Source of the DNA: Colwellia sp.
Lineage (GTDB): Bacteria; Pseudomonadota; Gammaproteobacteria; Enterobacterales; Alteromonadaceae
Reading direction: 5' to 3'
NCBI GenBank assembly: GCA_002733765.1
Contig: NVWU01000015.1
Coordinates: 48,919-112,918 of the forward strand
Length of the DNA: 64,000 nucleotides
The notes below the pieces were generated by a model that searched no databases, had not been told where the DNA came from, and was given only the letters and a program-made list of their open reading frames with translations. Positions 1 through 64,000 of the stretch are shown here, piece by piece. How positions within the stretch are numbered: position 1 is the stretch's first letter; the number at the start of each line of letters is the position of its first letter. A program made the position numbers and the translations under genes.

Positions 1-227
1 TCTGCATTATGCCAATCGATGAGCGAGTCTACTTGGCAAGCAAAACAACCAATTTTTATTTGTTCGTAATCGGTGTCTAATGGCTGAATATCGGAAAAAG
101 AAAGTACGCCATCGGCAGACTTGTATTGATAAACCAGTGATCTTTCTTGGCTATAACCTTGGTTGCAGTAAAAAATAAAAGTTAAAACTAAGTATAAAGG
201 TATGTTGTTGACTGTGATAATTGTCAA
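1..227 (-). CDS. Partial CDS (runs off window start), DUF4124-like secreted protein
   Basis: Manual reverse-strand translation gives open frame LTIITVNNIPLYLVLTFIFYCNQGYSQERSLVYQYKSADGVLSFSDIQPLDTDYEQIKIGCFACQVDSLIDWHNA: signal peptide followed by a DUF4124-like 'VYQYKSADGVLSFSDI' motif. TTG start is tentative. Confidence 0.4.
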   Translation of the reverse strand, partial: MTIITVNNIPLYLVLTFIFYCNQGYSQERSLVYQYKSADGVLSFSDIQPLDTDYEQIKIGCFACQVDSLIDWHNA

Positions 228-393
228 ACTCTGGTAAGTTAGTGTGATGAATAACATAGCTGTTAAGTGCTTTTTTGTCTAAGATTTTTTATTACTGTCG
301 TATTCTTATATTCCTTTTTGGTATAAAAAATCGTTATCTATTCTTTTTAGTTTTACATATTATTGTTTATCCTTCACTCATAAATCGTTATAG

Positions 394-2235
394 GTGAATA
401 TTCTTATGCCACAAGAGCAGCTATCTTTACAGCAAAACTTAAACTCCACATCAAGTGCACTTGATGTGAATCAGCTTACATTACTACAACAAGCCACATC
501 AAGTTACTCATCATTACAACTTGCTTGGGCAAGTGGTTATCTTGCCGCGAAAAGCGAATCAGGACAGAATGTTAAGTTGTCTCCTGCGCCAGTAGCTGTT
601 GCGGCAAAAATATTAACTATTTTATATGCTTCACAAACAGGTAATGCTAAAGGTGTTGCTAGCAAACTTGCTGCAAGCGCAAAAGCCGCAGGTATTAGTG
701 TTGTGTTGAAAAACACTGCAGACTATAAAGCAAAATCAATAAAAAATGAAACCCATTTATTAATTGTAGCGAGTACCAATGGCGAGGGTGAAGCACCTGA
801 CGATGCGATTGAATTTCATGAGTTTTTATTAGGTAAAAAAGCCCCTAAATTACCTAACCTAAGCTATAGCATATTAGCATTAGGTGACAGCAGTTATGAA
901 TTTTTCTGCCAAACAGGTAAAGACTTTGACGAGCGCTTAAAAGCGTTAGGCGCTAAACAGGTAACACCTCGCATAGATTGTGATGTTGATTACGATAGCG
1001 ACAGTGAAAGTTGGATGTTAAACATTGTTGAAACGTTAAAAGAAGAGCTTACTCAAACTGATGTACCTTTAGCCGCTGTTGTTGATTTACCAACAGCAGG
1101 CGCTACCAGTCAATACAATAAACAAAACCCTTATGCGGCAGAATTTACTTTAAGCCAAAAAATTACCGGTCGAGATTCTGCTAAAGACGTTCGTCACATT
1201 GAAATTGATTTAGGCGAGTCTGGCTTAACCTACCAAGTAGGTGATGCGTTAGGTGTTTGGTTTGAAAATGATGCTAACTTAGTGGCCGAATTAGTTGCGA
1301 CGTTAACGCTAACAGGTGAAGAAAACGTTAAGTTAAAAATTAATGGTGCCAATCAAGTATTTACACTTACTGATGCCTTAACTACACAGTTAGAAATTAC
1401 ACAAACAGCACCCGCATTTGTTGAGTTTTGGGCAAAGATTTCCGGCAATAAAGAACTTACTGCGATTGCTTCAGATAAAAATACCGCAAGAGAATACGCA
1501 GGTAAGCACCAAATTATCGATGTGGTAAGGGCGGCTAAAACTGAAATTGATCCACAATTTTTTGTTGAGGCCTTACGTAAAATTACGCCACGTTTATACT
1601 CTATTGCATCGAGTCAAGCTGAAGTAGAGGAAGAGGTTCATTTAACTGTTGGTTTAGTTAGTTTTGATGCTAACGGTGAACCTCGTACAGGTGGCGCTTC
1701 TAGTTTCTTAGCAAACCGTTTAGAAGAAGGCCAAAAGGTACGTGTTTTTGTTGAACACAATGATAACTTCCGCCTACCACAATCAGACGACACGCCTGTT
1801 ATCATGATTGGTCCAGGTACCGGTGTTGCGCCATTTAGAGCATTCATGCAAGAGCGTGAAGCACGTGATGCAAGCGGTGACAATTGGATGTTCTTTGGTG
1901 ACCAGACCTTTACTCAAGATTTCTTATACCAAGTTGAATGGCAGAATTACCTAAAATCGGGTTTATTAACACGTATGGATGTTGCTTTTTCTCGTGACCA
2001 AGCAGAAAAAATTTACGTACAAGACCGATTAAAAGAACAAGCCAGTGAAGTTTTCGCCTGGTTAGAACGCGGCGCACATTTATATATTTGTGGCGATGCT
2101 AACCGTATGGCAAAAGATGTTCACCAAACCTTGGTGGAAATCATTGCAGAGCACGGAAAGTTAACCGTCGAGCAAGCAGAAGATTATTTAAAATCACTTA
2201 GATCTAATAAGCGTTACCAGAAGGATGTTTACTAA
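394..2235 (+). CDS. cysJ: Sulfite reductase (NADPH) flavoprotein alpha subunit; start may be the ATG at 406
   Basis: Flavodoxin domain ([13 protein letters not shown]), FAD/NADPH-binding domains ([20 protein letters not shown]), C-term [12 protein letters not shown]; followed by cysI. Confidence 0.95.
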
Positions 2236-4004
2236 TGAGCAACGATTTAACAAAAGTTGAAAACCCTGTATTAATTGTTGAAGGTAAACAGGCCGATAAC
2301 GAACGCTTAAAAGCGGATAGCGATTACCTTCGTGGCACGATACTAGAAGACCTGCAAGATAGAATGACAGGTGGCTTTACTAGTGATAATTTCCAGTTGA
2401 TACGTACTCATGGTATGTACCAACAAGATGATCGCGATATTCGTGCGGAACGTCAAAAACAAAAACTTGAACCTTTACACAATGTAATGCTTAGAGCACG
2501 TTTACCAGGTGGAGTTATTACGCCTACTCAATGGTTAGCCATTGATAAATTTGCTGATGACTATACGTCATACGGCAGCATTCGGTTAACTACCCGTCAA
2601 ACTTTTCAGTTTCACGGTGTATTAAAGCCAAATATTAAATTGATGCACCAAACACTTAATAGTGTTGGTCTTGATTCAATTGCAACGGCTGGTGATGTTA
2701 ACCGTAACGTACTTTGTACTTCTAACCCGGTTGAATCTGAGTTACATCAAGAAGCTTATGAATGGGCAACGAAGATAAGTGAACATTTACTTCCTAAAAC
2801 TCGTGCTTATGCTGAAATTTGGTTAGATGAAGAACGTGTTGAAACAACTGAAGGTGAAGAAGTTGAGCCAATTCTAGGTAGCAACTACTTACCACGTAAG
2901 TTCAAAACAACCGTTGTTATTCCACCAAATAATGATATTGACCTTCATGCCAACGACTTAAACTTTGTTGCCATTAGTGAAGGTGGTAAATTAATTGGTT
3001 TTAACGTGCTTGTGGGTGGTGGTTTGGCCATGACACATGGCGACAAAGCAACTTATCCTCGTTGCGCTGATGATTTTGGTTTTATTTCAAAAGAAGATAC
3101 CTTAGCCATTGCTACTGCCGTAGTAACTACACAGCGTGATTGGGGTAACCGCGTTAACCGTAAAAATGCAAAAACCAAATATACACTTGATCGTGTTGGT
3201 GCTGATGCATTCAGAGCTGAAGTCGAAGCAAGAGCAGGTGTTGAATTTGCAGACTCACGTCCATATGAATTTACCCACCGTGGCGATAGCTTTGGTTGGG
3301 TAAATGGTATTGACGGCAAAGAACACCTGACTTTATTCATTGAAAACGGTCGCATACTTGATTTCGAAAAAGCTAATTTAGACGATGCTAATTCTGGAAG
3401 TAAAGCATTAAAAACAGGTATGCTTGAAATTGCTAAAATACACAAAGGTGATTTCCGCTTAACAGCAAATCAAAACCTTATTGTTGCTGGTGTTGATCCA
3501 AAAGACAAAATAGCTATTGAAAAGCTTGCTCGTGATCATGGTTTAATTAATGACGGTGTATCTAATCAACGTAAGAGCTCAATGGCTTGCGTTGCCTTTC
3601 CTACCTGTCCGTTAGCGATGGCGGAAGCTGAACGTTATTTACCAGGTTTAGTTGATGATGTTGAAACTATTTTGGCTAAAAATGACTTAAAAGATGAAAG
3701 CATTATCTTACGTGTAACCGGCTGTCCAAACGGTTGTGGTCGCGCGATGCTTGCTGAAATCGGCTTAGTAGGTAAAGGTCCAGGTAAATACAATATGTAT
3801 TTAGGCAGTGACTTAGCTGGCTCACGAGTGCCTAAGCTTTATAAAGAAAATGTTGATGAAGCAGGCGTATTAACTGAAATTGATGGGTTGACTGCTCGTT
3901 GGTCTGCAGAACGAAACAATGCTGAAGCCTTTGGTGACTTTGTTGTACGTGTTGGTATTGTTGACGAAGTTAAAATAAGTGTTAGGGATTTTTATGATGA
4001 CTAA
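2235..4004 (+). CDS. cysI: Sulfite reductase hemoprotein beta subunit
   Basis: Siroheme/4Fe-4S motifs [16 protein letters not shown] and [10 protein letters not shown]; 1-nt overlap with cysJ stop. Confidence 0.96.
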
Positions 4005-4794
4005 TTTACTCGTACCTACTAAAGCTATTGCGATAGTAAATAATGAGCCCATTATAACAAAGGCTCCTATAAGTAATCGTTTCCCTGCCTCTTTACCTAA
4101 ACCTTGGTTGGCGCAGTGGAATGAAGATTTAGAGACGAAAACGCCACTTGCCCGTATTGAATGGACAATGGAAAACCTCCCAAGCCAGTTTGTATTGTCT
4201 TCTAGCTTTGGTATTCAATCGGCCGTTATGTTGCATATGATGACGCAAGTTGATCCTAACATTCCGGTATTAATCACGGATACAGGACATTTGTTTCCAG
4301 AGACATATCGTTTTATTGAAGAGCTTACGGAACGATTAAATCTGAATTTACATGTGTACAGTGCGGTTGAAAGTGCTGCTTGGCAATTAGCAAAATATGG
4401 CGAGCAATGGGCACAAGATGATGAAGCATTAAAGCAGTACAACAGAAAAAACAAAGTCGAACCGTTAGAACGTGGTTTATCTGAGTTAAATTGTGGTACT
4501 TGGTTTTCTGGCGTTCGTCGTCAGCAATCTGAACATAGGCAAGGTTTGTCAGTGGTTAGTATATTGCGTGGCCGTTTCAAGGTGCATCCAATTATTGATT
4601 GGCATAACAGAGACGTTCACCAGTATCTAACTAAGCATAATTTACCTTACCATCCTTTATGGGATGAAGGTTATGTTTCAGTGGGTGATGTTCACAGTAC
4701 TAAACCATTAACCTTAGGTATGGATGAAAGTGAAACTCGCTTTGGCCCAGGACAACGAGAATGTGGTTTGCATACCGATGGTGATGGGATTTAA
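3994..4794 (+). CDS. cysH: Phosphoadenylyl-sulfate (PAPS) reductase; probable start 3994, track ORF begins 3979
   Basis: [28 protein letters not shown]-term [11 protein letters not shown]; overlaps cysI end. Confidence 0.95.
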
Positions 4795-4872
4795 GCGACG
4801 GGTTAATATACCCAAATGACGTGTTGCTAGTCGCTAAATCCCTTCGTAACTCGAAACATTTCTTACTAATGT

Positions 4873-5769
4873 CTAAATTTCTTCGTTTATTTCAAAATGA
4901 TGATTGAGTTGCTGTTTTAACACAGTAAAAAAATCATCGTTAGGCTTATCATTGATCAAGTGCGCTAACTCGGCGCCTATTGGGGTAAACTTATAAAACT
5001 GCAAAGCAATATTCGGCTTTTTACTGGTCAATTTTAGTGGTAAACCATTGTAGTTAAAGTTGAGTGTTTCGCCACTCGCCATCATACTCGATTCACTTTC
5101 TTGTTGATAAAGTAAATGATTGTCAGCTAAAGATAATATGTCGGCATAATTCAAACCAAAGTGACTTAAATTAATGTACCTTTGTCTATCTTTATTTAAA
5201 AAATTTAATAGACCCGGTTGTTGGTAGCTACCTGAAATAATACGTATATTTTTTTTACTTTGATCTTTTACTGCTAAAGAGCATGCCTTAGCCAGTAATT
5301 TTGCATCTACAACACTCATATCACGAAATACTTTTAATGCTTTGAGTGAATAGGAGCCAGAGCGAAATAATTCTCCCGCTAATATTTTAGCCCATAAATC
5401 TTGCATGGTTTTATTACTGACATTCTCAGCCAGAGTAATATAACGATTAAACCAATCTAAATCTGTTCTTTTATCAATTGATTTATTCGCACAAAAAGCG
5501 AAAGTTTTTTCCATAATACTTTCAATGTTTTTTTGTTTACGCAAGTTTGCCAATCGTTCCCGCTTTGCACTGCGATCTTCTATGGGCATTTGTTTTTCAA
5601 TTGGCAGTACCGCTGCTTCAAGACCAAATTGTTGAGTTATTTTGAAAAACTGGTCATGAGCTAATGAGTCGGTTGATTTTTTTTTAGGAGCACTACTGTC
5701 GATAGGAAGGTTACTATTGTTTTCACTTTGTTCGTCAACAACAGTAACTGAAGTTTTATTTGTTTTCAT
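4873..5769 (-). CDS. TIGR03899-like family protein
   Basis: Recognised family pattern (IESIMEKTFAFCANK...DLDWFNRYITLAENVSN..MQDLWAKILAGE). Confidence 0.65.
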   Translation of the reverse strand: MKTNKTSVTVVDEQSENNSNLPIDSSAPKKKSTDSLAHDQFFKITQQFGLEAAVLPIEKQMPIEDRSAKRERLANLRKQKNIESIMEKTFAFCANKSIDKRTDLDWFNRYITLAENVSNKTMQDLWAKILAGELFRSGSYSLKALKVFRDMSVVDAKLLAKACSLAVKDQSKKNIRIISGSYQQPGLLNFLNKDRQRYINLSHFGLNYADILSLADNHLLYQQESESSMMASGETLNFNYNGLPLKLTSKKPNIALQFYKFTPIGAELAHLINDKPNDDFFTVLKQQLNHHFEINEEI

Positions 5770-6161
5770 TTTTCATCCCTAATACCTGAGAACTTGACAT
5801 GATTTTAAATTTATAAAAAGTAAATGTTCATTATGTTATTCGTACTTTATTACCACCCAAATTCAGGGGTTAAAAACAGAGGCCGAAATTCAAGTAACCT
5901 CATGACTTTAAATGGGTTAATACCTATTTTTGATAAGACGCTTGTTATCAATACAAGGTAAGAAACAATAAAAGGTATGAAATTAATCTTGCCACAAAGC
6001 CATTAACTTTACCATCATTAACCGTAAATTTACTTAGTCGAATAAAGCTTAGAATTGATAAAAAATTTAGCGTCACGTAGACGTATTAAGTTGAAATAGT
6101 AATCCAAGTAGGTAACTTTAGTATTGGTTATTTGTTTCTATTTCCCCCAAAAACCTTAAGG

Positions 6162-7394
6162 TCAAAAGCTATATACAAACCCCACATTAGCCCCTAAAGA
6201 GTACCAATTGACGCCGTTATATTGTGTGGTTAATACTGTATCATCAGCTAAAAATGTTGTATCAACTCCTTGCTTATGTGCTTGCCAATCTTGATACTTT
6301 ATTGAGAGGATGAAAGCGAGTTGTGCGCTTAATTGATACTCGCCTTTAACATCACCAATTAAGCCATAACCGACAGCTTTTTGAGTAAAACTTTTTGGAT
6401 GTGAAAAATCATTTCTTAAATTCCAGTTTGCTGTTGAATCATACTTTGCATAGTGATATTCAAGGCTTGCACTGAGTGAGAATGATTCGGTGAAGTTCAA
6501 TCTACTTTTTAATCCAACCCAAGGGCCAAACCATGTTGCATCATAGCTACTGTGTAAACCGGGAAATGGGCCAGTAGATGGGAGGGTAATATCAAGTGCA
6601 GGAATAGGAATAGATACTGTCTGATTGCCATCTGTTACTTTTAAATTTTGCGAATAATAACTTAACCCTATTTGAGGTCTAAAGTCGATATTCGGGTAGG
6701 TTGATTGTTCATTTAAAGGAACGGTCCAGTTATAGCCAGTTGAAGCTGATATGTCTAATACGGAGCCTTTATCGCCACTATTATTTGAACGTGAAAATTC
6801 AAAGGTTCGATTATCACCGAGGTAATCCGAATCCTGATTTTTACCGTTATAAATACTGCCAAAGAGAAGGTTTACATTGATCAGCCAATTTGATTCAAAC
6901 AACAGGGTTGTGCCGGCACTAATGGTGGCTATTTCAATGTCTTTCCAGGTTAATTCAGACAATATATTAGGCGTTCCATCTGGTCCGGCAATTGACCAAT
7001 CTAGATCATCCCGTCGATAACCCATGGCGATGTAACTTTCAGCTTTTATATAGGACAACGCGAGTTCTTCCTGTTCGTGAGGCTTTGCTCTGGTATAACG
7101 TTCAGCTAAAACCGCATTATTCTGCATTGTTGGTGAGTTATCAAATAAATGCACTTTAAGCAGGGGGGCTTGAGCGATGTGATTAACAACTTCTTTTTTC
7201 TTGCTCTGTTTAAATAAATGCATTTCAAGTAGGGGAGGTTGAGCAACTTGATTGATGCTTTCCTTTTGATCTTTTTTGTCAAAAATATGCATTGTTAACG
7301 GTGGTGCAGACCAAGTTACAGGGCTTAATACAAGCAGCGAAACGCCAATAATCCCATGAATATTTTTATTGGCCATTAGCAAGTGACTCTTCAA
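6162..7394 (-). CDS. Outer-membrane beta-barrel protein, omptin/Protochlamydia-outer-membrane (Pom)-like; probable start 7376
   Basis: Signal peptide (MANKNIHGIIGVSLLVLSPVTWSA), alternating beta-strand sequence ending in VNWYSLGANVGFVYSF with terminal aromatic residue; overlaps secretin stop. Confidence 0.65.
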   Translation of the reverse strand: MKSHLLMANKNIHGIIGVSLLVLSPVTWSAPPLTMHIFDKKDQKESINQVAQPPLLEMHLFKQSKKKEVVNHIAQAPLLKVHLFDNSPTMQNNAVLAERYTRAKPHEQEELALSYIKAESYIAMGYRRDDLDWSIAGPDGTPNILSELTWKDIEIATISAGTTLLFESNWLINVNLLFGSIYNGKNQDSDYLGDNRTFEFSRSNNSGDKGSVLDISASTGYNWTVPLNEQSTYPNIDFRPQIGLSYYSQNLKVTDGNQTVSIPIPALDITLPSTGPFPGLHSSYDATWFGPWVGLKSRLNFTESFSLSASLEYHYAKYDSTANWNLRNDFSHPKSFTQKAVGYGLIGDVKGEYQLSAQLAFILSIKYQDWQAHKQGVDTTFLADDTVLTTQYNGVNWYSLGANVGFVYSF

Positions 7395-9450
7395 ACGACA
7401 AGGTTGATATTAAATACATATAGGTTCTATCATTTGTGTTGCCTTTGGGCGCTAAGTTACTATTCTCTATTGAAGATGCCAACCAGCGCCCTGCTATATG
7501 TTGATAATCTACTGTGACAGATTTTTCTGCTGTATTAATGACTTCAACAACAGTGACAAACATACCGTCACGTTCCCAACTAGCAACCGCTTTAGTATTG
7601 AAATTAGCGTTATTAAATAGTGTATTTATATCTGCATTACTAAACCTGACTGGTTGATAGTTCTTACTTCTTATTCGTTCAATATTAGGTATACGTATCA
7701 TATCAGCTGCATATTGACTCATGTTCATGTATAACTGCTGTTTATTAACTTGAGGTGGCAACTTTGTTATAGGTGCTTTTTTACCAATAAATTTATTTTC
7801 GAACGGTACAGTATCAGGATGGCCACGATTTAGATCTTGATAAAAACGATTGTCAGTTTTTCTTATTCGTTCACTTTCACTTGATCGGACAAGAATTCTT
7901 GGTGTTATCAGTAATACGATTTCTGTCTCTTGTTCACTTTCAACCGTGCTTTTAAATATATTACCTAAAATCGGTATTTCAGATAAAATAGGAACCTTCT
8001 GAATATTGCTGCTTTTTTTATGTCTAATTAAACCCCCTACCGCTACCGTTAAATTATTTTTTGCCACAACGGTGCCAGTTAATCTTGAGGAATTAACGGT
8101 GTCGACGGGTAAATTTAAAATACCACCGGCACCATCACTAATAGGTAAACTAGCACCGCCAGGGTTAATTTCTGAGCTTTCTTGTTCAAGTGCCAATGCC
8201 ACTGTGTTATCAGCATTGATTCTTGGCACAATACGTAAGGTAATACCTATTTCTTGTAATTCTGTTTCAGTCTCAATAAAACTAGGTGAAATGACAATAC
8301 CATTGTCAATGGTCGCAGGGTTAAAAGTAAAACCACGTACAAGTAAACTCTCTTCACCAATAAACAACTCTGTTTGGCGATGATTAGATGCTAGCACCAT
8401 TGGGTTGGACAGCACTTTGATACGTTTGTTCTTTTCTAAAAATTCAATGTTGGCACGTAAACGCGTATTTAAAAACTCATAAATAATAGAGCCTGAATTA
8501 GGGAGGGCATTATTACCGAGTTTTATTGGGCGGATAGACTGATTATTGCCACTAGGCTGTAATTCAAAATTAAATATTGAGGTAAAGTCATCGCCTAGTG
8601 TAATACTGATTATTTTCATTTCTAGCATCACTTGTGGTACGGCGATATCTGTTTTCTTCACTAAATACTTGATTGCCTTGAGCACAGTTTTATCATCAGT
8701 TCGCACAATAATCATACTGTGTTCATTGTTAACCGTAATGTAAATGGGCTGAACTTGGGCACTAACCTGTTCTAATACCTGAGCATTAAGTGTGGTGGCG
8801 CCTGTCATTTTCTGCGATAGCAGTTCAAATTGATCAATTGTTAATTCACTGGTATCGAAAGATTTATTGGTTGAATTACTTGTTGAGTTATTATCAGAGC
8901 GCGATGAACGATTATTATTCGTTGAGCGCGAGTTTCTAACATTGTTTGATGAACGGTTTGAATTACTATTGGTACTATTACGCGATGAGCTATTTGAGCC
9001 GCCTTCTATCTGCTCACCTAGCGATAAAATAACGCGACTGCCGTATAAGTCTTCAATAGATTGCGCAATAATTCTGACATTGGCATTTCTTACCTTAAAT
9101 ATTTCAATATGTTCGCTTTCACGTATCACCAAGTCTTTCGCATATTCTTCGCGTGTCATTAAACGATAGGTATTGGTGTCATCATCAAAGCGAAACCATA
9201 AATCAGTAATACGACTTATCGACTTTAAGGCATTTTTAACCGTGATGTTTTTCAAATGAATAGTGACTTTTTTCTTAGTTGCTGCTGGCGTGGCAATAAT
9301 ATTACTGTTTGATAACTCAGACAGTATTCGCACCACATCAATCAAGTTGGTATTATTAAACTCTATTTCTTTCACTTTAGCCGCAGCGATAACTGACTGA
9401 GAAAGTAGTAATAAACATATAATTTGAACGATTAAAATAAGCTGTTTCAT
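7366..9450 (-). CDS. Secretin (MshL/PilQ/GspD-type) of a T2SS/T4P-like system, with Ser/Asn-rich linker and C-terminal extension
   Basis: STN-like N-domain (KNITVKNALKSISRITDLWFRFDD), secretin signature (VAVGGLIRHKKSSNIQKVPILSEIPILGNIFK...LLITPRIL), signal peptide. Confidence 0.9.
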   Translation of the reverse strand: MKQLILIVQIICLLLLSQSVIAAAKVKEIEFNNTNLIDVVRILSELSNSNIIATPAATKKKVTIHLKNITVKNALKSISRITDLWFRFDDDTNTYRLMTREEYAKDLVIRESEHIEIFKVRNANVRIIAQSIEDLYGSRVILSLGEQIEGGSNSSSRNSTNSNSNRSSNNVRNSRSTNNNRSSRSDNNSTSNSTNKSFDTSELTIDQFELLSQKMTGATTLNAQVLEQVSAQVQPIYITVNNEHSMIIVRTDDKTVLKAIKYLVKKTDIAVPQVMLEMKIISITLGDDFTSIFNFELQPSGNNQSIRPIKLGNNALPNSGSIIYEFLNTRLRANIEFLEKNKRIKVLSNPMVLASNHRQTELFIGEESLLVRGFTFNPATIDNGIVISPSFIETETELQEIGITLRIVPRINADNTVALALEQESSEINPGGASLPISDGAGGILNLPVDTVNSSRLTGTVVAKNNLTVAVGGLIRHKKSSNIQKVPILSEIPILGNIFKSTVESEQETEIVLLITPRILVRSSESERIRKTDNRFYQDLNRGHPDTVPFENKFIGKKAPITKLPPQVNKQQLYMNMSQYAADMIRIPNIERIRSKNYQPVRFSNADINTLFNNANFNTKAVASWERDGMFVTVVEVINTAEKSVTVDYQHIAGRWLASSIENSNLAPKGNTNDRTYMYLISTLSFEESLANGQ

Positions 9451-9459
9451 CTGATGTAA

Positions 9460-9954
9460 TTACCTTTGAACCCTAATTGAACCGAGCATGCCGGCTTCTA
9501 CGGTGACACTAAAACGCGTGATCTTGGTAATACGAATGGCACTATTAGGGGTAGCAGGATCAATATTTATTTCATCACCTTCGTGAATTAAATAGGTACG
9601 ATTATCATCAACTTCTAGTAAGGCGACAGGCTTATTATCTTTATTTGTATAGCCACGCAGGCGCATTTTGGGCAAGTTAGTCTTCGAAGGTGAACGCATA
9701 AACCCATAGCCCGCAGCACCAAGTGCACTTCCTTTGATTAACATCGCATCAAACATTAATGAGCTGGGCGTAAATGGATCTCGTATCGCTCGAATGGCTT
9801 CATATTGCTGTTGTGCATTCATGACATTATTTGTTGGTAATGAATTTGTTGGTAGTAGGTTGGTTTGCACTGCATTTATTGTTAATGGCACTAAGCTCGT
9901 ACTGACAATAATGAATAGTCTACAAAGTGATTTTTTATCTAATTTAATGTGCAT
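9460..9954 (-). CDS. PilP/GspC/MshK-like inner-membrane/periplasmic assembly protein
   Basis: Signal anchor, RDPF motif, small beta domain (RLRGYTNKDNKPVALLEVDDNRTYLIHEGDEI); sits between secretin and GspF genes. Confidence 0.65.
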   Translation of the reverse strand: MHIKLDKKSLCRLFIIVSTSLVPLTINAVQTNLLPTNSLPTNNVMNAQQQYEAIRAIRDPFTPSSLMFDAMLIKGSALGAAGYGFMRSPSKTNLPKMRLRGYTNKDNKPVALLEVDDNRTYLIHEGDEINIDPATPNSAIRITKITRFSVTVEAGMLGSIRVQR

Positions 9955-9956
9955 TA

Positions 9957-11177
9957 TTATCCGCCTACTAATGAAAATAAAGCTTGAAAAAAAGCGTAGT
10001 AAACGAAGCCCACCATCGCGCCAATAACTAAAATCATCACTGGTTCGATTAGCGCAGTCATACGTTTAATCGCAATATCAAGACGTTGCTCATAATAAAT
10101 GCCCATTTCTTGTAAAATTTTATCGAGACTACCAGTGCGTTCACCAACGGCAATCATTTGCGTCACCAGCACAGGAATTCTAGGATGCTGAAGGCTACTT
10201 GCCATATCTTTACCCGTTAACACTTTCTTAGCAGCATGTTGCATTTTGTCTGAAAATACGCGGTTAGTTAATAATTTCCCTGTGATTTTTAATGATTGAT
10301 ATACAGTGACACCACTGGCTAACAAGGTTGATAAAGCCCAGGTGACTTGCCCCATAGAGGCGGTGGTTAGCATGGGGCCAATCACAGGAATGCGTAGCGA
10401 AAGATAATCAATGATTAACCGGCCACGTTTGGTTTGATAAGTGAGTAGTAGCAGTACAATGAATACAATTACTACTGTAATGATCCAAATGCCATTTTGT
10501 TGAATATAATCAGAAGTATTAATCAATGCCTGAGTTGATGGCGGCAATTTTTTTCCTTGCCCAAGCAGGAAATCAGCAAACTTAGGTATAATTTTTAGCA
10601 TCATAAAAGCCGCAACACCAAGGGCGGCAATAACCACAATAACGGGGTAAATCATGGCATTAATCATTTGTGCACGCAGCGCAGATTTTTTTTCTAAATG
10701 GGTGGCTAACCGTTCCATAATTACGTCTAAATCACCAGTGTTTTCACCGGCGACCATCAGGTTAACTGCCATGTCAGGAAAGACACTAGGGTATGTTTTC
10801 ATGGCCGCAGATAATGTTTGGCCTGATTCGATATCTTTTAACATTAGCTTTGAGGTTAACCTCAAGCGAGCACTCGATATTTGGGTGTTGGTTAATGTTA
10901 AAGATTCGGTTACGGCTAAACCTGCTCGTAACATAAAGGCCATTTGTCTAAAAAAGAAAATGAGCGCAGACGGTGATACAGAACGTTGTGAAGCGAGCCA
11001 GTCAGAAAAATTCTCTTGGCCGCCAAAGCCGTCTTGCCCTCGGGCTGGTTTTATTGCTAATACGCGTAAACTGCGCTCTCGTAGCGCTTGTGTCGCAGCA
11101 TTAATATCAGCGGCTTGTTGTTTGCCCGTTAATTCATTGCCAGCGGCAGTTAATACCGTATAAGAAAATAATGGCAT
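9957..11177 (-). CDS. Type II secretion / T4P inner-membrane platform protein (GspF/PilC/MshG family)
   Basis: Two GspF-type repeats (FFRQMAFMLRAGLAVTESL; ALSTLLASGVTVYQSLKI), three TM segments. Confidence 0.93.
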   Translation of the reverse strand: MPLFSYTVLTAAGNELTGKQQAADINAATQALRERSLRVLAIKPARGQDGFGGQENFSDWLASQRSVSPSALIFFFRQMAFMLRAGLAVTESLTLTNTQISSARLRLTSKLMLKDIESGQTLSAAMKTYPSVFPDMAVNLMVAGENTGDLDVIMERLATHLEKKSALRAQMINAMIYPVIVVIAALGVAAFMMLKIIPKFADFLLGQGKKLPPSTQALINTSDYIQQNGIWIITVVIVFIVLLLLTYQTKRGRLIIDYLSLRIPVIGPMLTTASMGQVTWALSTLLASGVTVYQSLKITGKLLTNRVFSDKMQHAAKKVLTGKDMASSLQHPRIPVLVTQMIAVGERTGSLDKILQEMGIYYEQRLDIAIKRMTALIEPVMILVIGAMVGFVYYAFFQALFSLVGG

Positions 11178-11179
11178 GG

Positions 11180-12823
11180 TTACTCTCCTATCGCCTGACG
11201 CGTTTTAACAATCGTTACACCGCGCACTTCAGCAAGCGTGGTCATACCTTTTAGTACCTTTTGACAGCCATCTTCCCACATAAAGGTTAAGTTATGTCCT
11301 GCCGCTTGCTCTAGTGCTTCTTCGCTGCAGCCTTGTGAAACTAATCGCGCTAAACTTTCGTCAAACCACAATGTTTCAAATAAAGCTAAGCGACCTTTAA
11401 AGCCAGTGCCTTGGCAATTTGCACAGCCAATTGAGTCGAATAACGTCAGGGTTTTATCATTACAATCCAATTCGCTTAATTCATCATCCGTTGCCGGCCT
11501 TACTTGTTTGCAGTTGTTGCATAAGCGTCTTATTAGCCGTTGCGCAATTACCGCGGTCATGGTTGAGCCAATCAAAAAAGCTTCACAGCCAATATCAATC
11601 AATCGTGTTACTGCGCTCACAGCATTATTGGTATGTAAGGTTGAAAACACTAAGTGCCCAGTCATTGCCGCTTTTACTGAGACATCAGCGGTTTCATAAT
11701 CGCGAATTTCTCCTACCATTAACACATCGGGATCATGTCTAAGCAATGAGCGTAATGCTTGGGCAAAGCTAATTTTTAAACCAGTTTGTAGTTGTGATAC
11801 ACCGGGTATAACATATTCAATGGGGTTCTCAACCGTCATAATATTAATATCAGGTTTATTGATTTCTTGTAAGGCAGCGCACAAGGTGGTCGACTTACCA
11901 CTACCTGTGGGGCCGGTCAGTAAAATCATGCCATAAGGTTTTTGAATGGCTTGCCTGAACCGCTTAAGATCAGCGGCTAACATGCCTAAAGCAGTTAAGG
12001 TCATGCCGCCAGATTGTTGGCCCAATAAGCGTAAGGTAATTCGTTCACCTAATCGCGTTGGTGCCGTGGCAACACGAATATTAAATTCGCTATTGATGGG
12101 CGCAGCCAGTTTATAACTGCAGCCACCATCTTGTGGCTGACGTTGCTCGGCAATGTCTAAGTTGGCTAGCACTTTTATACGAGACACTAAGCCTGCCGCT
12201 ATGGTAGCATCGGCTTCTATTGGGTAATCACGTAACTTACCATCAATGCGTAACCTGACTCTTAGGCCTTCTTCTTCAGTAACAAAATGTATATCTGAAG
12301 CTTTGTTTAAAAATGCTTCTTTGATGATTTCATCGAGTAAATTAACCAGATCAATTTCATCGGTTGCACTGGCATCTGCTGCTTGGTTGGCATTGTGGTT
12401 AAACTGTCGTTTAATCAGCAAACTTAGGTAGTTAATATCAGTCATTGCCAGTGGCAGTAGCTGACCTAATAAGCGTTGAATAGTATCTATAGCGGTGCGA
12501 TCGGTGGGATCTGCAACCACCAAAAATGCCTTGTCGTTTTGCTTGACTGGTAGGATTAACTTACGCTTAACCAAGCTTACAGGTAACTTTTTAATTAAGC
12601 TCTCATCAATAGAAAGTGCCACGGGTTCTAAATATGACAAGCTGTTTTTCTCTGCCACTGCGCGATGTAAGCTGCTGATTGGCAAACGATAATGTGCAAG
12701 TGTCAGTTCAATAACAGAACAGCGTTTACGGCGTGCTTCAGCCTTTAGTTTATCTATTGTTGCTATGTCAATAAGCCCTGAATGAAGACCGGCCTCAAGT
12801 AATTTTTCGTCAGTTAACGGCAT
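11180..12823 (-). CDS. Type II secretion / T4P assembly ATPase (GspE/PilB/MshE family)
   Basis: Walker A GPTGSGKSTT, Asp box DPDVLMVGEIRD, His box TGHLVFSTLHTNNA, tetracysteine CNNC...CANC, GspE N-terminal domain. Confidence 0.95.
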   Translation of the reverse strand: MPLTDEKLLEAGLHSGLIDIATIDKLKAEARRKRCSVIELTLAHYRLPISSLHRAVAEKNSLSYLEPVALSIDESLIKKLPVSLVKRKLILPVKQNDKAFLVVADPTDRTAIDTIQRLLGQLLPLAMTDINYLSLLIKRQFNHNANQAADASATDEIDLVNLLDEIIKEAFLNKASDIHFVTEEEGLRVRLRIDGKLRDYPIEADATIAAGLVSRIKVLANLDIAEQRQPQDGGCSYKLAAPINSEFNIRVATAPTRLGERITLRLLGQQSGGMTLTALGMLAADLKRFRQAIQKPYGMILLTGPTGSGKSTTLCAALQEINKPDINIMTVENPIEYVIPGVSQLQTGLKISFAQALRSLLRHDPDVLMVGEIRDYETADVSVKAAMTGHLVFSTLHTNNAVSAVTRLIDIGCEAFLIGSTMTAVIAQRLIRRLCNNCKQVRPATDDELSELDCNDKTLTLFDSIGCANCQGTGFKGRLALFETLWFDESLARLVSQGCSEEALEQAAGHNLTFMWEDGCQKVLKGMTTLAEVRGVTIVKTRQAIGE

Positions 12824-12832
12824 ATCATCATC

Positions 12833-13525
12833 CTATAACGCCAACACTAATTCAGTTTTTAAGGCTTGAGCATAACCACGTAATGGCGTGATGGCTTGTT
12901 GCTCTATTTTTAATCTGACCACAGTAACTTGCCAAGGTAAATTGTCTAATTCTTGAATAAAGGCGCGTATACTTCGGTATTGTCCAACGAGTTCAATGCG
13001 CTGTAACGGCCGGTAATAGAGTGTGCTAGGCGCCATTCTATCGAGCCAGCTATAAGAGGCAGGTAATGCGATATCTTTAGTGCTTTCAATTTTCGTGGTT
13101 GATTTTTTCTTCCTCTTTTTCTGAGCAATAACCTTTACCGCAGGTGCCTTACCTTCAATGCGTTCGTTAGCGGTAATGCGCACTTTAAGATCGCGTGCTA
13201 GTTGAGAAACCAATACTCTGAGTTCTTGGGAATCTATCGGTGCTAGACGTTGTTGCACACTAGTCGCCATATTACTAATGAGTGTCATGGCTTGTTCTTG
13301 ATCATCTAACTGAGAAATAAGTTGTTGAACATCTTGATCAGGTTCATTAGGAATTCTGGCCTTCAACAGCTTGCGTGCTGTTGTTTCAGCGCTGCGCTCT
13401 AGTGAAGTGATATCTTGATATTTAGGAATAAATCGCAATAGGCTATAAGCACCAAAAATAATGACAAGTACAGTGATCGCAATTAAAATTTGCTCACTTG
13501 TGGTTAACTTTGCCAACTTGTTCAT
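12833..13525 (-). CDS. PilO/GspM-like protein
   Basis: N-terminal TM helix plus coiled coil and C-terminal ferredoxin-like segment (YRPLQRIELVGQYRSIRAFIQELDNLPWQVTVVRLKIE). Confidence 0.75.
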   Translation of the reverse strand: MNKLAKLTTSEQILIAITVLVIIFGAYSLLRFIPKYQDITSLERSAETTARKLLKARIPNEPDQDVQQLISQLDDQEQAMTLISNMATSVQQRLAPIDSQELRVLVSQLARDLKVRITANERIEGKAPAVKVIAQKKRKKKSTTKIESTKDIALPASYSWLDRMAPSTLYYRPLQRIELVGQYRSIRAFIQELDNLPWQVTVVRLKIEQQAITPLRGYAQALKTELVLAL

Positions 13526-15306
13526 AATAGCGGCGTCCTATTTGATAAAGACTCAGCACTTACTAACTTTACAATGCGTAAGGTCACGGTAAAACCCTCT
13601 AAATTTAACGGGCCAGTTCGTCCTGCAACATTACTATCTAATATTTCAAGACCCCATGGCTCTGCTGCCTTCTTCAAGGTTTGGATAAATTGCTGGCCAG
13701 CCGTTTCTGATAATGCCCATGCTTGCAGGTTAAAGCTTTCAATTTCTATCCGATTATCTTTTTTTCGTCTTAGGCTGCGCAGCATAAAATTAGCTCGTTT
13801 ATCATATTCATCTATTGAATTAATGATAATGTGTTCACTAACGGCTCCTTGTAAAATACCAAGAATTACCTGTACCAACGCACTACGCTCTGGTAACTCT
13901 TCACCAAAAAAAGTAAAGCGCTGTTGTTCCCGTTGCTTATCTGACTTTCGGTCTTTTAACTCTTTTTTTCGCTGTTTTACTTGCTTAATATCACCGTTAA
14001 TTCGCTTCATGGCTGAATCAATAATTTGCCATCGGGTATCTATTTCATTTTTATGAGATTCGACAATACTACCCCGCACTAATAAGAACGCTTCAGCAAA
14101 TAGTATCAATAGCAAAATCACACTAAATAGTATGCCGCCTCTTATATTTGGTCGGTGTAATAGGGTAGGTAATGGCCCGCCTAAACGTACATGACTAAGC
14201 CAATTACTTTTTCCCATGCCTAAATAATGTAAACCTGCTCCCATCATGCCAGGGCTAGATTTTTCAGTGATAGCGTTATTTTCAATAGTAATAACGTCAC
14301 GATCTAAGGCGCTGGCTAAGTCGTGAATTGTAGTGTGATCGTTGGCAGACCAGTTGGCTAAATAGATATTGGCGTCATTAGCAACAGTCAAGGTATGAAA
14401 GCCTTCTAAACAGCGCTCAAATGTTTTTTTTGATGCGTCTAAATATAAATGTTGCTCGACAATATGATTGTCTTTGGTACGCATGGTAAATGACATGCTG
14501 CCATGTGATTCGATTAATACTTGTTCTTCAGCGGTATCCGTTAATAAACTTGCACTTGAGCCAGCCAGTGGATACATTGCTTGTAGTTTAACCCCTTGCA
14601 TCTGAAATACTGTGGTCCAACGCTGAAGTAGTGATTTAGTCACTGCGCTCACTTGCCATAAATACGTACCGGGAATATCACTGACTTCACCTTGAGCAGA
14701 CCAGCCACAGTCAATTAACTCATCATCTGATTTTAACCACTCTTGTCCTGCTAAACAGGCATTGAGTTGGCTACGCTTTATATAACCTAGTTCTTCAGCT
14801 AAATCACCAAAACGGCGTAATGAAAACTTTTCCATCAGTTCTAGCCCGCCGGCAGGGTTGGCTCTGCCTTGTTGCAAATCCATTACCGCATCGGCCTGCT
14901 CTTTGGTCATATAACCTCGAGCAATAAGTAAGTTGCCAACAGAGCATTGTGTCGCATGCTGAACTAATAACGGCTCTGCCTCCCAACGGATCAATTCATT
15001 CATTTGTGCTAATGGACGCGGTTTTTTAGGGTCTATTTGTAATTCAAGTAGGGTTGATAATACGGTCGGCGATAATAAAACAGCATCACCTCCTTCCCAG
15101 CCATCGTCTTTAAGACTTTTTATTACGTCGGCAACTGCATCAGCCATATCGGCTTGCTGCGATTCTGCTGTTTGCAATACCGCTAATTCATTACCAGCAC
15201 GGGTAAGCACGGCCGCACGCAGTAAAAAGCCATCGGTTTCGCACACTAAAATTGATTTAGCTTTACCGAATTTAAAAAGTGATTTAAGCATTATTGAATC
15301 GCCCAT
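13522..15306 (-). CDS. GspL/PilM-PilN-like assembly protein with inserted GspE-N/MshEN-like repeats
   Basis: PilM-like N-terminal part, single TM (GGILFSVILLLILFAEAFLLV), PilN-like coiled coil; overlaps the PilO-like gene by 4 nt. Confidence 0.75.
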   Translation of the reverse strand: MGDSIMLKSLFKFGKAKSILVCETDGFLLRAAVLTRAGNELAVLQTAESQQADMADAVADVIKSLKDDGWEGGDAVLLSPTVLSTLLELQIDPKKPRPLAQMNELIRWEAEPLLVQHATQCSVGNLLIARGYMTKEQADAVMDLQQGRANPAGGLELMEKFSLRRFGDLAEELGYIKRSQLNACLAGQEWLKSDDELIDCGWSAQGEVSDIPGTYLWQVSAVTKSLLQRWTTVFQMQGVKLQAMYPLAGSSASLLTDTAEEQVLIESHGSMSFTMRTKDNHIVEQHLYLDASKKTFERCLEGFHTLTVANDANIYLANWSANDHTTIHDLASALDRDVITIENNAITEKSSPGMMGAGLHYLGMGKSNWLSHVRLGGPLPTLLHRPNIRGGILFSVILLLILFAEAFLLVRGSIVESHKNEIDTRWQIIDSAMKRINGDIKQVKQRKKELKDRKSDKQREQQRFTFFGEELPERSALVQVILGILQGAVSEHIIINSIDEYDKRANFMLRSLRRKKDNRIEIESFNLQAWALSETAGQQFIQTLKKAAEPWGLEILDSNVAGRTGPLNLEGFTVTLRIVKLVSAESLSNRTPLL

Positions 15307-16898
15307 GTTAGTACTGAGTTATTCACTGGTAAGGTACTTCTTGGTATCAAACTTATACTCTTGGGGTTGTCGGTATTATTTATAGTGCCGTCATCACAAT
15401 GACCATCAAATAATTTCCCTTGTTCAACCCCTACTTCACAAACAATTGTGAAGGATTTTTCACCGCCACTAAAAGTGGATGAGGCAGGGATTGTTAAGGT
15501 ATTTCCGACCGCTGCAGGGGTATTGCTTGGAATGGTAAAGGTATCACCGGAAGCTATAGTGATAGTGTTGCCAGTTCGGATGAACGCTTGTGATACGGTA
15601 ATTAAGGGCTCTTGAAAAAAAACTGTTGTGTCAATAAGCTGCGGAGCCGTGCCGGTAAAAGTAATCGTTGCGCCATTAGGCAAGCTGACAGTATTAGTTG
15701 ATAAACCACTACCAATAGGGAGAATGATGGCAGGCTTGGTAAAGTTTTTGGCTGAGAGTATTGCTGGCGCAATGTAATGGTTGTTAATGGTTAAAGTTGT
15801 TGTGCCGCTGAAAGTGAGTGTATCAACAGGATCTCCGTTATTGCTTGTTAAGCTGCCATTTTCAGCTGTGTAGCTACTTGCTTGTATAGTTAATTTACAA
15901 TCTGGTACGCAGTGACTACCAATAATAAACTGACTAGATACACTAGCACTAGCACTAGCACTATCGGTATAGGTAATGACAGTACCTGAAGTAAGGGTGA
16001 CACTGTCGTTAGGGGAGCCAGTTGTTAATGTGGCACCAGAAACAAATTCGAGTGTGTCGTTATTCTCAACTTCCATTGTGCCGTATTTAGAGAGTAGCAA
16101 GGTGTTTTCACTGGGGAAGCTATTGCTAAGTTGAGCGGAGCTATCGCGTTCTGCAGTCGTATCTAGTTCACTGTTTGTATAACTTAAAATAATCCCCTCT
16201 GACGGTGAACTTAGTCGAAGGCGTAGTTCATCTTGCTCAATAACAATATGGGTGGCTTGTTCATTTGTGAAAGTAACATCAATATTTTGCCAATCAGCGC
16301 CGAGTGTTACTTGGTAATCAGCAGTATTAACAATATTATCTACGCTGATATCGTCAATAGCATCAGCTATATTGAAACCCTTACTTGTTATTGTTATTGC
16401 CCCAACAGTTGTTGTGAAATCTAAATTCCAACCAGAATTTTGCCAATCATCACTGCCTTTACCTGAACCATCGCCAGAGTTACCATAACCATCACGAAAA
16501 TGTACTTCACCGCTTAGCTCACTATTTCCCATTAAATAAGGGCCACGCCAGCCGGCCCACACTTGTGAGTAAACATCTTGCTTCCACGGAGGCAGGGGTT
16601 CTGTATTAAAGCAATCTATTCGGCTAAGTAATTCACGTAAGCACTTAGGCAAGCGTCCCATATCTGCGGCAAAACCACTGATTTCAGGGCGACCGTTAAT
16701 GGTTCTGCTAGTATCACCAATAATGGCGGTGCGAATCATTTTAAGACGCTGTTTGGTTGCATCATATTTTGCCTGATCTTCAACGCCTTGTGTTAAAAAT
16801 AGTGTTGACGATGCCATTAAAGCCAATAGAAATAGTACTAGCACTATTTCTAATAAGGTGAAGCCTTGCTGGCGAGATAAGCTTAATTTAATAGACAT
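15291..16898 (-). CDS. Oversized pseudopilin with long beta-rich C-terminal region
   Basis: Class III prepilin motif QQGFTLLEIVLVLFLLALMASSTLFL, then about 500 aa with Thr/Ser-rich beta repeats. Confidence 0.8.
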   Translation of the reverse strand: MSIKLSLSRQQGFTLLEIVLVLFLLALMASSTLFLTQGVEDQAKYDATKQRLKMIRTAIIGDTSRTINGRPEISGFAADMGRLPKCLRELLSRIDCFNTEPLPPWKQDVYSQVWAGWRGPYLMGNSELSGEVHFRDGYGNSGDGSGKGSDDWQNSGWNLDFTTTVGAITITSKGFNIADAIDDISVDNIVNTADYQVTLGADWQNIDVTFTNEQATHIVIEQDELRLRLSSPSEGIILSYTNSELDTTAERDSSAQLSNSFPSENTLLLSKYGTMEVENNDTLEFVSGATLTTGSPNDSVTLTSGTVITYTDSASASASVSSQFIIGSHCVPDCKLTIQASSYTAENGSLTSNNGDPVDTLTFSGTTTLTINNHYIAPAILSAKNFTKPAIILPIGSGLSTNTVSLPNGATITFTGTAPQLIDTTVFFQEPLITVSQAFIRTGNTITIASGDTFTIPSNTPAAVGNTLTIPASSTFSGGEKSFTIVCEVGVEQGKLFDGHCDDGTINNTDNPKSISLIPRSTLPVNNSVLTWAIQ

Positions 16899-17677
16899 AA
16901 CACTTGATCCAAGGCTTGGCCATTTATATCTACTGGTGTATTGCAGATATCATCACTAGGCTCATCATGATCTTCAAATACACCATCTTCACCTGCACTG
17001 ATAAGGCGCGGTTGATAGACCGTTGGCGTATTGGTGATATCAACTAATAACACGTAAGGCGTTCCGGCTTTGTTAAGTACGTTACTCGTAGTTTGAATTG
17101 ACCATTCAACGCCGGAGTTTGTTTGATCGGCAGTATAGGGATCAGCAATCGCCCAGACAGGGTTAGTAATATCAGCTAGGTTTACGGTATTAGCGCTAAG
17201 CGTTAAATAGCCATTTTTTCGTTGTAGATAGGGGCCCTGCCAACCGCGTTTGGTATCTGGGTTCCAACCATTGTCTAGGGGGTCTTCAAATAACATCCAA
17301 AAATTTGCCGGGTGTTGGCACCACGCTATTATTGCTGCCGTGGTTACGCCGGCTTCAGCAGGAAAATTAAACTCACTATTAGGTTGGGTGATAGAGCCAC
17401 CATTTACGTCATCAGTACAATCATAGCGGCCTTGCGTGGGAAAGCTCTTAGTGCCACTGTCTTTACGAAACTGGATTAACGCTTTATGTATTTGAGTCAT
17501 TTCAAACTTAGCGACATCATAACGGCTTTGGTCTTGCACACCGTCATAGCTTGTTATTGCTACGGTTGCGGTAATGGCCATTAAGGAAATTACCGTTAAT
17601 AATTCCATTAAGGTAAAGCCACTTTGGCTACTATGCTGTTTGAAATTTTGTAAAAGAAAAAACAATAAACACCCCAT
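16883..17677 (-). CDS. Pseudopilin (prepilin-type N-terminal cleavage/methylation domain)
   Basis: SGFTLMELLTVISLMAITATVAI followed by GspG-like fold segment (GWQGPYLQRKNGYL). Confidence 0.85.
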   Translation of the reverse strand: MGCLLFFLLQNFKQHSSQSGFTLMELLTVISLMAITATVAITSYDGVQDQSRYDVAKFEMTQIHKALIQFRKDSGTKSFPTQGRYDCTDDVNGGSITQPNSEFNFPAEAGVTTAAIIAWCQHPANFWMLFEDPLDNGWNPDTKRGWQGPYLQRKNGYLTLSANTVNLADITNPVWAIADPYTADQTNSGVEWSIQTTSNVLNKAGTPYVLLVDITNTPTVYQPRLISAGEDGVFEDHDEPSDDICNTPVDINGQALDQVLCLLN

Positions 17678-17856
17678 TTACTTGTTTTTATATTAAAGTT
17701 AAATATTGTTTAACAGCATGAAAAAATTAAAAAGATAAAGCGGGATAAGACAATGAAACTTATCCCGCAGTATCGAATGATGGATACCCGATAAACCATC
17801 ATTCATCACAGCAGAAGCATTCACAACGCTCTGATTAATAGTCCGACTAGTAACTA

Positions 17857-19008
17857 TTAATCATCATTCGTTGAAGCAGTTGCATCAGCAGCGATTTGGT
17901 CAATAGTACGACCTTCAGGGCCAACAACAGCGATTAAACGCGCTCTTCCTAATATTTCATCTGCCGTAATAGTGCCATCATCATCAGCATCATGACCTAC
18001 TTGAAATAAAGCAATGGCACGAGCGTAATTATCTCTCGGGTTAATATTATTAGTACCCACGGTAGGCACTTGTGCAATTTCAACCGCATTACCTAAGGTT
18101 GCACCAGGAACTTCTTTACCTATACCTAAAGCCACGACTAAATCACAGCCTTCAGAGTCAAGGCCATCACTGATAAGATTTAAAACGGCATTATCAGAAG
18201 TTGAATTACCATTAAAGTCATCTGTTATGTCAACAGCGGTAGCAAAGTTTACTTCGCAACCATCAGTACCGTTACCTCCTGATGGCACGATAGAAATGGC
18301 CGCACCAGCGGTGCCTATAGCAGCATCATCAAACTCCATTGCACCGGTGTCGGTAAATTCAATTTCAGAGCCTGGGTTAGCACTCACTTCAGGGTAACTT
18401 TCATTCATTGCTAGATTAGGTACGAAACCGTCATTCCAAGTAGTTGTACTTTGTACTGACTGTAGCTCTTCTAAGCCAGCTTCTCTTAATGAGCTAAAAA
18501 TTGCAGCAGCGGTCGTAGATGCAGTAGCAGTAACTGTCTCTGCTTGCGCAAAAGTTAATTGACCAAAGAAATCTCTTGTTTCAGTAGACATCAATTGCAT
18601 AGCACCTGCACCGGCAGTTAATACACCATCAACATTTGCTAAGTTATCAAACTGCTCTGGATACTCTCCAACAATAGAGCGGTAATTACGTAATGAGCCT
18701 TCTAAGGTATTTACTGCCGTTGCTGCTGAGGCGTCACGGGCATTTTCACCAGCACCATCATAAGCAACCAGTGCAGCGGTTGATAAGGTAGCTAATAAGG
18801 TGATTACTACTAATAACTCTAGTAAGGTGAAACCTTTTTGTTTCGCTTGTAATTTTTGTGCTTTAGCACGCATAGCATCATCTTTAAGTATTGATACATT
18901 GGCATTTTTGAACTTGGCAATCGCTATTTTTAGTTGATGAACATTCATCTTATTATCTCTCTTTTGGGGGCATGCCTCATCTGTCTCGTACAGACTATTG
19001 GTCATCAA
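17857..19008 (-). CDS. Prepilin / major pseudopilin-like protein; probable start 18948
   Basis: KGFTLLELLVVITLLATLSTAALVAYDGAGENARDASAATAVNTLEGSLRNYR, GspG-like, first gene of the series. Confidence 0.8.
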   Translation of the reverse strand: MMTNSLYETDEACPQKRDNKMNVHQLKIAIAKFKNANVSILKDDAMRAKAQKLQAKQKGFTLLELLVVITLLATLSTAALVAYDGAGENARDASAATAVNTLEGSLRNYRSIVGEYPEQFDNLANVDGVLTAGAGAMQLMSTETRDFFGQLTFAQAETVTATASTTAAAIFSSLREAGLEELQSVQSTTTWNDGFVPNLAMNESYPEVSANPGSEIEFTDTGAMEFDDAAIGTAGAAISIVPSGGNGTDGCEVNFATAVDITDDFNGNSTSDNAVLNLISDGLDSEGCDLVVALGIGKEVPGATLGNAVEIAQVPTVGTNNINPRDNYARAIALFQVGHDADDDGTITADEILGRARLIAVVGPEGRTIDQIAADATASTNDD

Positions 19009-19066
19009 TTTTTGTTGTTTTTGTCAGATGTAAACCCACTTCACACTCTGTTTCTTATCTACGATT

Positions 19067-19252
19067 TTATGGTGCATCCACCACAAACCGGTATTGCTTA
19101 CCACAGTGAATGATGACTTCTTTTTGTTTCCGTTTTAGGATATTGACCTCAACTCTAATCTCGCCAAAACCATCGTGCGCTATAATTTCATCTAATAACG
19201 TTAATAGTTTTTCTTTTGCTAAATTGTTGCTGTTTTTTATCGTTGTAGTCAT
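19067..19252 (-). CDS. Small uncharacterised protein (61 aa)
   Basis: ORF MTTTIKNSNNLAKEKLLTLLDEIIAHDGFGEIRVEVNILKRKQKEVIIHCGKQYRFVVDAP; compact protein-like composition, co-oriented upstream of the pilin cluster. Confidence 0.6.
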   Translation of the reverse strand: MTTTIKNSNNLAKEKLLTLLDEIIAHDGFGEIRVEVNILKRKQKEVIIHCGKQYRFVVDAP

Positions 19253-19800
19253 CCAACACTCTTCAAGTTACTGTGCTTTCTTGGAGTGAAATAGTAGCTG
19301 TACAGTCAATAATGACGTTATAGGAAAAATTCCTTTTAGTGACGCAAGGGCAGAGGTTTTAGGATGAAAGCCAATGATTAACGTGGCTTTAATTTGACTA
19401 AAATACTTATATAACAATGTGTTACAAAAATGTTTTTTTGTGCCGTTTAGCTAGTTAATTAGGTTGCTTATCTGCGGATTTAGTTAGTTTTTTTATGAAA
19501 AAATATTGGCTTAATTTCTTGTGTAGTTCAAAAGTATGATGAATATTAATCAAAGGTATAGTGCATAAGAAAAAAGTTGATGCGTATGATTAATTTTATC
19601 AAATAGGTTTGCTGACGAAATTTGCGACAAGTGTTGCACTTTCTTTGCCTGTCTTTATTTGTTTTTAGCAAGTGATTGTTATTTATAGCTATTATTATTT
19701 GGTCTAAATGTTGCTTAGTCGTTGTACTAGTAACGATAGTTGCCATGCTTGTTTGTTGCCTTTGTTTTATCTCGCTCACGTTTTGATTGGAATTTTGTAA

Positions 19801-21114
19801 ATGAGTATACGCGCACTTATCAATCTTAGAATTATTGCCTCGGTGATATTAATTTTAATATTCAGTGCCCTTATTGCTATTTGGCAGGCGAGAAACTCAG
19901 TAGAAAAAGAGGTACATTCCTCAATTAATTTAGCCGTGCAAATGATTGAGTTTGGCTTTAATCAACTGCCTTCCTCAAGAGTAGAAAATGATGCCTGGTT
20001 ACAAAAAATAGCCACTATGCAGCCAGTAAGGCATTTGCATATTTCTATTGCAGATAATAATAGCGAGCGAAAAAATAATCTTCAGGCTCTTTATCTAGAT
20101 GATGAGACAAATACCACACCATACTGGTTTATTAAGGCTGTTACGGTGGATTTTTTTACTCATAATTATGATATTAAAAGTGCCGATGGTTCAATAAAAA
20201 CCATTTTTATTACTGCCAACCCGATGGATGAAATTAGTGAGGCATGGGGAGAAACTAAAGCTTTTTTTTGGTCTATTGTGCTAATGCTTTTAATTATGTT
20301 TTTTACCGTTAACCTTGTTTTTAATTCTATGTTGCAGGCTGTGAAAGCTATTTTGTCTGGTCTTCGTCAAGTTGAAACCGGTCATTTTGATCATGTGTTG
20401 CCTCACTTTAAAATCAGTGAGTTTGATGCGATTGCGAGAGAAATTAATGGCATGTCGCTAGCATTAAAAACAGCGCAACAAAATAACCAAGCTTTGGCTC
20501 GCCATACTATGCAAATTCAAGAAACAGAAAGACAAAATATGTCTCGTGAATTACATGATGAAATGGGGCAATCGTTAACGGCAATTAAGGCGATGGCAGT
20601 AACATGCCAGCAAGTCGATACTGATGTTAAAGCAGTGACAAGCTCTATTGTTGATATTTGTGATCATTTATCAGTGATTGTCCGCTCAATGATGAGAACA
20701 TTGCATCCACTTAGTTTAACTGAGCTTGGTTTAGGGGCAACACTGTCTGAGCTGGTGAGAGAATGGCAGCGATGTAGCACAGATCTCCAGTTCGACTTAA
20801 ATTATGATGACGAGTTAGAAAAACTGAGTCATGATATTACCATTCATGTCTATCGAATTGTTCAGGAGTGTTTAACCAATGTTGTTCGACATGCAAATGC
20901 TTCTGAGGTAGCTATTTTAGTGGTTAAACGTGGTTATCAAGTATGGATTACCGTATCGGACAATGGCCAAGGAAAGCAATTAAATTCTCCCGGTTTTGGT
21001 TTGTTAGGAATGCGCGAAAGAGCAGAAAATTTAGGGGGCACATTTGAATTTGAGTCGGTCCTAAATGATGGTGTTAATGTTGTTGTACAATTACCTTACT
21101 GGGAAGATAACTAA
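19801..21114 (+). CDS. NarL-family sensor histidine kinase with LapD/MoxY-like N-terminal region
   Basis: Two TMs around a periplasmic domain, HAMP-like segment, HisKA_3 (ETERQNMSRELHDEMGQSLTAIKAMA), HATPase (DNGQGKQLNSPGFGLLGMRERAENLGG). Confidence 0.88.
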   Translation: MSIRALINLRIIASVILILIFSALIAIWQARNSVEKEVHSSINLAVQMIEFGFNQLPSSRVENDAWLQKIATMQPVRHLHISIADNNSERKNNLQALYLDDETNTTPYWFIKAVTVDFFTHNYDIKSADGSIKTIFITANPMDEISEAWGETKAFFWSIVLMLLIMFFTVNLVFNSMLQAVKAILSGLRQVETGHFDHVLPHFKISEFDAIAREINGMSLALKTAQQNNQALARHTMQIQETERQNMSRELHDEMGQSLTAIKAMAVTCQQVDTDVKAVTSSIVDICDHLSVIVRSMMRTLHPLSLTELGLGATLSELVREWQRCSTDLQFDLNYDDELEKLSHDITIHVYRIVQECLTNVVRHANASEVAILVVKRGYQVWITVSDNGQGKQLNSPGFGLLGMRERAENLGGTFEFESVLNDGVNVVVQLPYWEDN

Positions 21115-21761
21115 TGAAAACAGACAAAATAAAAGTCTTATTAGTTGATGATCACGCGGTTGTTAGAGCTGGTTTTAGAATGTTATTAGCTTCTCAAGAT
21201 TTTATTGGTGATATTGTTGATATTGAGCGAGGTGAACTTGCCACCAAAGAATATCAACGCTTTCAGCCAGACGTGGTAGTGATGGATTTATCTATGCCTG
21301 GCATTGGTGGCTTAGAAACTATTCGTCGTCTTTATAAATATGATGCCAAGATACTTATTTTAGTTTACAGCATTCATGATGAAACAATTTATGTTGAACG
21401 TGCTTTAGAGGCGGGCGCAAAAGGCTATGTTAGTAAAAATAGTGCTGCAGAAGTACTAGCGACAGCTGTTGCAGTTATCGCGAGTGGTAAGCGTTATATT
21501 GAACAAGGTTTATTACCTGAATTAAATGATGTACGCTTCAGCGAAACTAACAACTCGGACCATACGCTCAATGTATTATCACCCCGAGAATTTGATGTGT
21601 TTCGCTTATTATCAAAGGGTCTAAACGCGCATAATATTGCTAATGAGCTTAGCCTTAGTTATAAAACAATTTGCAATTATAATACTCAAATTAAAAATAA
21701 ATTAAATGCCAATACATCAGCTGATCTTGCTCATATTGCTATGGTACATAACATTATTTAA
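21114..21761 (+). CDS. NarL/LuxR-family response regulator
   Basis: REC domain (VLLVDDHAVVRAGFRMLL, DVVVMDLSMPGIGG), C-terminal LuxR HTH (LSPREFDVFRLLSKGLNAHNIANELSLSYKTICNYNTQIKNKL). Confidence 0.93.
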   Translation: MKTDKIKVLLVDDHAVVRAGFRMLLASQDFIGDIVDIERGELATKEYQRFQPDVVVMDLSMPGIGGLETIRRLYKYDAKILILVYSIHDETIYVERALEAGAKGYVSKNSAAEVLATAVAVIASGKRYIEQGLLPELNDVRFSETNNSDHTLNVLSPREFDVFRLLSKGLNAHNIANELSLSYKTICNYNTQIKNKLNANTSADLAHIAMVHNII

Positions 21762-21830
21762 TGGCAAGTAAACTAAAGGCTCTATTTGCCTAGCTTTCAA
21801 TTAGCTTTTTAGTTAGTAGTTATGAAGTAG

Positions 21831-23015
21831 CTAGCTACTTGCTACGCGTGTTTCCATCCCTATCCTTGGCTTATCAGGGATAAGCATTGCCAATGATAAA
21901 GAGCACAATGCAAACCCAGCACCGATGTAAAATACCCATGTAGGTTTGATAATCCATAACATTCCTAACAATGCTGGAATAATAACAGCCGCAATATGAT
22001 TAATTGAAAAGCTTACGCCGGCACTGGCAGCAATGTCTTCAGGCTGTGCAATTTTTTGAAAATAGGTTTTAATTGCGATAGCTAAAGCAAAGAATAAATG
22101 ATCGATAACGTATAATGCTGCCGCCATTGTTGAGTTTTCTACCAAACCATAGCTGATAAAAATGATCACTAAGCCAATATACTCAAATCGTAATACTGTT
22201 CGTTCACCGACTTTTCCTATTAAGAGGCCTATTTTTGCAGCAAATAACCAGTTAAACAGATAGTTAATCAAAAATAATGCGCTAATATCAGCAACACTAT
22301 AATGAAATTTTTCAACCATTAAAAAACCAGCAAATACGACAAATATTTGCCGGCGCGCACCACTAAAAAAGGTTAGCGCATAAAATAGCCAATATTGTTT
22401 TTTTAAAATTAGTTTCTTTGTTTGCGGTGTTTTTTCGGGGAAATGTTTAAATGACAGTGCCAACACTAAGGTGAATACTAAGCCGATAATACCAAACAGT
22501 GCGTAAGTAGCTTGATAGCCCCATGAAAACTGCGTCATTAAAACCCATATACTCGAAAATGCTAATAGAGAGGCTATTGCTTTTATTGATAACATTCGAC
22601 CCATAAAGTGTGCGGTTTTATCTTTATCAATCCACTGTAATGTTAACGACTGGCTTAATGTTTCAAAGTAATGGAAACCGACTGACATTAGCATTGTGGT
22701 TAAGTATAAACCGATTACGCTGGGGAAAAACCCGGTAAGGAAAACACCTACACTAGTAATAGCGAGAGAAATTAGTGCAAGACGTTGTTCTTTTATAAAC
22801 AACAACGCATAGATAACGGTAAAAGCTAAAAAGCCGGGGATTTCTCGTAAGCTTTGTAATATGCCAATTTCTATACCAGTAAAACTGGCTTTTTCAATAA
22901 CAAAATTATTGAGTAATACCATCCACACTGAGAAAACTAATGGCATAGTGAAAGCCATAGCCAATAATAAATGTTCGGGTTGGTTGTAGCGTTTTAAAAA
23001 TTGCTTAATGAACAT
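21831..23015 (-). CDS. MFS transporter
   Basis: About 12 predicted TM segments, MFS-like. Confidence 0.8.
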   Translation of the reverse strand: MFIKQFLKRYNQPEHLLLAMAFTMPLVFSVWMVLLNNFVIEKASFTGIEIGILQSLREIPGFLAFTVIYALLFIKEQRLALISLAITSVGVFLTGFFPSVIGLYLTTMLMSVGFHYFETLSQSLTLQWIDKDKTAHFMGRMLSIKAIASLLAFSSIWVLMTQFSWGYQATYALFGIIGLVFTLVLALSFKHFPEKTPQTKKLILKKQYWLFYALTFFSGARRQIFVVFAGFLMVEKFHYSVADISALFLINYLFNWLFAAKIGLLIGKVGERTVLRFEYIGLVIIFISYGLVENSTMAAALYVIDHLFFALAIAIKTYFQKIAQPEDIAASAGVSFSINHIAAVIIPALLGMLWIIKPTWVFYIGAGFALCSLSLAMLIPDKPRIGMETRVASS

Positions 23016-23146
23016 AAAAAGAACTTATTTAAAGTAGTTTACGTGGATGTAAGTAGTGAAAAAATTTTATATATTTTAACATTAATTACAGTAAAATCGC
23101 CCCACTTTTTATCGCGGGGAAATAATTTTAATTACTTTTAATGACC

Positions 23147-24391
23147 TTAGCCAAGGTACCAGTTAGCAGAAAAATATACGCCAAGGTAACCGACAGTGTA
23201 TGCGATGGTCAAATAACCTATATTGCGTAAATAACTGATAAAATTTAATTCATTAATTTTACTCATGGCGATGATACCTGCAGCTGAGCCAATAACTAAA
23301 ATAGAGCCACCAACACCAGTGGCATAAGTGAGCATTAGCCATTCAGTAACTTTCATTTCTACATCCGCTTTTAATAAGGCCGCGGTTAATGGCACATTAT
23401 CAATAATCGAAGACATAAAGCCAACGATATAGTTTACTTGCATTGGTGGTAAATACTGGTAAAGCTCAGTAAAACCACTTAATACGCCAATTTCTTTTAA
23501 AATACCGACTAGCAACAGCACACCTAAAAAGAATAATAAAGCATCATATTCAACTTCTCTGATATAATTTAAAACGTCTTTATTGTTTTTATTTGGCAAT
23601 ATATGGGCGACTAAAAACATTACCGACAGGCCGAATAAAAAGCTCAATACAGGGGGGATTTGAAACATTACATTGGCTAATAAAGTCCCTGATATTGTCA
23701 TCACAAAAATTAGGGCAATGATAATGTCAGCGCTCTCTATTTTAAAACGCGTTTGCGTTAGTTGTACTGTGCCTGAAAGTTTAATAGATAATAAACTTGC
23801 TAGAGTTAATACCCCTAAAAATGATGGAACTACTAGAATTAGCAAGTTGCTTATAGTGACCTTACCCTCGAGAAAAATCATTAAGGTGGTGACATCACCG
23901 GTAATTAATGACACGCCACCACTGTTTACCGCAAAAATAATAAGTGTTGCATATTTGAGTCGTTTTTTTATTTCAATCTGCAAATTCATTATTACAGTTA
24001 TCGATACTAATGTTGCGGTGACATTGTCGGCAAAAGAAGAAAAAATAAAGGCAAAAATGGCAATAACAAACATTAAACCGCGCTCAGATATTTTTTCAGG
24101 CAATATCCGTTGCACTAAGGCCGATATAAAACCTTTGCTATTTAAATAGGCGACAAAGGTCATTGCTGACATTAAAAATAGCCATAGCGTCGCAATTTCG
24201 AGTAAGTTTTCGTTTAATTGATGATTAGTTTCTATCGCACTGTTGTGATTAATAGGGAAAATAAAAGCTAATATCCAGCAAAGCGTTCCAAAAAACAAGG
24301 TGGTTTTTGCTTTGTTGATATGAATTAAATCTTCAGTGATTATCATAATAAAACTGATAACCACCAATAGTAAAATAATGTTATTGATCAT
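23147..24391 (-). CDS. nhaD: NhaD-type Na+/H+ antiporter
   Basis: Ion-transporter superfamily TMs; FSSFADNVTATLVSITVI, SGGVSLITGDVTTLMIF, IDNVPLTAALLKA. Confidence 0.8.
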   Translation of the reverse strand: MINNIILLLVVISFIMIITEDLIHINKAKTTLFFGTLCWILAFIFPINHNSAIETNHQLNENLLEIATLWLFLMSAMTFVAYLNSKGFISALVQRILPEKISERGLMFVIAIFAFIFSSFADNVTATLVSITVIMNLQIEIKKRLKYATLIIFAVNSGGVSLITGDVTTLMIFLEGKVTISNLLILVVPSFLGVLTLASLLSIKLSGTVQLTQTRFKIESADIIIALIFVMTISGTLLANVMFQIPPVLSFLFGLSVMFLVAHILPNKNNKDVLNYIREVEYDALLFFLGVLLLVGILKEIGVLSGFTELYQYLPPMQVNYIVGFMSSIIDNVPLTAALLKADVEMKVTEWLMLTYATGVGGSILVIGSAAGIIAMSKINELNFISYLRNIGYLTIAYTVGYLGVYFSANWYLG

Positions 24392-24548
24392 AATAAATAC
24401 TGTTTAGTTAAGGTGTTTAAAAAGGAGATGGGGAGTTTTTCTGTACAATATTTAACATACGCAGCTGAAAAGACGCGTACAACTACACCCAATGTTTGCA
24501 CAATTAGATTGAGCTTAGTGAAGAGTAGCTAAGATAATGATACAGAAA

Positions 24549-24860
24549 CTAACAAGTGGAAAATAAGGGTGGATCTCTATTAGATAACGACTTTCGGGTG
24601 ATTTTTTGTTGAAAGTGTTCACTATTTTCTCTGGGGATATAAACTTGAATGCTCGCTAAAAATGGCGGGGCATTCTCAATAGTAGACGGGCTGTGAGAGT
24701 CATCAGTTAAGTTTAGTTCACAATTATAGTCATTAACTAAAGAGTTATTATGAGCGTAAGCAATAGTCACTGAAGTACTATAGATGCAAAAAAATAATAG
24801 CAAAGAATATAGTATTCCTTGGGCTAACTTTTGTTTTTCTTGCAATCTGGTTAAGCGCAT
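24549..24860 (-). CDS. Hypothetical protein with N-terminal TM/signal segment
   Basis: ORF only; hydrophobic GILYSLLLFFCIYSTSVTIAYA. Confidence 0.4.
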   Translation of the reverse strand: MRLTRLQEKQKLAQGILYSLLLFFCIYSTSVTIAYAHNNSLVNDYNCELNLTDDSHSPSTIENAPPFLASIQVYIPRENSEHFQQKITRKSLSNRDPPLFSTC

Positions 24861-25261
24861 ATGATTAAAGGACTATTTTGTAGGTAAAATAAATTTTATC
24901 GCTTGTTTTGCTCTTAATCGCTAAACAATAATCAAGATAATTATAAACGTAAGTAAACTGATTGTCTTGGCTTGTGCAGATATAATTACTTATTTTCATT
25001 ATGCACTTTCAGAATGAAAATTAATTTTAAGCCAATTTAAAACTGCCAACTCCGGATTAATACAGTCAATTTAAACGGCTGTTTTAAAAGTTATTGCAAT
25101 TCCCTTTTTTTCAAGGCACACTCAGTCGCCTATTGCTTAATAGTTTAAGATAAGTAATATGAGAACACTCTATTATTCAGATAGCACTTTAATCTATTTG
25201 GCTATATAAAAATTAAATCATCAATATATCAACACCACATTTTAGGTGAAGGAGACAACGT

Positions 25262-28605
<3,344 letters not shown>

Positions 28606-28733
28606 TCTTTTTGCTGAAATTCTTTATTAACATCGTTGAAAGTACTCATTGACTAACGTCAACTCCGTGCTTTCGTCTTGTTACTAAAGTTTTCATCGGC
28701 AATATTAAAACTCTTTTATCAGCAGTTTAATAA

Positions 28734-28761
28734 TAAAAAACCAGCATTTGCTGGTTTTTTT
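28734..28761. terminator. Bidirectional rho-independent terminator between fadA and ppaC
   Basis: AAAAAACCAGC-attt-GCTGGTTTTTTT between convergent genes. Confidence 0.85.
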
Positions 28762-28787
28762 GTAACTGTAATAACTACAATGAGTGA

Positions 28788-29708
28788 TTAAGCAAAAACG
28801 CCTTGTAAAGGTGGTACAACTTGTTTCTTACGGCTAAGAACACCATCAAGCCATACTTTACCGTCGGTAGTTGCTTTACCAAAAGCCTCCAGTGATAGGT
28901 TGTCATTGTCACTTACTACGAGAAGTTCAGAGCCTTCTTTCATAATATCAGTTAATAACAATAAGACTGTGTGGCGTTCACCTTCCACTTTTAATTTTGC
29001 AATATCAGCTTCTAAATCAGCTTTCATCTCATCAAAAATAGCTAAATCGATGACTTCTAATTGGCCTATGCCAACAAGATTGCCGTTCATGTTGAAATCT
29101 TTAAAATCACGCAAGACTAAATCACGTACAGGTGTGCCTTCAACGGCTGATTTTACTTTGAACATATCCATGCCCAACTCAGCAGGGTTTTCAATGCCAG
29201 CAATTTCAGCTAGCGCTTCAACACATTTGATATCGGCAGTAGTACAAGTTGGTGATTTAAAAATAACAGTGTCGCTTAAAATAGCGCACATCATGGCACC
29301 AGCGATGTTTTTAGGAATTTCAACATTATGAAAGTCATACATCATTTTAATAATAGTATTAGTACAGCCGACAGGGCGCACCCATATTTCTAGGGGAGTA
29401 GACGTGGTGATATCGCCTAATTTATGGTGATCTATAATGCCTAGAATAGTCGCGTCGTCAATATCGTCTGGGCCTTGAGTACGCTCAGAGTGATCAACAA
29501 TATAAAGACTTTCGCCGGCGTAGCTAGTTTTCAACTCAGGTTGCTCAAAACCAAACTTGTCTAAAATAAATAAAGTTTCAGGGGTCAACTCACCTAAACG
29601 CGCAGGAACAGTTTCCTCGCCTAAAGTAGTTTTTAAATATGATAATGCAATAGCTGAACAGATAGAGTCTGAATCTGGAATTTTGTGACCAACAACATAA
29701 TTTGGCAT
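28788..29708 (-). CDS. ppaC: Manganese-dependent inorganic pyrophosphatase (DHH family)
   Basis: VGHKIPDSDSICSAIA, IVDHSERTQ, GIIDHHKLGD, C-term SRKKQVVPPL. Confidence 0.95.
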   Translation of the reverse strand: MPNYVVGHKIPDSDSICSAIALSYLKTTLGEETVPARLGELTPETLFILDKFGFEQPELKTSYAGESLYIVDHSERTQGPDDIDDATILGIIDHHKLGDITTSTPLEIWVRPVGCTNTIIKMMYDFHNVEIPKNIAGAMMCAILSDTVIFKSPTCTTADIKCVEALAEIAGIENPAELGMDMFKVKSAVEGTPVRDLVLRDFKDFNMNGNLVGIGQLEVIDLAIFDEMKADLEADIAKLKVEGERHTVLLLLTDIMKEGSELLVVSDNDNLSLEAFGKATTDGKVWLDGVLSRKKQVVPPLQGVFA

Positions 29709-29985
29709 AAGTAGTACTCTCCTTTAATTTATTACTATTCTACCAAACTCTTTATAGCTTGGGTATATAGCAAAAAGTCTAGTTAATACCGTTATTTAGT
29801 TGAAATAAGTTTAATGGAAGCTAACTGCTTGTTAGCTAATAAGAAAGCGTTAATGTTTTAAGTAAATAGAAATAAAACGTTGTTTTTAAATTATGAGAAA
29901 ATCATTTTTTTGCACTAGGATTAAAGGTGTGCAAGTGATTTCTAGTTTCAATTTAATCCTGAGATATAAAATAGGAGAAAATGAT

Positions 29986-32154
29986 GTGAAGAAACTACTT
30001 CGTTATTTTATTCTGGTAATATTTACCGTTATTATAGCAAAATTTAGTCTGCATTTTTTCATGCCAGCAGAGTCTTATGCGTTTCGACAAGTAAAAAAAA
30101 TAGCGCCACAGATTAACAACCCATTATTGCTTATCAATAAACATATTAGTTTAATCGATAGACCAATAGACTTATTTAACTTTCCAATCAAAATAGGCCA
30201 ACACGGTCCGGTTAAAAGCCTCTACTCAGGTGACAGCCAATATCCATTTTATTGCATGACGGTCGATTCAGGCTTAGGGCAGCCTTTAGTCGATAATCAG
30301 TCGGCTTATGGTGTACCTGTTTACGTTGACTTTTTACGGCCGAAAAAAATTATCGGTTATTCTAAAGATTGCAGCCTAGCAAGCAATATTCGATATTTTT
30401 CTTTAGATCACAGTGGAGAAATAATTGCATTAACCCCGTCTGATTTAACTGCTTACAGTCAAAACAAGAATAACGATAAAATTTTATTAAGAGTAGAACA
30501 AGGAACAATTAACCGATTTATTTATACGGTAGTAATGCCCATTAGTGTGGATGAAATAGATCAGCGCTTAGCACAATCAAAATGGAATAAACGTTTAGTT
30601 TATCAATTTAATGGTGGCTCAGGCATTGGTTACCGCCAAGGAAAACAAAGAGCTAAGCGGGTGATTGATCGACAAAGAGAACAACTACTTGATGGTTACG
30701 CCGTTATTAGCTCTAGTGGTAATAAAACCAGTTATACCTACAATATGTTGTTAGCTGAAGATACCGCACGCCGGGTAAAAAAACATTTCGTTAGTTTGTA
30801 TGGTGAACCTTTATATACCGTTGGTATAGGAGGATCAGGAGGTGGTTTAGCCCAGTATTTAATTGCTCAAAACAGTACAGGAATACTTGATGGTTTGATT
30901 CCACTTTATTCTTATCCAGATATGATAACCCAAACAACTTACGCACTCGATTGTGATTTACTGAATAATTATTTCACTTTTCGGGCGCAAGATAGCACCC
31001 CGTGGCTCGATTGGCATAAAAGGCAAGCAGTGGAGGGCATGAATGCCCTAAATAACTTTCCTCAACGTGCCGGTTACTTACAACCCGTTAATCAGATTAT
31101 GTCTGGGTTTGTGCCATCATTACCCAGTGGTAATAGCGAATGTATTAATGGCTACTTTGGTTTATCAAGTTTTATTAATAATCCAAGACAAGGTTTTTTA
31201 AGAGATTTGTTTCATCCTGATGTGGTTAAACAAGTGAAATGGAGTTTTTGGCAAGATTTAGTCAGTGTACTAGGGCAGGATCAGCAAGGTTTTGGCTTGT
31301 CTACTTGGGATAATGTGGGGGTTCAATATGGCCTGTTAGCTTTACAGGAAAATACGATAACGGTTGATGAGTTTTTTGATCTCAATCGTAAAATCGGCAG
31401 TTGGAAGCCACAAATTGAAATGAAAGCAGAGTCTATTTGGCTACCTTTAGGAAGAAAAATACCGCTATGGTTATCATTATGGGGTAGTCAAAATATTACG
31501 CCAATAATTGAAGGCATTGCTAATCGACATGAAGGTTCAATTAATGCCATGCAGGCTGCATATAGAGCAGGGCAGGTGTTTATTGGCCAAGTTACGTTAC
31601 CGGTAATTGATGTACGCCATTATTTAGAAGAAGACTTAGATATGCACCATGTCTCCGCTTCATTCTTTTCTCGATTAAGGATAATAGAACAACACGGACA
31701 CAGTGATAATCATGTTATTTGGATTTCGGATAAAGATTATAATCCGGCCGTGCTCGCTTTTAAGTTGATGGATGAATGGTTATTAACATTAAGGAACAGC
31801 CCTAGTATTTCAGTGGTAGCAGCGAAACCTAAGAGCTTGTCTGATCAATGCTTTTCAGCCAAGGGGGAAGTGCTTTTTCAAGGGAAAGGTACTTGGGATG
31901 GCCAATGGAATAATAAAAGCGAAGGGGAGTGTCAAAAAATATACCCAATGTTTAGTACTAGTCGTATTCAGGCAGGCAGCACTTGGTCTGGCGATATGTT
32001 TAAATGTCAGTTAATGTCAGTAAACCAAGCGATACAACAAGGCTTGTATGGCTCTATAGATATGGATCTTTATCAACAACAACTAGAAAAAACATTTCCA
32101 GATGGTGTATGTGATTACAACCAAGTGGATCAAGGACGTCCAAGTGATTTATAG
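29986..32154 (+). CDS. D-(-)-3-hydroxybutyrate oligomer hydrolase-like; probable GTG start 29986, track ORF begins 29893
   Basis: 3HBOH family-like sequence (FNGGSGIGYRQGK, GIGGSGGGLAQYL lipase box); RBS aggag before GTG. Confidence 0.8.
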   Translation: MKKLLRYFILVIFTVIIAKFSLHFFMPAESYAFRQVKKIAPQINNPLLLINKHISLIDRPIDLFNFPIKIGQHGPVKSLYSGDSQYPFYCMTVDSGLGQPLVDNQSAYGVPVYVDFLRPKKIIGYSKDCSLASNIRYFSLDHSGEIIALTPSDLTAYSQNKNNDKILLRVEQGTINRFIYTVVMPISVDEIDQRLAQSKWNKRLVYQFNGGSGIGYRQGKQRAKRVIDRQREQLLDGYAVISSSGNKTSYTYNMLLAEDTARRVKKHFVSLYGEPLYTVGIGGSGGGLAQYLIAQNSTGILDGLIPLYSYPDMITQTTYALDCDLLNNYFTFRAQDSTPWLDWHKRQAVEGMNALNNFPQRAGYLQPVNQIMSGFVPSLPSGNSECINGYFGLSSFINNPRQGFLRDLFHPDVVKQVKWSFWQDLVSVLGQDQQGFGLSTWDNVGVQYGLLALQENTITVDEFFDLNRKIGSWKPQIEMKAESIWLPLGRKIPLWLSLWGSQNITPIIEGIANRHEGSINAMQAAYRAGQVFIGQVTLPVIDVRHYLEEDLDMHHVSASFFSRLRIIEQHGHSDNHVIWISDKDYNPAVLAFKLMDEWLLTLRNSPSISVVAAKPKSLSDQCFSAKGEVLFQGKGTWDGQWNNKSEGECQKIYPMFSTSRIQAGSTWSGDMFKCQLMSVNQAIQQGLYGSIDMDLYQQQLEKTFPDGVCDYNQVDQGRPSDL

Positions 32155-32213
32155 AAAAATAGAGACGATGATGAGTATATAGCGTTGACTATTTTCCTGA
32201 CCCTGTAGGTTTA

Positions 32214-33254
32214 TTAAATGTCGTTATCCCATAACTCATTAGTTAATTTTGCAGCAGAAATCTCTTTACAACCGCTTCGATCAGTTCCTGACCAGAGTGG
32301 AGAAAAATCTGACTTATTTTGGGATTCTGCTTTTGTCCTTAAAGGAGCAATAGCGATTGAGGCATAAGGGAACTCAGGTGCATTATCAGCGATAAAATTA
32401 AGATCTGTCATTACTTTATTCGTAATTCCTCTGGCCAGCCGACCTGAGAATATATTGGTTAGAGCCGTTGTACTGTTTTTTGATTTTATCGCTTTCCTAT
32501 GAATAACACTCGTTTTCGCTTCATCACATAGTAAGTAAGAAGTTCCTACTTGAACTCCTGATGCACCTAGCCCGATTACTTCTTTGATGTCTGTGTTTGT
32601 AGCTATTCCGCCTGCAGCAATAACTGGTACAGATAGTACCTGTTTTAAGCACTCAACAAGCTCAAAAGTAGGAAGCTGTGTTGATGGATCAGAAGTCATG
32701 AACATACCTCTATGACCCCCAGCCTCAGAACCTTGTGCAATAACAATATCAGCACCGTTATTCTGGAGCCATATTCCTTCTTCCTTGGTTGTTGCTGAAG
32801 AAATAACTACCGTTCTCCATGATTTTATTCTTGCTACCAGCTCAGGGGATGGTAGCCCGAAGTGAAAGCTAATTATTGGCGGTTTATAAGGCTCTAAAGC
32901 ATCAGCAAGGCTTACATCAAAAGGCTTTCTCAAGCCAGAGATTTCTTTTGGAGGCTTGATTGAAAAAGATTCGTAGTATGGTAAAAGTTGCTCCTCCCAT
33001 ACTTTAAGTGCTTGGTGATTTATAGCAGGCATTTTATGGCAGAAAAAGTTTAAGTTGTAATTCTTATTTGAGTTTTTTCTAAAACTGGTAATCTCAGCTA
33101 AGATTTGATCTTTGGTCAGCATCCCGCAAGGAATAGAGCCAAGCCCACCTGAATTTGATACAGCAACAGCCAATTCCCAGTTTTGCACTCCTGCCATTGG
33201 AGCTTGAATTATTGGTTTTTCAACTCCAAGAATACTGCATAGGTTCATTATCAT
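32214..33254 (-). CDS. Nitronate monooxygenase / 2-nitropropane dioxygenase family
   Basis: IIQAPMAGVQNWELAVAVSNSGGLGSIP, GSEAGGHRG, VIAAGGIATNTD, LGASGVQVGTSYLLCDEA. Confidence 0.9.
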   Translation of the reverse strand: MIMNLCSILGVEKPIIQAPMAGVQNWELAVAVSNSGGLGSIPCGMLTKDQILAEITSFRKNSNKNYNLNFFCHKMPAINHQALKVWEEQLLPYYESFSIKPPKEISGLRKPFDVSLADALEPYKPPIISFHFGLPSPELVARIKSWRTVVISSATTKEEGIWLQNNGADIVIAQGSEAGGHRGMFMTSDPSTQLPTFELVECLKQVLSVPVIAAGGIATNTDIKEVIGLGASGVQVGTSYLLCDEAKTSVIHRKAIKSKNSTTALTNIFSGRLARGITNKVMTDLNFIADNAPEFPYASIAIAPLRTKAESQNKSDFSPLWSGTDRSGCKEISAAKLTNELWDNDI

Positions 33255-33305
33255 TCTTCCTGAATACGTGATAGTTGATTTAGGTATTTAACGCCTTGTA
33301 GAGCA

Positions 33306-34316
33306 CTACATCTCCAAGCCAAAGCTACTCATAACTTCTTTTACTTTTGAAAATAACTCTGACCCTTTGTCAGCATATTTTAATATTCCAGAAGCTTTAT
33401 TAAGCCATTTACCAACATTACTTTTATCTGGATCGCCTTCTTCCGTTAATTCTTCTTTAGCATTTTCCAAGTGTCGTAAAGCTTTATCTTTTTGTTCAAT
33501 ATTCACATTTTTTAATAACTCAATGAGTTCATTTAAATCTTGAATTTTTTCACTTTTTTCGGAGAAGGTAGAGCCTATATTAATACGGTTACCTTCTACA
33601 AGGTTTGAGTGGTTATCGCCCTGCATAACATTTGCTGAATTATTTGCTATGTATTTTCTTTGGTCCATTTCATGATTTCCATTATATATGTGAATAGGTT
33701 GAGCGTGGTTTACACTTTGAGTAGGAAGCTGCGCAAAGAATGATTTATAATATTCATTGATATTTGACTGAACTTCATATTGGCTCTGGAGCATACTAAT
33801 TCTGTTTTTCAACGCCATGAGTAAGCCTGAATGTTCTACATCTCCAGCAACTCCCTCTAGATCATCAAGTGATTCTCCTTTTTGAATTTTACTAATAAAT
33901 TCATTTAAATCTTTCTTTATAGTATCTCGACTTCCTACGACTCCAAAGTCATTAACTACTATTTTAAATGATATTTTTCCATTCAAAGAAGAGTCTATAG
34001 AAACGTTAACCTTATAACCTTTGAGTGCAGCATAATCTTCAAAACCCTTTAGTAAATCATGAAACAGTGACTTCCGATCTTCGGGCATATCAAGAGTTAT
34101 ATATCCGCCTAAATCGGTTTCTGAATCATGAGAGTTTTTTATATTAATTGTACTCTTTGCTGTTTCAGTTTGACGAAAATGAAGTTCTTCTTTTCTGAAC
34201 ATATAATCCCTATCTCGGGATTTCCTCCATTCTCTAAAAAATATAAGAGCAAGAATTACAACAACTGTAATACCTATCGTTGGCGTAATAAAAGTAATTA
34301 ACTCTATTTGGTTCAT
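33306..34316 (-). CDS. Uncharacterised N-terminally membrane-anchored protein with polar linker and helical C-terminus
   Basis: N-term TM (ITFITPTIGITVVVILALIFF); central 'IHIYNGNHEMDQRKYIANNSANVMQGDNHSN'; charged helical tail. Confidence 0.7.
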   Translation of the reverse strand: MNQIELITFITPTIGITVVVILALIFFREWRKSRDRDYMFRKEELHFRQTETAKSTINIKNSHDSETDLGGYITLDMPEDRKSLFHDLLKGFEDYAALKGYKVNVSIDSSLNGKISFKIVVNDFGVVGSRDTIKKDLNEFISKIQKGESLDDLEGVAGDVEHSGLLMALKNRISMLQSQYEVQSNINEYYKSFFAQLPTQSVNHAQPIHIYNGNHEMDQRKYIANNSANVMQGDNHSNLVEGNRINIGSTFSEKSEKIQDLNELIELLKNVNIEQKDKALRHLENAKEELTEEGDPDKSNVGKWLNKASGILKYADKGSELFSKVKEVMSSFGLEM

Positions 34317-34612
34317 ATTTTTCTACCAGAAAATTTTAACCCTATTTATTTTCTATATTATTAGCAAAGACTTACAGCCTTTACCAGTTCTTTATTTAGG
34401 CAGGTTTCTATTTATGCTTCCTGACAGGAGATAGGGGAACTTTCCTAATTTCGTGACTTGGGGGGAAAGCCAGCAATATGATACAAATAAATAGCAATAT
34501 GGATTATGTAAAATAAAAACATATATAATTTTTTTGACAACTAATTTCTGCTTAGCGCATTTTTTTATCTTTATAATATTAATTATTAGTACAGTTATTA
34601 CATCACTCAAAT

Positions 34613-34643
34613 AAAAAAGCCTTACCAAAGGTAAGGCTTTTTT
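34613..34643. terminator. Rho-independent terminator downstream of fbp
   Basis: AAAAAGCCTTACC-aaa-GGTAAGGCTTTTT, 13-bp arms with flanking A/T runs. Confidence 0.9.
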
Positions 34644-34659
34644 CAGAAAAGAATGCTGT

Positions 34660-35628
34660 TTATTTATAATAACTTAAACAAGCTTCTACTTCGTTTTTCG
34701 AGCCCATAATAACTTCAACTCTTTGATGAATACTGCTTGGCTCTATGTCCATAATACGGCCTTCGCTAGTCATGGCTAAGCCACCTGCTTGTTCTATCAA
34801 AAATGACATTGGGTTAGCTTCATACATTAAACGTAATTTGTATGGTTGTTCCGCTTTTTTGCTGTCGGCAGGGTAGGTAAAAATGCCACCACGACATAAA
34901 ACACGGTGAATATCACCAACCATGGCAGCAATCCAGCGCATATTGAAGTTTTTACCGCGCGGGCCAGTATCGCCAGCAAGCAAGTCATTAATATAGTTTT
35001 GCATTGGTGCTTGCCAAAAGCGTTGGTTTGACATGTTAACAGCAAACTCTTGCGTATCAACCGGTACTTGTACGTTGCGTTCAACTAATAAATAACCACC
35101 GTGTGTTCTATCTAGTACGTAAAAGTGCGTGCCGCTACCTGTGGTCATAACCAACATGGTTGCAGGGCCGTATAAAACATAACCGGCACATATTTGTTTG
35201 TTGCCTGATTGTTTGAACATATCCGAGTCATCAGCAGCCATATCTTTTGGCGCTTCATGGATAGAAAAAATAGTACCAATAAGTGAGTTGATATCGATAT
35301 TTGAGCTGCCATCTAATGGATCAAATGAAACAATAAACTTACCATCATCATTCCCTGCTACTGAGGTATCTTCTTCTTCAGATGAAATGGCTTTAACAAA
35401 GCCGGATTCAAGTAAAATATCTTTAAATAATTCGTTAGCGACCACGTCTAATTCTTTTTGTATCTCACCTTGAATATTTTCATCTAAGGTTGACCCCATT
35501 AAGCCACCTAAATGTGCTTGGCTAACGCGAAAAGAAATTTCTTTGGTTGCCGCTAAAATGGTTTTGATTAATGAAATAAGGTCTAGTGGTACATTGTCTT
35601 GACGTAAAGCGGGAGCTAATCGTTGCAT
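34660..35628 (-). CDS. fbp: Fructose-1,6-bisphosphatase class 1
   Basis: [48 protein letters not shown]. Confidence 0.96.
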
Positions 35629-36005
35629 TGGGTTACCTAATTTGCTTTAAAGTGAGTGGTATACTTTATAATATAAGTTAATGAGTGCTATTAATGAGAA
35701 TGTGTAGTTACTAATAGCGCTTTATTGCCTGAAACTGAAAGCATTAAATCATTATTTGTGCTGTGATTTTTCTACCTTCAGTTTAATTATAACAAGTTTA
35801 CCTCACCTTTCAGAAGCTTTAATCTGATAAATTTAGTTAAATTAATGGGAATAAGGTTTTTTTGTCTACTGTTCGCTATTCAATCGGTTTTGTTTTGCTT
35901 TATATCGTAAGCCTTATAGCTAAAAGTACATTTATTAGCACACTTTATATTGTAATACGCAGAGCATTCCTCTGTTAAAATAGAGGGAAGCGCTGAATAG
36001 TCAGA

Positions 36006-36923
36006 TTACCTACCGCGTGCGGATATTTTATTCGCAAATAATCGAGGTATAAACCTAACTTTGGTTAGTACAACTAAATTGCCTAATAAGATAAAAATTA
36101 AACCAATAACGGTGTATTCACTCCAATGAAAACCTTCAACTACCGTAGAAATTAATACGGCAATGGCAGGGAAAAGAATATTAGCATACGAGGTTTTGTG
36201 CGCGCCTATACGTGTCATTAACGTTAAGTAACAACCAAAGGCGATTACTGAGCCAAATAATGATAAATAAATTAATGAACTTACATAAGCTACTTCAAAA
36301 GAAAAACTAAACTGCTTCCCTTGAATAATAACCGTTAAACCAGTGAACATTGCGCCATACAACATTCCCCACGCATTGGCTGCCACTATAGGTATATTGT
36401 TTTTTTGATTGTTAATCGATAGCATATTACCTATTGAGGCTAAAAATGTGCCGAGCAAGCACAACCCTAATCCTAATAATGTGGCGGCACCCAGTGTTAT
36501 GTCAGTTAATTGCGGCCAAAAAAGCGTCACGATACCGAACAAGCCAAAAGCGCCACCAACATACACTTGCTTGGTTATTTTAGTGTTATAAAAAATGCGC
36601 GCATTGACTATGTTCATTATCATCAAGGTTGAAAATGCAATACAGGCTAGTGCTGAATTAATGTGTTGTTGTGCTGAATACAGTAATAAGTAGTTTAGTC
36701 CAAATAAACAAATACCAAACGCAACAAACAAAACATGTTGTTTTAGTGAAAAACGTAGTGGTAATTGCGTTACTTTAGCAAACAAGAACAGAATAAAAGC
36801 GGCAAGTGCAAAACGATAAGTGATAGATGCTTCTAGAGCAACATCACCTAGTTGGTAATTAATGGCAATCCAGGTTGACCCCCAAATCATAACGGTCATC
36901 AGATATAATAAGTGATTGTTCAT
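36006..36923 (-). CDS. EamA/DMT-family transporter
   Basis: About 10 TM segments, MTVMIWGSTWIAINYQLG start typical of EamA. Confidence 0.88.
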   Translation of the reverse strand: MNNHLLYLMTVMIWGSTWIAINYQLGDVALEASITYRFALAAFILFLFAKVTQLPLRFSLKQHVLFVAFGICLFGLNYLLLYSAQQHINSALACIAFSTLMIMNIVNARIFYNTKITKQVYVGGAFGLFGIVTLFWPQLTDITLGAATLLGLGLCLLGTFLASIGNMLSINNQKNNIPIVAANAWGMLYGAMFTGLTVIIQGKQFSFSFEVAYVSSLIYLSLFGSVIAFGCYLTLMTRIGAHKTSYANILFPAIAVLISTVVEGFHWSEYTVIGLIFILLGNLVVLTKVRFIPRLFANKISARGR

Positions 36924-37100
36924 AAACCCTGCTGCTCCTTTATATTCGCTTTTGCTGAATCATATATATTCAAGTGAAACGAGTAGATTGCTAAATATCA
37001 AAAGATGAGATGACAGTGTAACGATAATTTGATTTAATAACATATACAGAATAATGAAAATGTAACCTATACAGTTTATGTTGAGAATGTAAAGTTAATT

Positions 37101-38585
37101 ATGCGCTTATTGGACAAAACATCTTCTGCTTTTTTATATCAACAAGTCATTGATTTTATCGAAGAGCAACAACAAAAAGGCGTTTTATTACCGGGTGATA
37201 AACTGCCTAGTTTACGAAAGTTGAGTGCACAATTTGAAATTAGTGTCCCCACAGTAAAACAAGCTTATATTGAATTAGAACGACAAGGCCGTGTTTGTGC
37301 AAGGCCGCAATCTGGTTATTTTCTAACAGCATTACAGGCGCGAACCTTAAAACCTAGGCCAGCAAAATGGTCACATTGCGCTCCTGCCACAGTGCAATGT
37401 CGTAGTATTATTGAACAAGTGCATGAGGCAGTGCATTTACCTAATACGGTACCATTAGGCATATCTAATCCTATTTTAGCTAATCCACCCGATAAAACCT
37501 TAGCGAGATTGATGCGCTCAGTTATCTCAAAAGTAGCTGAAAAAGTGGTCAGTTATGGCCCACCTACTGGCGATCCAAAATTGCGTATGCAGTTAGCATT
37601 TCGCTATCAAGACCAAGGCGTTGCTGTAAATCCGGATGATATTTTAATTACTAATGGCGCGCAAGAAGCACTGTCTATTGCATTGCAATGTGTCGCGCAA
37701 CGAGGTGATGTTATTGCGGTAGAGTCACCGTGTTTTTTTGGTATGATTGAGTTGATTGAAACTTTAGGCATGAAAACGTTAGAGGTTTATACCTGCACGG
37801 AAGATGGCGTGTGCTTAAGTGAATTAACCAAAGCGTTAAAACAACATCCAATTAAAGCATGTTTATTCTCTACTGCTATTAATAACCCGCTTGGTTCTAT
37901 GAAAACCGACGTACAACGACAAGCGATGGTTAGTTTACTTGAGCAACATGATATTCCTTTGATTGAAGATGATGTTTATAGCGAACTATATTTTAGTGAA
38001 CACAAACCTAAACCTGCCCAGTTATATTCAGAAAAAGGTTTGGTGATGACGTGTTCGTCATTTTCAAAAACCGCAGCGCCCGGTTATAGAACGGGTTGGC
38101 TATTACCGGGGAAATATGAAGAGCAGGCCAAGCGTATTAAGCGCGCGCAGTCATGTTCAACACCGATGTTACAACAGTGGACTTTAAATGAATATATGCA
38201 AAGTGGTGATTATGATCGTCACTTATGTGTGCTGCGCAAAAAATTAATTTATAACTGTGAACGCATGCGCGCGTTAATAGCAGAGCACTTTCCTAGTGAA
38301 GTCTGTATTTCTAAACCGCAAGGCGGCGGTGTGTTATGGGTAAGATGCCAGTCACACGTCAATACTAGTGAATTTTTTCAACAAGCACTAACGCAGGGGG
38401 TTAGTTTTGCCCCCGGCATTATTTTTTCTCCATCAGGGAAATATGCTAATTACATGCGTATTAGTTACGGCGTACAGTGGAATGAGCAAGTCGAAGCAGC
38501 AATAAAAACACTGGGTGAATTAGTGTTTTATTATTCAGTTAAAAACCGATGCCATGAGAAAAACAACAAGCAAGAAGAGCAATAA
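37101..38585 (+). CDS. MocR-type GntR regulator with PLP aminotransferase domain
   Basis: wHTH (LPGDKLPSLRKLSAQFEISVPTVKQAYIELERQG) fused to aminotransferase fold (SSFSKTAAPGYRTGWLLPG). Confidence 0.93.
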   Translation: MRLLDKTSSAFLYQQVIDFIEEQQQKGVLLPGDKLPSLRKLSAQFEISVPTVKQAYIELERQGRVCARPQSGYFLTALQARTLKPRPAKWSHCAPATVQCRSIIEQVHEAVHLPNTVPLGISNPILANPPDKTLARLMRSVISKVAEKVVSYGPPTGDPKLRMQLAFRYQDQGVAVNPDDILITNGAQEALSIALQCVAQRGDVIAVESPCFFGMIELIETLGMKTLEVYTCTEDGVCLSELTKALKQHPIKACLFSTAINNPLGSMKTDVQRQAMVSLLEQHDIPLIEDDVYSELYFSEHKPKPAQLYSEKGLVMTCSSFSKTAAPGYRTGWLLPGKYEEQAKRIKRAQSCSTPMLQQWTLNEYMQSGDYDRHLCVLRKKLIYNCERMRALIAEHFPSEVCISKPQGGGVLWVRCQSHVNTSEFFQQALTQGVSFAPGIIFSPSGKYANYMRISYGVQWNEQVEAAIKTLGELVFYYSVKNRCHEKNNKQEEQ

Positions 38586-38589
38586 TAAA

Positions 38590-39807
38590 ATGACACATCC
38601 CCTGAATACCCTCAATAGCGTTTCATTAAAATTATTATTGCCTTTGTTAGCGTCAATAATGGCGTTGTCACCGTTAGCCATTGATATGTATTTGCCGGCA
38701 ATGCCTATTTTGGCTGAGTATTTAGCCACCGACATGCCTATGGTTCAAAACAGTTTAAGTATTTATTTATTTGGTTACGCTTTAGGCTTGGTGTTATTTG
38801 GCCCAATGGCGGATATATATTCCCGTCGAAAAATGGTATTACTTGGCGTCAGTGGTTTTCTATTGGCAAGCTTGTTACTGCCTTTTGTTAGTAATATTGA
38901 GCAATTTTTATCACTACGTTTTGGTCAAGCATTTATTAGCAGTGCTGCAACCGTGGTGGTGCCTAGTGCTATTCGAGAATATTATCAAAAAAATACGGCG
39001 AAAGGACTATCGTATGTCTCTATGATCATGATGTTAGCACCAATGATCGCTCCTAGTATTGGGAGTTTGCTATTAATTGCTCACAGCTGGCAGATGATTT
39101 TTTATGTGTTGTCATTTTATAGCGTGGTGCTATTGGTGCTAGTGGTAAAATACTTACCTGAAGTGATTAGAGATACCACGGCACAAGGTAAACAGATTAG
39201 TTTTTTAGCTCGTTATAAAATTGTTTTTTCAAATAATGAAGCACGATTAGATATTATTAGTTCTATGACAATATCACTGGCTTTTTTTGCTTATCTCACA
39301 GCAATTCCTTTTGTCTATTTAACCGTTTTTCAAGTGTCAGAATTTAGCTTTAGTGTGCTGTTTGGTATTACGGTGTTGGCATTAATGAGCGCGCACTTTA
39401 TTAATACGCGCTTAGTCGTGCGTAAGGGCTCAAGAAAAATGTTGGGCTACGGCTTAATGTGTGCACTGATTGCTTCGATAATATTATTAGCCGTCAATTA
39501 CTTTTCATTGCCGCTTGCTTATACTGTGCTGTCGATATTACCTTTAATGGGGGGGATTTCTATGGTAGCGGTTAACTCAGATGCTTTGGTTATTACTAAA
39601 TTTCCAGAACATGCAGGTACGGCAACCGCCGTGATAGGTACGTTACGATTTGGCATTGGCGCTATGGCTGGGCCTATATTAGCTTACTTTTATGACGGCA
39701 GTGCCTTTCCGTTTGCAGTATTAATGTTCTCTGCTGTATTGGTGGTGCTATTATGTCAGATTATCATTAATCGTAATAAAAAATTAAGTTCAATGAGAAC
39801 AAACTAA
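38590..39807 (+). CDS. Bcr/CflA-family multidrug MFS transporter; track ORF begins 38554
   Basis: ALSPLAIDMYLPAMPILAEYL, GPMADIYSRRKMVLLG, 12 TM. Confidence 0.9.
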   Translation: MTHPLNTLNSVSLKLLLPLLASIMALSPLAIDMYLPAMPILAEYLATDMPMVQNSLSIYLFGYALGLVLFGPMADIYSRRKMVLLGVSGFLLASLLLPFVSNIEQFLSLRFGQAFISSAATVVVPSAIREYYQKNTAKGLSYVSMIMMLAPMIAPSIGSLLLIAHSWQMIFYVLSFYSVVLLVLVVKYLPEVIRDTTAQGKQISFLARYKIVFSNNEARLDIISSMTISLAFFAYLTAIPFVYLTVFQVSEFSFSVLFGITVLALMSAHFINTRLVVRKGSRKMLGYGLMCALIASIILLAVNYFSLPLAYTVLSILPLMGGISMVAVNSDALVITKFPEHAGTATAVIGTLRFGIGAMAGPILAYFYDGSAFPFAVLMFSAVLVVLLCQIIINRNKKLSSMRTN

Positions 39808-39822
39808 CCTAAAGGGATTAAT

Positions 39823-40479
39823 ATGAAAAAAGTAGCGGTAATTTTAAGTGGCTGTGGTGTTTATGATGGCAGCGAAATTCATGAGGCGGTATTAACGCTG
39901 TTGGCCATAGAGCAACAGGGTGCAAGTTATGGTTGTTTTGCTCCTAATATTACTCAACATCATGTTATCAATCATTTAACCGGTGAAGTTAGCGAAAATG
40001 AAACGCGCAATGTATTGGTTGAGTCTGCTCGAATTACCCGTGGTGATGTTGAAGATTTAGGCGAGTTACGTGAACAAGACTTTGATGCGTTGATAGTACC
40101 GGGCGGCTTTGGTGCAGCGAAAAATTTATGTAATTTTGCACTGGATAGTGAAAACTATCAAGTGAATGAGCAAGTATTAACTGCTTGTCAGGCCTTTGCC
40201 AAAGTTGATAAACCCGCCGGTTATATGTGTATTGCGCCGACAATGTTACCATTTATTTATCCTAAAGGTGTGCAAGGAACAATTGGCACAGATTCAGATA
40301 CGGCGGCATTAATCGAAGCAAAAGGGTTAGTACATAATAATTGCAGTGTTGGCGATGTCGTTATTGATCAAGCCCATAAAGTTGTCTCTACGCCTGCTTA
40401 CATGTTGGCAACATCGTTAACTGAAGCAGCATCGGGTATTAATAAGTTGGTTAAAAATGTGTTGGCATTGGTTGAATGA
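39823..40479 (+). CDS. elbB: Isoprenoid biosynthesis / glyoxalase ElbB (DJ-1/PfpI superfamily)
   Basis: VAVILSGCGVYDGSEIHEAVLTLLAI, ALIVPGGFGAAKNLCNFA. Confidence 0.95.
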   Translation: MKKVAVILSGCGVYDGSEIHEAVLTLLAIEQQGASYGCFAPNITQHHVINHLTGEVSENETRNVLVESARITRGDVEDLGELREQDFDALIVPGGFGAAKNLCNFALDSENYQVNEQVLTACQAFAKVDKPAGYMCIAPTMLPFIYPKGVQGTIGTDSDTAALIEAKGLVHNNCSVGDVVIDQAHKVVSTPAYMLATSLTEAASGINKLVKNVLALVE

Positions 40480-42536
40480 CCGTGAGTTTGATAAAAGGTA
40501 GTCACTTTCTCTTTGTTAGTTTTTATCTTTCTACTTTATTTTTTTTAACCTTAAGCACTTGTTACGCATTGCCTACTAAAGAGGTATCTAAGAATGTCTC
40601 TAATGAACATGTATTGAATAACGTTATGACTGAAAAAACTAAATCACTAAGACAACTTTCTGACTTTGAAAGGTTAGTTGCGACAAAAATGGCGTTGGAT
40701 ATTCGTTATTTCTGCCCAGAAGCCTCGCCTACTAAATCAGAATCAACTAAACCCGAATATACAAAGCAATCAGGGGCAACTGAGCCATGTTTACAGCCGG
40801 TAACCAAACTGCCACAAGTATTAGCAGAGATGGTTACTGTCACCGGTCTTGGTAGTGTTGTGCTTTTTGCTGAGAATTTAATAACGACCGAGCAAATAAT
40901 TCAGCTAACTTATGATTTACAGCAGGCAGCAGTACAATCACCGTCAGGACAGCCGTTAATTATTTCTATCGATCAAGAAGGCGGTCGGGTAGTGCGTTTA
41001 CCTCATGCTACTTCGTTTGCCGGTAATATGGCAATAGGTGCGACTTATGCAGATCATGGTGTTAAGTTTGCTACACAAACAAGCACGGTTATCGCCAAAG
41101 AACTTACTGCCTTAGGGATTAATAATAACTACGCACCTGTGGTTGATGTGAATACAAATGCAGCTAACCCCGTAATAAATACCCGCTCTTTTGGTGAAAA
41201 TCCGCAGCAAGTCGCCGAGTTAGGTGTTGCTGCCGTCAATGGCTTTCAACAAAACGGCGTTATGGCAACCTTAAAGCATTTTCCTGGACACGGTGATACC
41301 CATGTTGATAGCCATTTAGGTTTACCGCTCGTTGCTCATGATCTTGCCACCATAGAAAAACAAGACCTAGCGCCTTTTCAATGGGCGATTAATCACAGCG
41401 AACCGGCGATGATTATGACCGCCCATATTCAATATCCAGCCTTAGATAATTCAACAGTAGTGAATAACGCAGGCGAAAAAATTATTCGACCCGCTACTAT
41501 GTCACGTAAAATATTAACGGACTTGTTAAGAGAAAAGATGGGCTATGATGGCATTATTGCCACCGATGCGCTTGATATGGCGGGTATTGCTCATTATTTT
41601 GATGAAGTTACCGCCGTAGTTGAAACCTTTGTTGCTGGCGCTGACTTAGCGGTAATGCCATTTAAAATAAGAAAGACTGAAGACATTGAACTTTTTTATC
41701 AATTTATCAAAGATGTTGCGCAAAGCTTACAACAAAAAATTCATCATAATGCATTGTTATCTACAGAATTAATGCAGTCTATCGCGCGAATTAATCGTTA
41801 TAAAGCACAATATTGCCAACCTCCTGAAATTTCAGTTGCCAAGCAGATCTTGTTAGCTGAACAGTTAATCGCGCAACCAGAGCATTTAGCGCTTGAGCAA
41901 ACATTAGCAAATAATGCTGTGGCTCAGTTAAGGGCTAAACAAAATAGTCTCCCTGTTAACGTTGCCGATATTAATCGCATTCATTTGTTTGTGTTAAATT
42001 GGCAAGAATTTGGTGCGTTAAAACACGCTATTATCAATCAATGGCAACGTGGGGGTAAAGCGGCTCCAGCAGTAAGTGCAACGGTTGTGGCACAAGGTGA
42101 TACACAAGCACAGTTACAAAATGGTGACAAACTTGCAAAGGCCGATTTAGTTATCGCCACGGTTGACACTAAAATAGCCAGTGCGGTAACGAGCGTTGTA
42201 GACACGGGAGGCGCAGAAGATTTGTTAACGCAAATCACGTCTATGAAAAATGAACAACATGAAGTGGGTTATAGCTTGCTACTCAGTTATCAGTTACAAC
42301 AAGCGCAAAAACAAAAAATACCCAGTGTGTTAATCGCCAAAGGCTCTCCGTATTTACTGCACCCTTATATTGACTTAGCCAGTACGATTTTGGTCAATTT
42401 TGATGATCATATTTATCAAAAAAAAGATGAACAATCAGGTAACGAACAAGCGTATAGTTCAGGCTATATTACTAGCATGGCGATTATTTTTGGTCAGCAA
42501 AAAGTACGAGGAAAATTGCCGGTTAGTTTACAATAA
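40476..42536 (+). CDS. Glycoside hydrolase family 3 (beta-N-acetylhexosaminidase-like), secreted
   Basis: ISIDQEGGRVVRLP, KHFPGHGDTHVDSHLGLP, GIIATDALDMAGI; signal peptide; ATGA overlap with elbB. Confidence 0.9.
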   Translation: MTVSLIKGSHFLFVSFYLSTLFFLTLSTCYALPTKEVSKNVSNEHVLNNVMTEKTKSLRQLSDFERLVATKMALDIRYFCPEASPTKSESTKPEYTKQSGATEPCLQPVTKLPQVLAEMVTVTGLGSVVLFAENLITTEQIIQLTYDLQQAAVQSPSGQPLIISIDQEGGRVVRLPHATSFAGNMAIGATYADHGVKFATQTSTVIAKELTALGINNNYAPVVDVNTNAANPVINTRSFGENPQQVAELGVAAVNGFQQNGVMATLKHFPGHGDTHVDSHLGLPLVAHDLATIEKQDLAPFQWAINHSEPAMIMTAHIQYPALDNSTVVNNAGEKIIRPATMSRKILTDLLREKMGYDGIIATDALDMAGIAHYFDEVTAVVETFVAGADLAVMPFKIRKTEDIELFYQFIKDVAQSLQQKIHHNALLSTELMQSIARINRYKAQYCQPPEISVAKQILLAEQLIAQPEHLALEQTLANNAVAQLRAKQNSLPVNVADINRIHLFVLNWQEFGALKHAIINQWQRGGKAAPAVSATVVAQGDTQAQLQNGDKLAKADLVIATVDTKIASAVTSVVDTGGAEDLLTQITSMKNEQHEVGYSLLLSYQLQQAQKQKIPSVLIAKGSPYLLHPYIDLASTILVNFDDHIYQKKDEQSGNEQAYSSGYITSMAIIFGQQKVRGKLPVSLQ

Positions 42537-42576
42537 TGGTAATAGCAATAAGCTATTTCAGATAAGTGAAAAGGTA

Positions 42577-42602
42577 TGAATAAGGGGGAAGACCCTTATT
42601 CA
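42577..42602 (+). terminator. Hairpin downstream of GH3 gene (possible terminator)
   Basis: TGAATAAGGG-ggaaga-CCCTTATTCA, 10-bp arms; weak T-run. Confidence 0.4.
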
Positions 42603-42612
42603 TTCACAAGTC

Positions 42613-42784
42613 TATTATACCAATGGTACTAATAGACTTGTCCATCTTCAAATGGTCTAAATCTACAATTCCTGCGTTGAGATCAATCCACATAAGCCAG
42701 CTATTGCTCAATCACGCGTCTTGAACTTGAAAATTTATCTTCATTGAATTTTGATCACTAAATTAATCCAAATGGTATTATACG
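42613..42784. repeat. MITE-like intergenic repeat, related to the element at 57763-57919
   Basis: Imperfect terminal inverted repeats (ttataccaatgg... / ...ccaaatggtattata) and shared internal agccagctatt[g/a]ct. Confidence 0.5.
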
Positions 42785-44100
42785 TTAATTGCTTCAGCCA
42801 TTGATTGCTCTGCAACTTGCTCTAACCAATGTAGATCGACGGTTTGATGGGCCTCACAAATAAACCAAGGCTCACGAGAGTCAGGCTCTAACATAACACC
42901 ATTGTTGATTAAATTAAGGGCGAATTTAGTATAAAGATCGCTATTGGTTTGCTTCCAGTCACGATAGTTTTGTGGCACTTTATTACCAAAATGCACACCA
43001 AACATAGCATTAGGACCGGCAAAGCAATGTTCAATATCAAATTTAGTAAAAACACGCGAAAGTAATGCTTGAATTTTTTGACCGACACTTGCAATGGTTG
43101 CCAGTGCATCGGTTTCTTTTAGCACGGTTAAAGTGGCTTTGGCCGCACTTAACGCAACCATATTTGCGGTATAAGTACCGCCATGAGTTACACCATCTTT
43201 AGCAAAAGAAATAGTATCCATCACATTAGCTCGTCCACCAAAAGCAGCGATAGGGTAACCGTTACCAATAGCTTTTGCATAAGTGGTTAAATCGGCGTAA
43301 ATGCCATACAATTCTTGTACACCACCTTTGGCCACACGAAAACCAGTTTTCACCTCATCCATAATTAACAATGAACCGTTGGTATCACACACGCTACGCA
43401 ATTTTTGCATATAGGCTTGCGTTGAGGCAATAGAGCCACAGTTACCCATAATAGGTTCAATTAAAATAGCGGCAATATCGCCACCATGCTCTGCAAAAAC
43501 TGCGTCGATAGCATCAAAGTCGTTCAAGGGTACACTCACTTGGTGCTCACGCGTACTTTGTGGAATACCGCCACCAAAGGGAATAATTGTTGGAGATTCT
43601 TCAGTATTAATGTCCCAGTTATCAATATCAGATTTCCACATAACTTCATCGTGTAGCCCATGAAAACCGCCTTCAACTACCACAATTTTATTGCGTTTAG
43701 TAAAACCACGTGCAGTACGTACTGCACCAATAACGGCCTCAGTACCTGAGTTAGCAAAACGCATTTTATCAATATTAGGACAAAGTGATTTCACGAGTTC
43801 AACCACATCAGAATCAAGGCCAGTAGAAAAACCTGAAATAGTACCCACATTAGTAATGGCATTGATCACTTCATTATCAATGCGTTCATCACGATAACCA
43901 AGAATAATTGGGCCATAAGCTAAGCGAAAATCAATAAAGGTCTGCTCATCACAGTCAGTAATCGTGCAACCTTTCATACTGCTTAGGAACACCGTATTGT
44001 CTTCACCCCAATAACGATAACTATCAGCCACGCCTAACGGCATATTACCAATGGCTCTTTTAAATAGTGCCTTGCTATTGGGTTTATGTTTCTTCGTCAT
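42778..44100 (-). CDS. Class-III aminotransferase, glutamate-1-semialdehyde 2,1-aminomutase-like
   Basis: MRFANSGTEAVIGAVRTARGFTKRNKIVVVEGGFHG, LLIMDEVKTGFR, TTYAKAIGNGYPIAAFGGR. Confidence 0.88.
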   Translation of the reverse strand: MTKKHKPNSKALFKRAIGNMPLGVADSYRYWGEDNTVFLSSMKGCTITDCDEQTFIDFRLAYGPIILGYRDERIDNEVINAITNVGTISGFSTGLDSDVVELVKSLCPNIDKMRFANSGTEAVIGAVRTARGFTKRNKIVVVEGGFHGLHDEVMWKSDIDNWDINTEESPTIIPFGGGIPQSTREHQVSVPLNDFDAIDAVFAEHGGDIAAILIEPIMGNCGSIASTQAYMQKLRSVCDTNGSLLIMDEVKTGFRVAKGGVQELYGIYADLTTYAKAIGNGYPIAAFGGRANVMDTISFAKDGVTHGGTYTANMVALSAAKATLTVLKETDALATIASVGQKIQALLSRVFTKFDIEHCFAGPNAMFGVHFGNKVPQNYRDWKQTNSDLYTKFALNLINNGVMLEPDSREPWFICEAHQTVDLHWLEQVAEQSMAEAINV

Positions 44101-44450
44101 CGAGACTCTCCACTTAATAAATTATTTTCAATATTGGCTGTAAAGTTAATAGCGGGGATAATACAGTGCTAGTGCAATGACAGAAAGCGCTATGCGTATT
44201 TTTTGCAGGATAAATAGCTAAAAATAGCTAATTAGAGATGAGTAAGAACGAAAAACTCACTGTTAACGTTTAATTTATAACAAACGAAAATAAGTATTAC
44301 TGCTTTTCTTGAGTCTGTCCAACCATCAGTACAGGAACAGTGATAAGTGGCTTGGATATATAAATAAGAGGATTGGTGAGATTAGCGACAAGTTAGCAGT
44401 AAAAGTGTAAGTGTTATGGTATTTTAAATAATGTGGGTTTTTGGATAAAG

Positions 44451-44482
44451 AAAACCCCGTAAAATAGCTATTTACGGGGCTT
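44451..44482 (-). terminator. Rho-independent terminator for the 63-aa ORF
   Basis: CCCCGTAAA-atagcta-TTTACGGGG, followed on the minus strand by TTTT. Confidence 0.7.
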
Positions 44483-44511
44483 AAAATATTAAACACATTG
44501 AGGCAATTATC

Positions 44512-44703
44512 CTAATAAAAAGTATCTTCTCTGTTATGTGCTTGAGGGTCATCGATGATTTCGTCAAATTCTACTTCAAAATTATTATTGTTACAGGTGT
44601 CTGCTAAATAGATTGTTCGAGTTGATCCATCGATCCACGTTACGGTACCACTACCTTTTTTACTACCACATTTCATACCAATATGAATATCATTAAACTC
44701 CAT
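44512..44703 (-). CDS. Small uncharacterised acidic protein (63 aa)
   Basis: ORF with upstream RBS (aaggagg on minus strand) and downstream terminator. Confidence 0.65.
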   Translation of the reverse strand: MEFNDIHIGMKCGSKKGSGTVTWIDGSTRTIYLADTCNNNNFEVEFDEIIDDPQAHNREDTFY

Positions 44704-44840
44704 AGTTCCTCCTTACATTATCAATACTAGACGCAATAACTTAGAGTGGTGATTGTTAGGATAGTTCATTTTTTGTTCAAAAGTTCATTGATACGGTGGA
44801 AAAACTAAGTTTTGCCGTTATTATATTTTTCGCGTGGTAT

Positions 44841-46085
44841 TTACGGAAAGTATGCAGTGCCAAGCGTACAGCTTTTGCTCGCTCCGGTAACGGCTGGCAT
44901 ACTACTTAATAGCTTGTTGTCATAAGCAAATGCTAGCCAAGAAAAAGCGACGGCTTCTAATTGGTCGCCATCGATACCTTTTTGGTTAGTTAATAAGAGC
45001 TCGTACTTATTACTTGTTGATTCTGACTCTGATTTTAATTGTTGATTTATTTGGTTTTTCAAAGTGTTGTTATGAGCGCCACCACCACAAAGGTAAACCT
45101 TAGTAGTGTTTGTAGTCTTAGCGCTATGCTGTTTAATGGCATTGACTATAGTTATTGCCGTAAATGCTGTGAGTGTTGCTTGCACATCTTGATTTGTGAT
45201 TGGCTTAAGGTGGTTGAGTTGCTTTTTTAACCATGACAAATGAAAGTATTCTCGGCCTGTACTTTTAGGTGGTGCAAGCTGAAAAAAATCATCAGACAAT
45301 AATTGCCTTAATAAATCATCGTTTACTTTCCCTTTTGCAGCCCAATCGCCATTTTTATCAAAATGAGTATTGCTATTGGGGTTGTGTAATTGGAACCAAT
45401 CATCCATTAAGGCATTACCTGTTCCTGTATCATAGCCAATGACAGGTAACTTATTTGTTGCAGGAAGAAAAGTGAGGTTGGCAATACCGCCAATGTTAAT
45501 CACAAAAACATCACTGCCATTTGCTAGTGTGCTTTTATCACTAGTATTTTCATTAATGAAATTTTCACTAAATATAGTTTGATGAAAGGCTGGTACTAAG
45601 GGAGCACCCTGACCACCAAGCGCCATATCTTTACGTCTAAACTGACCAATAACACGAATATTAGTTAATGTGGCTAATGTTTGACAGCAACCAATTTGTA
45701 AAGTGAAAGGGAATTCTGCTCGTGGTCTATGACGAATAGTTTGGCCGTGGCTACCAATGGCAATAATATCATCACTGACTAGTTGCTCTTGGACTAAAAA
45801 AGCATTAATGGCATTAGCAAAGCGTTGTGCTAGTTCTACATCTAATTCAAAAGCACGATCTATTTCATTATTATTAGAGTTGTTATTTTCAGCGCGGTAC
45901 AAGGCGATAATTTTAGCGGTGGTTTGCTTACTATAGGCTTGATAATAACTAGCATGATGGTTAAGTTTATTATCTTTATCAAAAGTAACTAAAGCTAAAT
46001 CTAACCCATCGGCACTAGTGCCAGACATTAAACCAATATAATAGTTTTGTTTCTTTGACGAATGTATCTGCATATTACTCATCAC
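44841..46085 (-). CDS. anmK: Anhydro-N-acetylmuramic acid kinase
   Basis: YYIGLMSGTSADGLDLALV, IGSHGQTIRHRP, NIGGIANLT, GYDTGTGNALMDDW. Confidence 0.95.
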   Translation of the reverse strand: MMSNMQIHSSKKQNYYIGLMSGTSADGLDLALVTFDKDNKLNHHASYYQAYSKQTTAKIIALYRAENNNSNNNEIDRAFELDVELAQRFANAINAFLVQEQLVSDDIIAIGSHGQTIRHRPRAEFPFTLQIGCCQTLATLTNIRVIGQFRRKDMALGGQGAPLVPAFHQTIFSENFINENTSDKSTLANGSDVFVINIGGIANLTFLPATNKLPVIGYDTGTGNALMDDWFQLHNPNSNTHFDKNGDWAAKGKVNDDLLRQLLSDDFFQLAPPKSTGREYFHLSWLKKQLNHLKPITNQDVQATLTAFTAITIVNAIKQHSAKTTNTTKVYLCGGGAHNNTLKNQINQQLKSESESTSNKYELLLTNQKGIDGDQLEAVAFSWLAFAYDNKLLSSMPAVTGASKSCTLGTAYFP

Positions 46086-46098
46086 TTTGTTGTGTGTT

Positions 46099-47568
46099 TT
46101 ATTCTTTCGTTATGATAGAAAACAGGGTGTTTTTAGCGGCTGACAATGCTTGTATACGTTTTTTAGCAAGTGCAGTAAACTTCGTTTTATATTTTTTTGC
46201 TATCGGTTTAGCATCAGGAAGTTTTACTGTTCTGGGGTTACGGTGTACGCCATTTAGTAGAAATTCATAATGTAAGTGGGGACCTGCGGCTAAGCCTGTT
46301 GCGCCTACTTTACCAATGAGTTGCCCTTGTTTTACTCGTTGACCTTTTTTAACTGCACGTTTTGAAAAATGTAAATATTTAGTCACTATGCCATTGCCAT
46401 GTTGAATAAAAACATAATGACCATTGTATTTATTATAGGCTGAGTGGGTGACTTTACCATTACCAGCAGCAACTACAGGAGTCCCTGTTTTAGCGGCGTA
46501 ATCAACACCTCTATGGGCCTTCCAGCGCTTTTGTACCGGATGAAAACGTTTACGTTTAAAGTTTGAGCTAATGTATTTAAAACTAACGGGCGCACGTAAA
46601 AACGTTTTGCGCATGCTTTTGCCATCGGGAGTATAATATTCATCATCAGTAAAGCGTACCGCTTGAAAAAGCTCGTTTTGATTAACAAACTCCGCGGCAA
46701 GAATATTACCTGTGCCTATATATTCTCCTTCAATATATTTTTTCTCATAAATCATATGAAAACTATCTCCGGTGCGAAGATCTAAAGCAAAATCAATGTC
46801 CCAACCAAAAATATTAGCAAAATTGATAATTTGCGCGTCAGTTAAACCAGCAATAGTACCAGCGTTCCAAAAGCTTGAACTGATGGTGCCATGAGCGAAA
46901 GCTTGACGAATTTCAACGGTTTTAGATTCTTTATGTGATTGAAATTTATCGCCAACAAGGTTGATATATAAGGTATCTTTTTTTGATAGTGGATATTCTA
47001 ATGCGATGACTTTATTTTTGTCATTACTCGCTATGCGCAACGTATCACCGACATTAATTTTCATTAGTAATTTACTGTCTTTGCCTTGAGCTGTACTGAC
47101 CGCGTAAGTTTCTTGTGCGCTAAAACCCAAACGTTTAAATATTCTTGCTATTGAATCGCCACTGCGCACTTTTGCCGTTTGCCAAGACATATTATTTTTT
47201 TGCTGTGAATTAACCGTACTCACTATCGTGTTAGTAGGTGACTCATCAGGCTTGACTGTTTCTTTGAGCGATGGAATTTTTATTATGCTATCAGTGATTG
47301 AACCACTGTTTTGTTGAGGCATAGCAACTTGGTAGCGTTTTCCTAATGCAAAACTCTGGCTACTAGCATTTTGTGTTGTTAGCTCTTGCTCGGTTGGTAA
47401 CATTATCAAGAGCAATAAAAATGCACTGATGGATATAATAAACAAGCGATGCTTTTTGGGTAGGCGCAGAAACATGGCGCGCAAACTAAGAAGTATTTCC
47501 TGCAAATTTTTTAATTGACGTTGTATGATTTGTTGTTTATTCACGGAGGTATTTATTCTTGAATTCAA
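46099..47568 (-). CDS. M23-family peptidoglycan DD-metalloendopeptidase with LysM/OapA-like domain
   Basis: RWKAHRGVDYAAKTGTPVVAAGNG, GPHLHYEF; N-term TM; LysM-like segment. Confidence 0.92.
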   Translation of the reverse strand: MNSRINTSVNKQQIIQRQLKNLQEILLSLRAMFLRLPKKHRLFIISISAFLLLLIMLPTEQELTTQNASSQSFALGKRYQVAMPQQNSGSITDSIIKIPSLKETVKPDESPTNTIVSTVNSQQKNNMSWQTAKVRSGDSIARIFKRLGFSAQETYAVSTAQGKDSKLLMKINVGDTLRIASNDKNKVIALEYPLSKKDTLYINLVGDKFQSHKESKTVEIRQAFAHGTISSSFWNAGTIAGLTDAQIINFANIFGWDIDFALDLRTGDSFHMIYEKKYIEGEYIGTGNILAAEFVNQNELFQAVRFTDDEYYTPDGKSMRKTFLRAPVSFKYISSNFKRKRFHPVQKRWKAHRGVDYAAKTGTPVVAAGNGKVTHSAYNKYNGHYVFIQHGNGIVTKYLHFSKRAVKKGQRVKQGQLIGKVGATGLAAGPHLHYEFLLNGVHRNPRTVKLPDAKPIAKKYKTKFTALAKKRIQALSAAKNTLFSIITKE

Positions 47569-47748
47569 ATATGTAAGTGGTAACTGAAATACGATAACTG
47601 TCGTTAATTGCTCTGCACTATATCAAAGTTTTTATAAAAGTATTTATAAAAATAAGGCCTCGATTGTTTTTATTCTTTTATGTAGCCGATAAAGTGAGTA
47701 GAATTCGCTTATTGAAATGAATATAGACCTAGCCAGTGGAGCTAAAAA

Positions 47749-48948
47749 ATGACCGATGTTAGTCAAGCATTTGCAGAATTAAAACGCGGTGCGGAAGAAA
47801 TCTTAGTAGAAGATGAGCTTTTAGCGAAGTTAAAAACAGGTAAACCATTAAAAATTAAGGCAGGTTTCGACCCAACAGCGCCTGATTTACACCTTGGTCA
47901 TACAGTATTAATTAACAAGTTACGCCAATTTCAATTACAAGGTCATGAAGTTATTTTCTTGATTGGCGACTTTACTGGCATGATTGGCGATCCAACCGGT
48001 AAAAATGTTACTCGCAAGGCACTTACTAAAGAAGATGTTTTAGCCAATGCTGAAACATATAAAGAGCAAGTGTTTAAAATTTTAGATCCGGCAAAAACAA
48101 CTGTGGCGTTTAATTCAACTTGGATGGACAAATTAGGTGCCGCAGGTATGTTGAAATTGGCCTCGCGACAAACTGTTGCTCGTATGATGGAACGTGATGA
48201 CTTTAAAAAACGTTACGCTAACGGTCAGGCTATTGCTATTCATGAATTTATGTATCCGTTAGTACAAGGTTGGGATTCTGTTGCGCTTGAAGCTGATGTG
48301 GAGTTAGGTGGCACCGATCAAAAGTTTAATTTATTAATGGGCCGTGAATTACAAAAAAGTGAAGGTCAACGTCCGCAAACCGTACTAATGATGCCATTAC
48401 TTGAAGGTTTGGATGGTGTACAGAAAATGTCAAAATCCTTAGGTAACTATATTGGTATTACGGATAGCCCTTCAGAGATGTTTGGTAAAATCATGTCGAT
48501 TTCTGATGTATTAATGTGGCGTTATTACGAACTACTTAGTTTTAAACCATTGGCAGAAATTGAAGGCTATAAAACCGCGATCGAAAACGGTAAAAATCCA
48601 CGTGATGTAAAAATTGATTTAGCGAAGGAGCTTATTGCGCGTTTTCATGATGAAAGTGCTGCAGAGGCTGCACATCAAGAATTTATTAATCGCTTTCAAA
48701 AAGGCGCTATGCCGGATGAAATGCCTGAATTTGAGCTTAGCCCTGAAAGGGGGGAAATTGCCATTGCAAATTTACTAAAAGAAGCCGGCTTGGTTAGTAG
48801 CACCTCAGATGCTTATCGTATGATTAAGCAAGGCGCGGCCAAAATTGATGGTAAAAAAATCACCGATAAAGGCTTAACACTCATCAGTGGCAGTAAAGCC
48901 GTATACCAAGTGGGTAAACGTAAATTTGCTCGCGTTAGTGTGAATTAA
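47749..48948 (+). CDS. tyrS: Tyrosyl-tRNA synthetase
   Basis: [43 protein letters not shown]-terminal S4 domain. Confidence 0.97.
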
Positions 48949-49386
48949 TAGCTAATGTCCATTGAAATAACTTGAAGAAACTCAGTCCATTAATCAATGC
49001 GACTTTCGTTAAGGTATTGAACACTCTTTAAATAAGGTTACAGCGGTTGTTGTAGCCTATTTTTTTGCCTGTTTGTCTAACAGCACAAAAAAAACTATCA
49101 TCCGTACGAATATCACTATAAATAACAGAGCAAACCCGTTACAACTCTGCATCTTCAGGTGGCACGGGTATATAGGTCTTTTAAGTACGCCCTACAGGGA
49201 ATACCGAGTAAATCATGCTTATTGTGCATTTATTTTTAAGGGAATAATCTTAATAAAAAGATGCGCCTTGAATAATCATTTATCTGTAGTTCTGATACTC
49301 ATTTCTTGGGGTGGTATGGATATATATCCGCATGAAAAATAGGGTTATATCGTTATGTTCCTATTCTCATTTTTCATTATTGTTTT

Positions 49387-49400
49387 TTGATCTATATCAT
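49387..49400. promoter_or_regulatory. FNR/DNR-like binding site upstream of nosR
   Basis: TTGATctatATCAT vs consensus TTGAT-N4-ATCAA (9/10 half-site bases). Confidence 0.6.
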
Positions 49401-49492
49401 GTTGGCTACATATCAACAGCGTACACTGTGACATATTGTCGCAGTGGGTAATTAGTTTTATTCACTATTTTATATTAAGAAGTGGATGCTTG

Positions 49493-51661
49493 ATGTTTAC
49501 CTTTCCCGTTAAAAATGTATTAAAAAAGGTGCTTAGTTTGTTAGGCCCTATTTGCATGTTATTTTTTACCATGACCTTTCCCGCTCAAGCTTTGTTTGTT
49601 AGTCCACCTAAAGATCCTATGCCACTAATAAAGGAGATTTTTCCAAGTCATACGCTTATTTCTGAAAAAGTATCAGCCAAAGAAGGAGAACCTCTACTTT
49701 GGACTATTTATGGTGAACAAGAGAATCAAGATAAAAAAATATTAGGTTATGCTTTTGAAACTAATGATTTAGCTAGAATTCCAGCTTATTCAGGTGAGCC
49801 AGTAAATATGCTAGTGGCTATTGACACCAATGGCGTTTATTTAGGGGCTAAAGTATTAGAGCATCATGAGCCTATTATTTTAGCTGGTATTCCAGAATCA
49901 AAACTGCATGCCTTTACTGCTCAATATGACGGCTTAAATGTTAGAGATCGTTTAAAAGTAGGCGGTAAAGTAACTGATGGTGTAGTGCATATTGATGGTT
50001 TATCAGGTGCGACAGTGACGGTTATGGTAATGAATGTTGGTATTGTCAAAGCGGCTACTATTGCGGCGCGATCATTAGGTATTATTAGCGCTAGTCAAGA
50101 AGTTATTCAACCTATGTCAACTATTTATCCGGATGTTTTTGAAAAATATAATTGGCAAACTTTAGTAGGCGATGGCTCAATTCGCAAATTGTATTTAAAT
50201 AGAGCTACTGTCGATGAAGCCTTTGTTACTACGGATGCTGAACATATTGATGAAGCAAAACCGAGTGAAAAACAAGACATGTTTGCAGAGGTTTATTTTG
50301 CACAAGCTGATATTCCTACCGTGGGTCGAAATTTATTAGGTGATAGTGAATATGAATGGCTAATGAGCAGCTTAAAAGAAAATGAACAGGCCATTATTAT
50401 GCTAGGCAATGGTTATTCTTTTAAAGGTTCTGGTTATGTGCGTGGTGGTATTTTTGACAGAATTCAAATTCTACAAAATGACGAGGCTTTTGCCTTTAGA
50501 GATCTAGATCATACACGTGTAACAGATATCTATATTGACAATGCGCCTAGCTTTAAAGAAATGGCACTGTTTATTGTACGAGAGCACCATGAATTCAACC
50601 CTGGTGTTGATTGGCAAGTAGAGCTATTAGTTCGTCGTCAAACAGGCCCAGTAGATAGTGTTTTTACTAGCTTTAAAGGTGATTACCATACGCTAGATAA
50701 ATATGTAGATCGTCCGGCATTAATTTACCCAGCGCCGGAACTGTCATTAACACAGCAAGTTTGGCAAGAGAAAAATGTTGAAGTTATTGTGCTGATTATT
50801 TTATTAGTTATCGTGGTAATGAGTCTGTTTTTTCAAGATATCTTGGTTCGCCATCCTACTTTTATGCACAATTTTCGTCACCTGTTTTTAATTATCACTG
50901 TGGTATTTATTGGTTGGTCATGGGGGGGGCAACTTTCAGTTGTTAATGTATTTACCTTCTTACAAGCCTTTATGTCTGATTTTTCGTGGGATTTATTCTT
51001 ACTTGACCCGGTAATTTTTATTCTGTGGGGCGCAGCAGCGGTAACCATGATTTTATGGGGACGTGCCGTTTATTGCGGTTGGTTATGTCCGTTTGGCGCG
51101 CTGCAAGAGCTAATGAATATATTTGCTCGTTATATCAAAATTCCACAATTTGAATTGCCTTGGGCTGTACATGAACGTTTATGGGCAATTAAGTATTTAA
51201 TATTATTAGCTTTATTTGCATTGTCGATGGAGTCATTAGCACTTGCTGAGCAGTTTGCTGAAATTGAGCCCTTTAAAACAACGTTCTTACTGAAATTCGA
51301 TCGTGAATGGCCGTTTGTTTTATATGCATCTATATTGCTGATTATTAATATTTTTAATCGCAAGTTCTTCTGTCGTTATTTATGCCCATTAGGCGCGGCA
51401 TTATCTACCAGTAATAGTGTTCGTTTATTTAGCTGGTTACGTCGTCGTCCAGAATGTGGACAGCCTTGTAAAACGTGTGCGAAAGAATGTGAAATTCAAG
51501 CAATAGATCCAGATGGTGTTATTAATATGCGTGAATGTCATTACTGTCTTGATTGCCAAGTAACCTATTTTAATGACGAAAAATGTCCACCATTGAAAAA
51601 ATTAGCACGTAAAAAAGCTAAGTATAAAGAAGCAGCAATTAACGTAAAAGAAGTAGCGTAG
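49493..51661 (+). CDS. nosR: NosR-family regulatory / Fe-S flavoprotein; probable start 49493, track ORF begins 49436
   Basis: FMN-binding domain (DGLSGATVTVMVMN), polyferredoxin TMs (YCGWLCPFGALQELMN, CRYLCPLGAALS), C-term cysteine motifs; precedes nosZ. Confidence 0.93.
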   Translation: MFTFPVKNVLKKVLSLLGPICMLFFTMTFPAQALFVSPPKDPMPLIKEIFPSHTLISEKVSAKEGEPLLWTIYGEQENQDKKILGYAFETNDLARIPAYSGEPVNMLVAIDTNGVYLGAKVLEHHEPIILAGIPESKLHAFTAQYDGLNVRDRLKVGGKVTDGVVHIDGLSGATVTVMVMNVGIVKAATIAARSLGIISASQEVIQPMSTIYPDVFEKYNWQTLVGDGSIRKLYLNRATVDEAFVTTDAEHIDEAKPSEKQDMFAEVYFAQADIPTVGRNLLGDSEYEWLMSSLKENEQAIIMLGNGYSFKGSGYVRGGIFDRIQILQNDEAFAFRDLDHTRVTDIYIDNAPSFKEMALFIVREHHEFNPGVDWQVELLVRRQTGPVDSVFTSFKGDYHTLDKYVDRPALIYPAPELSLTQQVWQEKNVEVIVLIILLVIVVMSLFFQDILVRHPTFMHNFRHLFLIITVVFIGWSWGGQLSVVNVFTFLQAFMSDFSWDLFLLDPVIFILWGAAAVTMILWGRAVYCGWLCPFGALQELMNIFARYIKIPQFELPWAVHERLWAIKYLILLALFALSMESLALAEQFAEIEPFKTTFLLKFDREWPFVLYASILLIINIFNRKFFCRYLCPLGAALSTSNSVRLFSWLRRRPECGQPCKTCAKECEIQAIDPDGVINMRECHYCLDCQVTYFNDEKCPPLKKLARKKAKYKEAAINVKEVA

Positions 51662-51755
51662 TAAGTCGTCATTAATTAATAAAAATGTAGGTCAGCTTAT
51701 CAGCAGTAAAGTTTGACAGTTAAATAAACTAATTTATAAAAAGTGGAGAATACCA

Positions 51756-53648
51756 ATGAGTAATGAAGAACAAAAAAATGATGAGGTCACCATAGAAAAT
51801 GCTGATCGCCGTAAATTTTTCGGTAAAACAGCGCTAATTGGTGCTGGTGTTGTAGCAGCTCCTATGACTGCCGCTATGTTTGCTTCGCAAGCTAGCGCTA
51901 ATGCTAAAAAGGCAGCCATGAGCCCAGTAGTTCATCCGGGTGAATTAGACGAATATTATGGTTTTTGGTCTGGTGGTCAATCAGGTGAAGTACGCGTTAT
52001 GGGTGTTCCATCAATGCGTGAATTGATGCGTATTCCAGTATTTAACATCGATAGCGCCACGGGTTGGGGAATTACTAACGAATCTAAAGCTATCAAAGGC
52101 GATAGTGTTGATATTATGGTTGGTGATACACATCATCCGCACATGAGTATGCAAGATGGTCGTTACGATGGTAAATACGTATTTATCAATGATAAATCAA
52201 ATACTCGTGTTGCCCGTATTCGTTGTGACGTAATGAAAACGGATAAAATGCTAACGGTGCCAAATGCTCATGCTATTCATGGTTTGCGCGTACAAAAAGT
52301 GCCTTATACTAAGTATATTTTTTGTAATGGTGAATTTGAAATTCCATTGAATAATAATGGTAAAGAAACCTTAGAAGATGTTAGTACATACCGTTCGATA
52401 TTTAATGTCATTGATGCAGAAACGATGGAAATGGCATTCCAAGTTATTGTTGATGGTAACTTAGATAATACTGATGCTGATTACGATGGTAAATATTTTG
52501 CGTCAACGAGCTATAACTCAGAAATGGGGATGAACTTAGGTGAAATGATTGCCTCTGAACGTGACCATGTAGTGGTATTTAACTTAGCACGTTGTGAAGC
52601 GGCAGTAAAAGCGGGTAAATTTAAAAACTATAATGGTAACAATGTACCAGTATTAGATGGTCGTAAAGGCTCTGATTTAACGCGTTATATTCCAATTCCT
52701 AAATCACCGCATGGTATTAATACTTCACCAAATGGTAAGTATTTCATGATAAATGGTAAGTTATCACCGACTGTTTCTATTATTCAAATTGATAAATTAG
52801 ATGATTTATTTGCGGATAAAATTAAAGCACGTGATACCATTGTAGGTGAGCCAGAACTTGGTTTAGGTCCACTACATACCGCATTCGATAACAAAGGTAA
52901 TGCTTACACTACCTTATTTCTAGATAGCCAAATAGCTAAATGGAATGTTGAAGATGCTATTAAAGCCTATAATGGTGAGAAAGTTAATTACATACGAGAA
53001 AAATTAGACGTTCATTATCAACCAGGTCATAACCATACCACTATGGGTGAAACTCGTGATGCAGATGGTAAATGGTTAATGGTGTTATGTAAGTTCTCTA
53101 AAGATAGATTCTTACCAGTTGGTCCTTTACGTCCTGAAAATGATCAATTAATTGATATTACCGGCGATAAAATGAAAATAGTTCATGATGGACCAGCATT
53201 TGCTGAACCACATGATTGTATTATGGTGCATCGTAGTAAAATTAAAACCAAAAAACTTTGGAGCCGTGATGATCCTATGTTCGCAGGCACTGTGGCGATG
53301 GCAAAGGCTGATGGCGTTGACTTAATGAGCGCTAACAAAGTGATCCGTAAAGGTAAAAACAAAGTAACGGTTTACATGACTTCGGTAGCTCCTACATACG
53401 GGTTAAATGAATTTAAAGTGAAACTAGGTGATGAAGTTACCGTGGTAGTAACCAACCTTGATATGGTTGAAGATGTAACCCATGGTTTCTGTATGACTAA
53501 CCACGGTGTGCAAATGGAAATTGGTCCACAAGCAACAGCGTCAATCACTTTTAAAGCAGATAAACCAGGCGTTCAATGGTATTACTGTAACTGGTTCTGT
53601 CATGCTTTACATATGGAAATGCGTGGAAGAATGTTGGTAGAAGCTTAG
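51756..53648 (+). CDS. nosZ: Nitrous-oxide reductase (Tat-exported, clade I type)
   Basis: Tat signal [15 protein letters not shown]; CuA motif [29 protein letters not shown]. Confidence 0.97.
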
Positions 53649-53698
53649 ATTTTATTTATTTAGAGTCGATTTTTAATACCATAAAGCGGTATTAACGT

Positions 53699-53733
53699 TA
53701 AAAACTCAATATCGTAAGATATTGGGTTTTTTT
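53699..53733 (+). terminator. Rho-independent terminator between nosZ and nosD
   Basis: AAAACtCAATATC-gtaa-GATATTGgGTTTTTTT. Confidence 0.8.
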
Positions 53734-53751
53734 ATTATTAGCCGCTTTTAT

Positions 53752-53765
53752 TTATTTGAGATCAA
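53752..53765. promoter_or_regulatory. Possible degenerate FNR/DNR-like site upstream of nosD
   Basis: TTATTtgagATCAA, 8/10 of FNR half-site bases, one half-site perfect. Confidence 0.3.
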
Positions 53766-53825
53766 CAGCGTAATAATTAAAAGTGCTATGCTGTTATCAT
53801 CTTTAATATCAGTGATGAATTTTCT

Positions 53826-55241
53826 TTGTTAGTTCTCAAAAAATTATTTTATTTTCTCTCATTACTTCTGTTGTTATTAGTCAACTGTGCCCAGATAGTG
53901 AGTGCGCAAGAGTTTATTCTTAATGCTAGTGATAACTTACAAAAAACACTTGATAACAGCAGTGATGGTGACATCATTACGTTAACTGAAGGGCAATATT
54001 TTGGCCACTTTGTTATCAATAAACAAATCACCTTACGTGGCGCTGATTCTAATAATAAAGCGATCATTGACGCCCAAGGTAGTGGCCATGCGCTCACCTT
54101 AAAAAACTCTTATATTACTATAGCGAACCTAAATATAATTAATTGGGGTGATGATCTTACCGAGCAAGATTCAGGTATTTATTCTAATGAAAAAGTGGGC
54201 TTAAATTCAGATAAAAAAAGCGCTACTGGTTTAGTTATTGAAAATAATATTTTATCAGGCGATGGTTTTGGTATTTGGTTAAATCATGTCACCAAAGCTA
54301 AAATTTTCAATAATAAGGTTGAAGGAAATCTAACTTTACGCTCTGCTGATAGAGGCAATGGTATTCAAGTAGCGAACGTCACTCATAGCCATGTTTATCA
54401 AAATGAAACTTATAAAACCCGTGATGGAATTTATGTTATTTCTAGTCAAAATAACCTGATAGAAGCAAATACCATGCATAATTTACGCTATGGTATTCAC
54501 TACATGTACTCTTACGATAATACCGTGAAAGACAACATTGCTTATAACACACGGGCGGGTTATGCGTTAATGAGTTCAAGACGTTTAACTATTACCGGTA
54601 ATAAAACTACCAACAGTGAAGATTATGGATTTTTATTAAACTTTATTACCCAGTCAACCTTTACCAATAATCATATTAAACAGGTTTGGACTAAACCGGA
54701 AAATAAGGTGTTAGGTCGCGATGGTAAAGGCCTATTTGTTTATAACTCTGGTTATAATACCTTAGAAAATAATATAATTGATACTGCTGAAATAGGTATT
54801 CACTTAACTGCGGGTTCTGAAAATATTAAAATTTATGGCAATAGCTTTATTAATAATCCCACGCAAGTGAAGTATGTTTCTAATAAAAAGCAAGAATGGA
54901 GTAAAGATGGTCGCGGTAATTATTGGAGTAATTATTTAGGCTGGGATATGAATAATGATGGTATTGGTGATGCTATTTTTGAACCGAATGACGGTATTGA
55001 TAAATTAGTGTGGCAGTACCCTGAAATGAAAATGATCATGGATAGCCCAGCTATATTAATTTTACGTTGGGTACAAAAACAGTTTCCGGTGTTAAAGCCA
55101 CCAGGCGTGAAGGATAGCTACCCATTGATGCAATCTCCTCATATTAATGATTTGTCTACGGTAATCAAAACCCTAGAGGATAAAAATCATTCAAAAAATA
55201 TACTCGTCAATAATGTTAGTGCAAAGGAAATAACACGATGA
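53826..55241 (+). CDS. nosD: Nitrous oxide reductase maturation periplasmic protein NosD (TTG start)
   Basis: Signal peptide, parallel beta-helix repeats (NNTVKDNIAYNTRAGYALMSSRRLTITGNKT), gene order. Confidence 0.93.
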   Translation: MLVLKKLFYFLSLLLLLLVNCAQIVSAQEFILNASDNLQKTLDNSSDGDIITLTEGQYFGHFVINKQITLRGADSNNKAIIDAQGSGHALTLKNSYITIANLNIINWGDDLTEQDSGIYSNEKVGLNSDKKSATGLVIENNILSGDGFGIWLNHVTKAKIFNNKVEGNLTLRSADRGNGIQVANVTHSHVYQNETYKTRDGIYVISSQNNLIEANTMHNLRYGIHYMYSYDNTVKDNIAYNTRAGYALMSSRRLTITGNKTTNSEDYGFLLNFITQSTFTNNHIKQVWTKPENKVLGRDGKGLFVYNSGYNTLENNIIDTAEIGIHLTAGSENIKIYGNSFINNPTQVKYVSNKKQEWSKDGRGNYWSNYLGWDMNNDGIGDAIFEPNDGIDKLVWQYPEMKMIMDSPAILILRWVQKQFPVLKPPGVKDSYPLMQSPHINDLSTVIKTLEDKNHSKNILVNNVSAKEITR

Positions 55242-56191
55242 ATACCCCGTTAGTCTCATTAGTGGAGGCAGGTATAAGTTATGGTCAATTAGATGCGTTG
55301 AAATCAATGACCATGTCACTTAATGAAGGTGAAGTTTTAGGATTGTTTGGTCATAATGGCGCGGGTAAAACCACCATGATGAAGCTTATTTTAGGGGTTA
55401 TCTCACCAACATCGGGTAAGGTTGAAGTGATGGGAATGGCACCTGATTCCAAGGAAGCGTGGCATTGCCGTAGTAAAGTTGGTTACTTACCGGAAAATGT
55501 CAGTTTTTATGATCAGCTAACGGGTTTAGAAGTACTTACTTACTTTACCAAGTTAAAAGGCTTTACTAATAAATACGCTAAAAAACAAGCAATGGACCTA
55601 CTTGAACAAGTCGGTATTACCCATGCGATGAAAAGACAAGTCAAAACCTATTCAAAAGGTATGCGTCAGCGCCTTGGATTAGCACAGGCATTTATTGGTG
55701 AGCCAAAATTATTATTACTTGATGAACCTACCGTTGGGTTAGATCCCATGGCGACACGTGATTTTTATAAAACTGTCGATCAACTCAAATCAAATGGCTC
55801 CAGTATTATTTTATGTTCCCACGTTTTACCGGGGGTAGAGCAACATATTGACCGTGCTATGATCTTATCTAGCGGGCAGCTTTTAGCCATGGGAACGTTA
55901 GCAGAATTAAGGCAACAAGCCGCTTTACCTGTAGTAATCAAACCTTCAGGTCTTAACGGTACTGTAGCCCAAGATACAAGATTAAAGGGCTTTTTAACAG
56001 ACGCATGCCAGCATACTTTACTCGTACCAGAGGAGGAAAAATTAACTGTATTAAAGCAATTACTTAGTTTGGATGGCTTAAATGATATTCATGTTGAATC
56101 AGCAAACTTAGAGCAAGTGTATCAGCATTTTCTTTCACAGCATGAGCTATTAACCAATGAGCTTTCGCCTCAACAAATTAAGGGAGGGTAA
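55238..56191 (+). CDS. nosF: ABC transporter ATP-binding protein NosF
   Basis: GHNGAGKTTMMKLILG, YSKGMRQRLGLAQAF, LLLLDEPTVGLDP. Confidence 0.95.
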   Translation: MNTPLVSLVEAGISYGQLDALKSMTMSLNEGEVLGLFGHNGAGKTTMMKLILGVISPTSGKVEVMGMAPDSKEAWHCRSKVGYLPENVSFYDQLTGLEVLTYFTKLKGFTNKYAKKQAMDLLEQVGITHAMKRQVKTYSKGMRQRLGLAQAFIGEPKLLLLDEPTVGLDPMATRDFYKTVDQLKSNGSSIILCSHVLPGVEQHIDRAMILSSGQLLAMGTLAELRQQAALPVVIKPSGLNGTVAQDTRLKGFLTDACQHTLLVPEEEKLTVLKQLLSLDGLNDIHVESANLEQVYQHFLSQHELLTNELSPQQIKGG

Positions 56192-56196
56192 GACTA

Positions 56197-57015
56197 ATGA
56201 GACAAATTTTTACGGTTGCCAATAAAGAATTTCATGACGGATTAAGAAATCGCTGGCTAGTATCTATCACCCTTATTTTTGCGTTGTTATCTGTTGGTTT
56301 AACTTATTTTGGTGCGGCGGCATCTGGTGCGGTTGGTGTTACTTCACTGTCAACAACTGTCGCTAGTTTAGCCAGTTTAGCGGTATTTTTAATTCCATTA
56401 ATTGCTTTATTGCTCAGTTATGACAGTTTTGTTGGTGAGCAAGAAAGTGGTACTTTGCTATTATTGCTCACCTATCCCATCAGTAAAAGCCAATTATTAT
56501 TAGGAAAGTTTATTGGCCAAGGTAGCATTATTGCCCTAGCTACTTTACTTGGTTTTGGCGCATCTGCGATATTGTTATATTTCCAATTAGGCGATACTGA
56601 TATTTTTAGTGCTTTTGGTTTATTTATTGTCAGTGCGATATTATTGGGATTAAGCTTTACGGCAATTTCTTATTTGATCAGCCTTTCGGTAAGTGAAAAA
56701 TCTAAAGCGGCTGGCTTTGCCTTGATCACTTGGTTCTTGTTTGCTCTTGCATTTGATTTAGCATTACTCGCTTTATTAGTGGGTGTTGAAGATGGTGTAA
56801 CTCAGCAAGGTCTAACGCAGTTGATGATGCTTAATCCAACTGATATTTTCCGATTAGTGAATCTTTCAGGACTAGACAGTAGTGATGTAAATGGTGCCTT
56901 AGCTGTTGCCATTAATGCCAGTTTATCGCAATTTCAGTTGATTTCTGCCTTGATCGCTTGGGTAGTTTTACCATTAACTTTAGCCATTTTTATTTTTAAG
57001 AAAAAGACCCTTTAA
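56197..57015 (+). CDS. nosY: ABC transporter permease NosY
   Basis: ABC-2 type permease TMs (YDSFVGEQESGTLLLLLTYPISKSQLLLGK), gene order. Confidence 0.94.
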   Translation: MRQIFTVANKEFHDGLRNRWLVSITLIFALLSVGLTYFGAAASGAVGVTSLSTTVASLASLAVFLIPLIALLLSYDSFVGEQESGTLLLLLTYPISKSQLLLGKFIGQGSIIALATLLGFGASAILLYFQLGDTDIFSAFGLFIVSAILLGLSFTAISYLISLSVSEKSKAAGFALITWFLFALAFDLALLALLVGVEDGVTQQGLTQLMMLNPTDIFRLVNLSGLDSSDVNGALAVAINASLSQFQLISALIAWVVLPLTLAIFIFKKKTL

Positions 57016-57051
57016 CCTATTTACCTATAAAAATTACCGAGAAAATTACCG

Positions 57052-57564
57052 ATGAAATTCTATAAATCTCTAGCCATCATTACTGCACTTACTATCGCTG
57101 TTACTTCGTTAATGTCGTGCTCTGATAAGACAGACCAACAGCAAATGTTACATAAAGCGGTTGCCATGGAGTCAGGCGATGAATGTCATTTATGTGGCAT
57201 GTTAATTACCCGTTTTGATGGTCCTAAAGGTGAAGTTTTTCGTAAAGAAACAGGAGAGCAGGTTTTTAAATTTTGCTCAACGCGTGATCTGTTTAGTTAC
57301 TATTTAGATCCGGAAAATAAGCGCAATGTTGCACAAATTTTCGTACATGATATGAGTAAAATGCCTTGGGGTAGTGACAGTATCGATGACAAATATTTTA
57401 TTGATGCTAAAACAGCGTGGTATGTTGTCGGCTCAGAAAAAACGGGTGCTATGGGAGATACCCTAGCCAGTTTCAGTCAACAAAGTGATGCACAAGCATT
57501 TGCCAAAGAGTTTGGTGGAAAAGTAATAAGCTTTGCAGATATTAATTATGATACTTTACTATAG
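57052..57564 (+). CDS. nosL: Nitrous oxide reductase accessory lipoprotein NosL
   Basis: Lipobox-like SLMSC, ECHLCGMLI, gene order. Confidence 0.93.
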   Translation: MKFYKSLAIITALTIAVTSLMSCSDKTDQQQMLHKAVAMESGDECHLCGMLITRFDGPKGEVFRKETGEQVFKFCSTRDLFSYYLDPENKRNVAQIFVHDMSKMPWGSDSIDDKYFIDAKTAWYVVGSEKTGAMGDTLASFSQQSDAQAFAKEFGGKVISFADINYDTLL

Positions 57565-57586
57565 CTATCCTCTGCTTTATTGCTAT

Positions 57587-57630
57587 TAAAGAGCTTGCTA
57601 GGCTAAGGTAAGCTCTTTACTTTATTATTA
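57587..57630 (+). terminator. Putative terminator after nosL
   Basis: TAAAGAGCTT ... AAGCTCTTTA hairpin followed by cTTTATTATTA. Confidence 0.5.
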
Positions 57631-57762
57631 CATTCCATATTTAAAGTCACTTCTATACCCTGATCCATTTTTTATTTATAACAAACTTCATGAAAGTGCT
57701 AGAAGTTAGTCAAAAAACTATTCAAGATGTTTTCTACTGTTTATAATACAAAGCTTAAATAA

Positions 57763-57919
57763 TACCAATTAAATTAACCAAGTGATTTTTTTAAAGGGCT
57801 TAAATATCAAATAATATCGTTACTTTCAATCTCAATAGCCAGCTATTACTTAAGTAAACGCCTTATTTTTGATACTTTATTCATGTTAAAATTTGAATCA
57901 TTAATTAATTTAATTGGCA
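57763..57919. repeat. MITE-like palindromic repeat between nosL and rraB
   Basis: Perfect 13-bp terminal inverted repeats CCAATTAAATTAA / TTAATTTAATTGG about 140 bp apart, non-coding. Confidence 0.6.
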
Positions 57920-57952
57920 TAAATCATTAAATAAAGCCGAGAAAATACGTAT

Positions 57953-58276
57953 ATGAACTTTCCTTCAGATGAAACTGGCCAAGTGTTGGCAGAAATGCAG
58001 CAAGCAGGTATTGATCTTAGCATCTCGCATGATGTGGTTTTTTTTCATTTGTTTGAGCAGCAAACTCAAGCGCAAGCAATGGCTGATTTTGTGAAGCAAA
58101 ATATAGCAGATGTTCAAGTGAGTATGCATGCAGATGAAACACCCAATGTTTGGGATGTTGACTGTACCGTGAAAATGGTACCAAGCCATGAAGCGGTAGT
58201 GAAGAAAGAGGCTGATTTTGAGCAATTGGCAATCAAGTTTTCTGGCTATAGTGATGGTTGGGGAATAGAGGCTTAA
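57953..58276 (+). CDS. rraB: RraB-family ribonuclease E inhibitor
   Basis: RraB/DUF1260-like fold pattern (HDVVFFHLFEQQTQAQAMADFV...FSGYSDGWGIE). Confidence 0.8.
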   Translation: MNFPSDETGQVLAEMQQAGIDLSISHDVVFFHLFEQQTQAQAMADFVKQNIADVQVSMHADETPNVWDVDCTVKMVPSHEAVVKKEADFEQLAIKFSGYSDGWGIEA

Positions 58277-58536
58277 ACGATTTTTTTTCTAAAGGCACTC
58301 ATTCACTATCAGGTACCATTGAAAACTTTTAACTTGAACTTTTATTCAGTAGAACTCAGGTTATTTATCATGAATCAAAGCACATTGCCAAAGAGATATA
58401 TTACCAATGGCGTGTGTGAAATAGGGCTGGTATGAAAAATCCAGCAAGAGATGAAAACGGTTTTTGAACACTAATTATACCCATACCACCTAAATTCTCG
58501 CTAAATATTGCATCTTGAAGTGGCGTGAATATAGGA

Positions 58537-59169
58537 CTATTTTTCTTTATTCTCTTTTTCAATAATATCAAATGCGGGCAGTGAAACTCGCCAATAAATA
58601 GCGGCTAATCTGAGTAATAAAGCACCTGAAATAGCCACTATAGTTGCTTCATTTTCTGGCCAACCCAGTAAATGAAATATCACAAATAAACCACCACCTA
58701 GCATAGCCGCTAAAGCATATATTTCTTTTTGTAAAATCATCGGAATAACATTACATAACACGTCACGAATCATTCCTCCTGCAACACCAGTAATCATTCC
58801 CATTATAATGGCGACAGGTAATGGCGAGCCAAGAGCTAATGATTTTTGTGTACCTAATACGGCAAATAACGCCAAACCTAATGCATCTGCAATAAGCAGA
58901 AAACGCTTAGGAATAAGTTTTGGCTGACGAACCAGTAATATTGTAAGTAGAGCGGTGGTTAAAATAACATAAAGGTAAATAGGTTGAACAACCCAAAAAA
59001 CTGGCGTTTGTAAAATAACATCGCGAATAGTGCCACCACCGACAGCGGTAACTGAAGCAAGCACTACAACACCAAACGGATCTAATTTATAGCGTCCAGC
59101 CATTAATGCCCCTGATAGGGAAAACACTATAATGCCAAAAATATCTAGCCAGTATAAAAGGTCATTCAT
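58537..59169 (-). CDS. Trimeric intracellular cation channel (TRIC/UPF0126, YadS-like) family protein
   Basis: GIIVFSLSGALMAGRYKLDPFGVVVLASVTAVGGGTIRD, GMITGVAGGMIRDVL duplicated motif. Confidence 0.92.
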   Translation of the reverse strand: MNDLLYWLDIFGIIVFSLSGALMAGRYKLDPFGVVVLASVTAVGGGTIRDVILQTPVFWVVQPIYLYVILTTALLTILLVRQPKLIPKRFLLIADALGLALFAVLGTQKSLALGSPLPVAIIMGMITGVAGGMIRDVLCNVIPMILQKEIYALAAMLGGGLFVIFHLLGWPENEATIVAISGALLLRLAAIYWRVSLPAFDIIEKENKEK

Positions 59170-59187
59170 TTTATTAAATTTTACCTA

Positions 59188-59592
59188 TTATTGAGCATGC
59201 TTGCCGGTAACAATGGGTAATTCTGCTTCAAGCCAACCATTCATATCACCTGTTAGATGACGCAAGTTTTTAAAACCATTTTCCGTTAAAATATTCTCAG
59301 CAAAACCGGCGCGACGACCAGAGCGACAATAAACTACCAGCGTACTGTTTTTATATTGTGATAATAGATTGAGCTTATCTGCAACCGTGTTGTGACTAAT
59401 GTTAATTGCATCTACAAGGTGACCATTCTCATACTCTTCTGCAGAGCGAACATCTAAGACAACGATATTATGGTTAGGGGCTTTAAGTGCTGTTAATAAC
59501 TCTTGTTGTGATATTTGCGGTATTTCGCTAGCAAATACCGCAGTAGTGAACAGACTCATGACTAGAATAAGAAGATTTTTAATGGCAAACAT
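59188..59592 (-). CDS. Periplasmic rhodanese-domain protein
   Basis: VVLDVRSAEEYENGHLVDAINI, active site VVYCRSGRRA; signal peptide. Confidence 0.92.
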   Translation of the reverse strand: MFAIKNLLILVMSLFTTAVFASEIPQISQQELLTALKAPNHNIVVLDVRSAEEYENGHLVDAINISHNTVADKLNLLSQYKNSTLVVYCRSGRRAGFAENILTENGFKNLRHLTGDMNGWLEAELPIVTGKHAQ

Positions 59593-59683
59593 AATTAATT
59601 TCCTAAAGGTAGATTTACGATGTGATTTTATAATACATTGCTATTTTATACTAAGAATATTGCGCTGAAAATAGTTTGTTGAA

Positions 59684-60667
59684 CTATATATTAGCAAAAA
59701 CTAATTCAAAGCTCAAAGCGATGAATATAATAAAAAACAAACTAATATAAATAATGCCTTTAATTTTATTACTCGCATGAATAATATCGGTCATTTGTGG
59801 TTGTCTGGCTAAATCATTAAAACTGACTTTACGAAGTTTCTGCTTGCCTTGATTTTGATCATTGTACAAAGCAACACCACCGAGTTTAACTTCTAAATTC
59901 AAGGCTAATAGTAATAAGGCCATATTATTATCTAGTTTGAAAAAGTGCGGTTTACTGAGTCGCCAAAAAAGTACGAAATTTTTTCCTATGCTAGTAAACA
60001 ATAATAATAAAGAAAAAATTCTCACCGGTAACCATTGCAGTAAATTAACCAAGTGTTTGCTATAAAGGCCAAAATATTTATAGCTGATGAGTTTGGTATT
60101 CCAACAATAGTGCATTTCTAGTAACAACCGGTAGCTTATCGCGGCTAAAGGGCCACCAATAAGAAAGACAATGGCAACCCCATAACCTTGTTGTAGGGTA
60201 CGTAATAGCTGCATCTCAATGCTACTTTTACTTAAGCCTACGCTTGATAGTGGTTCAGTTTCTCTTAGCACCCAAGGTTTGAGGGTTTGTTTAGCAAAAT
60301 AATTTTGTTTAGAGACCAACGCTTGAGCAATCGTTTTATTGATGTGCGCTAAGCCAAATGAGCCCATTGCGATATAAAGTAACAAGGCTTGCCATAAAAT
60401 ATTAACGGCAATGAAGGCTTCGAACAAATAGAGAATGATAACAATAGGTAACAAGGTAACTAAAATAGCAATTAATCCGGCAATAGTTTGTTGCTGTGGG
60501 CTATTTTGTGATTTGTTAACCTTATCACTCAATTTTTGACAATAAAACTGGAAAAACTGTAATGGCTCATGACGAATAAAGTGACTGATTGTCGCCTTAC
60601 CACTTATCACTACCAATAGTATTAATAATTGGTAGCTAAAAGAAGATAATGTGATGAAATCAGCCAT
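59684..60667 (-). CDS. CobD/CbiB- or AmpE-like integral membrane protein
   Basis: Multi-TM; RDTEP-like 'LRETEPLSSVGLSKSSIEMQLLRTLQQGYGVAIVFLIGGPLAAISYRLL'. Confidence 0.75.
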   Translation of the reverse strand: MADFITLSSFSYQLLILLVVISGKATISHFIRHEPLQFFQFYCQKLSDKVNKSQNSPQQQTIAGLIAILVTLLPIVIILYLFEAFIAVNILWQALLLYIAMGSFGLAHINKTIAQALVSKQNYFAKQTLKPWVLRETEPLSSVGLSKSSIEMQLLRTLQQGYGVAIVFLIGGPLAAISYRLLLEMHYCWNTKLISYKYFGLYSKHLVNLLQWLPVRIFSLLLLFTSIGKNFVLFWRLSKPHFFKLDNNMALLLLALNLEVKLGGVALYNDQNQGKQKLRKVSFNDLARQPQMTDIIHASNKIKGIIYISLFFIIFIALSFELVFANI

Positions 60668-60702
60668 TATTTTATCCGTTAATCACTAAGTTAATGACGA
60701 AA

Positions 60703-61413
60703 CTAGTCAAGTGTTTTATCTTCTAAGGCCTTCAGCATATTGATCACCAACTGAGATGAATTAACTGATGCTGTTTCTAAGTATTCATCAAATGACGTAG
60801 GGGACTCTATTCCCGCAATATCTGATAAAGAGCGCACGATAACAAAGGGAACTTTGAATTGGAGGCAAGTCTGAGCAATAGCTGCGCCTTCCATTTCTAC
60901 TGCTGCCATCGTTGGAAAATTAGCACGCGCTTTAGCGATATCATTTTCTTTAGTCATGAAGGTATCACCTGTGGTAATCAGGCCAAGCATAGCGTTGATA
61001 TTGTTTAGTTTTTTTATAGCAATTTGTGCGGCACTAACTAAGGTAGGATGAGGGATAAATGCCGCAGGGTTTGCCGGTAATTGACCAATTTCGTAACCAA
61101 AAGCAGTGACATCAACATCGTGATATCTTACTTCGGAACTGACGACAATATCACCTACTTTAAGTGACGGATCGAAGCCACCAGCTGAACCAGTATTAAC
61201 GACATAATTAGGTTGAAATTTATCTATCAGTATTGCTGTTGCGAGTGCGGCAGCTACTTTGCCAATACCTGATTGGACAATGACTACATCGCTGTTATCA
61301 ATTTTACCTTGGTAGAAGCTATAGCCAGCATGAGTAATGGTTTTACAGTTTGAAAGTTTTGCTTTTAAAATAGCCACTTCGGGTTCCATGGCGCCAATAA
61401 TACCTGCTTTCAT
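60703..61413 (-). CDS. mtnN: 5'-methylthioadenosine/S-adenosylhomocysteine nucleosidase
   Basis: IGAMEPEVAIL, VNTGSAGGFDPSLKVGDIVVSSEVRYHDVDVTAFGYE, AVEMEGAAIAQTC, VRSLSDIAG. Confidence 0.96.
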   Translation of the reverse strand: MKAGIIGAMEPEVAILKAKLSNCKTITHAGYSFYQGKIDNSDVVIVQSGIGKVAAALATAILIDKFQPNYVVNTGSAGGFDPSLKVGDIVVSSEVRYHDVDVTAFGYEIGQLPANPAAFIPHPTLVSAAQIAIKKLNNINAMLGLITTGDTFMTKENDIAKARANFPTMAAVEMEGAAIAQTCLQFKVPFVIVRSLSDIAGIESPTSFDEYLETASVNSSQLVINMLKALEDKTLD

Positions 61414-61504
61414 TTTGTTATCTTCTTTATTTTTTACTTAAATATGAAAGAATTATAACCTTACTTAAGTGGCTTTGGAATGAACTTTTTAGCTCTGCTA
61501 TAAT

Positions 61505-61531
61505 TAAAAACCAGCAAGTTAACTGGTTTTT
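61505..61531 (-). terminator. Rho-independent terminator downstream of DUF2726 gene
   Basis: AAAAACCAG-caagttaa-CTGGTTTTT. Confidence 0.65.
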
Positions 61532-61605
61532 GTTTTACCGTATTAATTAATTTTATTATTCAAAATATACTCTAAAACAGGAATTTGATTGGTAACAGCT
61601 TATTG

Positions 61606-62250
61606 CTAATGAGGTAATGCGGTTAACGATTGACCTGGTAATTGCGGCGCCAACTGAGCTTGTGCTGCTGCAGGGGTTAAAACACCAGAGGTTCTTGAGC
61701 GAGCTTTTACCATAGGCGCAGGAATTACTTTTCCTTTGACCTTAGGTAAAGGTGCGCGGTTACCTAGTAGGCGAGAATTAATACAAGCGCGAATTTCATC
61801 CAATGTATAATTGGCTTTTACCTTAATACGAAGGTGTGGAATAGAGGCCGCTTCAAGTGCGCCACTCACAAACCAATCTTTTTTTACTTTGTAGCCTTTA
61901 CCTTGTGTATCAACTAAATCAATAGCACCAAGTAATTTCATCGTATTACGATCACAAATAACAAAATCTAAATATTTCCCTTCGGCATTATTGACTGCAC
62001 TTTGGCTTGCTCTATCAGAGACACCATTACGAATGGTTACTATATCTGCCAATTTTACGCGATTAATAACTCGATATTTAGTCCCCATTGCTTGCTCAAC
62101 TAAATTTTGAAAATTCTTTTCTGCAGGAGTAAAGACTGATTTTTTACTATCAAAAGGGAACGGAAAACTGTTGTCATTTAAACGACTTGCTAAAACACCA
62201 ACAATAACAATTAAACTGATTAAAGCAAATAATATAAGTTCCATACACAT
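61606..62250 (-). CDS. DUF2726 domain protein, membrane-anchored
   Basis: N-term TM; KKSVFTPAEKNFQNLVEQAMGTKYRVINRVKLADI, YLDFVICDRNTMKLLGAIDLVD. Confidence 0.85.
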   Translation of the reverse strand: MCMELILFALISLIVIVGVLASRLNDNSFPFPFDSKKSVFTPAEKNFQNLVEQAMGTKYRVINRVKLADIVTIRNGVSDRASQSAVNNAEGKYLDFVICDRNTMKLLGAIDLVDTQGKGYKVKKDWFVSGALEAASIPHLRIKVKANYTLDEIRACINSRLLGNRAPLPKVKGKVIPAPMVKARSRTSGVLTPAAAQAQLAPQLPGQSLTALPH

Positions 62251-62447
62251 CTCCGGCTGTTCAAATTCTTGACGCTTTACTCTTTATACCGAGTAAAGCG
62301 CCTTACTTAACTAGAGTTAAGCAAAATTTGTGCCGGAAATTGATGGTGAGAGCTTTAGTTGAAAATAACTAGCTGTAGGTAAAGGACGCAACGTTTACGT
62401 TTAACGTAAACGCCTTATGCAGCAATGTGCAGCGTCATTACTCGCGA

Positions 62448-63095
62448 CTATTTGTTTGGGTATTTTTCTTTTAATGCGGCATATAATTGTTGTTGAAAAT
62501 CATCAGCACTGGCATCTAAACGGTTTACTAAATTGGCTAATACTTCATTGTCTTCTTTGCCATGCCAAATTTTAATGTAAGTACCTTCTTTATAGCCATG
62601 ATCTTGACGGAAAAAATTCAAGGTGTTTTTGCCAACATATTGACGGAACAATTCATTTAAATCCATATTCATTAATGACATACAATCAGCTAACGCTTTA
62701 GCATCAAAAGATTTATTGGTAACTGCAGCTGAAGCTAAATTTTCTAAGGCTATTTTAAAGTCATTTTCAGCAGTACCCTGATGTAATTCTTTCGCCAATT
62801 TGGCTGAAATGCTGTCGACAGAATCACCAGCCATTAAGCGTAAACTTAAACCAAAGTGAAATATATCAACTAATTCTAGCTGTACTTGAGCTATGTCAAT
62901 TTCTTGATGTTTCCACCATTTCCAACCATGGTGATCAAGCATTTCAGCACATTCTACCCAAATGGCGCGATACCATTCGTAACCATTATCACGCCATGTT
63001 TCACTTACACGGCTGTTCATGGCATCTTGCATGGTTAGCATTTGATTAATTTGCTGCTGGGCAACCGATAAGGCTGTAGATAATTGTTCGCTCAT
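62448..63095 (-). CDS. Dimeric-type dUTP diphosphatase family
   Basis: YRAIWVECAEMLDHHGWKWWKHQEIDIAQVQLELVDIFHFGLSL (all-alpha NTP-PPase motif). Confidence 0.88.
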   Translation of the reverse strand: MSEQLSTALSVAQQQINQMLTMQDAMNSRVSETWRDNGYEWYRAIWVECAEMLDHHGWKWWKHQEIDIAQVQLELVDIFHFGLSLRLMAGDSVDSISAKLAKELHQGTAENDFKIALENLASAAVTNKSFDAKALADCMSLMNMDLNELFRQYVGKNTLNFFRQDHGYKEGTYIKIWHGKEDNEVLANLVNRLDASADDFQQQLYAALKEKYPNK

Positions 63096-63325
63096 TTTAT
63101 TCTCTGATAGTTTAATCTAGACTGCGTTATTTTGCCCTAAGCTCAACTGACAAGCAATAACAGCTTATCGAGAATTAAAAGACTTAAAGGCAGGCATATT
63201 TGAACTCGCTCCGTTTGCAACATATTTGCTCATTGATATGAGTGGAGTATCATTGCTTTGTCTTGTCTTAATACCCAATTAATTACGGTAAAAAAATCGC
63301 TAACGTTCTACAGAGCCTAATGTTT

Positions 63326-64000
63326 TTAGCTTTTTGTATGGGTGTAAATAGTAAAACCTTGTTTTCTTGCTATCGTTGCTGTTTTACCAATATGTTGTTG
63401 CATTATAGGTAAGTATTGTAAAAAGCTATTGGCTACTATGGTGATATCGCTTTTTTGTTGTTTAGTGGCCGAGAGGTGTTTTTTTATACCACGTAAAAAG
63501 TCTTCAGTAGCTTGATAACTGGTTTGTGTACCTTGATGAAATGGTGGATTTGATACGATATGTTGATAACTGTCATTTACTGTTGATAAGCTGTTTGAGG
63601 CAAAAACATTGCCAGTTAAACCATTTAAATGGAGTGTTTTCTTTGCTGAGGCGATGGCTAAAGCATTGACATCAAGTAATGATAACTCCGTTTCTGGAAA
63701 CTTCTTTCCAATAAAACAACTAATCACCCCCGCACCACAACCAAAATCGAGTACTTTACCTTGCATCTCTTTCGGTAAGTTATCTAATAACAATGCAGTA
63801 CCCACATCAAGTTTTTTCTGGCTAAATACACCCGGTAATGAGGTGATGGTTAACGAAATACCTGAAATATTAATTTGATAGCTTTTATACCAGTCTTCGA
63901 TAGTGAAAACTTCACTTTCACCTTCTTTGGCTTTATAAATTCCACCAAACAATAAGCAATGTCGGGCTGCATCTATTTTTTGACAGCTGGTTAAAAAATG
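63326..64000 (-). CDS. rsmC: 16S rRNA (guanine1207-N2)-methyltransferase RsmC, partial (N-terminal part beyond window)
   Basis: LDFGCGAGVISCFIGKKFPETELSLLDVNALA, VSNPPFHQG; frame stays open to the window edge (HFLTSCQKIDAARHCLLFGG upstream of the track ORF). Confidence 0.9.
   Translation of the reverse strand, partial: HFLTSCQKIDAARHCLLFGGIYKAKEGESEVFTIEDWYKSYQINISGISLTITSLPGVFSQKKLDVGTALLLDNLPKEMQGKVLDFGCGAGVISCFIGKKFPETELSLLDVNALAIASAKKTLHLNGLTGNVFASNSLSTVNDSYQHIVSNPPFHQGTQTSYQATEDFLRGIKKHLSATKQQKSDITIVANSFLQYLPIMQQHIGKTATIARKQGFTIYTHTKS

Follow-up and report, generated by a model that had tools for sequence, protein, structure and literature searches.

The window, a stretch of 64,000 nucleotides from the approximately 4.05 Mb genome of a Colwellia sp., contains a minus-strand operon at positions 6162-19252 with 11 co-directional genes, most of which overlap or abut one another, and whose predicted products together form a complete type IV filament machine. 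The genes and associated features are as follows.

19801-21114, plus strand: histidine kinase with a LapD/MoxY-type periplasmic domain, divergent from the operon
21114-21761, plus strand: response regulator of the LuxR/NarL type, divergent from the operon
19319-19335, minus strand: palindrome AAGGAATTTTTCCTATA, a putative operator, present upstream of p61 in 8 loci
19067-19252, minus strand: p61, a small protein conserved across a 19-sequence alignment, with a predicted alpha-beta-beta-beta structure
17857-18948, minus strand: major pilin with a GspG-like N-terminus and a probable 39-aa leader (N_methyl E=3e-8)
17740-17768, minus strand: hairpin with arms GCGGGATAAG and CTTATCCCGC and a T-rich stretch after it, terminator- or attenuator-like, directly 3' of the pilin gene
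16883-17677, minus strand: minor pilin of 264 aa (N_methyl E=2e-5), retained in nearly all complete loci
15291-16898, minus strand: large minor pilin of 535 aa (N_methyl E=3e-5), N-terminal part conserved, C-terminal part variable
13522-15306, minus strand: protein L, resembling PilM/PilN or GspL in position and layout, with a tandem MshEN-like motif inserted at approximately aa 121-190
12833-13525, minus strand: protein M, PilO/MshJ-like (weak PilO match, E=0.001)
11180-12823, minus strand: extension ATPase with MshEN (E=1e-10) and T2SSE (E=9e-119) domains, in its own clade
9957-11177, minus strand: inner-membrane platform protein, T2SSF (Pfam E=7e-52)
9460-9954, minus strand: PilP-like protein (weak PilP match, E=0.025), position kept in relatives
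7366-9450, minus strand: secretin (Pfam E=6e-33) with a C-terminal DUF3438/TIGR03749 (TraK-like) domain, in its own clade
6162-7376, minus strand: Pom barrel (PF17251), its N-terminal part bearing three PxLxxHxF repeats, the ORF being listed from a TTG at 7394

Translation of the major pilin, whose ORF is listed from 19008, probably starts at a conserved ATG at 18948, 20 codons inside that frame, which yields the 39-aa leader, and that of Pom probably at the ATG at 7376. An earlier sequence-only reading of this DNA had placed and ordered the 11 ORFs in the same way and had described the order as non-standard, in agreement with the comparison to known systems. As that reading had also stated, there was no peptidase, PilT or pilotin among the locus ORFs by Pfam annotation, nor was there a GspC. 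Two A24 peptidases are encoded in the window's genome, sited at the T4aP locus and the Tad locus; the locus itself is without a peptidase and must borrow one, as had been proposed, and a PilD is encoded elsewhere in the genome. The identical gene order, including the barrel, was present in Colwellia sp. DT_18 and in Alteromonadales bacterium alter-6D02, which belongs to another family. All 11 genes had dN/dS values of 0.04-0.23 between the window and DT_18, p61 included (0.18), and the operon is thus under selection. A DUF2806 gene (window 4873-5769) adjoins the locus and is also a neighbour in DT_18; it is not thought to be part of the machine.

The combination of a T2SSE-type ATPase, a T2SSF platform and a class III signal pilin places the locus within the type IV filament superfamily. 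Membership in the T2SS, T4aP and MSHA systems was assessed using the NCBIfam equivalog cut-offs as thresholds, with the ordinary T2SS, T4aP, MSHA and Tad loci of the window's own genome as controls. The ATPase, platform and secretin of the machine all fell below these cut-offs, whereas the genome's own GspE, GspD, PilB and MshL were above them. The machine ATPase scored 478.8 bits against GspE (cut-off 630; own T2SS GspE 719.5) and 454 against PilB (cut-off 675.65; own PilB 838.5), and the machine secretin 123 bits against GspD (cut-off 351; own T2SS GspD 538), 107 against MshL (cut-off 250; own MshL 289) and 90 against PilQ (cut-off 284). In quick trees with thin sampling of PilB and MshE, the machine ATPases formed a single clade (SH-aLRT 100, stem 1.46) against references that were mostly GspE-type with few PilB-/MshE-type, one such 'reference' being the same gene as a system entry, and the machine secretins formed one fully supported clade against GspD, MshL and one further group. 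This further group comprises secretins of 677-727 aa from Colwellia relatives (L014, L016, L021, L024, L026, L032) and branches apart from GspD, MshL and the present machine.

Membership in the T2SS, for which gspC is mandatory in the published model (PMC6668835), was rejected on the absence of GspC and the failed GspE and GspD cut-offs, and membership in the T4aP on the failed PilB and PilQ cut-offs. The MSH model has mshA, E, G, L and M as mandatory genes (PMC6668835), and MSHA membership was rejected on the lack of an MshM-type ORF in the locus by Pfam annotation, the failed MshL cut-off and the separate clades. The phylogeny that the sequence-only reading had proposed as a check thus nested neither protein in the GspE/PilB/MshE or GspD/MshL clades and, together with the cut-offs, bears out its view that the machine is not a standard T2SS, MSHA pilus or T4aP. 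Systems with an ATPase, platform and pilin that fall outside the specific models are termed 'generic' (Denise et al. 2019, PMC6668835), and by the criteria tested here the locus fits this class. It resembles the 'generic' systems in the defining ATPase, platform and major pilin, plus a secretin, and differs from them in p61, the DUF3438 tail, Pom and the palindrome, which are in no model there (PMC6668835).

A close secretin (73-100% identical) was found in only 3 of 100 relatives, the same three that carry PF17251, and the machine in 5 of 369 class genomes and 2 of 399 phylum genomes. A scan of named genomes found protein L in Colwellia DT_18, alter-6D02, Methylobacter, Methylomicrobium, several Methylomonas, Methylophaga, Methylophilaceae, Neptunomonas, Motiliproteus, Pontibacterium, a Nitrospina and a Gemmatales bin (planctomycete). 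The machine is rare yet spread over several phyla. Its order (p61, pilin, minor pilins, L, M, in some cases PilT, E, F, PilP, secretin) was largely kept, except that no p61 was found in the loci of Methylophilaceae and Gemmatales and that the secretin stands at the front in Methylomonas and its nearest relatives. Loci of several relatives that include PilT constitute a sub-type II. A second related system is present in the window's genome (contig C15:26000-48000; L046, L047), with PilT, a second extension-type ATPase, a MoxR-DUF58-transglutaminase set, no barrel and a p61 homologue 59% identical over 46 aa. A third sub-type, in Methylobacter marinus (L188/L189) and G347 (L186/L187), has a shorter L, a secretin followed by Pom, and the minor pilins afterwards, with MoxR-DUF58-transglutaminase genes added in G347. 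No description of such a system was found in the literature on methanotroph or Colwellia machines, and the machine family is apparently undescribed so far.

The mature part of the major pilin is roughly 300-335 residues long among the relatives compared and has two cysteines, and the 39-aa leader is conserved in Colwellia-type loci. The hairpin behind the pilin gene has a folding z of -5.1, and hairpins occur at the same site in L068, L073 and L079 and, by sequence, in L065 and L066. By windowed identity, the first ~150 aa of the 535-aa pilin are conserved and the remainder is variable or missing in relatives, which makes a role for this pseudopilin as the tip of the fibre plausible. O-antigen-ligase-like genes (pilin glycosyl ligase superfamily) are in or beside several loci, one of them, in G258, with the same palindrome upstream, and a glycosylated surface fibre would fit these neighbours. 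An exported DUF2927 protein is encoded beside Pom and a ligase gene in C14-03 (L073:20839-21630) and downstream of a near-palindrome in G258 (L198:1556-2353); as a shared cargo it was rejected, because only 4 of 18 system-bearing genomes have it and Colwellia does not.

Protein L had no meaningful Pfam match, and profile comparison with the genome's own GspL and MshI gave no match; its C-terminal part weakly resembles another MSHA-locus protein (profile comparison, E=0.003). Its insert aligns with the N-terminus of the genome's own MshE (hhalign E=3e-6, probability 88), and two 24-residue MshEN-like motifs are recognisable, with the first-position Arg kept in the second motif and replaced in the first by Ser or another residue in most members. 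The insert is absent from protein L of the third sub-type. Nucleotide sensing by this insert is possible, and a role for c-di-GMP is doubtful because L has lost the first Arg and the machine ATPase has no RLG motifs.

Ahead of the pilin in this machine family lies the ~60-aa protein p61, whose core HDG-x-G...ILxRxQKEVIIHCGKQxR is nearly unchanged in 19 sequences from Pseudomonadota to Nitrospinota; this protein and the DUF3438/TraK-like tail of the secretin are hallmarks of the family. There was no Pfam family match and no solved relative for p61. An AlphaFold2 model (pLDDT 78) gave one helix and three strands, and a Foldseek search with it returned nothing with E<0.001, the top matches being mostly RNA-binding alpha-beta folds, which are suggestive only. 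An action of p61 in the expression of the downstream gene is a guess. As a strict marker of the machine p61 was rejected, p61-like genes away from the machine adjoining other exported-protein genes in three sampled genomes (L150 in G169, L151 in G298 and L148 in G347).

The kinase-regulator pair also adjoins the machine locus in DT_18, alter-6D02, NORP60, C14-03 and G258, and the response regulator alone lies beside several Methylomonas loci; from this conservation the pair appears to belong to the machine unit. The dyad AGGAATTTTTCCT upstream of p61 does not vary between the window, DT_18, alter-6D02, NORP60, C14-03 and Methylophaga and differs by one base in G258 and G218, and the palindrome is a hallmark of the window's sub-group. 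Whole-genome scans found a single perfect copy of the extended palindrome in each of five genomes, the window's among them; NORP60 had a copy with one mismatch, and the reversed pattern gave no match. An additional one-mismatch copy, within an ABC transporter gene on the window genome's contig C12, is probably due to chance. In G258 the dyad recurs upstream of the O-antigen-ligase-like gene and, with one mismatch, upstream of the DUF2927 gene. In Methylobacter marinus, a LapD/MoxY-type kinase-regulator pair and a YncE-like beta-propeller gene lie together away from the filament locus (L194:120-2545), with a one-mismatch palindrome between the homologous kinase and the beta-propeller gene. The simplest reading is that the palindrome would be the binding site of the adjacent response regulator.

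Pom matched PF17251 over profile positions 2-285 of 285 (E=1e-71, 241.9 bits; gathering cut-off 22.4). Its model (pLDDT 77, pTM 0.74) is an omptin-like barrel nearest to OmpT (Foldseek E=3e-17, TM 0.75), as the sequence-only reading had suggested. With regard to the Asp-Asp and Asp-His catalytic pairs of omptin proteases, a D-x-D motif (D188, D190) is conserved, but the sequence alignment to OmpT is unreliable (hhalign E=0.02). PomS of Protochlamydia, a PF17251 member, is a measured anion-selective porin (PMC3561449); the window's Pom is of the same family, but is encoded behind a secretin and has an N-terminal repeat extension. Genes of the family were present in 30 of 369 class genomes and mostly stood alone. 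Pom lay directly behind the machine secretin in 8 of 26 secretin loci (the window, DT_18, alter-6D02, C14-03, Methylophaga, G218, G347 and a second locus in Methylobacter marinus), and these secretins fall in three separate regions of the secretin tree. It is accordingly not a core part, and was rejected as a universal component on its absence from the other 18. The sequence-only reading was therefore right in describing a machine of non-standard type but gave the barrel too much weight: its treatment of Pom as a defining part is not upheld, and most homologous loci are without Pom, a pattern it had named as counting against it, although adjacency to the secretin still recurs. Nor is there any sign that the barrel is a secreted substrate, as Pom carries a signal peptide of its own and one member of its family is a measured porin.

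Five linked Poms have PxLxMHxF-type motifs close to the N-terminus of the mature protein, in DT_18 within the broken 5' pieces of the gene, with a spacing of exactly 23 aa in the window (31, 54, 77) and C14-03 (20, 43) and partly so in alter-6D02; the Pom of M. marinus has one such motif by eye. No other ORF in the examined loci has repeats of this type. These repeats and the gene order suggest that Pom may dock on the secretin. In a bolder proposal, possible but clearly short of probable, the machine family is an undescribed clade in which a barrel of porin/omptin fold is docked to the secretin through tandem N-terminal peptides to form a composite outer-membrane exit complex, with p61, the DUF3438-tailed secretin and the kinase-regulator-palindrome switch as further hallmarks. 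The likeness drawn here is to porin I of Legionella Dot/Icm (PDB 9nh1), which by its PDB title was seen in situ with the secretion machine and has a barrel fold similar to the Pom model (Foldseek E=3e-12), but which belongs to a different machine, type IVB secretion.

Alternatively, Pom may be a passenger without a functional tie, its place behind the secretin being due to chance or operon hitch-hiking. The 18 loci without Pom and the mostly lone occurrence of the family are consistent with this, as is the Pom of the DT_18 bin (L065:17940-19167), which is in three pieces with two breaks, one near a run of ten A, beside an intact secretin, sequencing error and decay being indistinguishable here. 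However, the passenger explanation is considered unlikely given the direct adjacency, which recurs in three separate regions of the secretin tree, the restriction of the repeats to linked Poms, the purifying selection on the barrel (dN/dS 0.19 against DT_18) and the grouping of six of the eight linked Poms in one clade (98/95). The placement of the G218 and G347 Poms in that tree was unresolved, so Pom may have been recruited to machine loci repeatedly.

For the machine as a whole, a type II-like secretion system, in which a short periplasmic pilin piston drives one or a few folded proteins out via the secretin, is similarly improbable. By equivalog profiles the pilin N-termini are GspG/GspH-like and the ATPase and secretin score nearest to GspE and GspD, and, with the GspF-type platform, these are features shared with the genome's own T2SS (L103); the absence of PilT from the locus points in the same direction. 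However, the locus is without GspC, GspN-type genes or the GspI-K set and has a PilP-like protein instead, the genome already encodes a full T2SS, glycosyl ligase genes adjoin the loci of relatives, and no cargo gene was found common to the loci. A divergent MSHA pilus locus is very improbable. The MshEN-bearing ATPase, platform, secretin, peptidase-free locus and PilO-like protein M (25% identity, E=6e-9, to a protein from the genome's own MSHA locus, L105) are shared features, but this ordinary MSHA locus is present in the same genome, and the machine has neither MshM nor other MSHA genes, a different gene order, and an ATPase and secretin that stand apart from MshE and MshL.

The best explanation, put at slightly better than even, is that the locus encodes a distinct type IV filament sub-family, namely a non-retractile surface pilus that borrows PilD and has Pom as an optional secretin partner. 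The sequence itself shows the full extension machinery, the separate clade, the linked two-component pair and the shared palindrome. That the machine makes a pilus which is exposed on the surface and does not retract, and not a short secretion pseudopilus, is inferred from the conservation of gene set and order across several phyla, the separate clades and failed cut-offs, the post-pilin hairpin, the large exported pilin, the ligase genes and the presence of a PilP-like protein without GspC; the broader explanation draws also on the single-copy palindrome in five genomes, the recurrent Pom adjacency and the exclusivity of the repeats. Counting against it are the weakness of PilP and of the PilM part of L by sequence and, for the non-retractile reading, the PilT of sub-type II; PilT/PilU elsewhere in the window's genome could act on this fibre. 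Under this explanation, the kinase-regulator pair would turn on the p61-pilin operon through the palindrome, the post-pilin hairpin would hold the pilin in excess, and the 39-aa leader would be cleaved by PilD from the T4aP locus. The fibre would be extended by the single ATPase on the F/L/M platform, where the MshEN-like insert may allow L to sense a nucleotide, and would exit via the secretin; Pom, where present, would lie next to the secretin in the outer membrane, with its N-terminal repeats as a periplasmic tether, and would stabilise or modify the exit site.

These results indicate that the locus is a real, rare and coherent type IV filament variant that probably builds a pilus. The type IV filament superfamily thereby gains a coherent, testable sub-family with members that include cultured methanotrophs, such as Methylomonas sp. 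LW13, and p61 is among the most conserved parts of the machine, yet belongs to no known family. The palindrome opens the question of regulation to a direct test and, if the barrel docks on the secretin, this would be a new means by which a secretin lacking a pilotin is equipped or stabilised.
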